The notes under the pieces were generated by a model. It was given only the letters and a program-made list of their open reading frames with translations. It was not told the DNA's origin and made no database searches. Position numbers and translations under genes: made by a program. From positions 1-64,000 of the forward strand of contig CAIRLC010000019.1 in NCBI GenBank assembly GCA_903879335.1: a DNA stretch of 64,000 nt, written 5' to 3'. The stretch is from an uncultured Pseudomonadota bacterium (GTDB lineage: Bacteria > Pseudomonadota > Gammaproteobacteria > Steroidobacterales > Steroidobacteraceae). Shown here piece by piece: positions 1 through 64,000 of the stretch; positions within the stretch are counted from its first letter, which is position 1; the number at the start of each line of letters is the position of its first letter.

Positions 1-84
1 AACAATCAGGCGACGCTGCACGATCTTGTCCGTCAACCCTTTTAACCAAGCGTCAAATTCCGGCAACGTACGGACGATGTACAT
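1..84 (-). CDS. N-terminal fragment of RelE/ParE (HigB-like) addiction-module toxin, truncated by window edge
   Basis: Minus-strand ATG at 82-84 reads MYIVRTLPEFDAWLKGLTDKIVQRRLIV, resembling the N-terminus of the phage Gp49-like/HigB killer-protein family; open to window edge. Confidence 0.6.
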   Translation of the reverse strand, partial: MYIVRTLPEFDAWLKGLTDKIVQRRLIV

Positions 85-94
85 GCTGGCAATT

Positions 95-110
95 GTAATC
101 GATCGATTAC
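95..110. promoter_or_regulatory. Perfect 16-bp palindrome GTAATCGATCGATTAC upstream of the truncated toxin gene; candidate TA operator
   Basis: Sequence is its own reverse complement; lies 10 bp upstream of the toxin ATG. Confidence 0.5.
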
Positions 111-197
111 CCTGCTCGCACTAAGGGACTTGCCAACTGACAAGAGGAGCTCACACGCCGAAGAGCGCAAGAAAAAAAGAAAATCTCATGGCGAAAT

Positions 198-273
<76 letters not shown>

Positions 274-386
274 GTATTCATTTACTGCGGTACTGACGGA
301 CGTCCATTCCGGCAGGGCGCGCATTATTCAGTTTATCGGCCCGAGACGCAAGCCTCGAGCAGATATAAAAACCTTCGGAGATGAAG

Positions 387-463
387 TGGGGTGGACGATG
401 GGGCTCGAACCCACGACGGCCGGAATCACAATCCGGGGCTCTACCAGCTGAGCTACGTCCACC
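387..463 (-). tRNA. tRNA-His(GTG)
   Basis: Reverse complement GGTGGACGTAGCTCAGC...TTGTGAT...CGTCCACCCCA; G-1:C73 pair and encoded CCA. Confidence 0.97.
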
Positions 464-509
464 ACAAAACCATCAACCATACCCATCGCCACTGACCTTA
501 ACGGCCAAG

Positions 510-586
510 TGGCGCGCCCGGCAGGATTCGAACCTGCGACCACCGGCTTAGAAGGCCGGTGCTCTATCCGGCTGAGCTACGGGCGC
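510..586 (-). tRNA. tRNA-Arg(TCT)
   Basis: Reverse complement GCGCCCGTAGCTCAGCCGGATAGAGCACCGGCCTTCTAAGCCGGTGGTCGCAGGTTCGAATCCTGCCGGGCGCGCCA. Confidence 0.97.
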
Positions 587-638
587 TCTCGCTCCCGACT
601 CTACCGACTAACCGGATCCCGGGATTACCCGTGATCGT

Positions 639-715
<77 letters not shown>

Positions 716-920
716 CCGACCCGGATCACGGGACGGGCAATACTACGGTTGAAGGAGCCTTTCGTCAAACCCGATGTCTCAAATTCACCTCATACAGCAA
801 TCTGTCTCCACCCACCGCGGATTGACTCATCCGCATGCGCCGCAAATCGCCTCCACCTATGCGGGTAAACACGGACTGAATAACGGAACTGCTGACCCCA
901 CGTTGGGATAGAGTGCAGTG

Positions 921-943
921 ACTACGTGAAAACGTAGTTTTTT
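921..943 (+). terminator. Terminator/attenuator-like hairpin ACTACGT-GAAA-ACGTAGT followed by a T-run
   Basis: 7-bp perfect stem, GAAA tetraloop, six consecutive T; 10 nt upstream of the ATG at 954. Confidence 0.6.
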
Positions 944-953
944 AGAGGCGCCT

Positions 954-1475
954 ATGGATCTCAGCAGCGAACAACGCATTTACGACAAGCTCCAGACCAT
1001 GGACACCGAGATCCATGAACTGAAGGCCGGCTATCTCTTACTCAGCAAGCGGTATAACGAAACACTGAATGTGTTGAAGCGCCTCACCACGACCACCTTA
1101 GAGGCCGCGATTCGAGCAGCGACAGCAGCGGAACGCGCGGCTGATGCCTGCCACAACGCAATGAACGCCGCCATAGCCGCCGCGGCAGCGCCGTTAGTCT
1201 CAGCATCCATCGCGGCGGCCGAGTCTGCTGGCCTGAGCGCGGTGGCCGCCTCGGAGGCCGCCGCAGCGGCCTCTGCAGCAGCGGCAGCAGCGGCTGAAGC
1301 GGCCGCCATTCAGGCCGAAGAAACTTCGCTGCAAGCGTCTGCGGAAGCCGCCAAGGCGACGCTCCGAGCAAATCAAGCGGCAGCCCGTGCGGCGACGATG
1401 GCCAATCAAGCAGCGACCGCGACGAATACCTTAAGGCGCCTCGCGGCTACGCAACAAAAACGAGACTCGGATTGA
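954..1475 (+). CDS. Alanine-rich helical/coiled-coil protein of unknown function
   Basis: 173-aa ORF with polar N-terminus (YDKLQTMDTEIHELKAGYLLLSKRYNETLNVLKRL) and Ala-rich C-terminus; AGAGG upstream of ATG. Confidence 0.65.
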   Translation: MDLSSEQRIYDKLQTMDTEIHELKAGYLLLSKRYNETLNVLKRLTTTTLEAAIRAATAAERAADACHNAMNAAIAAAAAPLVSASIAAAESAGLSAVAASEAAAAASAAAAAAAEAAAIQAEETSLQASAEAAKATLRANQAAARAATMANQAATATNTLRRLAATQQKRDSD

Positions 1476-1491
1476 CGGTCAGGAGCAGCCT

Positions 1492-2631
1492 TCAGCGCTG
1501 CTCGCTTAGACCGCCGGGTACGCCGTTCGGCGACAATAAGACCTGCCATAGATCGAGCTCACGCGCGCGAAACGACGCCGCTGAGGCAGACAACCAATAG
1601 CGCCACATGCGGCCGAATCGCTCGCCGTAGCGAGCGGCCAAAGCCGGCCAGGCGCGTTCGAAATTAGCCAGCCAAGCCATCAAGGTGCGGTCATAGTCGG
1701 GCCCAAATGCGTGCCAATCCTCGACCACAAATCGAGTCTCGAAGGCTGCCGCCAACTGCGCCCTCGAGGGCACGTAAGAGTTCGGAAAAATATACCGCTC
1801 AATCCATGGATCGTTACTGGCTCGCGGGCATCGCGCACCGATCGTGTGCAAGAGAAACAATCCGTCCGGCGCCAGCAGTCGGCGGACGACGTCAAAGTAT
1901 TGCCCGTAATTCGAAACCCCCACATGCTCGAACATTCCGAGCGAATAAATTCGATCGAACTGACCGTTTAAGGCTCGGTAGTCCTGCAGCCGCACATCAA
2001 AATCAACGCCCTGCGCTTGCTGATGACAGCATTCCAGCTGGTGCTGAGAAATGGTGATCCCGGTGATACTGACGCCGTAGCGTTGCGCCAAGTAGCGGCC
2101 GGCGCCACCCCAACCGCAGCCGATGTCGAGCACCCGCATACCTGGCTGCAATCCGAGCTTGCGTGCGACGAGATCCAGTTTGGCTTCTTGCGCCTCGGCC
2201 AAAGTGCCCGCCTTCGCCCAATAGCCACAGGTATAAATCAGGCGAGGATCCAGCATGGCTTGGTACACATCGTCACCGACGTCGTAGTGCACTTGTCCGA
2301 CATGAAATGCCCGACTGACTGTTTGCCTATTCATCAACCACGATTTCAGCGCCAACCAGTGTTCCGGGATCCGAGACAGGCGCGTATCGATCTGGCTGCG
2401 CAGTGCTCGATACAGCAATTGGTCTAGACGCGTCGCATCCCAGTCCCCGTCCATGTAGCTTTCGCCCACCGCCAGCGATCCTCCGCGAAGGATGCGGCCA
2501 TAGAGACGCGGATGGTGGACCTCAAGATCCCACGGCCGACCGCCATTGATTTCGATGCCGGCATCGCGCAGCCACTGCCGCACCATCTGGTCTGCCGGCG
2601 CGAGCAACCGCGTCAAAGGCACTGTACTCAT
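1492..2631 (-). CDS. cfa: Cyclopropane-fatty-acyl-phospholipid synthase family methyltransferase
   Basis: SAM motif VLDIGCGWGGAGRYLAQ; HYDVGDDVYQAMLDPRLIYTCGYW; ATG 2631 preceded by GGAGGGG; the longer ORF start at 2745 is less likely. Confidence 0.93.
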   Translation of the reverse strand: MSTVPLTRLLAPADQMVRQWLRDAGIEINGGRPWDLEVHHPRLYGRILRGGSLAVGESYMDGDWDATRLDQLLYRALRSQIDTRLSRIPEHWLALKSWLMNRQTVSRAFHVGQVHYDVGDDVYQAMLDPRLIYTCGYWAKAGTLAEAQEAKLDLVARKLGLQPGMRVLDIGCGWGGAGRYLAQRYGVSITGITISQHQLECCHQQAQGVDFDVRLQDYRALNGQFDRIYSLGMFEHVGVSNYGQYFDVVRRLLAPDGLFLLHTIGARCPRASNDPWIERYIFPNSYVPSRAQLAAAFETRFVVEDWHAFGPDYDRTLMAWLANFERAWPALAARYGERFGRMWRYWLSASAASFRARELDLWQVLLSPNGVPGGLSEQR

Positions 2632-2728
2632 CGCCCCTCCTTGGGCCGGATCAGCAACCCTAAGACTGCGGATCGGTGACATCTGCATCCATGGACCCGA
2701 GTCGGGCTCACACGAGAATGGTTGATCT

Positions 2729-3334
2729 TCACGATAACGACACACCGGCGGGACGACGAATCGTCAGAAAATGTTCCGGCGCCTCGCAACGCGCGCAACG
2801 CACACCATCGGGAAGTGCTGCAAAACTGAGATCGACCAGCCGTCGAATGAACGTCGGGACGGGAGCAGTGGGTCGCAAGTTGGCACACCACTCACAGGCT
2901 TGGCCCGACTGATCGTGCTCGACGCAAGCGCCACCCGAACAGAGCAGAAAGGCGAGCGATCGCGGCGCGAATTCCGCATAGCGACGACAGGGTCGATCAC
3001 GGGTCAAACAACTCCAAACGGCGCAATTCGAGACACCCAGAAGACGAACGTCTAGGATGAGAGAACTCGACGCGAATGTTGAAGTATGACCGTTGCCATC
3101 CCGCGCTTGGGATTCACCCGCACCCAGACGGACCATCTCCAATCCATGCGGCTGGATAAAACGCACCAACGTGCCACCACAGACGCCCGAATAGGACACT
3201 TCAACCAGTTCGCGACTGACTTTTCGATCAAGCGTCAGCCGTGCGGATTCCTGCCCATCGGCATCCAGGTCCGGTAATTTTTCAAGCACGGCACCGTGCG
3301 ACACCACCGTCCATATGAACAGACCTTTCATCAT
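2729..3334 (-). CDS. Hypothetical cysteine-rich protein
   Basis: 201-aa ORF with strong GGAGGGG RBS before ATG; C-terminal CxxC pairs (CEWC, CARC). Confidence 0.5.
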   Translation of the reverse strand: MMKGLFIWTVVSHGAVLEKLPDLDADGQESARLTLDRKVSRELVEVSYSGVCGGTLVRFIQPHGLEMVRLGAGESQARDGNGHTSTFASSSLILDVRLLGVSNCAVWSCLTRDRPCRRYAEFAPRSLAFLLCSGGACVEHDQSGQACEWCANLRPTAPVPTFIRRLVDLSFAALPDGVRCARCEAPEHFLTIRRPAGVSLS

Positions 3335-3890
3335 GACCCCTCCAGCACATTGCCCGTCGCTTTGTCCGCGGGATCAATCGGCAGCAGGTCATGATGCGGC
3401 GATGGCCGATTCACCCGGATTAGCCGCTCTCCCCGCTCGCGTCCATGCCAGCGGGGAGAACTTTCCTGCGAGTGGCGGCGAGACATGCGTCGACCACTGT
3501 GACGTGATCGATGACTGTCTACCGTTCCCCGCAGCTACCTTTTCCACGGCGATCCGTGCTGTGGAAACGATCGCTAATTCCTAGATGCTCCGTTCTAGCC
3601 ATGTCGAAAACCTGCTCGACACGATCCAAAGCCTGATTTTTAGGTCCGTAGGATTTTCAAATCAGACTGTGAATGAACCGTAGCGAGGTTCTGCGATTTT
3701 CCGTTAGGAAAAACAACGTCGGCTCTAGCAGTTTTTTGACGTTTGTCGCCGCAAACACGCAAAGCGCGCAAACGAACCAATTAATTCGGCAATTACCTAG
3801 CAGAATTGGATAAATCTTATTTCTTTCGACCTAAAAAAGAGCGCAACCTCGATTTGCCGATCAGATTAGAAATCCTGTGAATAAGAAGAC

Positions 3891-4820
3891 ATGGACGTAA
3901 AACTAAAAATCCTATGGCTCCAAGAGGAATCGCGTCGAGATCTGCGAGCCTCCGTGGATTCTTTAGTTGAATGCTGCACGGTGGTGGAGACGAGTCCGAC
4001 CTATGTTTGGATTGATCTTGAGGATGCCCCGGCACCATTCGATTTGATCCTCTGCTGCATCGAGCGACCAACGGTGTTCAACCGATGGCTCATTGCTCGG
4101 CTTCGATACGTCGCGCCAGCAGTCCCTATCATGCTGGTGACTTCCACAGCGTCTATTGAGCTGGCGGTGTGGGCCCTCAGAAGCGGTTTACAAGACATGT
4201 TGACGCTACCTCTGGCGACGACCGATGTGGTCACGGCGTTATCCCGAGTGGCCGCAATCAGCAGTCGACCTACGGAACTCGTCCCCGTAGCGTCGGGGCG
4301 TGCGACCTTGCCGACCTCAGGTTCGTCGAACCCGTTGTTGTCGACCCAAGCCGCTCGCACCACCCGCCGGGACCGGCTCGTGGCGGTCAAGAATCGATTC
4401 GACGCCGATCCCTCCCAAGATCTATCCGAACACACGGGCGCTGGCATCTGTCACGTCTCCACGGGATGCTTTTCCAGAAGCTTCAAGCAAGAATTCGGAG
4501 AGAGCTTTAATGCCTACAAGACCGGCTACCGCATCGAGCGAGCCAAGGAACTGTTGGCCGTCCCCAGTATTTCGATCGCCGACGTGGCCAGTCTGGTCGG
4601 ATTCACGGATCCATCCTATTTCTCACGTGCCTTTCGCGAGGCGGTCGGCTCGACGCCGTCAGAATTCAGAAGTCGCTGCGCACGATTAGAACGACCGGCG
4701 TCACGGCCCTCGACTTCGGAGGCTGCGGGCGCGATCCCATCGACGGCAGACGCCGCTAAAAGGTGTGTGGCCGTCGATCATTTGATTGGTGGTTGCCAGG
4801 GTCCAGGACGGACCGCATGA
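3891..4820 (+). CDS. AraC-family transcriptional regulator with receiver-like N-terminal domain
   Basis: C-terminal RIERAKELLAVPSISIADVASLVGFTDPSYFSRAFREAVGSTPSEFR is a classical AraC HTH; N-terminus has receiver-like periodicity. Confidence 0.85.
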   Translation: MDVKLKILWLQEESRRDLRASVDSLVECCTVVETSPTYVWIDLEDAPAPFDLILCCIERPTVFNRWLIARLRYVAPAVPIMLVTSTASIELAVWALRSGLQDMLTLPLATTDVVTALSRVAAISSRPTELVPVASGRATLPTSGSSNPLLSTQAARTTRRDRLVAVKNRFDADPSQDLSEHTGAGICHVSTGCFSRSFKQEFGESFNAYKTGYRIERAKELLAVPSISIADVASLVGFTDPSYFSRAFREAVGSTPSEFRSRCARLERPASRPSTSEAAGAIPSTADAAKRCVAVDHLIGGCQGPGRTA

Positions 4821-4847
4821 GCTTGGTATTTATTCAAGGAGAGAATC

Positions 4848-5351
4848 ATGGTCACCCTTCAAGTTGTGGTTGCAGAAGCGTCTAACGCTCGCTTTTTCCG
4901 ATCGGGGACTCGACCTCAATCGCTGGTCATGACGGAAACCATCGCCTCGCCGAAAGCGCGCGGCCATGAGCAAGACCTGGTCGCGTCTCGACCCGGGCGT
5001 GTCGTGAATCGAGCGCTTGGACACACCGTGTCTTTAGGAGGACGCCATTCAGCCCGTGACATTGAGCTTGATCGATTCGCACGACAGATTGCCCGACGGA
5101 TCGGCGCGATAGGCACCGAGTCGCCAGGACATGCTCTAGTCCTGATCGCGGGGAGTCGGCTGATGGGTCTAATCTCTAAGCATTTGTCCGTGGCATCCTC
5201 AAAACGACTGGTCGCGACCTTGGCCAAAGACCTCTTTCAGATTGAGCGATCGGCTTTAGAAGCAAAAGTCGCGAACCTCGTGAAAGGCGTGCCTCAGCGC
5301 GCGCCACGCGTAGACGTGGGTCGGACTAGCGAGGCCATCCGCCGGCGCTGA
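4848..5351 (+). CDS. Host attachment protein family (Host_attach-like)
   Basis: VVAEASNARFF...; ALVLIAGSRLMGLISKHLSVASSKRLVATLAKDLFQIE resembles the C-terminal core of the family. Confidence 0.65.
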   Translation: MVTLQVVVAEASNARFFRSGTRPQSLVMTETIASPKARGHEQDLVASRPGRVVNRALGHTVSLGGRHSARDIELDRFARQIARRIGAIGTESPGHALVLIAGSRLMGLISKHLSVASSKRLVATLAKDLFQIERSALEAKVANLVKGVPQRAPRVDVGRTSEAIRRR

Positions 5352-5457
5352 TCGAAGCAGCGACCCCTGGATGCCGACACGGCCGGAAATGTACCGATCG
5401 CGTTGGTCATGAGAGAATACCTAGATTCAATAAATCGTCGACTTCTAGGGGACTTTC

Positions 5458-6324
5458 ATGACTGCGACGCTGATTGACGGCAAGGCCATTTCGAAGCAAC
5501 TGAAGGCTGAGGTACGCGCGGATGTTGAGGCGCTCGTGGCGTCCGGCGGCCGCCGCCCGGGACTGGCCGTCGTGATCGTCGGCGATGACCCTGCCTCGCA
5601 CATCTACGTCAAGAACAAGCGTCTCGGCTGTGAGGAAACAGGCGTCTACTCGGTCTCGCATGATCTTCCGGCGTCGACCTCCGAAGCGGATTTGCTCGCC
5701 CTTATCGATCAACTGAATGCCAACCCGCTGATTGACGGCATTCTCGTTCAGTCACCGCAGCCCAAACACATCGATGCCAACAAGGTGATTGAGCGTATCG
5801 ATCCGTCCAAAGACGTCGATGGGTTCCATCCCTATAACGTTGGCCGCCTCGCCACCCGGCAGCCACTGTTGCGCCCATGCACGCCTTACGGGGTCATGAT
5901 CATGCTGCAGAAGGCAGGAATCGACGTCGCGGGCAAAGATGCGGTCGTCGTCGGCCAATCCAACATTGTGGGTCGTCCGATGGCGCTCGAACTGCTCATG
6001 GCGGGCGCAACCATCACGGTGTGCCACTCCAAGACACGCGATCTGCAAGCGGAGGTCGGCCGCGCCGAGATCTTGGTCGTCGGCACCGGCAAGCCGGAAA
6101 TGATTCCTGGCGCTTGGGTCCGCGAAGGTGCGGTCGTCATCGACGTCGGCATCAACCGCCTCCCCTCCGGCAAAATCGTCGGCGACGTTGAATTTGCCGG
6201 GGCCGCCGCCCGCGCATCCGCCATCACCCCCGTGCCCGGTGGCGTCGGGCCCATGACCATCGCGACGCTCATGCGCAACACCCTCGAGAGCGCCTTGCTC
6301 CGTCAAGGTCGGGCGGTCCGCTGA
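5458..6324 (+). CDS. folD: Bifunctional methylenetetrahydrofolate dehydrogenase/cyclohydrolase
   Basis: [69 protein letters not shown]. Confidence 0.98.
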
Positions 6325-7109
6325 TGCGAGGTCCAGGCGCTCGCCTCATGGCGGCGGCCAGTTTGACCGTGTGCGCCGCGGCAGCTGTCGCCGGCGGCCA
6401 CATGGTTTACATCCCACAGTTCTACGTCATCCCGGGCCAGAAGCCGACTCTGGATGAAGTGTGTGTCATGGCAGACGTGAGCGTGGGTGCTAAAACGCGC
6501 AGCCAAAACGGCGATGTGATGGAAGTCACCGCGCTCAATGGCCGTTCACCGATGTGTCGCGACAAAGACAAGTCGATCTTGGCCCATGTGCTGCTCACAC
6601 CGGCCAGCGACTTCAACTCTTCACTGAAGATCGGCTTGCCGCCAGGCTTTCGCGAACTCCCGATCAATGATCGGCAACGATTCAACGGCGAACGTTTTGA
6701 GGCGGAGGATGCCCGACGCCACATGCACGTCTGGATTAAGAGTTGGCGCCGCGACAAGTCGGCGAATTTCAACACGTGGATCCAGCGTGAGCGCGGCACG
6801 CAGGTGGATGGCAACGAGCGCACCCAATCTCGGACGGAGACTTTCGACCTGGATGGGATCGAAGGTCGTCGCTGGGACCTCATGGATGGTCCCGCCAAGG
6901 GCATGTTCGCTAAGCGCCAAGCCTGGGTCGTGACCTACCTGAAGGGCGAGAAGGAACTGGTCCGCATCGAAGTTGCGGTACACGCCGAGGACCTGGAAAA
7001 GTATCGGGAGGAGATCACCGCCATCGCCGAGCACATGGAAGGCTTACGGGCGGACGGAACACCGGGCGATGCGACAGGGCAAAATCCGGTGGGTTCGCCG
7101 GCGTCCTGA
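6324..7109 (+). CDS. Putative exported protein of unknown function
   Basis: 261-aa ORF, TGATG coupling to folD, N-terminal hydrophobic segment. Confidence 0.75.
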   Translation: MRGPGARLMAAASLTVCAAAAVAGGHMVYIPQFYVIPGQKPTLDEVCVMADVSVGAKTRSQNGDVMEVTALNGRSPMCRDKDKSILAHVLLTPASDFNSSLKIGLPPGFRELPINDRQRFNGERFEAEDARRHMHVWIKSWRRDKSANFNTWIQRERGTQVDGNERTQSRTETFDLDGIEGRRWDLMDGPAKGMFAKRQAWVVTYLKGEKELVRIEVAVHAEDLEKYREEITAIAEHMEGLRADGTPGDATGQNPVGSPAS

Positions 7110-7161
7110 TCAAGCCCAGAGCGCGCGAGCGCCCTCGGCCTCCCGACCGTCTCGGCCAGCC

Positions 7162-8565
7162 TCAGCGATACCGCCAGGTTGTGCCCTTGGGCCCGTCCTC
7201 CAAGATCACATCGCGCGCGAGCAATTCATCGCGAATGCGATCGGATTCCGCAAAGTTCTTCGCGACGCGCGCCGCCTTGCGGGCCGCGACCAACGCATCG
7301 ATCTCGGCGGCCGCCGGATCCTCAGCGGGCGTATCGATCGACTGGCCCGGTCGGGCCTTCAACCACACGTCCGCATCGATCGTGAGAATGCCCAACACCT
7401 GCCCGAGGGCGATGAGTTCGCCCGCCAGCGCGGCGGCGGCATCCGTGTGACCTGCCGCCTTGGCGACATTCAAATCGCGCGCCAACGCCAACAACACGGC
7501 CAAGGCCTCCGGTGTGTTGAAATCATCGTTCATCGCCTCGGCAAACCGGGCCGTGGCTGCCGACGTCACGCCTGCCACCGGTGTAACCTCGCGTAGCGCG
7601 GTATAGATCCGCTCCAGTGCGCCGTCAGCCTGTTTGAGGTTGTCATCCGAATAGTTGATCGGCCCGCGGTAGTGGCTGCCGAGCACGAACATCCGCATCA
7701 CTTCCGGACGCAGCGTCTTCAGCACCTCACGGACAGTAAAGAAGTTGCCGAGTGACTTTGACATCTTCTCGGCATTCACGTTCACGAAGCCGTTATGCAT
7801 CCAGGTGTTCACGAACTTTGAGCCACAGGCCGCGCAGGTCTGTGCAATCTCGTTCTCGTGATGCGGGAATTTCAAATCCATGCCGCCGCCATGGATGTCG
7901 AAATGCTCACCGAGCAAGGACACCGACATCGCGGAGCACTCAATGTGCCAGCCCGGTCGACCGTCACCCCATGGCGAGGGCCACGCCGGCTCACCAGGCT
8001 TCGCCCTCTTCCAGAGCACAAAATCCAGCGGATCTCGCTTCGCCTCGTTGACCTCGACTCGCGCGCCAGCGCGCAAATCAGCCAAACGCTTGCCGGATAA
8101 CTGACCATAGCCCTCAAATTTAGCGACCGCGTACAGCACGTCACCGTCCCGGGCCACGTAGGCGTAACCGTTCTCGATGAGACGCTCGACCATCGCCACG
8201 ATGGCGCCGACATACTCGGTCGCACGCGGTTCATGCTCCGGCGATTCCACGCCCAGCGCCCGGCAATCTTCATGCATGGCGTTGATAAATCGCTCGGTCA
8301 GCGCGTGCATCGGCTCGCCATTCTCATTGGCGCGCTGAATGATCTTGTCATCGATATCGGTGATGTTACGCACGTGCGTCACCCGATAGCCGGCATAACG
8401 CAGATAACGGCGTACGGCATCAAACACCACCAGTGAGCGCGCATGGCCCACATGGCAGTAGTCATAGACCGTCATGCCGCAGACATACATCCGGACGTGT
8501 CGTGGCTCGATCGTGACGAGCGGCTCTTTGCGACCGGTGAGTGAGTTCTGAATCTGAATCGTCAC
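7162..8565 (-). CDS. cysS: Cysteinyl-tRNA synthetase
   Basis: [48 protein letters not shown]. Confidence 0.98.
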
Positions 8566-8566
8566 G

Positions 8567-9976
8567 TCAATGTCCTTGTTGGCGAGCCGCAGTCAGGGCT
8601 CGAGCGGCCGCAAGGCGGGCGCGCAGTGTGGTCGGGGCTAAGAGCGCCAGCACGGGACGCAGCTCAGGCCCCTCCAGCGTTCCCGTCAGAGCCAGTCGCA
8701 GCGGCTGAAACAGCACTTTACCCTTGGCTCCCGTCGCCTTGGCCGCCTCAATCAGGCGGTCGTAGTCCGCGCTCTCAAGCGCGAGCAACGCGTCCCAGTA
8801 CGCAAGACCCGGTGCCGCCATGATCGCCGCCGCCGCCTCATCCGGCGCCGGCAATTCGCCATAGAGTCGGTCACACCAGGTCTGCGCATCGGCAATCAAC
8901 AGCACGTTTTTGCGTACGGCCGCGACCGTATCGGCTTCGCGACCCACCGGTGTCCGGCCGGTAACCCACGGGATTAGGGCCTCGTCCGGGGTGCGGGCAA
9001 GCGCTTCGTGCTGCCAGTAATTGAGTTGATGATCATCCACATGGGCCGGCGCATGACCAAGCGCCGTCACGTGGAATTGCCCCGGCATATCGGCAACGGC
9101 GTGATAGCCATCCGCCGCCCCTGAATGGCCTAAGCGCAGCAACAAATTAGCCACGGCCGCTGGCAAATAACCGCGGTCGCGCAGTCCGCGCACGCTCATG
9201 GCGCCATCGCGCTTCGACAGCGGCGCGTTATTCGGTCCGATCAACAACGGCAAGTGCCCATAGTCCGGCGGCGTCAGACCCAGCGCTTCGATCAACGCGC
9301 GCTGGCGCGGCGTGTTCGCGACATGGTCCTCGCCGCGCAACACCAGCGTAATCCCCATCTCCGCGTCATCGATGGCGTTCGAGGACAAGAAGGACGCCGT
9401 GCCATCGGCGCGACGGATGACGAAGTCGCCAAGGTCATCCGCCCTAAAGCTCTGCGGTCCGCGCACGAGATCGACCCACTGCAGACGCGCGCCGCGCGGC
9501 ATGCGAAACCGCAGCGAGGGCTGACGACCCTCGGCGATCAGCCGGGCCCGCCCGGCCTCATCCAGCGCCGCGCATCGACCCGAATAGCGCGGTGCCCGCT
9601 TTTGGCGTAACGCCAACTGCCGCTCCGCCTCCAGTTCACGCTCAGTGCAATAGCACGCGTAAGCGTGACCCGAAGCTTCCAAGCGCGCAAAGGCCGCTGC
9701 ATGACGGTCGGCACGTTCGGTCTGCCGATAAGGCCCTGTGCCGTCGTCACGACCGGGACCACCGTCCCAGTCGATGCCCAGCCAGCGCAGATCGTCGATC
9801 AGTTCGGCAACCTTGGCGTCATCGGAACGTTCCCGGTCGGTATCCTCGATCCTGAGCACAAAACGCCCACCGCGATGCCGGGCGTAGAGCCAAGCATAGA
9901 GGGCGGTTCTCAGGTTCCCAAGATGCAAGGACCCGGTGGGGCTGGGAGCAAAGCGTGAAGCAATCAGATTGGTCAT
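8567..9976 (-). CDS. gltX: Glutamyl-tRNA synthetase
   Basis: [40 protein letters not shown]. Confidence 0.95.
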
Positions 9977-10023
9977 GAGCCAGAGTATAATGCGCCCTCC
10001 ACCTCTACACGCGGTTGCAACCC

Positions 10024-10674
10024 ATGTCCCGTTCGGTTACCCGGTTCCTGTTGACCCTCCTGGCCTCTTTAGCCGCCGCCACCGTCTTGGCCGGCAAGCC
10101 TGCCGACACTAAAGTGGCCGACAAGGCGCCCGAGAAGGCCGCCGTCGCGGCACCTGCGGACAAGCCGGTCGAGCCGGCGCCCTCGCGCGTGCGGGTGAAC
10201 ACCAACCTGGGTAGCTTTACGATTCAGCTGGAGCTCAATCGGGCGCCGCTGACGGTCGCTAACTTCGTTCAGTACCAGCGTGATGGCCATTACAACGGCC
10301 TCGTGTTTCATCGCGTCGTCGGCAACTTCATTGTCCAGGCCGGTGGTTTTGACAAGAGCTTGACCCAGCGCTCCGCGATCCGCTCGGTGGCCAACGAGTC
10401 AGGCAACGGACTCTCGAACAAACGCGGCACCGTCGGCCTTGCCCGGACAGACGCCCCGCACTCGGGTAATTCCCAGTTCTACATCAACCTGACCGACAAC
10501 GAAGAGCTTGACCCAACGCCGATGCGCTGGGGTTATGCCGTGTTCGGCAAGGTCGTCGAAGGCATGGACGTTGTCGACCTGATCGGCAAAGTGCCCACCG
10601 GCTCCGGCGGCCCCTTTGGTAAAGACGTGCCGCTCGACCCGATCGTCATCGAATCGATCACGCCGATCCCCTGA
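10024..10674 (+). CDS. Peptidyl-prolyl cis-trans isomerase, cyclophilin type, with signal peptide
   Basis: NFVQYQRDGHYNGLVFHRVVGNFIVQAGGFD; GTVGLARTDAPHSGNSQFYINLTDN. Confidence 0.95.
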   Translation: MSRSVTRFLLTLLASLAAATVLAGKPADTKVADKAPEKAAVAAPADKPVEPAPSRVRVNTNLGSFTIQLELNRAPLTVANFVQYQRDGHYNGLVFHRVVGNFIVQAGGFDKSLTQRSAIRSVANESGNGLSNKRGTVGLARTDAPHSGNSQFYINLTDNEELDPTPMRWGYAVFGKVVEGMDVVDLIGKVPTGSGGPFGKDVPLDPIVIESITPIP

Positions 10675-10681
10675 ACCGGCT

Positions 10682-11419
10682 TTGCACGCGCTCGTCGTTT
10701 CTGATTTGCATATCGACGCCGCCCACCCGGCGATCGGGCGGCAGTTCATTGATTTTCTGCAGGGGGAAGCGCGCAAGGCCTCAGCCCTGTATGTCCTCGG
10801 TGATCTCTTCGAGGCGTGGATCGGCGATGACGACACCGATCCTCATCGGCTCGAGGTCATCGACGCGCTCAAGGCACTGAGTGGCCATGGGGTAGAACTC
10901 TACGTCATGGCCGGTAATCGGGATTTTCTCTACGGACGCGGCTTTGAGCGCGCCACCGGCAGCACCCTGCTCACCGACCCGACCGTGGTGACCCGCTTCG
11001 GCCGCTCTGTGCTGCTGACGCACGGCGACGCGCTTTGCACAGACGATGCGCCCTATCAGCGGTTACGGGCCATGGTGCGCGACCCACAGTGGCAGCAACG
11101 CTTCTTGGCCCTACCACGGTCAACCCGAGCCTTGATGGCCGGTGCCGCCCGATCCGGCAGTCAGTCACATACGGCGAAGCAAGCGAGCATGCTGATGGAT
11201 GTCAATGCCGATACGGTCGACACCGTATTCCGCATGGCCGGCGTGACGACGCTGCTGCATGGCCACACGCACCGCATGGGCACCCATACCCTCTCGATTG
11301 ATGGCAAAGCGCATACCCGCATCGTGACCGGGGACTGGTCAACGGCCGCCAGCGTGGCCATTTGGGACGCAGACGGGATTCGTCTTGAAACTCGCCCCCG
11401 CGAGCCCTTGCGCGCCTAA
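10682..11419 (+). CDS. lpxH: UDP-2,3-diacylglucosamine diphosphatase (probable TTG start)
   Basis: HALVVSDLHIDAAHPAIG, VLGDLFEAWIGDDD, MAGNRDFLYG, LLHGHTHRMGTH; homologous part begins at in-frame TTG 10682 rather than ORF start 10616. Confidence 0.93.
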   Translation: MHALVVSDLHIDAAHPAIGRQFIDFLQGEARKASALYVLGDLFEAWIGDDDTDPHRLEVIDALKALSGHGVELYVMAGNRDFLYGRGFERATGSTLLTDPTVVTRFGRSVLLTHGDALCTDDAPYQRLRAMVRDPQWQQRFLALPRSTRALMAGAARSGSQSHTAKQASMLMDVNADTVDTVFRMAGVTTLLHGHTHRMGTHTLSIDGKAHTRIVTGDWSTAASVAIWDADGIRLETRPREPLRA

Positions 11420-11439
11420 AACCGCCGACGCCTGGCGAC

Positions 11440-12033
11440 TTAAGCGTCGAGCGGCGGACCGGAATGAAAGCGAAACTGCGGGTCCGGACGGGTACACAAC
11501 TCGGCCTCCACGGCCGCTAATCGGCGCACGTGCCGATCCAGGTCAAGGCCCTTCTCTTCAGCGTGCGCCTTGGCCATCTGCGCATAGAGTTGGGTGTGGC
11601 GGGCTTCAGCGGCTTCAAGGCCGTGATAAAAGGTGGCGATATCGTCCGGCAAACGCGGGATCAATCCGCAAAAGCGCTCGGATGAGCGCGCTTCGATGAG
11701 CTCACCGGTAATCAACAGGTCGAGTTTGCGCTCCGGCTCATTGGAACTGAGCGCACGACGCAATTCACCGGCATAGCGCCCAGGCGCCATGCGCGCGTAC
11801 GCCACACCACGGCGATTCATGAGGGCCAGCACTTGCTCGTAGTGACGCAATTCTTCACGGGCCAGTCGCGCCAACGAAAGCCCAAGCCCCGTATCATCGG
11901 CGTAGGCAAACATCAGCCCAAGCGCGGTGGACGCGGCCTTCTTTTCGCAGTTGGCGTGATCAACCAGCAAGGTATCGAGTGACCCGGCGGCCCGCTCAAA
12001 CCAGGCCTCAGGCGTCGCAGCCAGCAACAACAT
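11440..12033 (-). CDS. miaE: tRNA-(ms2io6A)-hydroxylase
   Basis: LLVDHANCEKKAASTALGLMFAY, AREELRHYEQVL, EARHTQLY diiron-type motifs; start at MLLLAATPEAWF. Confidence 0.88.
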   Translation of the reverse strand: MLLLAATPEAWFERAAGSLDTLLVDHANCEKKAASTALGLMFAYADDTGLGLSLARLAREELRHYEQVLALMNRRGVAYARMAPGRYAGELRRALSSNEPERKLDLLITGELIEARSSERFCGLIPRLPDDIATFYHGLEAAEARHTQLYAQMAKAHAEEKGLDLDRHVRRLAAVEAELCTRPDPQFRFHSGPPLDA

Positions 12034-13268
12034 CAAAATCCTCCTTCCAACGCATCCATCGCCGACAACAACGCATCGGCGTTGGGGTAGCGGTCCTCCG
12101 GCTTCTTCGCCACCAAGCGCTCCCAAATGGGGGCCCAGCGCGCATGTTCGATCGGTAATTGAGGGATCGGGGCGTGCGTGTGTTGCCAGATGACCGCCAT
12201 CGGTGTCGCCGCGAGGTAAGGCTTTCGTCCAGTCAGCGACTCGAAGAACATGATGCCAATACTATAGAGATCCGAACGCGCATCGGTGGGTCGACCATGA
12301 CCTTGCTCCGGACTCATGTAATACGGCGTACCGAAAATCTCGCCGCTGCCCGTGATCTCAGACTCGAGCGCGAGTTGTTTGGCCAATCCAAAGTCAATCA
12401 GCGCGAGTGAGCCATCGTCACGCAACATCACATTGCCCGGCTTCAAATCGCGATGCAGCACGCCCGCGGCATGGATCGCGCGCAGCGCGCCGGCCATCTG
12501 CCGCAAAATCTTAGGTGCCGCCTGGGCGCTATGGCCACGCCTCAGACGCGTTCGCAAATCTCCGGCCGGAAAATATTCCATCTGCAAGTACGCATGGTCA
12601 TCGGCGACGCCCAGCGCATAAATCTGGACGACGTTCGGATGATCGATCTGTCGGATAATGTCGTATTCCTGCAAGAATCGATCGAAAGTTCCGGGCTTAT
12701 CGCCCAGGTCCGGGATATGCCGCAGCAGTTTGAGCACGACGATGCGACACTCGCGCTCACTCTCCGCGAGGTAAACCGTCGACATGGCACTTTGGGCGAG
12801 TGGGCGTATGCAACGCACCCCCTTGATGACCGTCGTTCCGAACCGATACGCCTGCAGCGCCTGCGGGCTCGCGCGAAAGGCGGCACGGGCCCGTTGTTGC
12901 AAACGGGCGGCATCTTTGAGCAGGTTCACGAAGGCTCGATTACCGATCTTGCGCTTGACGATCACGCCATAGGCCCCCGCATCGATCGAGGCTTGCGCCC
13001 GGTCAGGGTCAGTCTCGGTGATCAGGTGAATGATGGGCGGAAACAATAAACGCTGCCGAAACTCGCGAATCCACGCGATCGCATCGGCCCCTGCGGGCCG
13101 ATCATCGACCAGCACGGCGTCGTAGCCAATCGCATGAAACTCGTCTGGCAATGGGCCTTGCTCAACCGGCACATGGGCGTCGACCTGCAGCGCATCGATG
13201 CCGGTCTCCAGATGATGCTGATACAGCAGGCGCTCCTGCGCGTCATCGACCAGCAGCAGCACTTTCAT
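12033..13268 (-). CDS. Receiver (REC) domain - Ser/Thr protein kinase fusion
   Basis: [11 protein letters not shown]...YDAVLVDDRPAG...VIVKRK receiver; kinase HRDLKPGNVM, IDFGLA, GTPYYMSPEQ; ATGA overlap with miaE. Confidence 0.92.
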   Translation of the reverse strand: MKVLLLVDDAQERLLYQHHLETGIDALQVDAHVPVEQGPLPDEFHAIGYDAVLVDDRPAGADAIAWIREFRQRLLFPPIIHLITETDPDRAQASIDAGAYGVIVKRKIGNRAFVNLLKDAARLQQRARAAFRASPQALQAYRFGTTVIKGVRCIRPLAQSAMSTVYLAESERECRIVVLKLLRHIPDLGDKPGTFDRFLQEYDIIRQIDHPNVVQIYALGVADDHAYLQMEYFPAGDLRTRLRRGHSAQAAPKILRQMAGALRAIHAAGVLHRDLKPGNVMLRDDGSLALIDFGLAKQLALESEITGSGEIFGTPYYMSPEQGHGRPTDARSDLYSIGIMFFESLTGRKPYLAATPMAVIWQHTHAPIPQLPIEHARWAPIWERLVAKKPEDRYPNADALLSAMDALEGGF

Positions 13269-14560
13269 GCCGCGAGCCTCGCCCACTGCGCATCCGACAT
13301 ATTCAGACCCATCAATAGATCGCCCACATTCGTGGTGGTCGGTCCGGTGTGAATGAGATCTCCGCTGGCCGCAAGACAGCGTCCCGCATCGGCCTGACGC
13401 AAACTCGCTGCCGCCGACTCGCCGTCCCACGCGGCACGGGATACGGTACCGCCATCGACCACGGCTCCCGCATCGTCACTGGCACCATCAATCCCGTCGG
13501 TGCCTGCTGACAGCAGCATCGCGTTCGGCTGCCCATCCAAGACCTGCGCTGCGGCCAAGGCCAAGTGTTGAGCTCGACCGCCTCGGCCAGGCGCTGAGGG
13601 TAAGACCACCGTCGTCTCCCCGCCGGCGATGATGAGATCCGCAGTGCTCGCCAGTAAAGCCTGCGCGAACGCCACACCAGCCTCAGCCGCAGGCCCGCTC
13701 ACCCGCTCGGTCACCCGCTCCACCTGCAACCCCAATGCACGGGCCTGACCTTCGATGGCGTCCAAGGCCATGCCGAGGGAACCCACCACGCGCGCGGGCA
13801 AGCGATGGCCGCTCGGTGGCGCGAGTCGCGTCAACAGCGTCACCAAATCAGACGGTAGATCCGAAGGCCACGGCAGCGGAGGCGCCGTCTGCACGGCAAT
13901 CAATCCAGAGCCCACGACCGAAGGATCATCATTCGGCACATCGGAGAGCACCAAGGCTTCGGCAGCACGACCGTGCAGCAGCGCCGCGAGTCGTCCGTCT
14001 TTGAGGGTCGATAGCCTGCGCCGCAACCCGTTCAAGGTCTGAATCGGCACATCCCGACCATGCGCCCAGGCGTTGAGCGCCTGCAGATCCTGCAAGGCGA
14101 CACCGGGCAACAAGTCCTCGATCAAGCTGGAGGCGCCACCGGACACCAACACGAGTACGCCAAGCGCAGGTGGCAAGGCCGCCACATAGCGCCTGAGCGC
14201 AACACCGGCCGCAAGACTGCCTGCGCCCGGAACTGGGTGATCACCAAAATGGAGGTCGACGCGCGGCAGATCAAGCAGCGGCGCCTCATAGCCGGCCGCG
14301 GTCGTGACAAAGCCACTGTGAAAGTGCGCGCCTAAGTGGGCATAGGCGCCCGCGATCATCGCCGGGGCCGCTTTACCGATGGCGATCACGGCGGTCGGCG
14401 CAGTCACCGACTGTGCCAAGGCCGCCATGACTTGGGTGCGGCCATCGACTGCGGCCAAGGCTGTCTGATACAAGTCGACCAACAAGGCTCGACGCGGATC
14501 GCAACCGCCCCGACGCCAGCTATCAGCCCGTGGCACCGGCGCGCGCCGATTCATCAACAC
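13265..14560 (-). CDS. Glycerate 2-kinase, GckA/MOFRL family
   Basis: [55 protein letters not shown]; true start may be somewhat internal because the ORF overlaps purF. Confidence 0.9.
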
Positions 14561-16040
14561 TCACCGAGCCGCGACGCAGCGCCTTCGCATCATCGGAGCG
14601 TTCTTTGGCCAAACGAGCGAAGTATTCCGGACCCACGTCGCCCGTGACGTACTCACCCGAAAAGCAGGAGGCATCGAAGCTTTCGATCTTCGCCTTGTCA
14701 TGGCGCACCGCGGACACGAGATCTTCCAGATCTTGGTAGATCAACCAATCGGCGCCAATCAAGGCCGCGACTTCGTCTTCGGTCCGACCCGAGGCGACCA
14801 ACTCGTTCTTGGCTGCCATGTCGATGCCGTAGACGTTGGGATAACGCACCGGCGGTGCAGCCGAGGCGAAATAGACTTTCGCCGCGCCCGCCTCGCGCGC
14901 CAGATCAATGATTTGTGCCGAGGTCGTGCCTCGCACAATCGAATCATCGACGAGCAGCACATTGCGCCCGCGAAACTCTAAGGGAATCGGATTCAGTTTC
15001 GAACGCACCGACTTTTTACGCTGTTCCTGCCCGGGCATGATGAAGGTACGCCCGATATAGCGGTTCTTCACGAAGCCCTCGCGAAACTCAATCCCCAAAT
15101 CGAGCGCCAACTGCATCGCGCTCGTCCGGCTGGTATCGGGAATCGGGATCACCACGTCAATGTCATGGTCGGGCTTCAAGCGGCGAATTTTTTCCGCCAA
15201 CTTCTCGCCCATCCGCATGCGTGCCTTGTGCACTGAAATGTTATCCATGATCGAGTCCGGGCGCGCGAAGTAAACGTACTCGAACACGCACGGGGTATGG
15301 GGAATCGCAGGCGCGCAGCGCGCGCTATGCAGGCCACCGCCCTCTTCGATATAGACCACTTCACCGGGCTCAACGTCACGCACCAACTCAAAGCCCGTGA
15401 GGTCCAAAGCCACCGACTCAGAGGCCAACATCCACTCCGTGCCTTGTGGTGTCAGGCGGCGACCGAGCACGAGTGGGCGAATCCCATTGGGATCGCGGAA
15501 ACCAAATATGCCGTGGCCCATGACCAGCGCGACGACCGCATAGGCGCCCCGCACGCGCGCGAAGACGCGACCCATGGCGGAGAAAATTTGCTCCGGCGCA
15601 AGCCGCGACCCTTCCTCGCGCTGCAGTTCGCTGGCCAGGATATTCAGTAGCGCTTCAGAATCCGAACTCGTGTTCAGATGTCGCTTCTCACCGCGCCATA
15701 GCGCGTCGACCAATTCACTCGTGTTGGTGAGGTTGCCGTTGTGCGCAAGTCCAATGCCATAAGGCGCGTTCACGTAGAACGGCTGCGCTTCGGCCGACCC
15801 ATCGCTGCCTGCGGTGGGATAGCGCACATGGCCGATACCAATCGAGCCTGCGAGTTGCAGCATATGGCGTTGTTGGAAAACGTCACGCACAAGCCCGGAA
15901 TCCTTACGGAGGGATAAATTACCCTCATCGCAGGTCATGATGCCCGCGGCATCTTGACCACGGTGCTGCAGTACGGTCAGCGCATCGTAAATGCGTTGGT
16001 TAACAGGGTGGTGGCCGACGATCCCGACAATGCCGCACAT
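14523..16040 (-). CDS. purF: Amidophosphoribosyltransferase
   Basis: [11 protein letters not shown]-terminal Ntn nucleophile, [30 protein letters not shown]. Confidence 0.98.
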
Positions 16041-16090
16041 AATCTATTCAATTCTCCGCTGAAACGATCACCCGAAGGGGCGCCATTCCC

Positions 16091-16606
16091 TTAAGTCTCT
16101 GAATCCGGTTCCGCCAGTGCACGTCGCGCCAAATCACGCGACTCACCGGCGACGCTTTCGAGCCAGCCGGCCACATGCACGGCATAACCCATCATTTGAG
16201 AGTGACGCCACCACGGCTCGCCTTCCAGGCGCAGGTGCAGGCCGAGCAACGCGCCAAAACCGGCGATCACCACACCCCGAACCAAGCCAAAGATGAACCC
16301 GAAGATACGATCCACGACGCTTTGGCCGCCGGCGGTATGGGTGATCCACGCCAAAATGTGGCCCACCAACGCACCCACCAAGAGCACCGTGATAAAGACC
16401 ACGGCGCGCGCAACCCACGCCTTTTCGGTGGGTGTTTGCAGAATGCCGCCGAGGTAAGGATGCAGGAAACCGGAAAACCGCCAGGCGATCACAATGGCGA
16501 GCACCCAGGTGATGAGCGCCACGACTTCGCGGACTAAACCCCGCATGGTGCCGATCACCACCGAGAGAAACACCACGGCGAAAAGGATGTAATCAACGCC
16601 TTGCAT
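16091..16606 (-). CDS. cvpA: CvpA family membrane protein
   Basis: VDYILFAVVFLSVVIGTMRGLVREVVALITWVLA; gene order upstream of purF. Confidence 0.93.
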   Translation of the reverse strand: MQGVDYILFAVVFLSVVIGTMRGLVREVVALITWVLAIVIAWRFSGFLHPYLGGILQTPTEKAWVARAVVFITVLLVGALVGHILAWITHTAGGQSVVDRIFGFIFGLVRGVVIAGFGALLGLHLRLEGEPWWRHSQMMGYAVHVAGWLESVAGESRDLARRALAEPDSET

Positions 16607-16676
16607 CGGTGTCCCCTGTTCTGCCCAACGGGCCGAGCGCCAATTTTAGCCGAAAGCGGCGACCATCACAGTGCCG

Positions 16677-17639
16677 TCACTGCGCGGGCGCCACGGTGCC
16701 CCGATGGCCTTCGGCCGCTAAGCGTTCCGCGATTCGATCCACGCGCGCGCGATCCTGCTCAGGACCGACCCGTACGCGCCAAAGCACCTTGCCACTGCCA
16801 CGAAACTCGGAGACGAAGGCCTTGAACTTCTTCGCCTTCAAGTCATGGGCCAGCTTCTCAGCGTTCTCTTTGGCGGCAAAACTGCCCAGTTGCACCACCC
16901 AACCACCCGAGATGTCGACCGCCGACGCTTTCGGCGCCGGCTTGGGCTCAGGTTTTGCGGCGACGACCGCCGTTTTGGCCGGCGGATTCTTGGGCGGCGC
17001 CGAAGCGACCGGCGTCGGTACAGGAGCGGGTGCGGGCGCCAGCGTCTTCGCAGGCGCCTTCGCGGGCTCGGTCGCGACCGTTTTGGCCTCTCCTGCGGCC
17101 GGTGAGAGCGGGACCGTTTTTGGGTCCGCCTTCGGCGTGAGCGCTTTGGGATCACCGGACGATTTTGCGTCCGTCCTGGGTGCCGGGTTGGCGTCGACGA
17201 CGGTAGCGGCCGGACTCTTGGCAACGTTCGGCGGAAGCGCAGGCGCACTCCCGTCGGCGCTCGAGGCGTTCGGTGCCGCAGGCGTCGTCTTCGATGCGGG
17301 GAGTTTTGGCGCCACCGGCGTTGAGGGCGCCGCTGGCACGCGGTCGTCCGCCGTTGCGACCGATGATGGCGCGACGGTCGATGGAGCTGCGGTGCTGCCG
17401 GCTGCAGGGGCGGTTATCGCTGGGGCGGCCGCTGGGGTGGGCTGCGCAGCGCCATTCGCCTCGGGGCTCGGGCTTCCGACCGGCTGACTGAGGTCGATTT
17501 GGGCGTGATGAACTTGCGCGTCTTCAACCACCGGCTTATTCGAGACTCGCGGGCCGGTGAGCAAGGAGGGGACGATTAAGACGACCAGCACCACGAGTAC
17601 CGTGGCGCCAATGAGCCGTTCCTTGAGTTTTTGATCCAT
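16677..17639 (-). CDS. dedD: SPOR-domain protein, DedD-like
   Basis: N-terminal TM KERLIGATVLVVLVVLIVPSLLTG, Pro/Ala-rich linker, C-terminal GGWVVQLGSFAAKENAEKLAHDLKAKKFKAFV. Confidence 0.88.
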   Translation of the reverse strand: MDQKLKERLIGATVLVVLVVLIVPSLLTGPRVSNKPVVEDAQVHHAQIDLSQPVGSPSPEANGAAQPTPAAAPAITAPAAGSTAAPSTVAPSSVATADDRVPAAPSTPVAPKLPASKTTPAAPNASSADGSAPALPPNVAKSPAATVVDANPAPRTDAKSSGDPKALTPKADPKTVPLSPAAGEAKTVATEPAKAPAKTLAPAPAPVPTPVASAPPKNPPAKTAVVAAKPEPKPAPKASAVDISGGWVVQLGSFAAKENAEKLAHDLKAKKFKAFVSEFRGSGKVLWRVRVGPEQDRARVDRIAERLAAEGHRGTVAPAQ

Positions 17640-17685
17640 GAGCCCGGTCCCCAATCCCAATCGGCGCAGTATAGACGTCCGGCAC

Positions 17686-18957
17686 TCAGGCGCGGGCGTG
17701 ATACCACGCCAAGGCAGGCGCTACGGTGTGAAAGGAGCCGAACACCACGACTCGATCGCCTGCTTGGGTCTGCGACTGTGCCTCGACGCAACCGGACTCG
17801 ACCGAACCTGCGCTGCGCACGGGCGCGGTGAAGCAGGCCGACCATTGGGCCGCGAGCTCCTCGCCACGGCGTCCACGATCACCGTCGAGCGTGACGGTCA
17901 GTAACAGATCTTCGGCATGAACGGCAGGCCTTAGAATCCCGGCGACTCGGGCGGCATCCTTATCCACCAGCATGCCCACCACGAAGACCGTGCGACCAGT
18001 CCCGCGGCGTTCGATGAGCGTCTCGGTCAAGACTTCCGCACTGCCTTCGTTGTGCGCCACATCAAACACCCACTCCACCGGGCCCGGCAAGACCTGATAG
18101 CGGCCGGTCAGCGCCACTTGGCCGAGCCCGGCGATGACGGCATCCCGGCTCGGTAACTCGCCGATCGACTCGAGCGCCGCCAGCGCAGTCGCCGTATTGC
18201 CGTATTGCGCATTGCCGGCCAGTCGCGGCGCAGGTAATCCCGTAAGCGTCGTGGCGAGTCCAAGATAATCATGGGTCGTGCCCTCACGATGCGACTGGAA
18301 TTCATGACCCAATCGATACACCGCAGCCCCAATCGCCCGTCCATGCGCCGCCACACTTTCCGGCATTGCGAGGCTACCCAAGATCGCCGGCCGTCCCAGG
18401 CGAAAAATGCCGGCTTTTTCCCGGCCGATCCCCGACACATCCGAGCCCAAATAATCCACATGATCAAGGCTGATCGACACCACGACGCCGCAGTCTGGAT
18501 CCAAGGCATTGACGGCATCGAGCCGCCCGCCGAGACCCACTTCGAGCACCCATAAATCAAGATCGCGCGCGCGAAACGCGACAAAGGCCGCCAGCGTTCC
18601 GAACTCAAAATAGGTCAGTGGCAGATCACCGCGAGCCGCTTCAATCCGCGCGAATACGGCACACAGAAAATCATCGTCGATCTCAGCACCATTGATGCGT
18701 ATGCGCTCTTGATAGCGCACCAGATGCGGCGACTGATAAAGACCCACCGAGCGCCCAGCCGCCTGGCCGAGCGCCGCGATCGTTGCCGTGACCGAACCCT
18801 TGCCATTCGTGCCGCCAACGGTGATGACACGCTCGCGCCCGCGCTCTAGCCCGAGACGTCGCAACATCTCGTGCATTCGAGCAAGCCCGAAATCCATGGC
18901 GGCCGGGTGCAAGCTCGACTGATGATCGAGCCACTCAGCAAGCGTGCGCGTGGTCAT
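17686..18957 (-). CDS. folC: Dihydrofolate/folylpolyglutamate synthase
   Basis: VGGTNGKGSVTATIAALGQAAG, GLYQSPHLVRYQERIRING, EVGLGGRLDAVN. Confidence 0.97.
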   Translation of the reverse strand: MTTRTLAEWLDHQSSLHPAAMDFGLARMHEMLRRLGLERGRERVITVGGTNGKGSVTATIAALGQAAGRSVGLYQSPHLVRYQERIRINGAEIDDDFLCAVFARIEAARGDLPLTYFEFGTLAAFVAFRARDLDLWVLEVGLGGRLDAVNALDPDCGVVVSISLDHVDYLGSDVSGIGREKAGIFRLGRPAILGSLAMPESVAAHGRAIGAAVYRLGHEFQSHREGTTHDYLGLATTLTGLPAPRLAGNAQYGNTATALAALESIGELPSRDAVIAGLGQVALTGRYQVLPGPVEWVFDVAHNEGSAEVLTETLIERRGTGRTVFVVGMLVDKDAARVAGILRPAVHAEDLLLTVTLDGDRGRRGEELAAQWSACFTAPVRSAGSVESGCVEAQSQTQAGDRVVVFGSFHTVAPALAWYHARA

Positions 18958-18959
18958 GT

Positions 18960-19823
18960 TCAGGCCGCCTGCGGCGGCTTCTTCATGAACAATCGCAACA
19001 GATTGGCGATGCGCTCGCGCTGATCGCGACGATCGATAATGAGATCGATCGCGCCATGCTCCAGCAGGAATTCTGAGCGTTGGAAACCCTCTGGCAGCGT
19101 TTCGCGCACGGTCTGCTCGATCACGCGCGGACCCGCAAAGCCAATGAGGGCACGGGGCTCGCCTACATTGATGTCGCCCAACATCGCCAGGCTAGCCGAC
19201 ACGCCACCGGTGGTCGGATCGGTCAACACGGAGACGAACGGCAAGCCATCCTCGGCCAAGCGTGCGAGTGCCGCACTGGTCTTCGCCATTTGCATCAGCG
19301 AGTACAAGCCTTCCTGCATGCGCGCGCCGCCACTGCTCGAGAAGCAGATAAACGGCATGCGATAGGTTCGGCAATGTTCCACGGCCCGCACAAATTTCTC
19401 ACCGACGACGCTACCCATCGAGCCGCCCATGAAGCGGAACTCAAAGGCGGCGGCCACGATCTCAAGACCCGTCAAAGTGCCGGCCATGACGATCAGTGCG
19501 TCTTTCTCGCCAGTGGCCTTTTGCGCGGCCAGCAAACGGTCTTTGTAGCGTTTAGTGTCGCGGAACTTCAGCGGGTCTTCCGGCTGTATGGCGGCCGCAA
19601 GCTCACTCGCGGAGCCTTGGTCCAAGAACCGTTTCAGCCGTTCCCGGGCGCCGATGCGCATGTGATGGGCGCACTTGGGGCAGACCGACAGGTTGCGCTC
19701 GAGCTCAGCGCGATAAAGCACCGCATCGCAGGCCGGACACTTGATCCACAAGCCTTCCGGAACCGAGCGCGTACGGCGTTCAGTCGTGATCCGGGACGGC
19801 ATGATCTTTTCAAACCAGGTCAT
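18960..19823 (-). CDS. accD: Acetyl-CoA carboxylase carboxyltransferase subunit beta
   Basis: [23 protein letters not shown] zinc finger; [40 protein letters not shown]. Confidence 0.98.
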
Positions 19824-19826
19824 CGC

Positions 19827-20636
19827 TCACCTATCCAGAGGCGGTAAAGCGCTCATGATAGCCGATTGGCCGGCCCCCGCCGCCTCCGGCACGCCGGCAC
19901 CGTAGGGATAAGTGACGCCGCGGAAGTACAGCCCCCCAGCCGGCGCCGTTATGCCGGCCAGCGTGCGGTCGCGGGCGATGAGCAGCGTTTGGATCCAATC
20001 GGGGTCACGGCTCCCCTCGCCGACTGCAATAGCCGCGCCGACGATATTGCGCACCATATGATGCAAAAAGGCATTGGCCGTGACATCGAGGGCGATCAAT
20101 GGGCCTTGCCGGACCACCCGGATCGACTCCAAGAGACGCACCGTCGATACCGACTGACATTCGGCCGCGCGAAAGGACGAAAAGTCGTGACGACCGACCA
20201 GCACCTGCACACTGGCATGCATCCGAGCGGCGTCGAGCGGCGTATGCCAAATCGCGGCTCGCCCCACCCAAAGGGCGGATCGTACCGAGGAGTTCAGGAT
20301 CAGATAACGGTAGGACCGGGTCATGGCCGCATAGCGGGCATGAAAGCCATCGGCCACCGGCCGGACCCAATTCAGGGCAATGTCCTGCGGCAAATACCGG
20401 TTCGCCCCGAGTAACCAGCCGCGCTCTGGCCGCACGGCCGGCGTATCGAAATGGATCACCTGACCGGTGGCGTGGACACCGGCGTCCGTACGCCCCGCGC
20501 AGCTGGTCTTCACCGGGTGATTGGCGACCAAGGACAAGGCGCGCTCAACCTCAGTTTGCACGGACGGCAAGCGGCTCTGGCGCTGCCAACCGGCATAGGC
20601 GCCCCCTAAATATTCGAGACCGACGGCGATACGCAC
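19827..20636 (-). CDS. truA: tRNA pseudouridine(38-40) synthase
   Basis: CAGRTDAGVHATGQVIHFDT, YRYLILN, FLHHMVRNIVG. Confidence 0.97.
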   Translation of the reverse strand: MRIAVGLEYLGGAYAGWQRQSRLPSVQTEVERALSLVANHPVKTSCAGRTDAGVHATGQVIHFDTPAVRPERGWLLGANRYLPQDIALNWVRPVADGFHARYAAMTRSYRYLILNSSVRSALWVGRAAIWHTPLDAARMHASVQVLVGRHDFSSFRAAECQSVSTVRLLESIRVVRQGPLIALDVTANAFLHHMVRNIVGAAIAVGEGSRDPDWIQTLLIARDRTLAGITAPAGGLYFRGVTYPYGAGVPEAAGAGQSAIMSALPPLDR

Positions 20637-20642
20637 CCGGGC

Positions 20643-23561
20643 TCAGCCCGGCAAGGTCTCAAGGAGCCGCTGCGCCTCGCTTTTTTGTGACGGACTGCCC
20701 TCACTGAGGACCTCGTCCAAGATGGCCCGAGCACCGTCCGGATCACCCATATCCAGATAGGCTCGCGCCAAATCCAGTTTGGTGCCCACCTCGGACAGGG
20801 TGACGGGGTCGAGTTCCGGCAAATCAAGATCATTCGTGCGAGAGCGGCTCACGTCATCTTCCATGACAGGTTGTGGGGATTGGGTCGGACGGACATGCAA
20901 GCCAGTGGCCAGCATGTCGGTATTGAACTTGCTGCGGTCGAGCGGCTGGGCCACCGTGTCGTCTTGCAGCGCACGGGCCAAGTCGTCCAGATCGAACTCC
21001 AGCGGCTCGTCACCGAGGTTCAGTTCATCGAGGCGAAGACCGGCCAGTGAAGCGCCGTGATCCGTCGGTTGCGATGCGCTTGGGGGCAGGACGGGCACCG
21101 TCGCTGTGGGGAAGTTTGAGTCATCGAGCGGATCGCCAAGCACAATCTCATCAACGCTCGATGACGCACCGATCGAATCGAGTTCAGGCATCGCCAAGGT
21201 CGCCGATTGCGAGGCATCGAGTGGCGGCGATGTCTCCGGCCACAAGTTGGCGAGCAGGCGTGTGGCTTCCTCTAAGAGAGCCTCGGCCGATTCCCCGCCC
21301 GACTCAACCGCAGGCGTTTCGGCCAATTGCGGCATGCGGCGGGTATAACCATCATCCGCCGATAAATCCGGCATCAAACGCGTGGACTCATCGGCCTCGG
21401 GGGCCGAGGCGAAGTCATTCACGTGCTCAGGCTCAGCCGGTAGGGCATCCAATAGGGTGTCGGGGAAGCCGAGATCCTCAAGTTCAAGCTCTGCGGTCGA
21501 ATCGCCTGCTGACGTTGGCACAGTGGCCGTGGCGGGCGCCAAGGAGGGCGGCAAGGTGTGGGCCGTCGATGGATCCAGGGTCGCGGACAAATCGAGCAGA
21601 TCTTTCTCGAGATCCAAATGAAAATCGCTCGGCCACCCTGAGCCTTGGGGTTCGACCGGCGCGACCGTGTCGCCGCCGGCGATTTCCAAGTCCAACCCAG
21701 CCGTCGCCGCATCCGCGCCGAGGTCAAAATCGATACCGGATGGCGTGCCGATCGTGCCCTTGAACAAGGCGTCATCCGGTGCGATCTGTCGACCCATCAC
21801 CGCCACGCGATCCCAATCGGCAGCGCCGATCGCATGGCGATCTAAGGCGTTGGCCGCACCGAGGAAAGCCGCGCTGTCGCCCGCGACGAAATGCACTTCC
21901 AGCAACTTGAGCTTCAGATCCGAGCGGCCAGGTTCCAACTCAATGGCGAGCCGCAAAATGTCAGCCGCTTGGGCGTACAGACCGTAGGCGATGTGGAAAT
22001 CGGCCTCGGCCAACGGATCGATATGATGCAGCGTAATCGACGACTCAGCGCCCAGTCGGCTGTCGAGCGGTGGACTACCCGGGGTCGCGGAATGCGGGAT
22101 CGCTTGTGTGGTCAGAGAATTGAATGCAGGCGGTTGGAACTCACCAGACTCATCGTCGGACTCCGTCACATCGATGTGGTGACGTTTATCCGCTTCAGCC
22201 CGCGGCGTGGCCGAGAGCAGTGGATGGGTGACGTTCGGATCACCATCGAGCGTGAAGCGCGACCCAAACTCAGTCGCCGGAGCGGAAGCCACCTCGCTGC
22301 TGTGACTCTGCTCGCGTCTTGCCCGCAACTTAAGGCCGACTAAGACCAGTACCAGCACGCCAAGTAAGCCTGCAACCAAGGTCGTGGCGTTGTCGAGCAG
22401 CACGTCCAAGATGCCGGGCTCGGCCGCGGGTAACGGCGGTGTCGCCGTCATCTTGCGTGGCGGGACCGACGCGACCGGAACCGCCGCCTTGGGCTCGGCG
22501 GCCGGGGTGGATGCGGGAGGCGGAGGCGCGACCGCAACAGGCGCTTCGGTTGGATTCGGCGCCGTGGCCGGCGCCGTGGCCGGCGCTGGGGTTTTCTTTG
22601 CCAACTCGGCTTGTAAGCGCGCCAACTCGGTGTTCTTCAACTCGATCAGGAGACGCATTTTCGCGACGTCACTGCTCTCAGCGCCGCCCGCTGAGCCGGT
22701 TTCAGGTGCAGATTCCCTTGTTTTCGGCAGTGTCTTCGGCACCACCAAGCGTAAGTGCGCTTCGTGATGATCGCCCTTCCACGAGCCGACCTGACGGTGT
22801 ACTTCGGCCGTCGCTTCATCGACACCGAGTTGCGCCCACGTGCTCTTCGGCGGCACCCGCAGGATGGCGCCACGACGAAGCCGATTGATGTTGCCATCAA
22901 AGGCATTCGGGTTCGCTCGGAAGGTGGCGATTAAGGCGCGATTCACGTCGGCCGCTGCCGAGTAACCTTGGGAGCGGACCACGGAGGACAGCGTCTCACC
23001 CGCCATCACTTGGTGTTCGACCGCATGCTCGGCGCCGCTGGGTCGATCGGCGGCCGCGGCTGCCGCCGCACCCGTTCGGTCGATCGATCCGGCTGGGCCT
23101 GTACTGACACCGGTCGCGGGCGCCACAACCGCCTCAGGCGCACTGCGCTTTGCCTCAAAGACCGGTGGGTCCAATAATAGGGTGTATTCACGTACCAAAT
23201 GGCCACGTGGCCAATCGATGGCAACCAGAAACGTCAAGAAAGGCTCGGTCGCCGGCTGCGCAGAATGGACCTCGACTTGAGGCTCGCCCATGGCATTCCG
23301 GGAGACCTTGAAGACGAGAGAATTGAGGTAGGCCGGCCGCTCGAGCCCCTGACGCTCAAAAACGTCTCGTGGCGCGAGGGTCACGGAGAGATCTTTCAGA
23401 TCGTCCGCATTGGCCACCAGCATATCGATGCTCGCGTTCAACGGTTGGTTGAGCGCGGACAGGACATGAGCCTCGCCAAGGCCCAAAGCACCGGCAACGG
23501 CGGGCACCAGCGCGACCAGAGCTCCGGCCAGACGCAATTTAACGAGCATCGGACACCCCAC
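20643..23561 (-). CDS. fimV: FimV/HubP family polar/pilus assembly protein
   Basis: N-terminal LGEAHVLSALNQPLNASIDM, LysM-like segment, TM, acidic C-terminal half with TPR-like DLARAYLDMGDPDGARAILDEVLSEG; adjacent to truA. Confidence 0.92.
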   Translation of the reverse strand: MGCPMLVKLRLAGALVALVPAVAGALGLGEAHVLSALNQPLNASIDMLVANADDLKDLSVTLAPRDVFERQGLERPAYLNSLVFKVSRNAMGEPQVEVHSAQPATEPFLTFLVAIDWPRGHLVREYTLLLDPPVFEAKRSAPEAVVAPATGVSTGPAGSIDRTGAAAAAAADRPSGAEHAVEHQVMAGETLSSVVRSQGYSAAADVNRALIATFRANPNAFDGNINRLRRGAILRVPPKSTWAQLGVDEATAEVHRQVGSWKGDHHEAHLRLVVPKTLPKTRESAPETGSAGGAESSDVAKMRLLIELKNTELARLQAELAKKTPAPATAPATAPNPTEAPVAVAPPPPASTPAAEPKAAVPVASVPPRKMTATPPLPAAEPGILDVLLDNATTLVAGLLGVLVLVLVGLKLRARREQSHSSEVASAPATEFGSRFTLDGDPNVTHPLLSATPRAEADKRHHIDVTESDDESGEFQPPAFNSLTTQAIPHSATPGSPPLDSRLGAESSITLHHIDPLAEADFHIAYGLYAQAADILRLAIELEPGRSDLKLKLLEVHFVAGDSAAFLGAANALDRHAIGAADWDRVAVMGRQIAPDDALFKGTIGTPSGIDFDLGADAATAGLDLEIAGGDTVAPVEPQGSGWPSDFHLDLEKDLLDLSATLDPSTAHTLPPSLAPATATVPTSAGDSTAELELEDLGFPDTLLDALPAEPEHVNDFASAPEADESTRLMPDLSADDGYTRRMPQLAETPAVESGGESAEALLEEATRLLANLWPETSPPLDASQSATLAMPELDSIGASSSVDEIVLGDPLDDSNFPTATVPVLPPSASQPTDHGASLAGLRLDELNLGDEPLEFDLDDLARALQDDTVAQPLDRSKFNTDMLATGLHVRPTQSPQPVMEDDVSRSRTNDLDLPELDPVTLSEVGTKLDLARAYLDMGDPDGARAILDEVLSEGSPSQKSEAQRLLETLPG

Positions 23562-23780
23562 GCCGCCGGCGCTGCATACCCCACCCGCAGCGGGTGCCGA
23601 TATGAGTTCGGAAACGCTTCGCAGACATTAATCCAACCTGCTGATTGCTATGAATCGTCATCAGCCTGCCATTTAACGGAATATAGCCTAGTGGAGCGAC
23701 GAGCATCAAAACAACGAGTCCATCACGGAGTGACCGGGCGGCACACTACCGCACTCTCCACACTGTCAAGAGGACGCACG

Positions 23781-24962
23781 TCACAGGCGGGCCACAAAGG
23801 AGGGCCAAAAACTGAGCAGCAGCGCCGCCAAGGCAAAACCCGCGCCGCCCAGAAACGCAGCCGGGGGGCCGACCTGCTGATAAAGGTAGCCGGCGATTAG
23901 GCTGCCGACGATCCCTCCGGCCCCCGAACCTGCGGCGGCCAAGAGCGCCTGTGCGCGACCTGAAGCACCCACGCCGGCAAAGCGGGCGGCCAGCATCACG
24001 CTCGCCGCCTGGAACAGACCAAAACAGGCGGCATGGGTGACCTGCGCCACCGCATTCCAGAACACGGACGCCGGCAGCGCTGCCACAACGCCCCAGCGCA
24101 GCACCGACAGGGCCAGCGAAACGACCAGCAGTCGTCCGATCGAGACCCGTTTCAGAATTTGCGGCGAGAGCCAGAACAGCACGATCTCGCAGAACACCCC
24201 GAGCGCCCAGTAGACGCTGATCAACTGCTCGCTGTAGCCGTAGTGGCGCAGAAAGATGGTGTAAAAGCCATTAAAAGCGCCAAATCCGGCGATCTGCAAG
24301 AACGCGATCAACAGCAAAATTCGCGTGGGACCGTCTGCCAACGCCGTCAAAAAACCCTCACGGACTGCCGAGCGTGGTACGGCGTGACTGTGGACGGTGG
24401 GCAAAAAGAGGAACACCGCGACCGCCAACAGGTGGCCCGCGATCAACGCGACCGGAATCACCCTGTCACCGAGATGACCGATGAGTGCGCCAACACCGAG
24501 CACCATCACGACAAACCCGATCGAGCCCCACAGACGCAAGCGGCCGTAATGCGCGCGATCAGCACCCAATCGCTCAAGGACAACCGCATCGTAGGCCGGC
24601 AAGATCGCGGTGAACGTAAGGCTGTATAAGGCAATGGAAACGCCGATCGTCCAAGGCGTGCGCGCCAGCCCCGCCCAAACGGCCGTCAGGCAAGCCAGTA
24701 GCGCGCCAATCACCAACACCCGCTTCGGTTGCGTCGCTCGATCCAATAACCAACCACCGACCAACGGTGAAACGACCCGGACGGTATTAAAGACGGCGAG
24801 CACCACACCAATGGCTGTCGCCGCGAGCCCCAACCGGCTCAGATGAGCCGACCAATACGGCATAAAAACGCCGAAGGCCATGTAATAGGTGAGATAACCG
24901 GCCGCAAAGACGGTCTCGCCGCGTCGGATCACAAGTGCGCCTGGATCACCGGTGTGCTGCAA
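23781..24962 (-). CDS. MFS transporter, HcaT/LacY-like
   Basis: 12-TM pattern; [31 protein letters not shown]. Confidence 0.85.
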
Positions 24963-26026
24963 CTCACGTCAGCGTTCTGACCGCGATGCCGCAAGTAATG
25001 GTCTATCAGGACTAAAGCCAGCATCGCCTCGGCGATCGGCGTAGCCCGCAGCCCGACGCAGGGGTCATGCCGACCCGTGGTGATCACGTCGACCCGTTCA
25101 CCGGCCACGTTGATGGTATCGCCAGGGACTTGAATGCTGGAGGTGGGCTTCAGCGCAATGGATACCCGAATATCCTGGCCTGAGGAGATCCCGCCCAAAA
25201 TGCCGCCGGCATGGTTCGAGGCAAACCCTTGCGGCGTCATCAGATCGCGCCCCTCGCTGCCCTTTTGCCGGGCTACGGCAAAGCCGTCCCCAATCTCGAC
25301 GCCTTTGACCGCATTGATGCCCATCATGGCGTGAGCAATATCCGCATCGAGACGATCGAAGACCGGCTCGCCGAGCCCAACCGGGACGCCACGGGCGATC
25401 ACGGTCAAGCGCGCACCCACGGACTCGCCTTCACCGCGAATCTTCCACAGATAGTCCTCAAGCTCAGTCAATCGCGACGGGTCCGGGCAGAAGAAGGGGT
25501 TGTCGTAGGCCGACATCGGATCGACCGGGTCCAGCGTGAAGGGGCCGATCTCGGTCAAATAGCCATGGATCTCAACGCCAAGCCGAGTCGCGAGATATTT
25601 ACGCGCAATGGCCCCTGCCGCCACCCGCATGACCGTCTCGCGCGCTGAAGACCGGCCACCGCCGCGATAGTCGCGAAAGCCATATTTATGTTCGTAGGTG
25701 TAGTCGGCGTGGCCCGGACGAAAACGATCTTTGATTTTCTCGTAATCGCGTGACCGTTGATCCGTGTTCTCGACCAACAGGCCGATCGGCGTACCCGTGG
25801 TCCGACCCTCAAAGACACCGGACAGAATTTTGACCTGATCCGGCTCCTTGCGCTGGCTCGTGTGATGCGAGGTGCCGGAGCGGCGTCGCTCGACATCCGT
25901 CATCAGCTCAGCTTCGGTGATCTCTAGACCCGGCGGACAGCCATCGATGATGGCACCGAGTGCAGGGCCGTGGCTTTCGCCAAAGGTCGTGACCGTGAAA
26001 AGTCGTCCGATCGTATTGCCCGACAT
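24929..26026 (-). CDS. aroC: Chorismate synthase
   Basis: [68 protein letters not shown]. Confidence 0.98.
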
Positions 26027-26028
26027 CC

Positions 26029-26907
26029 CTACTCCATCCTCAGCAAGAAGACACCGCCGCCACCGTGCTCAAAGTCGAGCCACAAAAACGGCATATCTGG
26101 CCACGCGCGCGCAACCGCCTCGTCGGTGTTGCCGACCTCAACCACCAAGATGCCACCCGGGGCCAGCCATTCGTGCATACCCGCTAATATGCGGCGCACA
26201 TGATCAAGCCCATCCGGGCCCGAATCCAGCCCGAGCGCGGGCTCGTGGTGATACTCCGCCGGCAACGCCTCGACATCAGCCGTCGGCACATAGGGCGGGT
26301 TGGATACGATGATATCGTAGCGTCCCGCAGGCAGCCCGTCGTAGACGTCCGCCAACATGGGCCGCACGCGTTCCTCGAGACCATGTTGCGCGATGTTGTC
26401 GCGCGCCACGTCCAAAGCCCCGGGCGAAATGTCAGCCGCATCGACCGTCGCGGCCGGGAAGGCGTGGGCGCAGGCGATCGCAATACAGCCCGAGCCGGTG
26501 CCGATATCAACGATGCGCCGAACCCGGTCGGCCGCGATAAACGGTGCAAAACGAGCCGCAATCAGTTCAGCAATCGCTGAGCGCGGCACAAGGACCCGCG
26601 AGTCGACGCGCATCTCGTGGCCGGCAAACCAGGTGACGCCCGTCAGGTAGGCCGAGGGGACCCGCTCGTCAATGCGACGCTGCACCAGTCGGCGTAGCGC
26701 ACGTCGCTGGCTCAGGTCTAGCGTCACCTCATAGGCCGCCGGCGCCTCTTCGTGTCGCAAGCCACACACATGGAAAACCAGCGCCGCAGCCTCGTCATAG
26801 GGATTATCGGTGCCGTGACCATAGGCTAACTCCGCCCGGGCAAGACGTCGGGCGGTGTGGGCAATCGCGTCGCCCACGCGGGCAGGAGCCAATCGAGGTG
26901 CAGTCAT
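26029..26907 (-). CDS. prmB: Ribosomal protein uL3 glutamine methyltransferase
   Basis: [45 protein letters not shown]. Confidence 0.92.
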
Positions 26908-26959
26908 GCCGATAGTCTAAAGCAACCGAACCCCGCGCAAGTCATGGGATAATCACAGA

Positions 26960-27592
26960 ATGATTCCAAAAACCGCCAGCCTCACCCGGTCGCTCCATTC
27001 CATCGCCCTGCTACTCATGGCCGTGGCACTCCTTGGCTGCGGCCGGACGCCGGAACCACCGGCCGTCGCGACCGTATTGCCAAGCCCGCGCGACCTCCCG
27101 GATTTCGTCCTCCACGGTGGCCATGGTTCATTCGCCAAGGCCCAACTTCGCGGACATCCAACGTTGGTGTTTTTTGGCTTCACCCATTGCCCAGAACTCT
27201 GCCCGACCACCCTCACGACGCTCGCTAGCGCGCAGCGCTTGTTGAGCGACCTCCCCGCCAGCGAACAGCCGCAGATCTTGTTTATCTCGGTCGACCCCAA
27301 ACGCGATAGCCCAAGCGAATTAGCCGCCTACGCCGCGCATTTCGGCGAGATGGTGGATGCCGTGAGCGGCGACACCGCAAACCTCGATCGCGTCACCGCA
27401 GCGTTCGGGGCGTACTACACCGTTCCCGCTGATGCCGACCCGACACAGGGCTACGCCGTGGAGCATGCCGCGCAGGTTTACCTACTGGATCGCGATGGAC
27501 GCTACATCGCGGTTTTCTCGCCGCCCCATGCGGCGGCCGTGATCGCGGCTGACATCCGCCGCATCTGGACCCTCAGCGGAGCTCGCCCATGA
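26960..27592 (+). CDS. SCO1/SenC-family lipoprotein
   Basis: Lipobox LLGC; FFGFTHCPELCPTTLTTLASA CxxxC motif; ISVDPKRD. Confidence 0.93.
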   Translation: MIPKTASLTRSLHSIALLLMAVALLGCGRTPEPPAVATVLPSPRDLPDFVLHGGHGSFAKAQLRGHPTLVFFGFTHCPELCPTTLTTLASAQRLLSDLPASEQPQILFISVDPKRDSPSELAAYAAHFGEMVDAVSGDTANLDRVTAAFGAYYTVPADADPTQGYAVEHAAQVYLLDRDGRYIAVFSPPHAAAVIAADIRRIWTLSGARP

Positions 27593-28455
27593 CGATCGGC
27601 AATCACCTGTTTGTACTGCTGCAGCATCTACTGCCCAAGCGTCTGATCACCGCGCTCATTTATCGCATCGCGCGCATCGAGTCGCCAGGCTTCAAAAACG
27701 CACTGATTCGCCATTTCGTGCGACTGTATTCGGTCTATACCGCCGAAGCGGTCGTGCCGGCTGGCGGCTACCGGTCCTTCAACGACTTCTTCACGCGAGC
27801 GCTCAAGCCCGGCGCACGCATCGTCGACATTGCCCCCTTCGCCATCGCAAGCCCGTGTGACGGCACGGTTGCGGAGCGTGGTGAACTGGATGCGGATCAA
27901 GTGCTGCAAGCACAACTCACGGCCAAACGTCGCACGTACAGCCTCGGGGCTTTCCTCGGTGAGATCGACCGCGCAGCGCCGTACATTGGCGGGCATTTCG
28001 CGACGATTTATCTCGCCCCCTACAACTACCATCGCGTCCACGTGCCGCTGGAAGGCACGCTCGTCGGACTGCATTACGAGCCGGGACTCTTATATAGCGT
28101 CAACATGACGACCGCGGCGCTCGTGGACGCGTTGTACGTCAAAAACGAACGTCTGGTGTGCCACTTTGTGGGACCCAGCGGACCTTACGCGCTGGTGTTC
28201 GTCGGCGCGCTGAATGTCGGCTCAGTCAGCTTGACCGGCATCGGCGAAGTGCTGCCGCGTGCAGACCGACGTCCCGGCCCGCTCCCCCTACCTGAACGGC
28301 GGGATTACGGTCGTGGCGACGAGTTGGGCTGGTTCAATATGGGCTCCACAGTGGTGCTGATCTTTCCACCGAAGAGCTTGGAGTTTGTTGATCATTTCAT
28401 CGGCGGCAGTATCGTGCAGATGGGTGAACGCATCGCCATGCGCCATCACTCATGA
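27589..28455 (+). CDS. psd: Phosphatidylserine decarboxylase
   Basis: YRSFNDFFTRALKPGAR, SPCDGTV, YNYHRVHVPL, C-terminal MGST processing site. Confidence 0.97.
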   Translation: MTIGNHLFVLLQHLLPKRLITALIYRIARIESPGFKNALIRHFVRLYSVYTAEAVVPAGGYRSFNDFFTRALKPGARIVDIAPFAIASPCDGTVAERGELDADQVLQAQLTAKRRTYSLGAFLGEIDRAAPYIGGHFATIYLAPYNYHRVHVPLEGTLVGLHYEPGLLYSVNMTTAALVDALYVKNERLVCHFVGPSGPYALVFVGALNVGSVSLTGIGEVLPRADRRPGPLPLPERRDYGRGDELGWFNMGSTVVLIFPPKSLEFVDHFIGGSIVQMGERIAMRHHS

Positions 28456-29390
28456 TGCGCGAACGACTCGTTGCACGGGCTCAACTGTTGGCGCACTGCC
28501 GACGGTTTTTTGCACACCGTAACGTGTTGGAAGTCGAAACGCCGCTGCTCTCGCAAGCGGCCGTCACCGACCCGCATCTGGATTCATTGCAGACGCGCAT
28601 TGCGGGCCACGCACCGACGTTTTATTTACAAACCTCGCCCGAGCACGCGATGAAGCGACTCCTCGCGGCCGGCGTCGGCGATTGTTATCAGATCTGTAAA
28701 GTCTTCCGTGACGGCGAAACCGGGCGCAATCACAACCCTGAATTCACGATGTTGGAATGGTATCGACTTGGTTTCGATCAATATCAACTGATGGATGAAG
28801 TTGAGGCCTTACTCACCACAGCCTTAGGATCTGCCTACCAGGCACCGGCCGAACGCCTCAGCTATCAGGCCATTTTTGAGCGCTATCTAGCGATAGATCC
28901 CCACCTCTGCCCCGTCGACGCCTTGCGCGCCCTGTGTCGCGACCATGCACAGGCGGACCTACCAAGCGCTGATCGCGACACCTTATTGAACGCCTTGATG
29001 GGCATCGTGATTGGCCCGCAGCTGGGCCACGATCGACTGACCTTTGTGCACGATTTTCCAACGTCCCAAGCGGCGCTTGCCCGCTTGTTACCGGGCAATC
29101 CCCCCGTCGCCGCCCGCTTCGAAGCCTATGCCCGAGGGCTTGAGTTGTGTAACGGCTTTCACGAACTGACCCAGCCTGACGAACAACGGCGACGGTTTGA
29201 GCAAGACCTGGCCCAGCGCGCAGCGCTGGGCTTACCAGCCGTGCCGCTCGATGAGCGGTTGATTGCCGCACTGCAGGTCGGGCTGCCCGACTGCGCCGGG
29301 GTCGCCGTTGGGCTTGACCGGGTGTTGATGGTGGCGATGGGCGCAGAGAGCATTCAGGATGTGTTGGCTTTTGCTGTGACGGAGTGCTGA
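28452..29390 (+). CDS. epmA: EF-P--(R)-beta-lysine ligase
   Basis: LysRS-like class II core without an obvious anticodon-binding domain: NVLEVETPLLSQAAVTDPHLDS, YLQTSPEHAMKRLLAAGVGDCYQICKVFRDGE, ELCNGFHEL. Confidence 0.95.
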   Translation: MMRERLVARAQLLAHCRRFFAHRNVLEVETPLLSQAAVTDPHLDSLQTRIAGHAPTFYLQTSPEHAMKRLLAAGVGDCYQICKVFRDGETGRNHNPEFTMLEWYRLGFDQYQLMDEVEALLTTALGSAYQAPAERLSYQAIFERYLAIDPHLCPVDALRALCRDHAQADLPSADRDTLLNALMGIVIGPQLGHDRLTFVHDFPTSQAALARLLPGNPPVAARFEAYARGLELCNGFHELTQPDEQRRRFEQDLAQRAALGLPAVPLDERLIAALQVGLPDCAGVAVGLDRVLMVAMGAESIQDVLAFAVTEC

Positions 29391-29393
29391 GCG

Positions 29394-29891
29394 ATGAGCG
29401 AATCCTTGCCCCTGCTTGCGGACGATGCCCCAGCGGCTGAGAGACACGCCGTCTTGCTGCAAACCCTCGACGCCCTGCTTCTGGGCGAACGCGACTTGAT
29501 CGCGAATCTCGCCAATGCCTCCGCATTATTGATGGGAGTGCTGCCGCAGCTCAACTGGGCCGGTTTTTATCTGAGCAAAGGGGACGGGCTCGTGGTTGGG
29601 CCCTTTCAGGGCAAACCCGCCTGTGTGCGGATTGCCTTTGGTCGCGGGGTCTGTGGGACGGCCGCGGCTGAACGGCGCACGGTGCTCGTGCCCAATGTCC
29701 ACGCCTTCCCCGGCCATATCGCCTGCGATTCGGCCAGCCAGTCGGAAATTGTGGTGCCGCTGCTGACCGCGGACAGCCGCTTGATCGGCGTGATGGACTT
29801 GGATAGTCCCATTCTGTCGCGCTTCGACTCGGCCGATGCGACGGCGCTTGAGTCGTTCGCAGCCCGCCTCGTGGCGGGCTGCGAGCTCTGA
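29394..29891 (+). CDS. msrC: GAF-domain protein, free methionine-(R)-sulfoxide reductase-like
   Basis: NWAGFYL, GPFQGKPACVRIAFGRGVCGTAA, IACDSASQSEIVVPL with three conserved Cys. Confidence 0.88.
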   Translation: MSESLPLLADDAPAAERHAVLLQTLDALLLGERDLIANLANASALLMGVLPQLNWAGFYLSKGDGLVVGPFQGKPACVRIAFGRGVCGTAAAERRTVLVPNVHAFPGHIACDSASQSEIVVPLLTADSRLIGVMDLDSPILSRFDSADATALESFAARLVAGCEL

Positions 29892-29897
29892 CCCGCC

Positions 29898-30467
29898 TTA
29901 CTTGGCGCGGGAGATGTATTCGCCGTTACGGGTATCCACGCGGATGATTTCGCCTTCGCTGATGAACAGCGGCACGCGAACGACCGCACCCGTCTCGAGC
30001 TTCGCCGGCTTCTGACCGCCTGTCGCGGTGTCGCCGCGTACGCCCGGGTCAGTTTCGACGATCTTGAGTTCCACGTGAGCCGGCGCGGTCACGTTCAGTG
30101 GCTCGCCATTCCACAGCGTCACGATGCACTCGACGCCGTCCTTCAGCCACTGTGCGGAGTCTCCCATGGCGGACTTACCGGCGGTGAATTGCTCAAACGA
30201 GCCGTCCGTCGCCATAAAAGTCCAGAAACTGCCGTCGGTGTACAGATACTGCATGTCCGCATCGACCACGTCGGCGGCATCCACCGAATCACCGCTCTTC
30301 CAAGTCTTTTCCACGACCCGGCCGGTCTTGAGGTTGCGGACCTTGACGCGGTTGAAGGCCTGACCCTTGCCAGGCTTGACCATTTCGTTCTCGACGATCG
30401 AGAACGGATCCCCATCGATCAGGATCTTGAGGCCAGTCTTAAATTCGTTCGTGCTGTACGTGGACAT
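29898..30467 (-). CDS. efp: Elongation factor P
   Basis: [22 protein letters not shown] loop; start MSTYSTNEF at ATG 30467; the upstream extension to 30674 is rejected. Confidence 0.97.
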
Positions 30468-30641
30468 TAAACTCTCCGGAAAGCCGCCGTGCGCGGGGGC
30501 CTTCTGGCCCGCCCAAAGCGCGCTAGTGTAGCCGTCTAAGGCCCAGACAGCCAGACGCGCGGCCGGAACCGCAAACCCCCAAAGTCGCAAAAGTGTTAAC
30601 GGAGTCCGGTCGGACTCCGGCCTAAGTTCTAGCATCAGATC

Positions 30642-32714
30642 ATGGCTGCTGCGCTCGCCCCTCGCCCGACACACCCGCCCAATGCCATTGGGGTCGTCGT
30701 CCTATGCCGTAAACCGGATGCGGCGGATGCGGTCAATCGCCTGCTGCGCCGAGCCGGTATCAGGTCTCAGTGCCTTCACGTCGCGAGCGGTTCCGACCTG
30801 GAGAGCCTGCTGGAGTCCCAGCACCCAGAACTCGTCTTCATCGCGGCCGACGATCGTTTATTCCCCATTGAGTCGATCGCGGGCCTGCGCGCCCGGCGAG
30901 AGCCACCGCCATCGGTGATCGTGCTGCTCGAGGAGTGCACCGACGCCGCCTCAGAATCCGCCCTCGTGGCCGGCGCACAAGACATCGCGAGCCTGCTTGC
31001 TCCGCGTCGGCTGGTTCTGGTCGCACAGCGGGAAATAGCCGCCCAACGCAACACCCGGGCACTCATCGCGAGTGCCGCTGCGAGCGCTGACTATCGACGC
31101 GCCTTGGATGTGCTGCGCGAAGGATCCACCGATGCGATCGCCGAGGTCGTTGAGGGGATCGTGATCGACGCCAACCCGGCTTGGTTGAATATGCTGGGCT
31201 ATACGGAACTTGGCAGCATCGATGGGCTGCCGCTCATGGACTGTTTTGATCCGCTATCCCATGCGGCGCTGAAAGGCGCGCTGAGCGCCTGCCTGCATGG
31301 GCATTGGCCAGCCGAACCACTCCGGTTAAGGGCGCTTCACGCGGATGGGTCAGCACGGCCGATCGACATCGAACTCTCATTAGGTGCGGCCGCCGACGGC
31401 GAGGCGGTCATCACGCTGCGGGTACCGGCCGTTGCCGGCGACGACAGCGGCGATTTGCGCGAGCAACTCGCGCGCGCGATCCGCACCGATCACACCACGG
31501 GGTTTCTCCATCGCGCTCACCTGATCGATACGCTGGTCGAGCGCTGCAGCCAACCGATCACCGGTGGCGTGCGCTACCTCTGCGCCGTGCAAATTGACCA
31601 TCCCGAACAAGTCGCAGACCGCGTCGGGCCCCTGGCGGCCGAAGGCCTCATCGCGATGTTGGCCGATGAGCTTCGCTGCCATCTCACGCCCAATGATTTG
31701 GCGGGTCGCTTCACCGGCTCCAGTTTTATCCTACTGATGGAACGCGGCACGAGCGCAGATCTGGAGCGCTGGGCCGCGCACATCATTGGCGCGGTGCGTG
31801 AGCACGCCTTCGTGGTTGCCGGACGCGAGGTGCGCATATCGCTGACCATCGGACTTGCCCGTGTCATCGGCACTGACACCGATGGCGCGATGACGCGTGC
31901 CATGGAGGCGATACGCCTCAGCCGTAACGAAGGCGGTGATCGACTCATGATTCGCGATCCAGAGCCGAGCGCTGGACTCGCGGATGATCGTCATTGGGCG
32001 CAACGCTTGAAAGCGGCGCTGATGGACAATCGGTTCCGATTGCAACAACAGCCGATCGCCAATCTACACGGTGGGGCCGCTGACTGTTTCGACCTCCTCA
32101 TTCGTCTACAAGGCGAAGATGGTGCAGACATCTTACCGTCTGAGTTCCTTGCTGCGGCCCAACGCAACGATTTGATGCGGGCGCTGGATCGATGGGCACT
32201 CGGTGCTTGCGTCGCCTTAGCGGCGCAACGGTCCGGTAAGGGCTTCTTTGTCCGCATCTCGGCAGACTCGCTCGCTGATCAGACCGTGGTGCCTTGGCTC
32301 AAAACGCAACTTGCAACCGCGGGCGTGGATCCATCACGCATCGTCATCCAGGTGCCGGAGGCCGAGATCGATCGCCATCCGGATGCGGCAGAGATATTGC
32401 GTACTGAGTTGCGCAAGGCCAACATGCGCTTCGCTGTGGAGCACTACGGCTTTGGCCGCGATCCAATCCACCTCGCTGCGCACCTAAAACCAGATTTCGT
32501 CAAGATTGACGGCAAGTTGATGCAAGGTCTCGCACAGCAACATGAACTGCAGGCGTCGGTACGCACGCTAGTCGCCCACGCAAAATCCGCCGGCGCCCGC
32601 ACCATTGCCGAACGGGTCGAGGATGCCAATACCATGGCCGTCCTATTTGCCCTCGGCGTGGAATCCATCCAAGGCCGATTTGTTCAAAAATCAGAGGCCG
32701 TGGTACTCGGCTAA
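30642..32714 (+). CDS. REC-like/PAS/degenerate GGDEF/degenerate EAL protein, FimX-like
   Basis: GGDEF site replaced by FTGSS; EAL signature replaced by LIRLQ; DDFG replaced by [15 protein letters not shown] retained. Confidence 0.8.
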
Positions 32715-32799
32715 CACGACGAAGCTACACGCCGTCACACGGCAGAATTTGACGTAGACTGAGAGCTCTCGGCTTGTCGGCCAGTGCGGGTCGGATCGA

Positions 32800-33057
32800 A
32801 TGTCTCTCTGCAGAAGTCATTGCGGCGCTTGCTGCACCGCGCCGTCCATCACCTCGCCCATTCCAGGCATGCCAAACGGCAAGCCCGCCGGCGTGCGCTG
32901 TGTACAACTGGATGAGCAGGAGCGCTGCCGCCTATTCGGCGATCCACGCCGGCCAAAGGTCTGTCGCTCATTGCAGCCCAACCCCGCCATGTGCGGGGCG
33001 AGTCGCGCCGAGGCCATGAGCTATCTGAGCGCCTTAGAACTCGCCACAACGCCTTAG
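32800..33057 (+). CDS. ykgJ: YkgJ family cysteine cluster protein
   Basis: [57 protein letters not shown]. Confidence 0.95.
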
Positions 33058-34388
33058 GACCTGAACCCTTCGGCCTTCACGCGCCACCCGCCGGGCAGCA
33101 AATAGCCGCCGCCGAGGCCATGCTGCTTTGGCACTGTTTGCCGGTGGTACGACAAGTTCACAACGACCGTAACCACATCCGAGCCTTTGGCGCGCCGAAA
33201 GGCAAAGAGATCAGGATTGCCGGTCTCAATCACCGTCATTGAGCCACCCGCATCACCCGCCGCAAGCGCTGGGTGGCTGTGTTTCAAAGCGGACAACTTG
33301 CTGTATAACGGCGCGCGTGATCGGTCCTTGAAGCGAATCGGGTCACGCTCAAAAAACTCTAAGCGACGCGTGTTGACCGCTTCCTGTCCACTGTAAATCA
33401 GTGGCATGCCCGGCAAGGTAAAAGAGACGACGGTCAGCGCATCGACAAAGGGTCCGTAGAGTTCGACATCGCTGCCGTGCCAGGAATTGAAATCGTGGTT
33501 CGACACGAAGCGCATTTTGTACGCATCGTCTGGATAGGGCTTCGGCGGATGCGTCAAGAGATCCCCCAGCGAGGCCGCTGTGCGCCGACCTTTACCGATG
33601 GCCGAGAAGGCATTGCCGAGTTCCCAGTCGTAACCCATATCAAAAGCGCGGACCATCAGCTTGGGCTCATCCGCTTCAGCGAGCCAGAAGAGTGGCTTAT
33701 CGTGGTCAAGCTCGCTACGCGCGGCAAACCAGAAATCCTCCGGCACACGCATCGCGACATCACAGCGGAAACCATCAATATCGGTTTCTTTCACCCAGAA
33801 GCGCAGCGATTCAATCATCGCGGCTCGCAGATCCGGCGAGTGGTAGTCGAGACCGGCAACATCGGACCAGTTCTCTTCCTTACCGTCATCCCCGACGTAC
33901 ACATAGCCGGTGATCTGACCGTTCTTGTCCTTCTGGTACCACTCAGGATGCTGAGTGACCCATGGATGATCCAGCGCCGAGTGATTCGCGACCCAATCGA
34001 GAATCACTTTCATGCCAAGGTTATGAGCGGCCTGCACCAACGCTTTGAAATCATCCAGCGAACCAAATTCCGGATTGACCGCCGTATAGTTCTGAATCGA
34101 GTAGTAACTGCCGAGTGTCCCCTTCCGCTCTTTCACACCGATCGGTTGAATCGGCATGACCCAGAGAATGTCAGTCCCCAATGCACGAATTTTGGGCAGC
34201 TCTGGAATGATCGCGCGCAGGCTACCCTCGGGCGTGTACTGCCGGACGTTCAGCTCGTACATCACCGCCTTACGACTCCAGGGGAGATGCTGGACTTGCG
34301 TGGTTTGCGCAAACACCGGCAGGCAAATGGCATAGCCAACCAGAGCGCTAATCAAGAGTTTGGTCCACCAACGACGGCTGAGTAACAT
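33054..34388 (-). CDS. Secreted GH13 alpha-amylase family enzyme
   Basis: Signal peptide [53 protein letters not shown]. Confidence 0.93.
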
Positions 34389-34517
34389 GAACACTCCCCT
34401 CACACACATGGTCGTTTGAGTATAACGGGCATCCAAGTGCCATCGGCATCACTGCGTGAGTTTCGCTATGCTCGGCGGCGGCAGCGAGACACTCAAGACT
34501 CCGCAGGACTCCCCATC

Positions 34518-35249
34518 ATGATGGCGCTGGAATGGACAAGCCTGTTCAACCCCAATCCGACTGTTTCGACCATCGACTTATTCGATGGCCAGATCTGTGT
34601 GGTGCTGGACGACGTACTCAATGAACCCGATCGTTTAGTGGCGTGGGCGTCAAGTCGCGGGCCATTCACTCCGCCCAGCTACCCCTATCCGGGTCTCGTT
34701 GCCGATATCCCGCATCCCCTGCTTGCCGCGGCAAGCAACCACTTTGATCGGATGCTTCGCGATCGACTGGGCTATCGCCGCCAGACCGAGTCTCTGGTAC
34801 GACTTTCGCTGATGCAACAAGCCGCCAGTGCCTTACGGCCGATTCAATGGCTCTGCCACCGCGACCGAATTGCTGCGGATCCATCCCGCACAGGTTTCGC
34901 GGCAAGCGTCCTCTACCTTTTCCACGATCCCGCATTGGGCGGAACGGATTTTTATCGCCCGAAGCAATCACCCGCCGAGACCGATCAGTTGATCGCCGAC
35001 AGTCAGCGCTTAGACGCGACCAGCTTTAGCAAGCGTTACGGTCTGACCGGGGGTTACATGGCGCCGGATAATCCGTATTTTGAGCATATTGCTCGGGTTC
35101 CCGCTGCGTGGAACCGTCTGATCGCCTACGACGGCGGCGTCTTTCATTCCGCCGCCGTCGATAGCAGCACGCCACTTCACGCAGACCCGACCCGAGGGCG
35201 TTTGACGCTCAACGGGTTCTACACCTGCACCCGTCCGCTGCGTTCCTAA
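34518..35249 (+). CDS. DUF6445-like protein, putative 2OG-Fe(II) oxygenase-like
   Basis: QWLCHRDRIA...SVLYLFHDPALGGTDFYRP...GGVFHSAAVDSS...GRLTLNGFYTCTRP; HxD..H..R spacing. Confidence 0.65.
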   Translation: MMALEWTSLFNPNPTVSTIDLFDGQICVVLDDVLNEPDRLVAWASSRGPFTPPSYPYPGLVADIPHPLLAAASNHFDRMLRDRLGYRRQTESLVRLSLMQQAASALRPIQWLCHRDRIAADPSRTGFAASVLYLFHDPALGGTDFYRPKQSPAETDQLIADSQRLDATSFSKRYGLTGGYMAPDNPYFEHIARVPAAWNRLIAYDGGVFHSAAVDSSTPLHADPTRGRLTLNGFYTCTRPLRS

Positions 35250-35719
35250 CGGCAGTCGTCCGTCATGCCCTTATTCCCCATGGCCATCTGGGCTTGGCAA
35301 CGTGCCGAGTTCCGGGCCAACTCCCCCTGATCAAGCGCCTTGATACGTGCAGCTTCTTGCTTACGCGCAACCAATGCTTTCTTTGCGTTATCAAGATCTT
35401 TCTGCAAGCCGGGCGCATTGGCCGGCCGCTCAAGCACTGCCTGACGATCAGAACCGAGCGGTAGAATCGTGAAGAACGTGGTTTCGGCGCCGCTGGGCCA
35501 CACCGCCTTTACATCCGGCGTTTCGATTTTGCCTGCCGCCGGATCGCCCTTATAGGTGCGAGTCACGGGGCCAAGACCCAGCGACTGCCCACCTTCAAAA
35601 AACTCAGCACCGATCGGATTGGAGTCATAGGTGAGCGTGGCTTGGGTAGCGGGCGGCGGTGTGACGCAGGCCGCCAAGACAAGTGTTAATCCAGTCATCG
35701 TCAGAGTGAAGATTTTCAT
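35246..35719 (-). CDS. Putative lipoprotein of unknown function
   Basis: MKIFTLTMTGLTLVLAAC lipobox; 157 aa; same strand as the halogenase. Confidence 0.75.
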   Translation of the reverse strand: MKIFTLTMTGLTLVLAACVTPPPATQATLTYDSNPIGAEFFEGGQSLGLGPVTRTYKGDPAAGKIETPDVKAVWPSGAETTFFTILPLGSDRQAVLERPANAPGLQKDLDNAKKALVARKQEAARIKALDQGELARNSARCQAQMAMGNKGMTDDCR

Positions 35720-35728
35720 GATCTATCC

Positions 35729-37249
35729 TCAGGCTAATGGTTTAGCCGCACAGTGGTCAGCGATGAACTGAGCGTGCGTCGGCATGTAGTCCGTGCATGA
35801 TTCGATGACGCCCGCCACTTCATCGAGATATTTATCGATTTCAGACTCCGGCAACACGTCCGTCAACGGGTGGTGTGATTCAGCTTTTATTCTCTGGCCA
35901 TGCATCACCTGCAACCAGCTGACCTTGGTGAACAATTCATTTCCCTCCCGGAGAACACGGCCGTGACTACGGAACAGATCAATGCGCTGCTGCAAGGTCT
36001 CGGGCACATCCATCGTGCGGCAATAGTTCCAAAACGGCGTGTCGTCCCGTTCGGTTGCCTTGTAATGAAGAATGATGAAGTCCCTCACCCACTCGTATTC
36101 CCGCTGCATCACACGGTTGTATTCGGCGGTTGAGGCTGCGTCGAATCCTGCGTTCGGGAAAAACGTCAGCAGGTGGGCGATACCCATCTGAACCAGATGA
36201 ATACTGGTCGACTCCAGCGGCTCTAGGAATCCGCTCGCCAACCCGATGCTGACCACATTGCCTTTCCAGGTCTCGCGGCGTCGCCCCGGCGTAAAGGAAA
36301 TATGCCGCGGCGCGGCGAGCGACTCACCGTCTAAGTTACTCATCAGTATCGAGGTGGCCTCGTCCTGGCTCATGTAACGACTGGAATAGACATGCCCGTT
36401 GCCGATACGGTGCTGCAAGGGAATGCGCCATTGCCAACCCGCCGCGCGAGCGGTGGAGCGAGTATACGGAAGCAGGACGGGTGCGGACGCACACGGCACC
36501 GCAACGGCGCGGTCGCAAGGCAACCAATGCGTCCAGTCCTCAAAACCGGCCTGCATTGCGCCTTCAATCAGCAGCGCGCGAATACCCGAGCAATCGATGA
36601 ATAAATCGCCGTCCACTGTTTCGCCGGAGCGCAATTTGAGGCCAGTGACCCGGCTGCCATCCGCGTTCTTGCTGACCGACTCAATGAGGCCTTCAACGCG
36701 TCGGACACCGCGTGCTTCCGAAAATTTACGCAAATAGCGCGCGTAAAGCGACGCATCGAAATGAAAGGCATACGCGATCTGCGATAACGGCGACTTCGGC
36801 ATGTCGAGCTTCGGACGCATGAACTTGTTGTGCTTGCAGGCCATCGTATTGATGGAATAGGCATCCAGTTCTTTAGCCTTACCCGCCAAATACTGCTTGA
36901 GCCAGTATTGGTGGAAATCGACCGTCCAGGTGTCCTGGCCGATCGTGCCAAAGCCGTGCACATAACGATCGCCCAGCTGCCCCCAATTCACAAATTCGAT
37001 ACCGAGCTTGAAGGTGGCCTGGGTTTCACGCATGAAATCGTCTTCGTCGAGTTCAACCATTCGGTTGAATAACTGAATCATCGGAATCGTCGCCTCGCCG
37101 ACACCAATGGTTCCGATCTCTTCAGACTCGACCAACGTGATTGGATAACGACCACGCAGCACTTTGGACAGCGCTGCCGCAGTCATCCAACCAGACGTTC
37201 CGCCACCGACAATTACGATCCGCAAGGCAGACGGGTTAGAGGATTCCAT
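35729..37249 (-). CDS. Flavin-dependent tryptophan halogenase family protein
   Basis: VIVGGGTSGWMTAAAL; GVGEATIP; ATFKLGIEFVNW (catalytic Lys region); WQWRIPLQ (WxWxIP); SGFLEPLESTSIHL (catalytic Glu region). Confidence 0.93.
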   Translation of the reverse strand: MESSNPSALRIVIVGGGTSGWMTAAALSKVLRGRYPITLVESEEIGTIGVGEATIPMIQLFNRMVELDEDDFMRETQATFKLGIEFVNWGQLGDRYVHGFGTIGQDTWTVDFHQYWLKQYLAGKAKELDAYSINTMACKHNKFMRPKLDMPKSPLSQIAYAFHFDASLYARYLRKFSEARGVRRVEGLIESVSKNADGSRVTGLKLRSGETVDGDLFIDCSGIRALLIEGAMQAGFEDWTHWLPCDRAVAVPCASAPVLLPYTRSTARAAGWQWRIPLQHRIGNGHVYSSRYMSQDEATSILMSNLDGESLAAPRHISFTPGRRRETWKGNVVSIGLASGFLEPLESTSIHLVQMGIAHLLTFFPNAGFDAASTAEYNRVMQREYEWVRDFIILHYKATERDDTPFWNYCRTMDVPETLQQRIDLFRSHGRVLREGNELFTKVSWLQVMHGQRIKAESHHPLTDVLPESEIDKYLDEVAGVIESCTDYMPTHAQFIADHCAAKPLA

Positions 37250-37303
37250 AGGACTGACTCCGGCAAGTTCTAGGTGCTACTTTGCACCGAGTCCCTTCAA
37301 AAA

Positions 37304-37336
37304 AAAACCTCGCCGCGTTGCCGCAGCGAGGTTTTT
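37304..37336 (-). terminator. Rho-independent terminator downstream of the TonB-dependent receptor gene
   Basis: Stem AAAACCTCGC/GCGAGGTTTT flanked by A- and T-runs, so it could act in both directions. Confidence 0.85.
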
Positions 37337-37357
37337 ATCTACGTTTCTACCGAAAGA

Positions 37358-40162
37358 TTATTCGGCGAACTTGTAGAACACCTTAAGGGCGTAGGTCGCG
37401 CCCGTCTTGGTGTCATGCGGCGAGAACGTACCGTCGCCGTTCGGGCTCAGCTCCCGATAGACAGGCTTGTTCATGTTATTGCCTTCGAAGCGGATTCCGA
37501 GGCCCTTAGCTGGACCACTCTGCAGTTCGTAGCCGACCTGAGCCGACACCCACTTCTGAGGCGCGATGTACACGAGCGCTGGGTAGCCGCCGACGACCGA
37601 ATTGGAGACGCTGCCAACATACTGCGAGCGCTCGTTGTCCGCGATAAAGGCGCTGAAACCACCTTTTTCGAAGTACAAGATCGCCTTCTTATTGATGTGC
37701 GAGAGACCCGGCAACGGCATGGAGCCGGTGGTCGGCACCTGCTGCGACGGATTCAAGCCGATCAGGTTAGGCAGCGCGACCGAGCTCGTGGTTGACGAGA
37801 AGTTGGTCATCAAGCCGAAACCATCCAACCACGAGGCGATCATGCTGAACGGCAGCGAAGCCGACAGCTCGAGGCCCTTGATGTTGCCACCCGAGCCATT
37901 CACGGTCTGGGTGAAAATACCGCTGGTCGGGTTGACCCAGCCTGACGCGCCCAGCTGTGCCTCGATCGCCGTGAAGTCATAGTTCACGGTCGTCTGCGGG
38001 ACGATGTAGCTGTCAAGGTGCTTGTAGAATACCGCTGCACTGACATACGCCCGCGACTGGAAGTACTTTTCCAAAGACAGGTCAACGCCCGTCGCCTTGA
38101 AAGGCTTCAGGTGCGGGTTACCGGCCGATCCGACAACCAACGGCGTGCCGCCTGGGCCGGCGACTGCGTTAGCGCCACTGGTTGCTTCTGCCGCCGCCAA
38201 CGAGTTACGCAGATCCGTGAGCGTTGGACGCGCAATCTGCTTGCTCAATGCAAAGCGCAGCTTCTTACCGTCACCGAGATCGCCAGCCAAGTTCAAGGCC
38301 GGGAGGAAATCGGTGTACTTGGCGCCGTCCGAGGTCAATGTCCCCGCTGGGTTGGTGAGCGTGACACTCGAAGTGGCGTCCGCACGGTACCCGGCAGACG
38401 ATTGGTCCGTACGAACAATCTGGGTGCCGACGTTACCGCGAACGGGCATATCACCCCAGCGGGTGTCGATGTCCAACTTGACGTAGCCGGTCGTGACCTT
38501 CTCGGAAACCGTCCAGGTCTTCGATAAGATGTCGTCATTGTACTTGCGCAGGATCGACACGCCTGGGAACAGGCCGTCCTGCGGCGCATAGCCGAGAATA
38601 TCGAGGCCCGTGCCGCCGACGTTCGTCTGGACGAAGCTACCGCCTGGGAAAGCGACCGCGTCGCTGGCCACACCGCTCGACGGAACGATCAGACCTTCGT
38701 CCGTGATGCGCTCCTTCGAACGCTTCGTGTAATTCACGCCAAAGCGCAGCTGCGAGAACATACCGCCGCTCAGTTTATTGGCCAAATCGAAACGAACCGA
38801 CGTGATCTTGTCGGTGATCGTTGGGCCCTTGATGTAACCGGCCTGCGGGACACCGTTGATGCCGCTCCATCCCGTCACATCATGAATCTTCATGGTGTTC
38901 GGATCGGTCAAGCTGTCGCTGTAGCTCAGTTGCGGGGTGGCCGAAGTGCCGTTGGTGTAGGACATCTGCCCGGCCGTTGCCAGGCCGCCGTAGACTTCAA
39001 TGTCTTTCTCGACGCGCGTCGCCGTGTTCGTGTTGAGATCTAACGTCGCTGTCCAAGTGTCGGACAGCTTCAACTCGTTCTTCCAGCCGATCGACTTCAC
39101 CGTGTCGTTGTCGAACAGGTTTTCATCCTTGAGGATCACGTCCCAACCGCCGCCACCGCAGTAAGCGCAGTTCGAGATGATCGTACCGGAGTCAGCCGTG
39201 CTGCCGGCGGTCAACGAGTCGCCGCCGTAGCCGGTGACGCGCTGAACCGAGTTCTTGTTCGTGCCTATCTTACGCTTGGCGTAAAACGCGTCGACTTCAC
39301 TGCTGAAGTTTTCGTTCGGCTTGAACTCGAGAATGCCAACCGCGCTGTCCCGCTTGTCGGTCGTTAAGTCGGTCTCATAGTTCAGACCGCCAAACCATGG
39401 GTTGCTGACACTGCCACCACCAACCACCGGCAGCGTGCCGCCCCAGCTGCCGCTGGAGAGTTGGCTGCTGTTGCTGTCCGAGTGCACGAAGCCCACGGCC
39501 ACACCGACCGTATGGTCAGCAAACTGATCAATGATCGACAGCGTGTAGCGCTTGCCCTTGCCCTGTGTCGGAAGGCCGACGCCATTCTTGGTCTTTTCTG
39601 CCTTACCGTCGACGATCAGGCCGCGGTAGTTCAGTGGCTTGATCAATTGGTTGTCGATCGTGCCAGCCAAACCGGCCGTCATCAGCGATGAATCGCCCGA
39701 CTTGTAGACCGTCGCGCCGGCGATGAGCTCGGCCGGATAGATGCTGAGGTCGAGTGAGCGGCTGCTGTCCGTCGAGGTCTGCTCACGGCCGTTCAACAAA
39801 TAGCCGTTGAAATCCGGACCAAGGCCACGGATCGAGATGGCCGTCGCGTTACCGTAGCGGTCGCGCTGCGTCGTCACGCCCGGCAAACGAGCCAGGGATT
39901 CAGCAATCGTCGTGTCCGGCAACTTGCCGATGTCTTCCGCCGAAATCGCTTCAACGATAACGTCCTGGTCACGCTTGATCGAGATTGCATCCTCGATCGA
40001 CTTGCGAATACCAGTGACGACAACCTCCTCAAGCGGGCCGGCAGCCGGAGCCTGTTGGGCTGAAGCGGCGAAAGACAGCGCGAGGAGCGCGGAGCCTGCA
40101 GCGACCGGCGAAGCGGCGCGCAGCGTAAGAGCGATACGGGAACGCAGATTCAGCGTTGACAT
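37358..40162 (-). CDS. TonB-dependent receptor, maltodextrin-type
   Basis: EEVVVTGIRKSIEDAISIKRDQDVIVEAISAEDIGKLPDTTIAESLARLPGVTTQRDRYGNATAISIRGLGPDFNGYLLNGREQ; ends with aromatic beta-signal ALKVFYKFAE. Confidence 0.95.
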   Translation of the reverse strand: MSTLNLRSRIALTLRAASPVAAGSALLALSFAASAQQAPAAGPLEEVVVTGIRKSIEDAISIKRDQDVIVEAISAEDIGKLPDTTIAESLARLPGVTTQRDRYGNATAISIRGLGPDFNGYLLNGREQTSTDSSRSLDLSIYPAELIAGATVYKSGDSSLMTAGLAGTIDNQLIKPLNYRGLIVDGKAEKTKNGVGLPTQGKGKRYTLSIIDQFADHTVGVAVGFVHSDSNSSQLSSGSWGGTLPVVGGGSVSNPWFGGLNYETDLTTDKRDSAVGILEFKPNENFSSEVDAFYAKRKIGTNKNSVQRVTGYGGDSLTAGSTADSGTIISNCAYCGGGGWDVILKDENLFDNDTVKSIGWKNELKLSDTWTATLDLNTNTATRVEKDIEVYGGLATAGQMSYTNGTSATPQLSYSDSLTDPNTMKIHDVTGWSGINGVPQAGYIKGPTITDKITSVRFDLANKLSGGMFSQLRFGVNYTKRSKERITDEGLIVPSSGVASDAVAFPGGSFVQTNVGGTGLDILGYAPQDGLFPGVSILRKYNDDILSKTWTVSEKVTTGYVKLDIDTRWGDMPVRGNVGTQIVRTDQSSAGYRADATSSVTLTNPAGTLTSDGAKYTDFLPALNLAGDLGDGKKLRFALSKQIARPTLTDLRNSLAAAEATSGANAVAGPGGTPLVVGSAGNPHLKPFKATGVDLSLEKYFQSRAYVSAAVFYKHLDSYIVPQTTVNYDFTAIEAQLGASGWVNPTSGIFTQTVNGSGGNIKGLELSASLPFSMIASWLDGFGLMTNFSSTTSSVALPNLIGLNPSQQVPTTGSMPLPGLSHINKKAILYFEKGGFSAFIADNERSQYVGSVSNSVVGGYPALVYIAPQKWVSAQVGYELQSGPAKGLGIRFEGNNMNKPVYRELSPNGDGTFSPHDTKTGATYALKVFYKFAE

Positions 40163-40563
40163 AAGCGTTGAGCCTCCCAAAGGATAAAACGCGGAAAAAC
40201 CATCGATCCAAAAACAAAAACGACACGGCGCTCGCGCAACGTATCGGCTTGGCTTAGCTCAAGAAATGATTGCGGCGTCACGCGCCGAGACCCCCCTCAA
40301 ACCATCGCCCGACGAGCGTCTGATTGCGCTCATCATTTTTATTACCGCTGCAATCGGAACTGCGTCGGTGTTCGAAAAATTATGCGAAAAAATTCATTGT
40401 TTTGCAATATCGCCGCCGTCTAACTTTCCCGTTGTTAAATGTTCGAGTGAGAAAAGCCATTTAACTGCATGTATTAACGCATTATTTTTAATATTTGTTG
40501 CCCAATAACAACACATGAAAGCGGAAATATGTTGCAGCGCTTATGAAAATTAATGCAAAAACT

Positions 40564-41586
40564 CTAGGCGCCGCAGGTTTCGCGAACCACTAAGTCCGTT
40601 GGCAAACGCTCTGAACGCAGGCTCGATGAGTCGCCGCTGAGCAGCTTAGACAGAAGCAACCGCCCTGCGAGCGCAGTGTCCTGGCGCACTGTCGTCAATG
40701 CAGGACGAGCGTAACGGGCAAACGGAACGTCGTCATAGCCGACGACAGAGACGTCGCCGGGAACAGACTTACCTGCTCGCTCAAGTGCCCGGATAGCACC
40801 GAGCGCGATCAAATCTGAGGCCGCAACGATGCCGTCGAAGGCCACTCGGCGCGCCATGAGGGCATCGATCGCGGCCTCTGAGGCCTCCAGATCAAACGAT
40901 GAAGGCACTGAGAGCGAGGGATCGACGCTCAAGCCCGCATCCTGCAACGCGGTTAGGTATCCCTGATGCCGCTGCGCAGACTCGGGGGCCTCCGTATCGC
41001 CTAAGAACACGATTCTGCGCCGACCGAGGCGCGCGAGGTGTAGGGTCGCACGACGGCCACCCAATGGGTTATCGCTGCCCACCGAGCAATACAGCTGGTT
41101 GGGAATTTGCGCCCCCCAAACGGCAAAGCGGGTCGACGTTTCGGCCAATTGGTTATAGGCCGCATGCAATGAACTTTGGCCCAGAAAAATGATACCGGTG
41201 GCGCGATTGGTGGCCATAAGCTGGGCGAGGTCCGCTGGACCCGACGGCGCCAAATGAGACACGATAAAGTCGCAGCCTCGCTGACGGGCCGCCTCACCGA
41301 GACCCGCGACCAATTCCAAGGTAAATGGATCGGACAAACGGGCATCTCGCCCCTGCGGTCGCGGAATGACAATCGCAACCGCAGCGGCTGCGACGGTGGG
41401 TCCGGCCGGCATATAGCCTCGAAACGGGTAGTCGTGCTCGCGCGCCAATTTCCACAGCAACTGCTTCGTCTGCTGGTTGACCGCAGGGCTATCGTTGAGT
41501 GCCCGAGAAACGGTGGTTATGGATACGCCAGCGAGGCGAGCCAAATCCTCCAAACGTGTATTTCGCCGAACGCTCACGCAATCCAC
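40564..41586 (-). CDS. LacI-family transcriptional regulator
   Basis: TRLEDLARLAGVSITTVSRALNDSPAVNQQTKQLLWKLA HTH; periplasmic-binding-like C-terminal domain. Confidence 0.96.
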   Translation of the reverse strand: MDCVSVRRNTRLEDLARLAGVSITTVSRALNDSPAVNQQTKQLLWKLAREHDYPFRGYMPAGPTVAAAAVAIVIPRPQGRDARLSDPFTLELVAGLGEAARQRGCDFIVSHLAPSGPADLAQLMATNRATGIIFLGQSSLHAAYNQLAETSTRFAVWGAQIPNQLYCSVGSDNPLGGRRATLHLARLGRRRIVFLGDTEAPESAQRHQGYLTALQDAGLSVDPSLSVPSSFDLEASEAAIDALMARRVAFDGIVAASDLIALGAIRALERAGKSVPGDVSVVGYDDVPFARYARPALTTVRQDTALAGRLLLSKLLSGDSSSLRSERLPTDLVVRETCGA

Positions 41587-41871
41587 CCCCTGTAATGGGC
41601 CGCGATTCTACGTCTGCCCACACCGCCACAGACAACATTTTTTCATTTTTTTTTCATCCGTCTACGTCCACAGGTCATCTTCAACCAGCAGATTTGAGAT
41701 TGTTTTTTATGACTTTTATTCCGAAAAAGCAGACAGCCGCTTCACTGACTCACCACTTCAGATAGGCAATCGCATATTTTTGCAATTTTTAGATCAGCCT
41801 CCCGGCACTCGCCGTGCGGCATGGCTTCGTGCACCATCCGTGGTTGGCGATCGCCATCAGAGGGGGAATGC

Positions 41872-43947
41872 ATGAAAAACTGGCTGCTCGTCTTAGCAGG
41901 AATCTCGGCTTTCAGCGCCGTGCGGGCTGATTCGGCTCCAGGCACCGCGCTGCCGAAGGCACCCACCGTGAGTGTGTCGTCGCCCAATCAGGTACTCACC
42001 GTCGAAGTCACCGAGTCCGACGGCTTTCCTGTCTATCGAGTGCTTCGCTTTGGCAAACCGGTTATCGGCTATTCCCATCTGGGCTTTGTGCTCAAGGATG
42101 CCGGCAAGCTCGCCTATCAACTGCATGTCGTTGCACCGACCGAGGCGCCACACGGCGTGGACGAAACGTGGGAGCAGCCGTGGGGCGAGCGGCGCTATAT
42201 CCGGAACCATTACTCTGAACAAACCGTTCGACTCACAGAGCCTAAAGGTCTTAGGCGTGAGCTCGAAGTCATCGTCCGGGTTTACGATGACGGAATTGGC
42301 TTCCGATACGCTTTCCCCGACCAACCGCAACTCCATGACGTCGTGATTGCTGACGAATTGACTGAATTCAATATCGTCGATCCGGCCACCGCTTGGTGGA
42401 TGCCATGGGGTGAATCGCATGACACCGAGTTGGTCTACCAACGAACGGCACTCAGCGAGCTGAGCACGTCACACACACCGCTCACCTTAAGAACGAAGGA
42501 CCACGTGCACATTGAGATCCACGAAGCGGCATTGGTGGATTTCGCTGGCTTCTATGTCCAACGTATCGATGAGCAACACTTGCGGGCCCATTTAGTGCCC
42601 GCATCCGAAGGTTGGGCGGCAAGACGTACAGCCCCCTTTAAAACTCCTTGGCGAATGATCGCGATCACGGACAGTGCGGGCGCACTCTATGAATCGAATC
42701 TTGAGCTGAACCTAAATGATCCGAATGTACTGGGCGACGTATCGTGGATTCAGCCAGGGAAATTTCTAGGTATTTGGTGGGAAATGTTCCACGAGGATTG
42801 GACGTGGGCGTCGGGCCCCAAGCATGGTGCAACGACTGAACACGCGAAGCGCTACATTGATTTTGCAGCCAAACACCACTTTCGCGGACTGCTGATTGAA
42901 GGTTGGAATGTCGGCTGGGATAGCGAGTGGGCAGGAGACGGTTCGTCATTTAGCTTCACCGAAGCGTATCCCGACTTTGATCTTCCAGCGATCGCTGCTT
43001 ACGCGCGCGCCAAGGGGGTCCACATCATCGGGCATCACGAAACGGGCGGTGACATATCAAATTATGAAGCGCAAATGGGCTCAGCCTTCGATCTGTACCA
43101 GTCTCTTGGTATTGATGCGGTTAAAACTGGCTATGTCGCCGACGCCGATCAAATCCACCACAAGGCCGTACTCGGCGCCAATCGGACGGAATGGCACGAC
43201 AGCCAATACATGGCCAACCACTACCTCACGGTCGTGAAAGAAGCGGCTAAACGCCACATCATGATCGACTCTCATGAACCGATCAAAGACACGGGCCTGC
43301 GTCGCACGTACCCGAATTGGCTTGCGCGCGAAGGTTCTCGCGGTCAGGAATACAACGCGTTCGGTGTTCCCGTTAATCCACCAGAGCACGAGACCAATCT
43401 AGTCTTCACGCGAATGCTCGGCGGTCCGATGGATTTCACACCAGGCATCTTTGATCTGAAGCATATCCGACCGTGCTGCAGTGTTCCGACAACACTTATG
43501 AAACAGCTTGCGCTGTACGTCGTGCTTTACAGCCCAGTGACAATGGCTGCCGATCGCATCCAAGCCTATGAAGCCCGCCCGGATGCATTCAAATTCATAG
43601 AGGACGTACCGACCGACTGGTCTGAGACGCATGTGATCAATGCTGAAGTGGGCGACTATGTCACGATCGTTCGCAAAGATCGTCACACCGACAATTGGTA
43701 TCTCGGTTCGATCACTGATGAAAATGGACGTTTGCTCCCGATCTCCTTAGGGTTCCTCGAACCAGGCCGCCACTATCGCGCTGAGATCTATCGCGATGGC
43801 GCGAAGGCTCACTGGGATCAAAATCCTTACGACTATGTGATTGAATCCCGGGACGTCACGTCCACCGAGAAATTGGAATTGCGACTGGCGCCCGGTGGCG
43901 GTGAGGCCATCCGTTTTGTCGCCGAACCAATCGCCAAGCAACATTAA
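41872..43947 (+). CDS. GH97 family alpha-glucosidase, inverting SusB-like
   Basis: Signal peptide; HHETGGDISNYE, DAVKTGYVAD, SHEPIKDTGLRRTYPNWLAREGSRGQEYNAF, PPEHETNLVFTRMLGGPMDFTPGIFD; RBS AGGGGGAA. Confidence 0.92.
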   Translation: MKNWLLVLAGISAFSAVRADSAPGTALPKAPTVSVSSPNQVLTVEVTESDGFPVYRVLRFGKPVIGYSHLGFVLKDAGKLAYQLHVVAPTEAPHGVDETWEQPWGERRYIRNHYSEQTVRLTEPKGLRRELEVIVRVYDDGIGFRYAFPDQPQLHDVVIADELTEFNIVDPATAWWMPWGESHDTELVYQRTALSELSTSHTPLTLRTKDHVHIEIHEAALVDFAGFYVQRIDEQHLRAHLVPASEGWAARRTAPFKTPWRMIAITDSAGALYESNLELNLNDPNVLGDVSWIQPGKFLGIWWEMFHEDWTWASGPKHGATTEHAKRYIDFAAKHHFRGLLIEGWNVGWDSEWAGDGSSFSFTEAYPDFDLPAIAAYARAKGVHIIGHHETGGDISNYEAQMGSAFDLYQSLGIDAVKTGYVADADQIHHKAVLGANRTEWHDSQYMANHYLTVVKEAAKRHIMIDSHEPIKDTGLRRTYPNWLAREGSRGQEYNAFGVPVNPPEHETNLVFTRMLGGPMDFTPGIFDLKHIRPCCSVPTTLMKQLALYVVLYSPVTMAADRIQAYEARPDAFKFIEDVPTDWSETHVINAEVGDYVTIVRKDRHTDNWYLGSITDENGRLLPISLGFLEPGRHYRAEIYRDGAKAHWDQNPYDYVIESRDVTSTEKLELRLAPGGGEAIRFVAEPIAKQH

Positions 43948-43960
43948 GGCGATCAACACC

Positions 43961-45412
43961 ATGCTCAACATTCAGCGGACCAAATCGACGTCCTTTCTTG
44001 CGCTCTTGGCTCTACCCGCAACCGCCATGGGTTTTGCGCTATCGGTGCAGATTTCAGCGCTATCTTGGATTCTCACGACCCGATATGGTTTACATATTGA
44101 AGAGATCGGATTGGTTTGGGCAGCAGGACCTATTGCCGGGATTCTCGGACAACTCGTTGTCGGACTCTTCAGCGACGATGTGTGGCTGTGGGGCGGACGA
44201 CGACGCCCGTTCATTTTAATCGGCGGGATACTGACAGCGCTGATGTTACTGGCGCTGCCGAATATCGGTTTGATCAGCCGGGCCTTGGGATTCGAATCTA
44301 TTTTAGGTGTCGCCATTGCAGTCGCACTTGCCTTAGACCTAGCCGTGAACGTGAGCTTTAACCCAACCCGGTCAATCATCACTGATCTGACTGATGACGG
44401 CACTGAACGCACCCGCGGTTACACACTTATGCAGACGGTCTCGGGCAGTTTTGGTGTCTTGGCTTATGGCATCGGCGCAGTCTGGGATAACTACGCGCTC
44501 ATTTATGCGGGCGTGGTACTCGTTCTGATCTTTTCCTGTTTTCCTGCGGCCGTCCTCACAGAACCGCGGGTTTTGCACTCGGCGCAATCTACACAGGCAA
44601 CACCATCCAAGGCCCTCGGCAAGATCTTGTGGATGCTATTACCGTTGTGGGGTTTTTTGACCTACGACTTGATCGCGGTGGGCTGCAAGATGGCCGGCAT
44701 CACTCGTCCGTCCCACTGGCTAGAATTCACGGCCGCGGCCATGACGATCGTCTGTCTCGGGGTAACCTTACTATCTCGCGACCGAGGACCCGCTCACGTG
44801 CGCGAAGATTTGATTGAATTTCGCAAAATTCTCGGTGCTCATGCATTTTCATGGATTGGGGTTCAGGCCATGTTTGTCTACATGATCGCCTTCGTGCAAC
44901 AGCGATTCCCGGCCTTAGATGCAAAGAGCGGCGGTCAAATGCTGTCGACGGCCTTTTTTATCTTATCGGTCGTTGCGGCCCTACTGCCATCGACAGTCCT
45001 GGCACCGATGGCTCGCCGCTTTGGCGCAACTCGCGTTCACGTGGGTTGCCTAATTGTGATGGCTGCTGCCTATGCATTGGCCTATGTGTATGGACACACC
45101 GCGTTTGCAGTCTATGGCGTGATGGCGCTCGCCGGGATCGGCTGGTCTGCAATCGTGAGCCTGCCATTTGCCATCATGTCGCAGCGCGTGGATGAATCCC
45201 ACATTGGTCTCTTCATGGGGATCTTCAACTTATCCGTCGTACTGCCTCAGTTGGTGGCGAGTCTCGGCATCGGCACACTGGTCGCGCTGCTGCCCGATAA
45301 GGGCGGCGTGTTTTTGGTCTCAGCCGTCTCTCTGACCATTTCCGCGGTCTGTTGGCTCTTCGTACGCGCCGACACTGCACACGCTGTGACGGCGACGACG
45401 ATTCGAGACTGA
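43961..45412 (+). CDS. MFS sugar transporter, SLC45/GPH-like
   Basis: AGPIAGILGQLVVGLFSDDVWLWGGRRRPFILIGG; IGLFMGIFNLSVVLPQLVAS. Confidence 0.88.
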   Translation: MLNIQRTKSTSFLALLALPATAMGFALSVQISALSWILTTRYGLHIEEIGLVWAAGPIAGILGQLVVGLFSDDVWLWGGRRRPFILIGGILTALMLLALPNIGLISRALGFESILGVAIAVALALDLAVNVSFNPTRSIITDLTDDGTERTRGYTLMQTVSGSFGVLAYGIGAVWDNYALIYAGVVLVLIFSCFPAAVLTEPRVLHSAQSTQATPSKALGKILWMLLPLWGFLTYDLIAVGCKMAGITRPSHWLEFTAAAMTIVCLGVTLLSRDRGPAHVREDLIEFRKILGAHAFSWIGVQAMFVYMIAFVQQRFPALDAKSGGQMLSTAFFILSVVAALLPSTVLAPMARRFGATRVHVGCLIVMAAAYALAYVYGHTAFAVYGVMALAGIGWSAIVSLPFAIMSQRVDESHIGLFMGIFNLSVVLPQLVASLGIGTLVALLPDKGGVFLVSAVSLTISAVCWLFVRADTAHAVTATTIRD

Positions 45413-45425
45413 GTACGCGCTGCCG

Positions 45426-47015
45426 CTATCCGTTACGCAACCAGGCATAGCCATGCTGCGGTAATTGCAAACGACCCGCGTCGATCAACGCGTTGCCGGC
45501 GATCGGTCGCCAGTCACCGACTGGAGGCGTGATCGCGGTGTTTTCCCCGGTCAGCGCAAAGATGCACAGAACGCGCTCTGGGCCTGCCTGGCGCTCAATG
45601 ATGAGGACTCGCTCGTCCGCATCGATAAAGGATTGAGCGCCCGACCATAAGGCAGCAGACGCCCGGCGCAAATGCAGCAAATGGCGCGTGAGTTGCAACA
45701 GCGAGGACGGATCGGTCTCCTGGCGATCTACCGCCAGTTGCGTGTGCCGCGGATCAATCGGTAACCAAGGTTCCCCAGTCCCGAATCCGGCGTTGTCGGC
45801 TGCCGCGAGCCAAGGCATCGGCGTACGCGCGCCATCTCGGCCTAAGGTCAGCGGCCAATTGGCCAATGCCTCAGGATCCACTAAGCGCTCAAAGGGCACA
45901 TGGGCTTGAGGCAATCCAAGTTCTTCGCCCTGATAAAGACACACAGAACCTTGCATTGATAACAACAAGGCTGCCATCTGCTCGACATAGGCCTTGTGGG
46001 AATTCTCGCCACCCCAACGCGTCGCGACACGGGGTGCGTCATGATTCGAAAACACCCACGTCGGCCAGCCGTCACCGTGCCCGCTCTGCCATTCGTCAAA
46101 CGCTTGTCGAATGAGTGAGGGCGATGGCGGTGAGGAACGCAGGAAAAAGAAGCTATAGGCCGAATGGAGCCGCAGTTCAGAAATATACCTCCCCTCTTCC
46201 GTCCCGAGCACGCCTGGCCCGCCCAACTCACCTAAGGAGTATCGCGCCTCATAACTCTCCAGCAAGGCCCGCAGTTTCTCCAGAAACTGTAAGGTCTCGG
46301 GTCGGTCAACCGTGTAGACATGGTTTTGGAAATCAAAGGGTCGTGAACGCGGTCCGGGTCGTGTCTGGACTGGGTTGTCGCGAAGAAGCGGATCGTGGAC
46401 GAAATGCGATACCGCATCGATACGAAACCCATCGACGCCACGATCCAACCAAAAGCGTCCGGCCTCCAATAAAGCCGCGTGGACCTCTGGGTTTAAGAGA
46501 TTGAGATCGGGTTGCTCAGTTAGAAAATTATGTAAGTAGTACTGACCTCGCCGCGCGTCCCAGGTCCAAGCGCTACCGATAAATACCGATTGCCAATTAT
46601 TCGGTGGGCTCCCGTCAGGTTTGGCATCTGCCCATACGTACCAATCGGACTTCGGACTGTCCCGACTGTTTCGGCTCTCAATAAACCATGGATGCTGATC
46701 CGAGGTATGGGAGTAGACCTGATCAATAATGACTTTCAAACCCAAACGATGGGCCTGCAGCAACAACCGATCAAAATCAGCCAAGGTGCCAAAAATTGGG
46801 TCAATGCCGCAAAAATCGGCGACGTCGTACCCAAAATCCTTCATCGGCGAGGGAAAAAATGGCGAAATCCACACCGCATCGACGCCAAGTGAAGCGACGT
46901 ACTCTAATTTCGCGGTGATGCCGGGCAAGTCGCCGATACCATCGCCATTCGAATCAGCGAAGCTGCGCGGATAAATCTGATAGGTAACCGCGCCTTTCCA
47001 CCACGGCGCACTCAT
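45426..47015 (-). CDS. GH13 alpha-glucosidase/oligo-1,6-glucosidase
   Basis: MSAPWWKGAVTYQIYPRSFADSNGDGIGDLPGI; KVIIDQVYSHTSDQHPWF; GFRIDAVSHFV; FSNHDAPR. Confidence 0.95.
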   Translation of the reverse strand: MSAPWWKGAVTYQIYPRSFADSNGDGIGDLPGITAKLEYVASLGVDAVWISPFFPSPMKDFGYDVADFCGIDPIFGTLADFDRLLLQAHRLGLKVIIDQVYSHTSDQHPWFIESRNSRDSPKSDWYVWADAKPDGSPPNNWQSVFIGSAWTWDARRGQYYLHNFLTEQPDLNLLNPEVHAALLEAGRFWLDRGVDGFRIDAVSHFVHDPLLRDNPVQTRPGPRSRPFDFQNHVYTVDRPETLQFLEKLRALLESYEARYSLGELGGPGVLGTEEGRYISELRLHSAYSFFFLRSSPPSPSLIRQAFDEWQSGHGDGWPTWVFSNHDAPRVATRWGGENSHKAYVEQMAALLLSMQGSVCLYQGEELGLPQAHVPFERLVDPEALANWPLTLGRDGARTPMPWLAAADNAGFGTGEPWLPIDPRHTQLAVDRQETDPSSLLQLTRHLLHLRRASAALWSGAQSFIDADERVLIIERQAGPERVLCIFALTGENTAITPPVGDWRPIAGNALIDAGRLQLPQHGYAWLRNG

Positions 47016-48391
47016 GAATGGAGCGGTCTCCATGCCAATGTGGCTGCGAGCACAAAGGCTCCTGCAGCGATCGCCATAGCACCTACGGGATCGCCGGGAA
47101 AAAGTCGGTGCACCACGGATCCCATGACCACAGACACCACGATCTGTGGCAAGACGATGAAGAAATTGAAAATTCCCATATACGTGCCCAGCTTGCGATA
47201 GGGGATGGCACCACACAGCATCGCGTAGGGCATCGCCAGGATGGAGGCCCATGCCATACCAATCCCAACCATGGACAAGTACAGGATCGTGGGGTCCGAC
47301 GACACGAGCATTGCCGTGAATCCAATAGCGCCTGCAATGAGATTCAGTGCATGCAGTCGCTCCCGACCGATACGCTCAGCCAAGGTCGGCAGTAAAAACG
47401 CATGGACTGTGGCTACGACGTTATAGAGCGCAAATAGCACGCCCACATGATCGGCGGCTGCGTTATAGGCAGGACTCCCGGCTAAGGTCGCACCGAAGTG
47501 ATGCCATGCAACGGCCGGCGTGCCATAAATCCACAACAAGAAGAATCCGAACCAAGAGAAAAATTGAACCAGCGCAAGACGCCGCATCGGCCGTGGCATT
47601 CCGGTCAGATCGGACCACAATTCCCGCACAGCCGTAAAACGCGGCTGTGAACCATCAGCCAGTCCGACATTATCGGCGGGCGGTAATACGGTATCCGGAC
47701 GGGTCCGGCTTGCCGCCTCAAATTCCGCCAGCTGCGCGGGTGAATACTCTTGGGTCGTACAAATCGTATAGAGCACGGCCAACAAAAGCGCAGCGGCACC
47801 GATATAGAACGATAACCGGACGGTCAAAGGCAAATGACCCGGCGCAGCGATATCCGATAGGCCAAACACATGCGACAACAGCCACGGAGCCGCCGATGAG
47901 ATCGATGCGCCGATGCCAATAAAGATCGTCTGGATGGCATAGCCACGTGTCCGCTGTTCGTCCGGCAACATATCGCCGACGAAGGCGCGAAACGGCTCCA
48001 TGGTAATGTTCAGTGCCAAGTCGAGAAGCCAGAAAGAGGGAACAGCCACCCAAAGCAGGCTCGAGTTCGGCAATAGCACCAAAGCGATCGTCGACAGAAC
48101 CGCACCCAACAAAAAGAACGGCCGACGGCGACCGAGGCGTCCCCACGTTCGATCCGACAGGTAGCCAATAATCGGTTGGACCAGTAATCCGGTCACCGGC
48201 CCCGCGATCCACAGAATGGGCAGGCTATCGATCGATGCGCCCAATATTTGAAAGATCCGACTGACATTCGCAGTCTGCAAACCAAAGGCAATTTGGATAC
48301 CCAAAAAGCCAAATGAAAGATTTGCAATGGCGCCAATCGGTAGCCGCGGCTTGCTCAACGGTTGCGGCACATGTTCTGCGATTACGGTCAT
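47012..48391 (-). CDS. MFS sugar transporter, SLC45-like
   Basis: LPILWIAGPVTGLLVQPIIGYLSDRTWGRLGRRRPFFLLGA; ATGA overlap with the GH13 gene. Confidence 0.9.
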   Translation of the reverse strand: MTVIAEHVPQPLSKPRLPIGAIANLSFGFLGIQIAFGLQTANVSRIFQILGASIDSLPILWIAGPVTGLLVQPIIGYLSDRTWGRLGRRRPFFLLGAVLSTIALVLLPNSSLLWVAVPSFWLLDLALNITMEPFRAFVGDMLPDEQRTRGYAIQTIFIGIGASISSAAPWLLSHVFGLSDIAAPGHLPLTVRLSFYIGAAALLLAVLYTICTTQEYSPAQLAEFEAASRTRPDTVLPPADNVGLADGSQPRFTAVRELWSDLTGMPRPMRRLALVQFFSWFGFFLLWIYGTPAVAWHHFGATLAGSPAYNAAADHVGVLFALYNVVATVHAFLLPTLAERIGRERLHALNLIAGAIGFTAMLVSSDPTILYLSMVGIGMAWASILAMPYAMLCGAIPYRKLGTYMGIFNFFIVLPQIVVSVVMGSVVHRLFPGDPVGAMAIAAGAFVLAATLAWRPLHS

Positions 48392-48534
48392 AGTCTGGAC
48401 TCCGGCGGTCCGGCGACCACCCTCGACGCGCGAGTATGCTAGGGCTTTAATCTAAAGACCATCCCATCGAACTATTGACCGGCGGGCGGCTGTCGCTTTT
48501 ACTGCATAGAACTTCTCGATAACGACTAAATTCC

Positions 48535-50388
48535 ATGCTGCAACTTCGCTCCATTCTGACCGCCACAACGCTGATCATCGCAACACAAATTCAGGCGACG
48601 ACCATTGATCGTGTCGATCCGCCATCGTGGTGGGTTGGCTTTGAGGCACCAACGGTTGAGCTCTTGGTGCATGGACAAGGCATTGGTCTGTCCCATCCCG
48701 CATTGAGCTACCCGGGCGTAACCATTACTGATTCTCACTCGCTGCCGAATTCAAACTACTTGTCCGTCACGTTGTCGATTTCAAAAGCCGCCCAACCCGG
48801 CGTGCTGCCAATCGACTTTTCCTTGAACGGTCATATTGTCAATCACGTCGATTATTCGCTTGAAGCGCGACGCGCCGACCGCCGCTCACAACGTGGCTTT
48901 GACGCCCACGATGTCGTCTACCTCATCATGCCCGATCGCTTTGCCAATGGCTCCCGTGACAATGACGCAGCAGAAGGCACGCGCGACCACACTGATCGCA
49001 ACGATCCAGACGCTCGTCATGGCGGCGACTTACAAGGGCTCATCAACCACCTCGACTACTTCGATGACATGGGCTACACGCAACTCTGGCTCACCCCTGT
49101 GCTCGAAAACAATATGCCGGGCTACAGCTATCACGGCTATTCAATCACCGACCATTACAAGGTGGATCCACGATTCGGATCTAATGAAGATTATCGGGCT
49201 CTAGCCGATGCAGCCCGATTGCGCGGTATCGGGCTCATTGAAGACGTGGTGCTGAATCACATCGGACTCGACCATTGGTGGATGAAGGATCTTCCGGATC
49301 AGGATTGGCTCTCGAATCGTGGCGAATATGCGCCGACCAATCATCTGCACAAAAGCCAAATCGATATTCATGCGGCGCCCTCGGACCGACAACGATTCAT
49401 TGATGGCTGGTTTGATCGTTCAATGCCGGATCTCCATCCTGCATCGCCGTCGCTCGGCAACTACCTCGTCCAAAATGCAATCTGGTGGATTGAATACGCC
49501 GGCTTGAGCGGGCTGCGCATTGACACTTATCCGTACACGGACAAGCGTTACACCGCTGATTATTGCCGTCGCGTGCTGGTGGAATATCCGCAACTGAATA
49601 TCGTTGGCGAAGAAGCGCCAGGTCGATCCGATCCCGTCATCATTTCCTATTGGCAGGCTGGCCGAGTCAACCGCGATGGATACGAATCCACACTACCGAC
49701 GCTCATGGATTTCCCGTTACGGGATGCCCTGATATCGGCTCTGAACAGCCGCACGTGGAGCGATGGTGGATTAAGGGAGATCTATGAGGTACTTGCCGAC
49801 GATGTGATCTATGCAGACCCATCACGCTTACTATTTTTCGGCGACAACCATGACTCCGATCGATTGTTCAAGCTACTGAATCACAATGATGCTTCGTACC
49901 GCATGGCGATGGCCTTCGTGGCAACTGTTCGAGGCATTCCACAGGTCACTTGGGGTAGCGAATTTGAGTGGTCGAATGAAAGGCCTGGTGACGGTGTGAA
50001 GCGACTGGATTTCCCGGGTGGATTTGCGGGTGATACGGCCAGCGCTTTTACGGGCGCTGGACTCGACGCAAAGTCTTGGGAAACCATGAATTATCTGCGC
50101 ACGTTGTTTCGCTGGCGGCGACAGTCTAAGGTCGTCCAAGAGGGCGCCTTTCGACACTATGCTCCTGAAAATGATGTGTACGTCTATTTTAGGACCTTGG
50201 GCACGCAGCACGTGATGGTCGTGATGAATAACAACAACAGCATTCAGACCTTGTCTTTAGACCGATTCAGGGAAACCATTGGGGACGCCAAAAGCGCCGT
50301 TGATCCGATCACCAAGGACGTGGTTGCATTGGGCGAGACACTCAAACTCGATCCTAAATCGGCGCTGATTTTGGAGATCACCCCGTGA
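48535..50388 (+). CDS. Secreted GH13 cyclomaltodextrinase/neopullulanase with N-terminal Ig-like domain
   Basis: Signal peptide; DRVDPPSWWVGFEAPTVELLVHGQGI; DVVYLIMPDRFANG; GLIEDVVLNHIG; GLRIDTYPY; FGDNHDSDR. Confidence 0.95.
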   Translation: MLQLRSILTATTLIIATQIQATTIDRVDPPSWWVGFEAPTVELLVHGQGIGLSHPALSYPGVTITDSHSLPNSNYLSVTLSISKAAQPGVLPIDFSLNGHIVNHVDYSLEARRADRRSQRGFDAHDVVYLIMPDRFANGSRDNDAAEGTRDHTDRNDPDARHGGDLQGLINHLDYFDDMGYTQLWLTPVLENNMPGYSYHGYSITDHYKVDPRFGSNEDYRALADAARLRGIGLIEDVVLNHIGLDHWWMKDLPDQDWLSNRGEYAPTNHLHKSQIDIHAAPSDRQRFIDGWFDRSMPDLHPASPSLGNYLVQNAIWWIEYAGLSGLRIDTYPYTDKRYTADYCRRVLVEYPQLNIVGEEAPGRSDPVIISYWQAGRVNRDGYESTLPTLMDFPLRDALISALNSRTWSDGGLREIYEVLADDVIYADPSRLLFFGDNHDSDRLFKLLNHNDASYRMAMAFVATVRGIPQVTWGSEFEWSNERPGDGVKRLDFPGGFAGDTASAFTGAGLDAKSWETMNYLRTLFRWRRQSKVVQEGAFRHYAPENDVYVYFRTLGTQHVMVVMNNNNSIQTLSLDRFRETIGDAKSAVDPITKDVVALGETLKLDPKSALILEITP

Positions 50389-51314
50389 TGAATACCGTAG
50401 TCCGGCTGGTGGCACTGATGGTGACGTTGACCGTACAGGCCGGTGCCGCTGAGCGCGTCGCGCAGTCACACGAGACGCAATGGGGACGCTACGACAAATA
50501 CCCAAATTTCGGCGGACAAGTCATCCATGCGAGGGAGATTATCGTCTTTGTGCCGGCTGGCCCAAAGCCCGTGGCGGGCTATGCCGCTATTTATATGCAC
50601 GATGGACGCAACGTCTTTGATCCCGCCACCTCAACGGGCCACGAACCTTGGGCGGCGGACCGCGCGGTGAATGAGGGGCGCTATCCAGCGATCGTCGTTG
50701 CTATCGACAATACGACGCTTCGTTGGTCTGAATATATGCCGCAGTCCGTCTTTGCAGCGCTACCGTCCACGGTGGTAGCGGCAGCTCAAGGTAAAGAGCC
50801 GCCTCCTCAATCGGATGCCTACGTCGATTTCATCGCCGATGAACTGAAGCCGTGGATCGATGCGCATTATCCTACGCGTCGGGATCCGGCGCATACATTC
50901 ATCATGGGCTCGTCGATGGGCGGGCTGATTTCAATTTATGCGATGGAGCGCCGGCCTGAAATTTTTGGTCGTGCCGCCGGACTGTCCACCCACTGGACCG
51001 CGACGACAAATTTCGCCCTCTATGGCTCAGGTCCTGAAAGCGCCGATGCAGAATTAACGGTCATCGCGAATACCACGGTCGATACATTGGCCGATCATCT
51101 GCCGGATGCAGACTCGCATCGCCTGTGGGTTGATTATGGCGATCGCACGCTTGATCAGTTCTATCGCACGTACGCCAAGCGATTCGAGCAACGTGCCATC
51201 AATCAAGGCTGGGGGAAATCCTTAGCCGTGCGCGCGATTCCAGACGCCGCACATGATGAAACATCCTGGCGTCAGCGCTTACCCGAGATTTTAGCGTTCC
51301 TATTCAGCCCTTGA
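50385..51314 (+). CDS. Alpha/beta-hydrolase, esterase (Fes/YbbA/IroE-like)
   Basis: AAIYMHDGRNVFDPATS; FIMGSSMGGLISIYAMERRPEIFG nucleophile elbow; ATGA overlap with the upstream GH13. Confidence 0.88.
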   Translation: MMNTVVRLVALMVTLTVQAGAAERVAQSHETQWGRYDKYPNFGGQVIHAREIIVFVPAGPKPVAGYAAIYMHDGRNVFDPATSTGHEPWAADRAVNEGRYPAIVVAIDNTTLRWSEYMPQSVFAALPSTVVAAAQGKEPPPQSDAYVDFIADELKPWIDAHYPTRRDPAHTFIMGSSMGGLISIYAMERRPEIFGRAAGLSTHWTATTNFALYGSGPESADAELTVIANTTVDTLADHLPDADSHRLWVDYGDRTLDQFYRTYAKRFEQRAINQGWGKSLAVRAIPDAAHDETSWRQRLPEILAFLFSP

Positions 51315-51318
51315 GGCG

Positions 51319-53379
51319 TTACTCGCTGCGTTCATAAATCGCGAGTGATCGCGGTGCACGCGCATGGCGAGAGCCGAGCCGAAGTCCTTGGGCTGCAATA
51401 TCGGCTGTGTCGGCCACCAAGACCCAGTTCATATTGGCGGGACCGTGGACTTTAAAATCCACCGCCACTTCCGCCGCATTGAACAGCAAAAGAATTTTAG
51501 GCGAACGGTCGCTCAAGTCGGAATACATCACGCCGATGGCATGGGCGTGTGGATCATTCCAGTCGGCTGGACGCATTTCATGACCGAAGGGATGCAGCCA
51601 ATGCACGTCCCCTGAGACACCCCCGTCGTCGGCCTTACCCTCTAAGAAGGTCTCACGGCGCAACTCGGGATGTTTGCGACGGAATGCGAGTAGACGCCGC
51701 ACAAAGGAGACCTCGTCTTGCTCGGACTCGCGTAACGACCAATCCAGCCAGGTGATCGCATTGTCTTGGCAATAGGCGTTGTTATTGCCCAGTTGCGTAC
51801 GGCCGAACTCATCACCCGCCAACAACATCGGAACACCTTGCGACAACAACAGGGTGGCCAGGTAGTTACGCCGCTGCCGCCACCGTATCTCGTTGATCGC
51901 AAGATCATCCGTCGGACCCTCAACCCCAAAGTTCCAACTTCGGTTATCGGAATGACCGTCTCGGTTGTGCTCTAGATTCGGCTCATTGTGCTTGTGGTTG
52001 TAACTGACCAGATCTGCCAGCGTGAAACCATCATGGGCAGTGACAAAATTGACACTGGCGCGGGGACCACGGCCAGCGCGCCGAAAAACGTCAGCCGATC
52101 CGGAAATTCGTTCCGCGAAAGCCCCGAGGACATAATGCTCGCCAAGCCAGTAAGAACGAATCGTGTCGCGATAGCGGTCATTCCATTCCGACCACACGGC
52201 CGGGAATCCTCCCAGCCGATAACCACCTGGCCCAACATCCCACGGTTCGGCAATGAACTTCACCCCGTCAGCCCAAGGCGCTGCGGCAAGTTCTTCAAAG
52301 AATTGAGCATGCGGCGTATAGCCATCATGCAAACGCCCAAGGGTTGGGCCTAAATCGAATCGGAAGCCATCCACATGCATGGCCTCCACCCACCAACGAA
52401 GGGCATCTAGGATGAGCGCTCGGGCGGACGGAGTATCTGCACGTGCGGTGTTACCGCAACCCGTATAATTTTCGTAGCGCTCGGGCGATGCAGAATCTAA
52501 TCGGTAATAGGAGGCGTTATCGAATCCCTTGAGAGACAACACTGGGCCCCACTCGTTGCCTTCTGCAGTGTGATTAAAGACAACGTCCAGGATGACCTCA
52601 ATACCACGGGCGTGTAACGCACGGACCATGGTCCGAAATTCAGCAACCGGCTCATTGAGCGCATATTGCGAAGCCGGCGCTGACCAGGCGAAAGGGTTGT
52701 AGCCCCAGTAGTTCACGAGCCCCTTATCGATCAAGAAGGCTTCACTGACAAACGCCTGTACCGGAAGAAGCTCAATGGCCGTGACCCCCAATCGAACGAG
52801 GTCCTCAATGACCGCAGGCTCGGCGAGGCCGAGGTAGGTCCCGCGAAGCCGTGGCCGAACACTTTTATGCAGCTTGGTGTGACCCTTGACGTGCGTCTCG
52901 AGAATGACCGTCTCAGACCATGGCGTCCGCGGTGGGCGATCGTCACCCCAATCGAAATTGGGATCGACGATGCGGGCTCGAGGCATGACGGCCATCGAGT
53001 CCAAATCGTGACTTTCAGGGCCGTCATATAAAGAATCATCGTGAGTAGGCTCGCCCGTGACCTCACGAGCGGCGGGGTCAATCAGAAATTTGGCCGGATT
53101 CGCACGCAATCCTTTCGCTGGATCGAACTCTCCATGGACGCGGTAACCATACAAGTCACCCACATGAGCAAACGGCGCAGCAATGAGGCCGTGCCAAACA
53201 TCACCCGTCCGATAGCTAAGCTCAACTGTGCTCCGCGTAGTGCCATCGGCATGACACAGGACCAACTCGACTCGATTATGCGGCGCCGCATGCACTGCGA
53301 AGTTCACACCGCCAGACATAGGCGTTGCTCCGAGTGGAAACGGCATACCGGGCGCGATTGAAATCTCGCGTGCTGACAT
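51319..53379 (-). CDS. glgX: Glycogen debranching enzyme
   Basis: PFPLGATPMSGGVNFAVHA; VILDVVFNHTAEGNEWGP; GFRFDLGPTLGR; FVTAHDGFTLADLVSYNHKHN. Confidence 0.96.
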   Translation of the reverse strand: MSAREISIAPGMPFPLGATPMSGGVNFAVHAAPHNRVELVLCHADGTTRSTVELSYRTGDVWHGLIAAPFAHVGDLYGYRVHGEFDPAKGLRANPAKFLIDPAAREVTGEPTHDDSLYDGPESHDLDSMAVMPRARIVDPNFDWGDDRPPRTPWSETVILETHVKGHTKLHKSVRPRLRGTYLGLAEPAVIEDLVRLGVTAIELLPVQAFVSEAFLIDKGLVNYWGYNPFAWSAPASQYALNEPVAEFRTMVRALHARGIEVILDVVFNHTAEGNEWGPVLSLKGFDNASYYRLDSASPERYENYTGCGNTARADTPSARALILDALRWWVEAMHVDGFRFDLGPTLGRLHDGYTPHAQFFEELAAAPWADGVKFIAEPWDVGPGGYRLGGFPAVWSEWNDRYRDTIRSYWLGEHYVLGAFAERISGSADVFRRAGRGPRASVNFVTAHDGFTLADLVSYNHKHNEPNLEHNRDGHSDNRSWNFGVEGPTDDLAINEIRWRQRRNYLATLLLSQGVPMLLAGDEFGRTQLGNNNAYCQDNAITWLDWSLRESEQDEVSFVRRLLAFRRKHPELRRETFLEGKADDGGVSGDVHWLHPFGHEMRPADWNDPHAHAIGVMYSDLSDRSPKILLLFNAAEVAVDFKVHGPANMNWVLVADTADIAAQGLRLGSRHARAPRSLAIYERSE

Positions 53380-53380
53380 T

Positions 53381-55672
53381 TCAGCTACGGCGCAAGACGA
53401 GTCCGCCCAGTGGTGGCAGTTTCACGCGCAACGCGTAGTGCCGCCCATGGGCTTGCCCGTCGATCGTATGGATCTCTGCCTGATCGTTATGGCCGGAACC
53501 GCCATAGTGCAGGCTGTCCGAATCGAAGACTTTAAGGTAGCGTCCCGGTGCATCGACGCCAATCCAATATTCTTCGCGCGGCACCGGTGTCGCATTAAAT
53601 ACGCAAATAAGCGGTTCTCCGGCGTCGCCCTGGGTACTGCGCCGTTCGAATACGTACACACTCTCGACGTCGTTGTGTAGATCAACCCCGACAAATCCCG
53701 CACCGTCACAATCTGAACCGTACAACTGCGGCGAATGTGTGTAGAGGCGATTGAGGTCGCGAGCCAGGTCGCGCAAACGCCGATGGTCGTCATGACCGAG
53801 CAATGCCCAATCAAGCGACTCCGCGTGTCGCCATTCGTGCCACTGCGCGAATTCCTGACCCATGAACAACAATTTCTTGCCGGGATGCACAGCCATATAG
53901 GTCAAGAACAGACGCCAATTCGCTTTCTTCTGCCAGTCGTCACCCGGCATTTTGGCGATCAGCGAACCCTTGCCGTGTACGACTTCATCATGGGAGATCG
54001 GCAGCATGAAGCGCTCCGACCACGCGTAAACGAAGGAGAAGGTGACGAGATGATGCTCATAACGCCGGTAAACCGGGTCTTTCTCCCAGTACTTCAGCGT
54101 GTCGTTCATCCACCCCATATTCCATTTGAAGGTAAATCCGACACCACCCAGATGGACGGGGGTTGTGATGCCGGGAAACGCGGTGGATTCCTCCGCAATC
54201 ATCATCGCGTGTGGCGCATATTCGCGGACGGCCCAATTGAGATGCCGCAGGAAATCGATCGCCTCAAGGTTTTCGCGTCCGCCATAGCGATTCGGGACCC
54301 ACTGCCCCTCCTCTCGGCTGTAATCGAGATAAAGCATGGAGGCGACCGCGTCGACGCGCAGTCCATCTAAGTGGAACTCATTCAGCCAATACAGGGCGTT
54401 TGCGGTGAGGAAATTGCGCACTTCATTGCGGCCGAAATTAAAAATTTTCGTGCCCCAATCCATGTGCTCGCCCTGGCGTGGGTCCGCGTGCTCGTACAAA
54501 GCGGTACCGTCAAACTCCGCCAACCCGTGTTCATCCTTCGGGAAGTGGGCAGGAACCCAATCCATAATGACGCCAATTCCCGCGGCATGACATTTGTCGA
54601 CAAAGCGCATGAAATCTTGCGGAGTGCCATAACGCGCGGTAGGTGCGTAATATCCGCCAACCTGATAGCCCCAAGATCCATCAAACGGATATTCGGCAAT
54701 ACCCATCAGTTCGATGTGGGTATAGGCCATATCGACGACATACGGAATCAATTGATCTGCGGCTTCTTGCCAGGTCAAAAATGGTGGATCACGTTCGGGC
54801 GAGTGCCGCCACGATGCTAAGTGAACCTCATACACAGCGATCGGTTCACGCCGCGGATCTGCCCGACGACGTCGAGCAAGCCACTCGCTGTCCGTCCACT
54901 CGAAGGCGCTGAGGTCGGCCACGATCGACGCAGTTTTCGGGCGCAACTCCATTGCTGCGCCGTAGGGATCGGCTTTCAGTCGGGTGTCGCCATATGGGGT
55001 CCGGATTTCGAACTTATACGGCGATCCCACGCCAACATCCGGGACGAACAGTTCCCAGACACCGGACCCGCCGCGCGATTGCAGCGGGTGGCGGCGGCCA
55101 TCCCACATATTGAAGTCGCCAACGACGCTGACACGCTCAGCATTGGGGGCCCACACGGCAAAATGCGTCCCGTCAATCCCGTCGATGCTGCAGACGTGCG
55201 CCCCAAGCTTTGACCAGATTCGGTGGTGATTCCCTTGGCCAAACAGGTACAGATCAAAATCTGTGATTTGCGGCGCGAAATAGTAGGGATCGGGTTTGGC
55301 GTGCGTGTTGCCGTCCCGATATCGGATCTTCAGCCGGTATGGTACGAGTGGCCGTCGATATGCGATGCGCCCCTCAAAAAGCCCACCGGCATGGATCAAA
55401 GCCAATGGTCGCGCAGCAGACTCCGGCTCGTCTTCCCAGAATACGCTGACCTCGGTCGCCTCGGGCTCGAGCGCCCGGACGACAACGACCGGTTCGTCGC
55501 CCTCACGGCTGAACTGGTGATAACCGAGCACGGACCGCGGCTCGCGGTGGCGTGCAGCCACGAGCGCATCCGCCTCCGACTTGCGTAATGTCGGCCAGAG
55601 CTGCTTCGCTTTCTTCGGCGAGTGGGGCTTAGACTGAGCTAGAGGCTCTTGATTCGATTGATTGGCCATCAC
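53381..55672 (-). CDS. glgB: 1,4-alpha-glucan branching enzyme
   Basis: GTHFAVWAPNAERVSVVGDFNMWDGRRHPLQ; VIMDWVPAHFPKDEHGLAEFDGTALYEHADPRQGEHMDWGT; GLRVDAVASMLYLDYSR. Confidence 0.97.
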   Translation of the reverse strand: MMANQSNQEPLAQSKPHSPKKAKQLWPTLRKSEADALVAARHREPRSVLGYHQFSREGDEPVVVVRALEPEATEVSVFWEDEPESAARPLALIHAGGLFEGRIAYRRPLVPYRLKIRYRDGNTHAKPDPYYFAPQITDFDLYLFGQGNHHRIWSKLGAHVCSIDGIDGTHFAVWAPNAERVSVVGDFNMWDGRRHPLQSRGGSGVWELFVPDVGVGSPYKFEIRTPYGDTRLKADPYGAAMELRPKTASIVADLSAFEWTDSEWLARRRRADPRREPIAVYEVHLASWRHSPERDPPFLTWQEAADQLIPYVVDMAYTHIELMGIAEYPFDGSWGYQVGGYYAPTARYGTPQDFMRFVDKCHAAGIGVIMDWVPAHFPKDEHGLAEFDGTALYEHADPRQGEHMDWGTKIFNFGRNEVRNFLTANALYWLNEFHLDGLRVDAVASMLYLDYSREEGQWVPNRYGGRENLEAIDFLRHLNWAVREYAPHAMMIAEESTAFPGITTPVHLGGVGFTFKWNMGWMNDTLKYWEKDPVYRRYEHHLVTFSFVYAWSERFMLPISHDEVVHGKGSLIAKMPGDDWQKKANWRLFLTYMAVHPGKKLLFMGQEFAQWHEWRHAESLDWALLGHDDHRRLRDLARDLNRLYTHSPQLYGSDCDGAGFVGVDLHNDVESVYVFERRSTQGDAGEPLICVFNATPVPREEYWIGVDAPGRYLKVFDSDSLHYGGSGHNDQAEIHTIDGQAHGRHYALRVKLPPLGGLVLRRS

Positions 55673-58152
55673 ACTACCGGTTGGATGCTCCAGATACGAT
55701 CAGCGTACTCTCGAATGCTGCGGTCGCTTGAAAAGAATCCCATACGGATGCTGTTAATGATCGCTGAACGCAACCAGCGTTGCTGATCCTTATAGAGCGC
55801 ATCCACCCGATCCTGGGCCTGCATGTAGGCTTGGAAATCAGCGCAGACGAGGAACGGTTCGCCATCCGATAGGAGACGACTCACAATGGCTTTAGCCTCC
55901 GTCACATCGCCATTACTGAAGTAGCCCTCTTCAATCATGGCAATGGTCTGCGCCAACTCAGCATCGCGGGAGACATAGTCGTTGGGACGGTAGCCTGCTG
56001 CCTTCTCGGCGCTGACCTCACCGGCCGTCTTGCCGAAGATAAAGATATGCTCGTCGCCGACATGATCTTTGATTTCGATATTCGCGCCATCGAGCGTACC
56101 AATCGTCAACGCTCCATTCAGCGCAAGCTTCATGTTGCCGGTACCAGAAGCCTCGAGGCCGGCTGTTGAAATCTGCTCCGACAGATCGGCAGCCGGCATG
56201 ATGCGCTGAGCCAGCGACACGTCATAGTCGGCCAAGAAAACCACCTTTAACCGTCCGGCGATGACCGGATCAGAATTGACGACGCGGGCAACATTGTTGG
56301 CGAGGCGAATGATGGCTTTCGCCAAGTAATAGCCGGGCGCAGCTTTGCCTGCAAAAATCACCGTTCGCGCCACGTAGTCACCCGTCGGGTCTCGGCGGAT
56401 CCGGTTGTATCGCGCGATGACTCCGAGCAGGTTGAGTAACTGACGCTTGTATTCATGGATGCGCTTGACCTGCACATCGAACAACGAATGTTCATCGACT
56501 TCGACGCCGCTGCGCTGACGTATAGCGGCCACCAAACGCTGCTTATTCTCCTGCTTGACCTGAGCGAAGCGCGCGCGAAACTGGACATCATCCTCCACGC
56601 CTTCCAGCGCCGAGAGGGCATCCAATTGGTTTTCCCACACGGTTCCTAAGCGCTCGGTAAACACCGCGGACAATCCGGGATTGGACTGTTTAAGCCAACG
56701 CCGCACCGTAATGCCGTTAGTGACATTCGTGAATCGATTCGGCCAAAGCTGCGCAAAATCCCGAAAGATGGTTTCCGTCATCAGGTCGGAGTGAAGTTTC
56801 GCAACGCCGTTCACTTTTCGGCTAGCCACGACGGCAAGATGCGCCATCCGTACTCGACGACCATGATCCTCATCAATCAGCGACATCCGACGTCGGCGAT
56901 CGAGATCACCTGGAAAGGCAGTGCTGATTTCATCGAGAAAGTGACGATTGATCTGGAAAATGATTACCAGATGTCGTGGCAACAAGCGCTCGAAGAAATC
57001 AACCGGCCAACTCTCCAACGCTTCCGGCAGGAGTGTGTGATTGGTATAGCTGAACGTTCGCGACACGATGTCCCAGGCCTTGTCCCAGGCATACCCGTGC
57101 ACATCGATCAATAAGCGCATTAATTCCGCAACCGCGAGTGCGGGATGGGTGTCATTCAACTGGATGGCTACGGCATCAGGCAGTTCATCGAGCGAACGAC
57201 CTTCGGCGAGCAGCGTCGTCAATAAGTCTTGCAACGATGCTGAAACGAAGAAGTACTGTTGCGACAGCCGGAGCTCTTTACCCTGTGGAGTCGTGTCGTC
57301 CGGATAGAGCACGCGCGAGAGATTCTTGGCTCGCACCTGATCAGCCACTGCCTCGGGATAATGACCGTGATTAAACTCCGAGACATTGAAGGGAACGATC
57401 GCCCGACCCGACCAGAGCCGCAGATGATTGACGGTTGCGCAGCGGTTACCGGGCACCAAATGATCGAATCCGACCGCATAAATTTTGTGCGTATCGACCC
57501 AACTGTGAATCAATTCGCCGTGCGAATCCGTTTCCGCGACGCAGCGCCCGCCGAACTGAATCAGGTAGCGCGCCTGAGGACGGGGCAGCTCCCATGGATC
57601 ACGCAAGCGCAACCACGACGATCCGACTTCCCGTTGCGCGCCATCTGGCTCAATGACCTGAGTGAAGATACCGTAGTCATAACGAATGCCATAACCAACC
57701 GCCGGGTATTGCAAGGTCGCGAGTGAGTCGAGGAAGCAAGCCGCTAGACGCCCCAAGCCACCGTTACCTAAACCCGGATCGTGTTCCTCGGCGATGATCG
57801 TGTCGAGGTCATAGCCGAGATCGTCGACCGCCTGCCGAGCAGCCTCGACCATACCGCCGTTCAGGCTAGACAGCGCGTTAAGTAAGGCGCGACCCGGAAG
57901 AAATTCAACCGACAGGTAGCACACTCGCTTGGTTTTGGCTTTGGCGACCCGTTTCTGAGTAGCCACCCAGCGCGCCGCCAATTCTTCGCGCACTGCATTG
58001 GCCAGTGCTTCGTAGATGTCTCGAGGACGGGCGGTGTCCGGATCACGGCCTAAGGTGCGGATCAGATGCTCAACGATCAGATCCTTCAAATTGGCCGCTG
58101 AGAGCACATTACAGGCCACAACTACGCCGCTTGGATCTTGGGTCAGGGACAT
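55669..58152 (-). CDS. glgP: Glycogen/maltodextrin phosphorylase
   Basis: VCYLSVEFLPGRALLNALSSL; GLGNGGLGRLAACFLDSLATL; GTGNMKLALNGALTIGTLDGANIEI. Confidence 0.97.
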   Translation of the reverse strand: MSLTQDPSGVVVACNVLSAANLKDLIVEHLIRTLGRDPDTARPRDIYEALANAVREELAARWVATQKRVAKAKTKRVCYLSVEFLPGRALLNALSSLNGGMVEAARQAVDDLGYDLDTIIAEEHDPGLGNGGLGRLAACFLDSLATLQYPAVGYGIRYDYGIFTQVIEPDGAQREVGSSWLRLRDPWELPRPQARYLIQFGGRCVAETDSHGELIHSWVDTHKIYAVGFDHLVPGNRCATVNHLRLWSGRAIVPFNVSEFNHGHYPEAVADQVRAKNLSRVLYPDDTTPQGKELRLSQQYFFVSASLQDLLTTLLAEGRSLDELPDAVAIQLNDTHPALAVAELMRLLIDVHGYAWDKAWDIVSRTFSYTNHTLLPEALESWPVDFFERLLPRHLVIIFQINRHFLDEISTAFPGDLDRRRRMSLIDEDHGRRVRMAHLAVVASRKVNGVAKLHSDLMTETIFRDFAQLWPNRFTNVTNGITVRRWLKQSNPGLSAVFTERLGTVWENQLDALSALEGVEDDVQFRARFAQVKQENKQRLVAAIRQRSGVEVDEHSLFDVQVKRIHEYKRQLLNLLGVIARYNRIRRDPTGDYVARTVIFAGKAAPGYYLAKAIIRLANNVARVVNSDPVIAGRLKVVFLADYDVSLAQRIMPAADLSEQISTAGLEASGTGNMKLALNGALTIGTLDGANIEIKDHVGDEHIFIFGKTAGEVSAEKAAGYRPNDYVSRDAELAQTIAMIEEGYFSNGDVTEAKAIVSRLLSDGEPFLVCADFQAYMQAQDRVDALYKDQQRWLRSAIINSIRMGFFSSDRSIREYADRIWSIQPVV

Positions 58153-58346
58153 CGCTACACCCTAGTGTTCTGGACAATATAAAGAACGATAACCACTACA
58201 TCCGCGCTACACCACCTCGATGATGTCCCACGTGGCGCCTGACGATCGTTCATTACAAACGATTGTATCCCCTAAAATAGGCGACTTGCACAACCGTTCA
58301 GCGGGATGGTTTGGAACAAAAGTACACTTTTCGGCCACGCCTAAGC

Positions 58347-58372
58347 GAAAGGCGCCCCGAAGGGCGCCTTTC
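58347..58372. terminator. 11-bp perfect hairpin GAAAGGCGCCC-CGAA-GGGCGCCTTTC, probable parC terminator
   Basis: Lies 37 nt beyond the parC stop; short T-tract. Confidence 0.65.
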
Positions 58373-58408
58373 ACTGCCGTCCCAGCCGCTCGACGACGGC
58401 TGCGCGGT

Positions 58409-60673
58409 TTAGCTGGCGTCAACCTCAAGCCCCGTCACCCGACGATAGGTCTTCGGCAGCATCGCACCCCGCTGGGCACGCTCGCCGCGGTATTCCGCCA
58501 GCTCGTTATAGGACAACGACATCGCGCGCTCGCCGCAAACGATCTTGAGCCGAGCACCAGGCGGGACAACGGCAACCCCGACCAGCAACTCCGTCCGCGC
58601 CTCGGCTTTCGCCGTCGGGATATTGAAGAGCTTATTGCCCTTCCCGCGCGCCATTTCCGGCAGATCCGCCACTGGGAAAACCAACAAGCGGCCGTCCTGA
58701 CCATCGGTCGCCGCCGCGACCGCAATCAATGCCTTGGGATCGGCCGCGACGAATGCTGCGGCGAGTGCCTTACTCTTGTCTGGCACGGTGAGTATCGCCT
58801 TACCCGCCCGATTACGCACGTACATGTCTTCGAGTTTGACAATAAATCCGTAGCCCGCGTCGGACGCTAGAACGTAACGGTCACCAGGATCGCCCAAGAT
58901 CACGGAGGCAAAAGTAGCCCCATCGGGTGGGTCGACGCGGCCGGACAACGGCTCACCCTGCCCGCGCGCAGACGGCAACGTATGGGCCAACAAGCTGTAC
59001 GTGCGGCCCGTAGAATCCATGAACACGGCCTGCTGTGTGCTCTTGCCCAGCGCCGACGCTTGAAAGCCATCGCCGCTCTTGTACGAGAGCGCACGCGGAT
59101 CAATTTCGTGACCTTTGGCCTGTCGAACAAATCCAGCCGTCGAGAGAATGACCGTCACCGGCTCACTGGCCACGAGTTCAGTTTCATCTATGGCCTTGGC
59201 CGCTTCACGCTCGACCAAGCGGGTGCGGCGCTTATCACCGTATTTCTCGCTATCAGCCACCAACTCGGCGCGAATGAGCGCCTTCAGGCGATCCGCATGA
59301 CCTAAAATGCCTTGGATCTCGTCGCGCTCTTGCGCCAATGCGGCCTGTTCGCCGCGAATCTTCATCTCTTCGAGTCGCGCGAGATGGCGCAGTTTGGTTT
59401 CAAGAATCGCCTCAGCCTGTTCGGTCGATAGCGCGAATCGCGCCATCAGCACCTGCTTCGGCTCATCCTCGGTTCGCACAATCCGAATCACCTCGTCGAG
59501 GTTCAGATAGGCAATCAAAAGGCCATCAAGGATATGGAGCCGAGCGTTGACCTTGCCTAGGCGATATTCGAGCCGGCGGACAACCGTACGCTCGCGATAC
59601 ACGAGCCACTCCGCGAGCATCGGTTTCAAGCCCATGACGCGCGGACGCCCATCAAGGCCGATCACGTTCATATTGACGCGATAGGAACGCTCAAGATCGG
59701 TGGTGGCAAACAGATGTGCCATGACCTGCTCAACATCGACACGATTGGAGCGCAATTCGAGCACAAGCCGGGTTGGATCCTCGTGGTCCGACTCGTCTCG
59801 AATGTTCTCGACCATTGGCAATTTTTTCGCCCGAATCTGCGCGGCGATCTGCTCCAATACTTTGGAACCCGAGACTTGATACGGTAAGGCCGTGATGATG
59901 ACCTCAGCGCCCTCGGACTCGTACACGGCGCGGGCCCGGAAGGAGCCTGTGCCCGCCTCATAAATGGAGCGCATCTCGGCACGCGGCGTGACGATTTCGG
60001 CGCCCGTCGGCAAGTCAGGCCCCGGCACCAGACGCATCAAATTCGCCGTCGAAACATCCGGCTCGTCGAGCAAGCGAATGCAAGCAGCCGTAACCTCTTT
60101 AAGGTTATGCGGCGGAATATCGGTGGCCATGCCCACCGCAATTCCAGTGGCGCCATTCAGCAAGACGTTAGGCAATCGAGCGGGCAATAGGGCGGGTTCG
60201 TCCATGGTGCCGTCGAAATTCGGGATCCACTCGACGGTCCCCTGCCCAAGCTCAGCAAGCAGGGTCTCCGCATACGGGCGCAGACGCGATTCCGTGTAAC
60301 GCATCGCGGCGAATGACTTCGGATCATCGGTGGAGCCAAAGTTACCCTGACCGTCCACGATTGGGTATCGATACGAAAAGTCTTGGGCCATGTGAACCAT
60401 GGCTTCATACGCGGCGGAATCACCGTGCGGATGAAATTTACCAATCACGTCACCGATGGTGCGCGCACTCTTCTTATGCTTTGAGCCCGCTGACAGCCCA
60501 AGCTCGCTCATCGCATAGATGATGCGGCGCTGTACCGGTTTTAGTCCGTCGGCCAACTGCGGCAAGGCGCGGTCGAGAATGACGTACATCGAATAGTCGA
60601 GATACGCCTTTTCCGTGAACGTCTTCAGCGGCTGGCGCTCAATGCCCTCAAAATTCAACTCTTGCGAACTCAC
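58409..60673 (-). CDS. parC: DNA topoisomerase IV subunit A
   Basis: [56 protein letters not shown]. Confidence 0.97.
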
Positions 60674-62565
60674 GGCACAACCTCCGCGAGATTACCTTTG
60701 GATTCAAGCCAGTCCCGGCGATCAGAGGCACGTTTCTTCGCGAGTAACATATCCATCAACTGATCAGTCTCGTCGTTCGCATCCACCGTCAGTTGTAACA
60801 GTCGCCGCGTCGACGGGGCCATCGTGGTCTCTCGCAACTGCAGCGGGCTCATTTCACCGAGTCCTTTGAAGCGGGTCACGCTGACTTTACCCCGCGTCCC
60901 CTCCGCTGCGATCCGATCCAATATGCCGGCCCGCTCAGCCTCATCGAGCGCGTAATAAACATTCTTGCCGATATCCACACGGAACAAAGGCGGCATCGCG
61001 ACATGCACGTGACCCGCTAATACCAACGGTCGGAAATGCCGCAGGAAGAGCGCGCACAGCAAGGTCGCGATGTGCTGACCGTCAGAATCGGCGTCAGCCA
61101 AGATGCATATCTTGTGGTATCGCAGTTCCTTAAGGTCTGGCGAACCCGGCTCAACCCCGATCGCAACCGATATATCGTGAACTTCTGAAGAGGCTAAGAC
61201 GCCGGAGGCGTCCACTTCCCAGGTGTTGAGGATCTTGCCGCGCAACGGCATGACAGCCTGGAAATCGCGCTCGCGCGCCTGCTTCGCGCTACCGCCTGCA
61301 GAATCACCCTCAACCAGGAAGAGTTCCGTACGTGCTGGCTCCTGGGATGTGCAGTCCGCGAGCTTGCCTGGCAGTGCCGGACCCGAAACAACTCGTTTGC
61401 GGATCACTTTCTGCGCCGCTTTGAGACGGGCTTGGGCCTTCTCAATCGCTAGCATGGCGATCTTTTCGCCGGCTTCCGGATGCTGGGCGAGCCACAGTGA
61501 AAACGCGTCTTTGACCAAGCATGAGACGAATGCCGCCGATTCGCGGGAGGCAAGACGCTCCTTCGTTTGGCCGGCGAACTGAGGCTCGTGCATTTTCACG
61601 GACAACACGAACGCAATGCGGTCCCACACATCTTCTGGTGCGAGCTTGACGCCGCGCGGAACAAGATTGCGGAAGTCGCTGAACTCACGAACGGCTTCCG
61701 TAATACCGGTGCGCAGACCGTTGACGTGTGTGCCACCGTCGTTGGTCGGGATTAGATTGACGTAGGACTCGGCGACAGCCTCTAAACCGTCTTCGTTGAT
61801 CCACGCAAAGGCCCACTCAGCCGACTCGCTGCCGCCCTTCAGGCTCGCGGCGAAAGGCTCATCCGGAACAATCCGGGCACCCTGCAATCGGTCGGATAGG
61901 TACGAGGAGAGTCCGCCGGTATAGAACCATTCATCGCGCTCACCGGTGGCTTCATTAAACAAAGAGACCTTGAGCCCGGCGCACAGAACGGCCTTGGCAC
62001 GCAACACGTGCTTCAGCTTGGAGACTGAAACCTTTTCGGAATCAAAGTACTTAGCATCAGGCCAAAAGCGCACCGTAGTGCCGGTATTACGCGCACCAAC
62101 TTTACCGACAACCTTTAATTTTTCCTCGAGATAACCGTCTTTGAAGACGATGAGGTACTCGCTCCCGTCTCGCTTGACGCGACATTCAAGGCGCGTCGAC
62201 AGCGCGTTAACGACCGAAACACCGACGCCGTGCAATCCGCCCGATTGTTGGTAATTCTTGTCCGAAAACTTACCGCCCGCGTGCAATCGGCTGAGAATCA
62301 GCTCGACGCCGGGGACTTTCTCGATGGGATGCATATCCACCGGCATGCCGCGGCCGTCGTCGGTGACTTCAACCGAGCCGTCCTTACACAGTGTGACGGC
62401 GATCTCGCGGGCATGACCCGCAAGCGCCTCATCGACGCTATTGTCGACCACCTCATGAACGAGGTGATTAGGCCGGGACGTGTCCGTGTACATGCCAGGA
62501 CGACGGCGAACCGGATCTAGGCCGGCGAGGACCTCAAGGTCCTTGGAGGTATAGGTGGTGCTCAT
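60670..62565 (-). CDS. parE: DNA topoisomerase IV subunit B
   Basis: [66 protein letters not shown]. Confidence 0.97.
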
Positions 62566-62657
62566 GGAGGCGCGAGGGTACTGGAATTCGTGGGCAATGA
62601 CAGGTTGGTTGGTGATTTCGCCGGCTACCGGGTCAGCGGATGAGCCTTGGCGTCAGA

Positions 62658-62675
62658 TATATACCATGGTATATA
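62658..62675. promoter_or_regulatory. Perfect 18-bp palindrome TATATACCATGGTATATA, candidate VapB operator
   Basis: Self-complementary; about 30 bp upstream of the vapB-like GTG start. Confidence 0.75.
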
Positions 62676-62704
62676 CTCCTTGAGAACCCTACTTTGGAGC
62701 CTAC

Positions 62705-62956
62705 GTGGCACACGTCGCCAAGCTATTTTGGAACGGCCGTAGTCAGGCGGTTCGGCTGCCTGCCGCCTTCCGCTTTGCGGGCGATGAAGTCACTGTGCGG
62801 CGTGACCCGATCACCGGCGACGTCATTCTCTCCAGTCGCGCCGACGACTGGGATACCTTTTTCGCCCTCGTTGACGCCGCTGACCGGCGCGGTGAAGTCG
62901 AAGATATACCGGCCGCTTTGACGAGCGAACACGATCGTGACACCGGCCGAACCTAG
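62705..62956 (+). CDS. VapB-like antitoxin, AbrB/MazE-type
   Basis: MAHVAKLFWNGRSQAVRLPAAFRFAGDEVTVRRDPITGDVILSSR; GTG start. Confidence 0.92.
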   Translation: MAHVAKLFWNGRSQAVRLPAAFRFAGDEVTVRRDPITGDVILSSRADDWDTFFALVDAADRRGEVEDIPAALTSEHDRDTGRT

Positions 62957-63377
62957 ATACTTACTCGCCACCGACACTGCCCTGACCTTGCTGCGGGCAG
63001 ACGCACCCGTCGCCCTCAAAGCCAAAGTGCGCGACGCACGACCGGGAACATTATGGCTATCCGCCATCACGGAAGCGCAGTTGCGAAGCCGCCTGCGTGA
63101 CTTTGAGTACTCGACTCTTCGGAGCCAAGCGCTTGAGATCCTTTGCCGAAATGTGGCCACAGTGCCTTTCGACCGTAGCGCCGCCATGGCGCGTGCGGAA
63201 CTCTCATTGGATACAACCGTTTCCGACGCGCTCAACGAGACTGAGCTTTTGGTCGCGGCTCACGCCAGCAGCATTGACGCTGTGCTCGTGACGCTCAGCC
63301 CTTATTGGACTGCAGTCACCGGTCTGCGCACTGAAAATTGGTGCACTGACGCCTCAGTCGACCAAGTCTCGGCCTAG
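62937..63377 (+). CDS. VapC-like PIN-domain protein with degenerate active-site residues
   Basis: Aligns by eye to PIN: YLLATDTALTLLRAD, LSAITEAQLRSRL, NETELLVAAHASSIDAVLVTLSPYW; GTG start overlapping vapB. Confidence 0.75.
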   Translation: MTPAEPRYLLATDTALTLLRADAPVALKAKVRDARPGTLWLSAITEAQLRSRLRDFEYSTLRSQALEILCRNVATVPFDRSAAMARAELSLDTTVSDALNETELLVAAHASSIDAVLVTLSPYWTAVTGLRTENWCTDASVDQVSA

Positions 63378-63932
63378 GCTCGCCTGCGTCTCTGCGCTCA
63401 AGTCCGTTGAGTAGGAATAAGCCGGATGATCAACCCGCAGTCCCACTGACGCGGTAGCAAAGGCGACTCTCAGGCTTTCAGGCACTTGGAAGCGCATGAA
63501 ATGAACCGCCGACGTTTTCTCGTCATTTTCACGCTCTAAATCTTCATCAGCGATGGGATCAATGCGCACGCCGTCCACCATCAGATAAATTTGGCGCTCA
63601 ATGCCACGCAGTTGCCGCAAGCGCTCGGCCCGCTCAACGGGGTCTGCAAACTCGATCAGCATCGTAGCTTTTAGATTCGAGCCATCCGGAATCAACGGGT
63701 TATATGCCGCCAACTCCTCTTCAATGCCCTCAGGCTCAAAGATACGCTCGATGCGCAACATCTCTTGGACCTGATACTTGACCGTCAATCGGTCCTCAAA
63801 CAACAGCGTCAGATTGGGCCCAACCGCAACGGTACGCCGCTTTTTGTGCGCGATGACGCGTGCGCGGAACACTGGGCGCTCCCGCGCGTAGGTCTCCAGA
63901 GACATCAGATCAACAGGCTTCAGATTTCGCAT
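63354..63932 (-). CDS. DUF3501 family protein
   Basis: LSLETYARERPVFRARVIAHKKRRTVAVGPNLTLLFEDRLTVKYQVQEMLRIERIFEPEGIEEELAAYNPLIPDG. Confidence 0.88.
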   Translation of the reverse strand: MRNLKPVDLMSLETYARERPVFRARVIAHKKRRTVAVGPNLTLLFEDRLTVKYQVQEMLRIERIFEPEGIEEELAAYNPLIPDGSNLKATMLIEFADPVERAERLRQLRGIERQIYLMVDGVRIDPIADEDLERENDEKTSAVHFMRFQVPESLRVAFATASVGLRVDHPAYSYSTDLSAETQASLGRDLVD

Positions 63933-64000
63933 CAAACAGGCTCCGTCGCAATACCGTAGGCTCGCGCCAGCAACGTCATCGGATGGACGGGACTGCGGTG
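63932..64000 (-). CDS. C-terminal end of an upstream CDS (possibly Fe-S/heterodisulfide reductase-type), truncated by window edge
   Basis: Frame reads ...HPMTLLARAYGIATEPV* with TGATG overlap into the DUF3501 gene. Confidence 0.45.
   Translation of the reverse strand, partial: HRSPVHPMTLLARAYGIATEPV

Follow-up and report, generated by a model that had tools for sequence, protein, structure and literature searches.

A TonB receptor, flavin-dependent halogenase, lipoprotein and DUF6445 unit in an alpha-glucan locus, with a candidate tryptophan for receptor modification

The four-gene unit and its surroundings

The window, a 64,000-nucleotide stretch of contig CAIRLC010000019.1 from an uncultured Steroidobacteraceae bacterium, was predicted to contain a TonB receptor, halogenase, lipoprotein and DUF6445 unit inside an alpha-glucan locus at 34518-40162, and all four genes were found in these places. 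The TonB-dependent receptor (37358-40180, minus strand; a TTG open reading frame, with an ATG at 40162) is of the TIGR01782 type and a relative of alpha-glucan receptors. It scored 509.6 bits against TIGR01782, for which the curated cut-off is 310, and has a Plug domain; its AlphaFold2 model (pLDDT 81.6) gave fold matches to TonB receptors. Next on the minus strand is a flavin-dependent halogenase of the Xcc4156/BrvH group (35729-37249), which matched the PF04820 profile at 655.8 bits. Its FAD, lysine, WxWxIP and glutamate motifs, originally read as intact, are all present: the FAD-binding GxGxxG motif is GGGTSGW at residue 15, K81 lies in ATFKLGIEF, the WxWxIP motif is WQWRIP, and E346 lies in EPLEST. 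Among aligned relatives, catalytic residues K81 and E346 were conserved in 102/102 and 101/102, and W272 and W274 of WxWxIP in 102/102 and 101/102, respectively. Judged by its sequence, the protein is predicted to be an FADH2-dependent enzyme with intact halogenase chemistry.

The end of the halogenase gene is separated by 9 bp from a small lipoprotein-like ORF (35246-35719, minus strand) with a Leu-Ala-Ala-Cys lipobox. An alignment of 12 homologues showed that Trp74 and two C-terminal cysteines are invariant, and searches of Pfam and NCBIfam with this ORF gave no match. The DUF6445 gene (34518-35249, plus strand; PF20043, 205.7 bits) is convergent with the lipoprotein gene, and their 3' ends overlap by 4 bp. 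The presence of DUF6445 was borne out, and it does not appear to be an undefined partner. The iron ligands of an HxD...H motif (H113-x-D115 and H209) and an arginine for 2OG (R227) were invariant in 27 sequences, and the AlphaFold2 model (pLDDT 92) has a double-stranded beta-helix fold. Nearly all leading PDB matches in a fold search were 2OG oxygenases, with E about 1e-3, while a sequence search of the PDB gave no match. Oxygenases such as EvdO2 (4xac) and a prolyl hydroxylase (5iav) have the fold and the HxD...H...R residues in common with DUF6445, although at 10-14% identity and TM-scores of about 0.4-0.5. From these residues and the modelled fold, DUF6445 is probably a 2OG-Fe(II) oxygenase. 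Among the papers accessible to a text search, none dealt with DUF6445.

The unit is surrounded by three GH13 genes, a GH97 glycosidase gene (41821-43947, plus strand; GH97 domains), two MFS sugar transporter genes and a LacI-family regulator gene (40564-41586, minus strand; LacI and Peripla_BP_3 matches), i.e., an alpha-glucan locus. When intergenic sequence was searched for a LacI operator, no convincing shared palindrome came up. The nearest homologous loci show the same gene order, receptor-halogenase-(lipoprotein)-reversed DUF6445, and therefore the unit is more than a chance arrangement.

Co-occurrence across genomes

The relatives' loci were annotated with a codon-usage gene finder. In a set of 19 related genomes, linkage of halogenase and receptor, on which the original prediction depended, greatly exceeded chance: 59 of 98 halogenases had a TIGR01782-type receptor within 6 kb, compared to about 2.3 expected. 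In the same genomes a halogenase lay within 6 kb of 10/11 DUF6445 genes (about 0.4 expected) and 12/13 SapC genes (about 0.35 expected). In this family, a genome has up to 15 copies of enzymes annotated as tryptophan halogenases. The sugar genes varied between loci while the same halogenase type remained with the receptor. In sum, the receptor-halogenase unit is a real and recurrent association.

Halogenase loci often, but not always, include the lipoprotein and DUF6445; for the lipoprotein, no homologue was detected at many of the loci that have this halogenase type. In L076-type loci the halogenase adjoins an ABC importer, and a receptor is absent within 10 kb. The 2OG-FeII_Oxy_5 family was considered as a general partner and rejected, as it occurs in most genomes with or without halogenases and beside halogenases only occasionally. 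Over all pairs, halogenase and receptor distances were correlated (Mantel r=0.68, 0/999 permutations), with species relatedness as a confounder, and within genomes no co-divergence was seen (r -0.05 over 33 pairs). None of the papers accessible to the text search described halogenases beside TonB receptors at carbohydrate loci, which does not prove novelty.

Receptor Trp438 as a candidate site

Only one tryptophan was invariant among 50 receptors. This residue is Trp438 if numbering starts at the TTG (40180) and Trp432 if it starts at the ATG (40162); its TGG codon, which was checked, is at 38867-38869 on the minus strand. It lies in the loop HDVTGWSGING, in the sequence HDVTGWSGINGVPQ. The loop is hypervariable and probably extracellular, and the pattern around the tryptophan is D-x-x-G-W-[GS]-G. 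Trp438 was found in 72/72 receptors with a halogenase of this type next to them, versus 5/21 without it alongside. Pagel's test of correlated evolution with the halogenase gave p=0.0004, or p=0.002 once rows that had been found via the halogenase were removed. The residue was picked post hoc among 115 conserved columns, and its signal comes from a single shared origin and some two losses. This correlation is new here.

Other halogenase-linked receptor clades are without Trp438; there is no one tryptophan common to all linked TIGR01782 receptors, and a general W-G enrichment in linked receptors was not significant. In K_L133, a linked receptor without Trp438, the halogenase is divergently transcribed and of another subtype, and both codings were tested. 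W246-G247 of the window receptor (39440-39445, minus strand), in another long loop, was a possible, weak second W-G site. Its G247 is mostly lost in unlinked in-clade receptors, but the association had p=0.02, then 0.23 without halogenase-derived rows and with a later set included, and the site was not retained. Halogenase-linked receptors of the L098 and L094 types carry NNW[GS]; each type had one halogenase-less homologue, one of which is without the motif while the other keeps the aligned tryptophan, and this motif was also set aside.

Our favoured explanation, held tentatively, is that the cytosolic halogenase modifies its partner receptor, likely at Trp438. The unit would then comprise a receptor for alpha-glucan uptake and the enzymes that modify it. 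The FADH2-dependent halogenase would act in the cytosol, before export, on the receptor chain made from the neighbouring gene, and Trp438 in the D-x-x-G-W-[GS]-G loop would be halogenated before the loop reaches its place at the cell surface. DUF6445, as a probable 2OG-Fe(II) oxygenase, may add a second oxidation, and the purpose of the modification might be to tune sugar contact or to alter an exposed loop. We infer that the receptor is the acceptor, and likewise which residue is modified, when this happens in the cytosol, what the modification is and what it is for. The linkage, the near-invariant catalytic residues, the open active sites of the closest relatives and the Trp438 pattern speak for this explanation. 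The post hoc choice of site, the linked clades without Trp438, the flat W-G result, the lack of within-genome co-divergence, the receptors that keep Trp438 without a halogenase and the L076-type loci speak against it. The native substrate had been suggested to be a receptor, a peptide or a sugar-linked molecule; the receptor gained correlative support through Trp438, and nothing was found in favour of a sugar-linked small molecule.

Within one receptor clade, Trp438 might instead contact the ligand or have a structural role, with a co-inherited halogenase that acts on something else, the correlation reflecting shared locus ancestry. Tryptophan is a frequent sugar-contact residue in proteins, the signal has its single shared origin, and two Sphingomonadales alpha-glucan receptors keep Trp438 without a halogenase within 20 kb, as do the halogenase-less U_L178, U_L181 and U_L192. 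Against this, halogenase-less alpha-glucan receptors in GH97/GH13 loci (L206-L208 and U_L164) dispense with the whole loop, and the other conserved tryptophan columns, used as controls, had no significant correlation with halogenase linkage. We regard this explanation as possible but on the unlikely side.

Comparison with known halogenases and receptors

The halogenase may also act on something other than the receptor. A small molecule, e.g., an aromatic or indolic compound imported or made alongside the sugar, would fit the assays of the characterised close relatives, all of which used small indoles (PMC5945002, PMC7336383). Indole turnover was low, however, so that the authors doubted indole as the native substrate; the loci contain several kinds of sugar genes, and no aromatic pathway gene was found among the neighbours searched. 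We consider a small molecule rather unlikely. A co-encoded or cell-envelope protein is an improbable substrate: the lipoprotein, with its invariant Trp74 (in AVWPSGA) and adjacent gene, or a binding protein in the receptor-less ABC-type loci, would qualify, but many loci of the same halogenase type lack a detected lipoprotein homologue. That the PF04820 protein is a protein-tryptophan monooxygenase like QhpG or LodB, which oxidise or mature protein tryptophan, and partners the 2OG oxygenase that often adjoins it, is very improbable. Weak, below-cut-off similarity to those models and the adjacent oxygenase would fit, but the Lys, Glu and WxWxIP signatures of halogenases are nearly always retained, and close relatives halogenate in vitro (PMC5945002).

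If receptor loops are indeed the substrate, a large group of proteins now annotated as tryptophan halogenases would have protein modification as their job. Sugar receptors of the outer membrane would then bear a halogen mark, for which the literature searched gave no description. The question of what BrvH/Xcc4156-type enzymes do would be narrowed to one candidate residue. More broadly, though doubtfully, the job of this type may be to halogenate, ahead of export, a surface-loop tryptophan of the partner TonB sugar receptor, which a 2OG oxygenase would modify as well.

The best solved-structure matches to the window halogenase were 6y1w, 9luq and 6frl. Xcc4156 (6y1w; E 6e-160, 537 bits) and BrvH (6frl; E 2.6e-143, 482 bits) matched over almost the whole protein and have the same catalytic residues, while the RebH-, PrnA- and Thal-type free-tryptophan halogenases were farther, at <=293 bits. 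Xcc-b100-4345 has HGFGT, as does the window halogenase (table in PMC8269204). For Xcc4156 and BrvH, structures and in vitro activities, but no native substrates, are on record; they do not accept free tryptophan, and their active sites are open and suited to peptides (PMC7336383, PMC5945002). By relationship, the window halogenase probably has an open active site too, and a peptide substrate for this group has already been proposed in print. TonB receptor context is unmentioned in the passages of these papers that were searched, whereas the window enzyme can be connected with a receptor and a candidate residue. MibH (5uao), a PF04820-type halogenase acting on tryptophan in a peptide (PMC7336383), is more distant, at 196 bits, and belongs to a lanthipeptide pathway. 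QhpG, a halogenase-like flavoprotein that oxidises peptidyl tryptophan in the cytoplasm before export (PMC7876137), would be a precedent for the proposed timing. The fold family of QhpG and LodB is related, but the window protein scored 21.3 and 19.5 bits against NCBIfam cut-offs of 240 and 400, so that it is not a member, and by contrast it keeps the halogenase signatures. Finally, the receptor resembles, by predicted function and neighbours, the MalA-type maltodextrin receptors and the XCC2469 CUT locus, which combine TonB-dependent alpha-glucan uptake with similar enzyme neighbours in a paper that does not mention a halogenase (PMC1790865).

Composition and recurrence of the unit

The four genes of the predicted unit, encoding a receptor, a halogenase, a lipoprotein and a DUF6445 protein, were all present as judged by ORF positions and profile matches. 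Three follow one another on the minus strand, namely the gene for a TonB-dependent receptor at 37358-40180 (TTG start, with an ATG at 40162; TIGR01782, 509.6 bits), the halogenase gene at 35729-37249 (PF04820, 655.8 bits) and a lipoprotein-like ORF of 157 residues at 35246-35719, separated by gaps of 108 bp and 9 bp, respectively. The DUF6445 gene at 34518-35249 (PF20043, 205.7 bits) is convergent to these and overlaps the lipoprotein-like ORF by 4 bp. A family match was sought for the latter ORF and none was found; it is a member of an uncharacterised family in which one Trp and, near the C-terminus, two Cys residues are invariant. In the window annotation the unit is flanked by GH13 enzymes, GH97, two MFS transporters and a LacI regulator, and beyond these lie ORFs that, by reading of the sequence, are debranching-, branching- and phosphorylase-like. 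One MFS ORF (43841-45412) overlaps the GH97 gene by ~100 bp when started at TTG; its true start is probably an internal ATG.

The gene order receptor, halogenase, lipoprotein, reversed DUF6445 was found again in the nearest homologous loci, in which genes were called by codon usage; some of these loci lack the lipoprotein or DUF6445. Halogenases were found in 19/60 genomes of the family Steroidobacteraceae and DUF6445 in 7/60, all seven of which had halogenases. In the 19 halogenase-bearing genomes, a TIGR01782 receptor lay within 6 kb of 59 of the 98 halogenases (~2.3 expected). A halogenase lay within 6 kb of 36/88 TIGR01782 receptors (2.6 expected), 10/11 DUF6445 genes (0.36 expected) and 12/13 SapC genes (0.35 expected), where all expected counts assume random gene placement and are approximate, the excess still being more than 10-fold. 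The unit’s genes and their association are real, and its enzymes are members of known families. In 12/13 cases (the same 19 genomes, G000-G058), SapC (PF07277) had a PF04820 gene as well as a TIGR01782 receptor beside it, typically together with a second halogenase subtype that has diverged. Four family genomes (G010, G031, G044 and G048) carry 10 to 15 PF04820 genes or fragments each, often in tandem and of differing subtypes.

The enzymes and the sugar question

The catalytic Lys was kept in 102/102 aligned halogenase homologues and the catalytic Glu in 101/102; because these residues are nearly invariant, selection appears to maintain the halogenase chemistry. A signal peptide was not evident when the window halogenase was inspected by eye.

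In an alignment of 27 DUF6445 homologues, H113-x-D115, H209 and R227 were invariant. The AlphaFold2 model was confident (pLDDT 92), and its leading PDB fold matches, at modest scores, were nearly all 2OG-Fe(II) oxygenases, a bacterial prolyl hydroxylase among them; a PDB sequence search gave nothing relevant. DUF6445 thus gains a predicted function, being probably a 2OG-Fe(II) oxygenase. Within that superfamily an Asp in the HxD motif points to hydroxylation rather than halogenation, which argues for hydroxylation by DUF6445.

The window’s own genome contains four halogenases plus one fragment at a contig end. Apart from the halogenase in the window, one (locus C22) lies with a receptor, a TPR-2OG oxygenase, melibiase and, by reading, GalK/GalT-like genes; another (C5) has an ABC importer and a receptor of the carboxypeptidase-regulatory type as neighbours; and a third (C13), at a contig end, adjoins GH3 and LacI genes. 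The sugar genes vary while halogenase and receptor remain paired, which suggests that the sugar-linked substrate allowed by the original prediction is less likely than a protein substrate; L076-type loci, with halogenase, DUF6445, GH16 and an ABC importer and no receptor within 10 kb, are an exception to this locus comparison. In the Oxalobacteraceae loci L067, L071, L076, L078, L082 and L084, halogenase and DUF6445 adjoin an ABC sugar importer (with GH16 and GH3 in addition at L076) and a TonB receptor is absent from the stretch examined; the halogenase there may have another partner. In galactoside loci, a TPR protein whose C-terminal domain is of the 2OG-Fe(II) oxygenase type (L098:14204-15745, Pfam match) and a TPR-2OG-Fe(II) oxygenase protein assigned by resemblance (L022:5203-6687) each adjoin a receptor-halogenase pair, and represent another oxygenase partner of such pairs.

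Trp438 as a candidate acceptor

If the halogenase modifies the receptor, linked receptors, i.e., those with an adjacent halogenase, would be expected to share a residue that unlinked relatives may lose. No Trp was common to all linked receptors in a set made up of 35 linked and 52 unlinked family receptors and a further 49 that the halogenase search had yielded, and linked and unlinked members were interspersed in the receptor tree. Within the window’s receptor clade, Trp438 (numbered from the TTG at 40180; codon 38867-38869) is constant within hypervariable sequence, and is the only invariant Trp across 50 aligned receptors. The AlphaFold2 receptor model has Trp438 in the long loop that joins strand 376-399 to strand 454-469; because long loops alternate with short turns in its strand list, the loop is predicted to be extracellular. 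All 59 of the 59 halogenases paired with Trp438-clade receptors formed one clade (support 0.89). When paralogues were added, this clade also took in the halogenases of ABC-type loci and those paired with a few receptors of other types, and is therefore not exclusive to Trp438 receptors.

Further receptors were sought irrespective of halogenases. Three in GH97/GH13 loci (L206-L208) had no adjacent halogenase; one of their genomes had no PF04820 match at E 1e-30 and two had one or two elsewhere. With the unlinked receptor U_L164 they formed a well-supported clade, its position beside the linked alpha-glucan clade being poorly supported, and the Trp438 loop was deleted in 4/4 (‘LTN-TIYGSGYGK’ vs ‘LTDVQGWGGG...QAGYSK’). 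The linked receptors L209-L211 retained the Trp. In an additional set drawn from plasmid records, GW[GS]G or SWGG was found in 8/8 receptors beside the window’s halogenase type, and was absent from one receptor adjoining another halogenase subtype and SapC. Against expectation, two Sphingomonadales alpha-glucan loci retain the Trp with no halogenase within 20 kb.

In the combined sets, with linkage now counted for the window’s halogenase type, 72/72 linked and 5/21 unlinked receptors had Trp at column 438. Pagel’s test for correlated evolution of Trp438 and halogenase linkage gave LRT 20.7, p = 0.0004, or p near 0.04 after strict correction over 115 columns, column 438 having been picked after inspection; the signal rests on a single origin shared by all and on roughly two losses, and the outgroup residue differs between alignments, the outgroup alignment at the loop being uncertain. 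Omission of rows found via the halogenase gave p = 0.002. Receptor K_L133 was recoded as unlinked once its neighbour proved to be another halogenase subtype; coded as linked, in an earlier receptor set, it gave p = 0.004. Control columns W246, W366, W376 and Y884 were not significant in Pagel’s test. Among the 115 columns conserved in linked receptors, G247, P512 and W438 alone were mostly lost in unlinked in-clade relatives. In sum, the receptor alternative of the original prediction gains a candidate residue, Trp438, with moderate, correlative support.

Proposed modification and known flavoproteins

We favour a reading in which the halogenase would modify the receptor chain in the cytosol before the chain is exported, the specific step being halogenation of Trp438. 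Such a modification might tune sugar contact, shield an exposed Trp, or alter recognition by phages or toxins.

The nearest solved relatives of the window halogenase in a PDB sequence search were Xcc4156 (6y1w), 9luq and BrvH (6frl). According to published reports, Xcc4156 and BrvH accept indole and do not halogenate free tryptophan, and have open active sites, with peptides as possible substrates and native substrates unknown (PMC5945002, PMC7336383). The peptide-substrate idea for such halogenases is already published; the gain here is a specific candidate residue. QhpG, a halogenase-like flavoprotein, acts on peptidyl Trp prior to export (PMC7876137) and provides a precedent for such action. 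The scores of the window halogenase against the models for QhpG and LodB are nevertheless far too low for it to be classed with these proteins.
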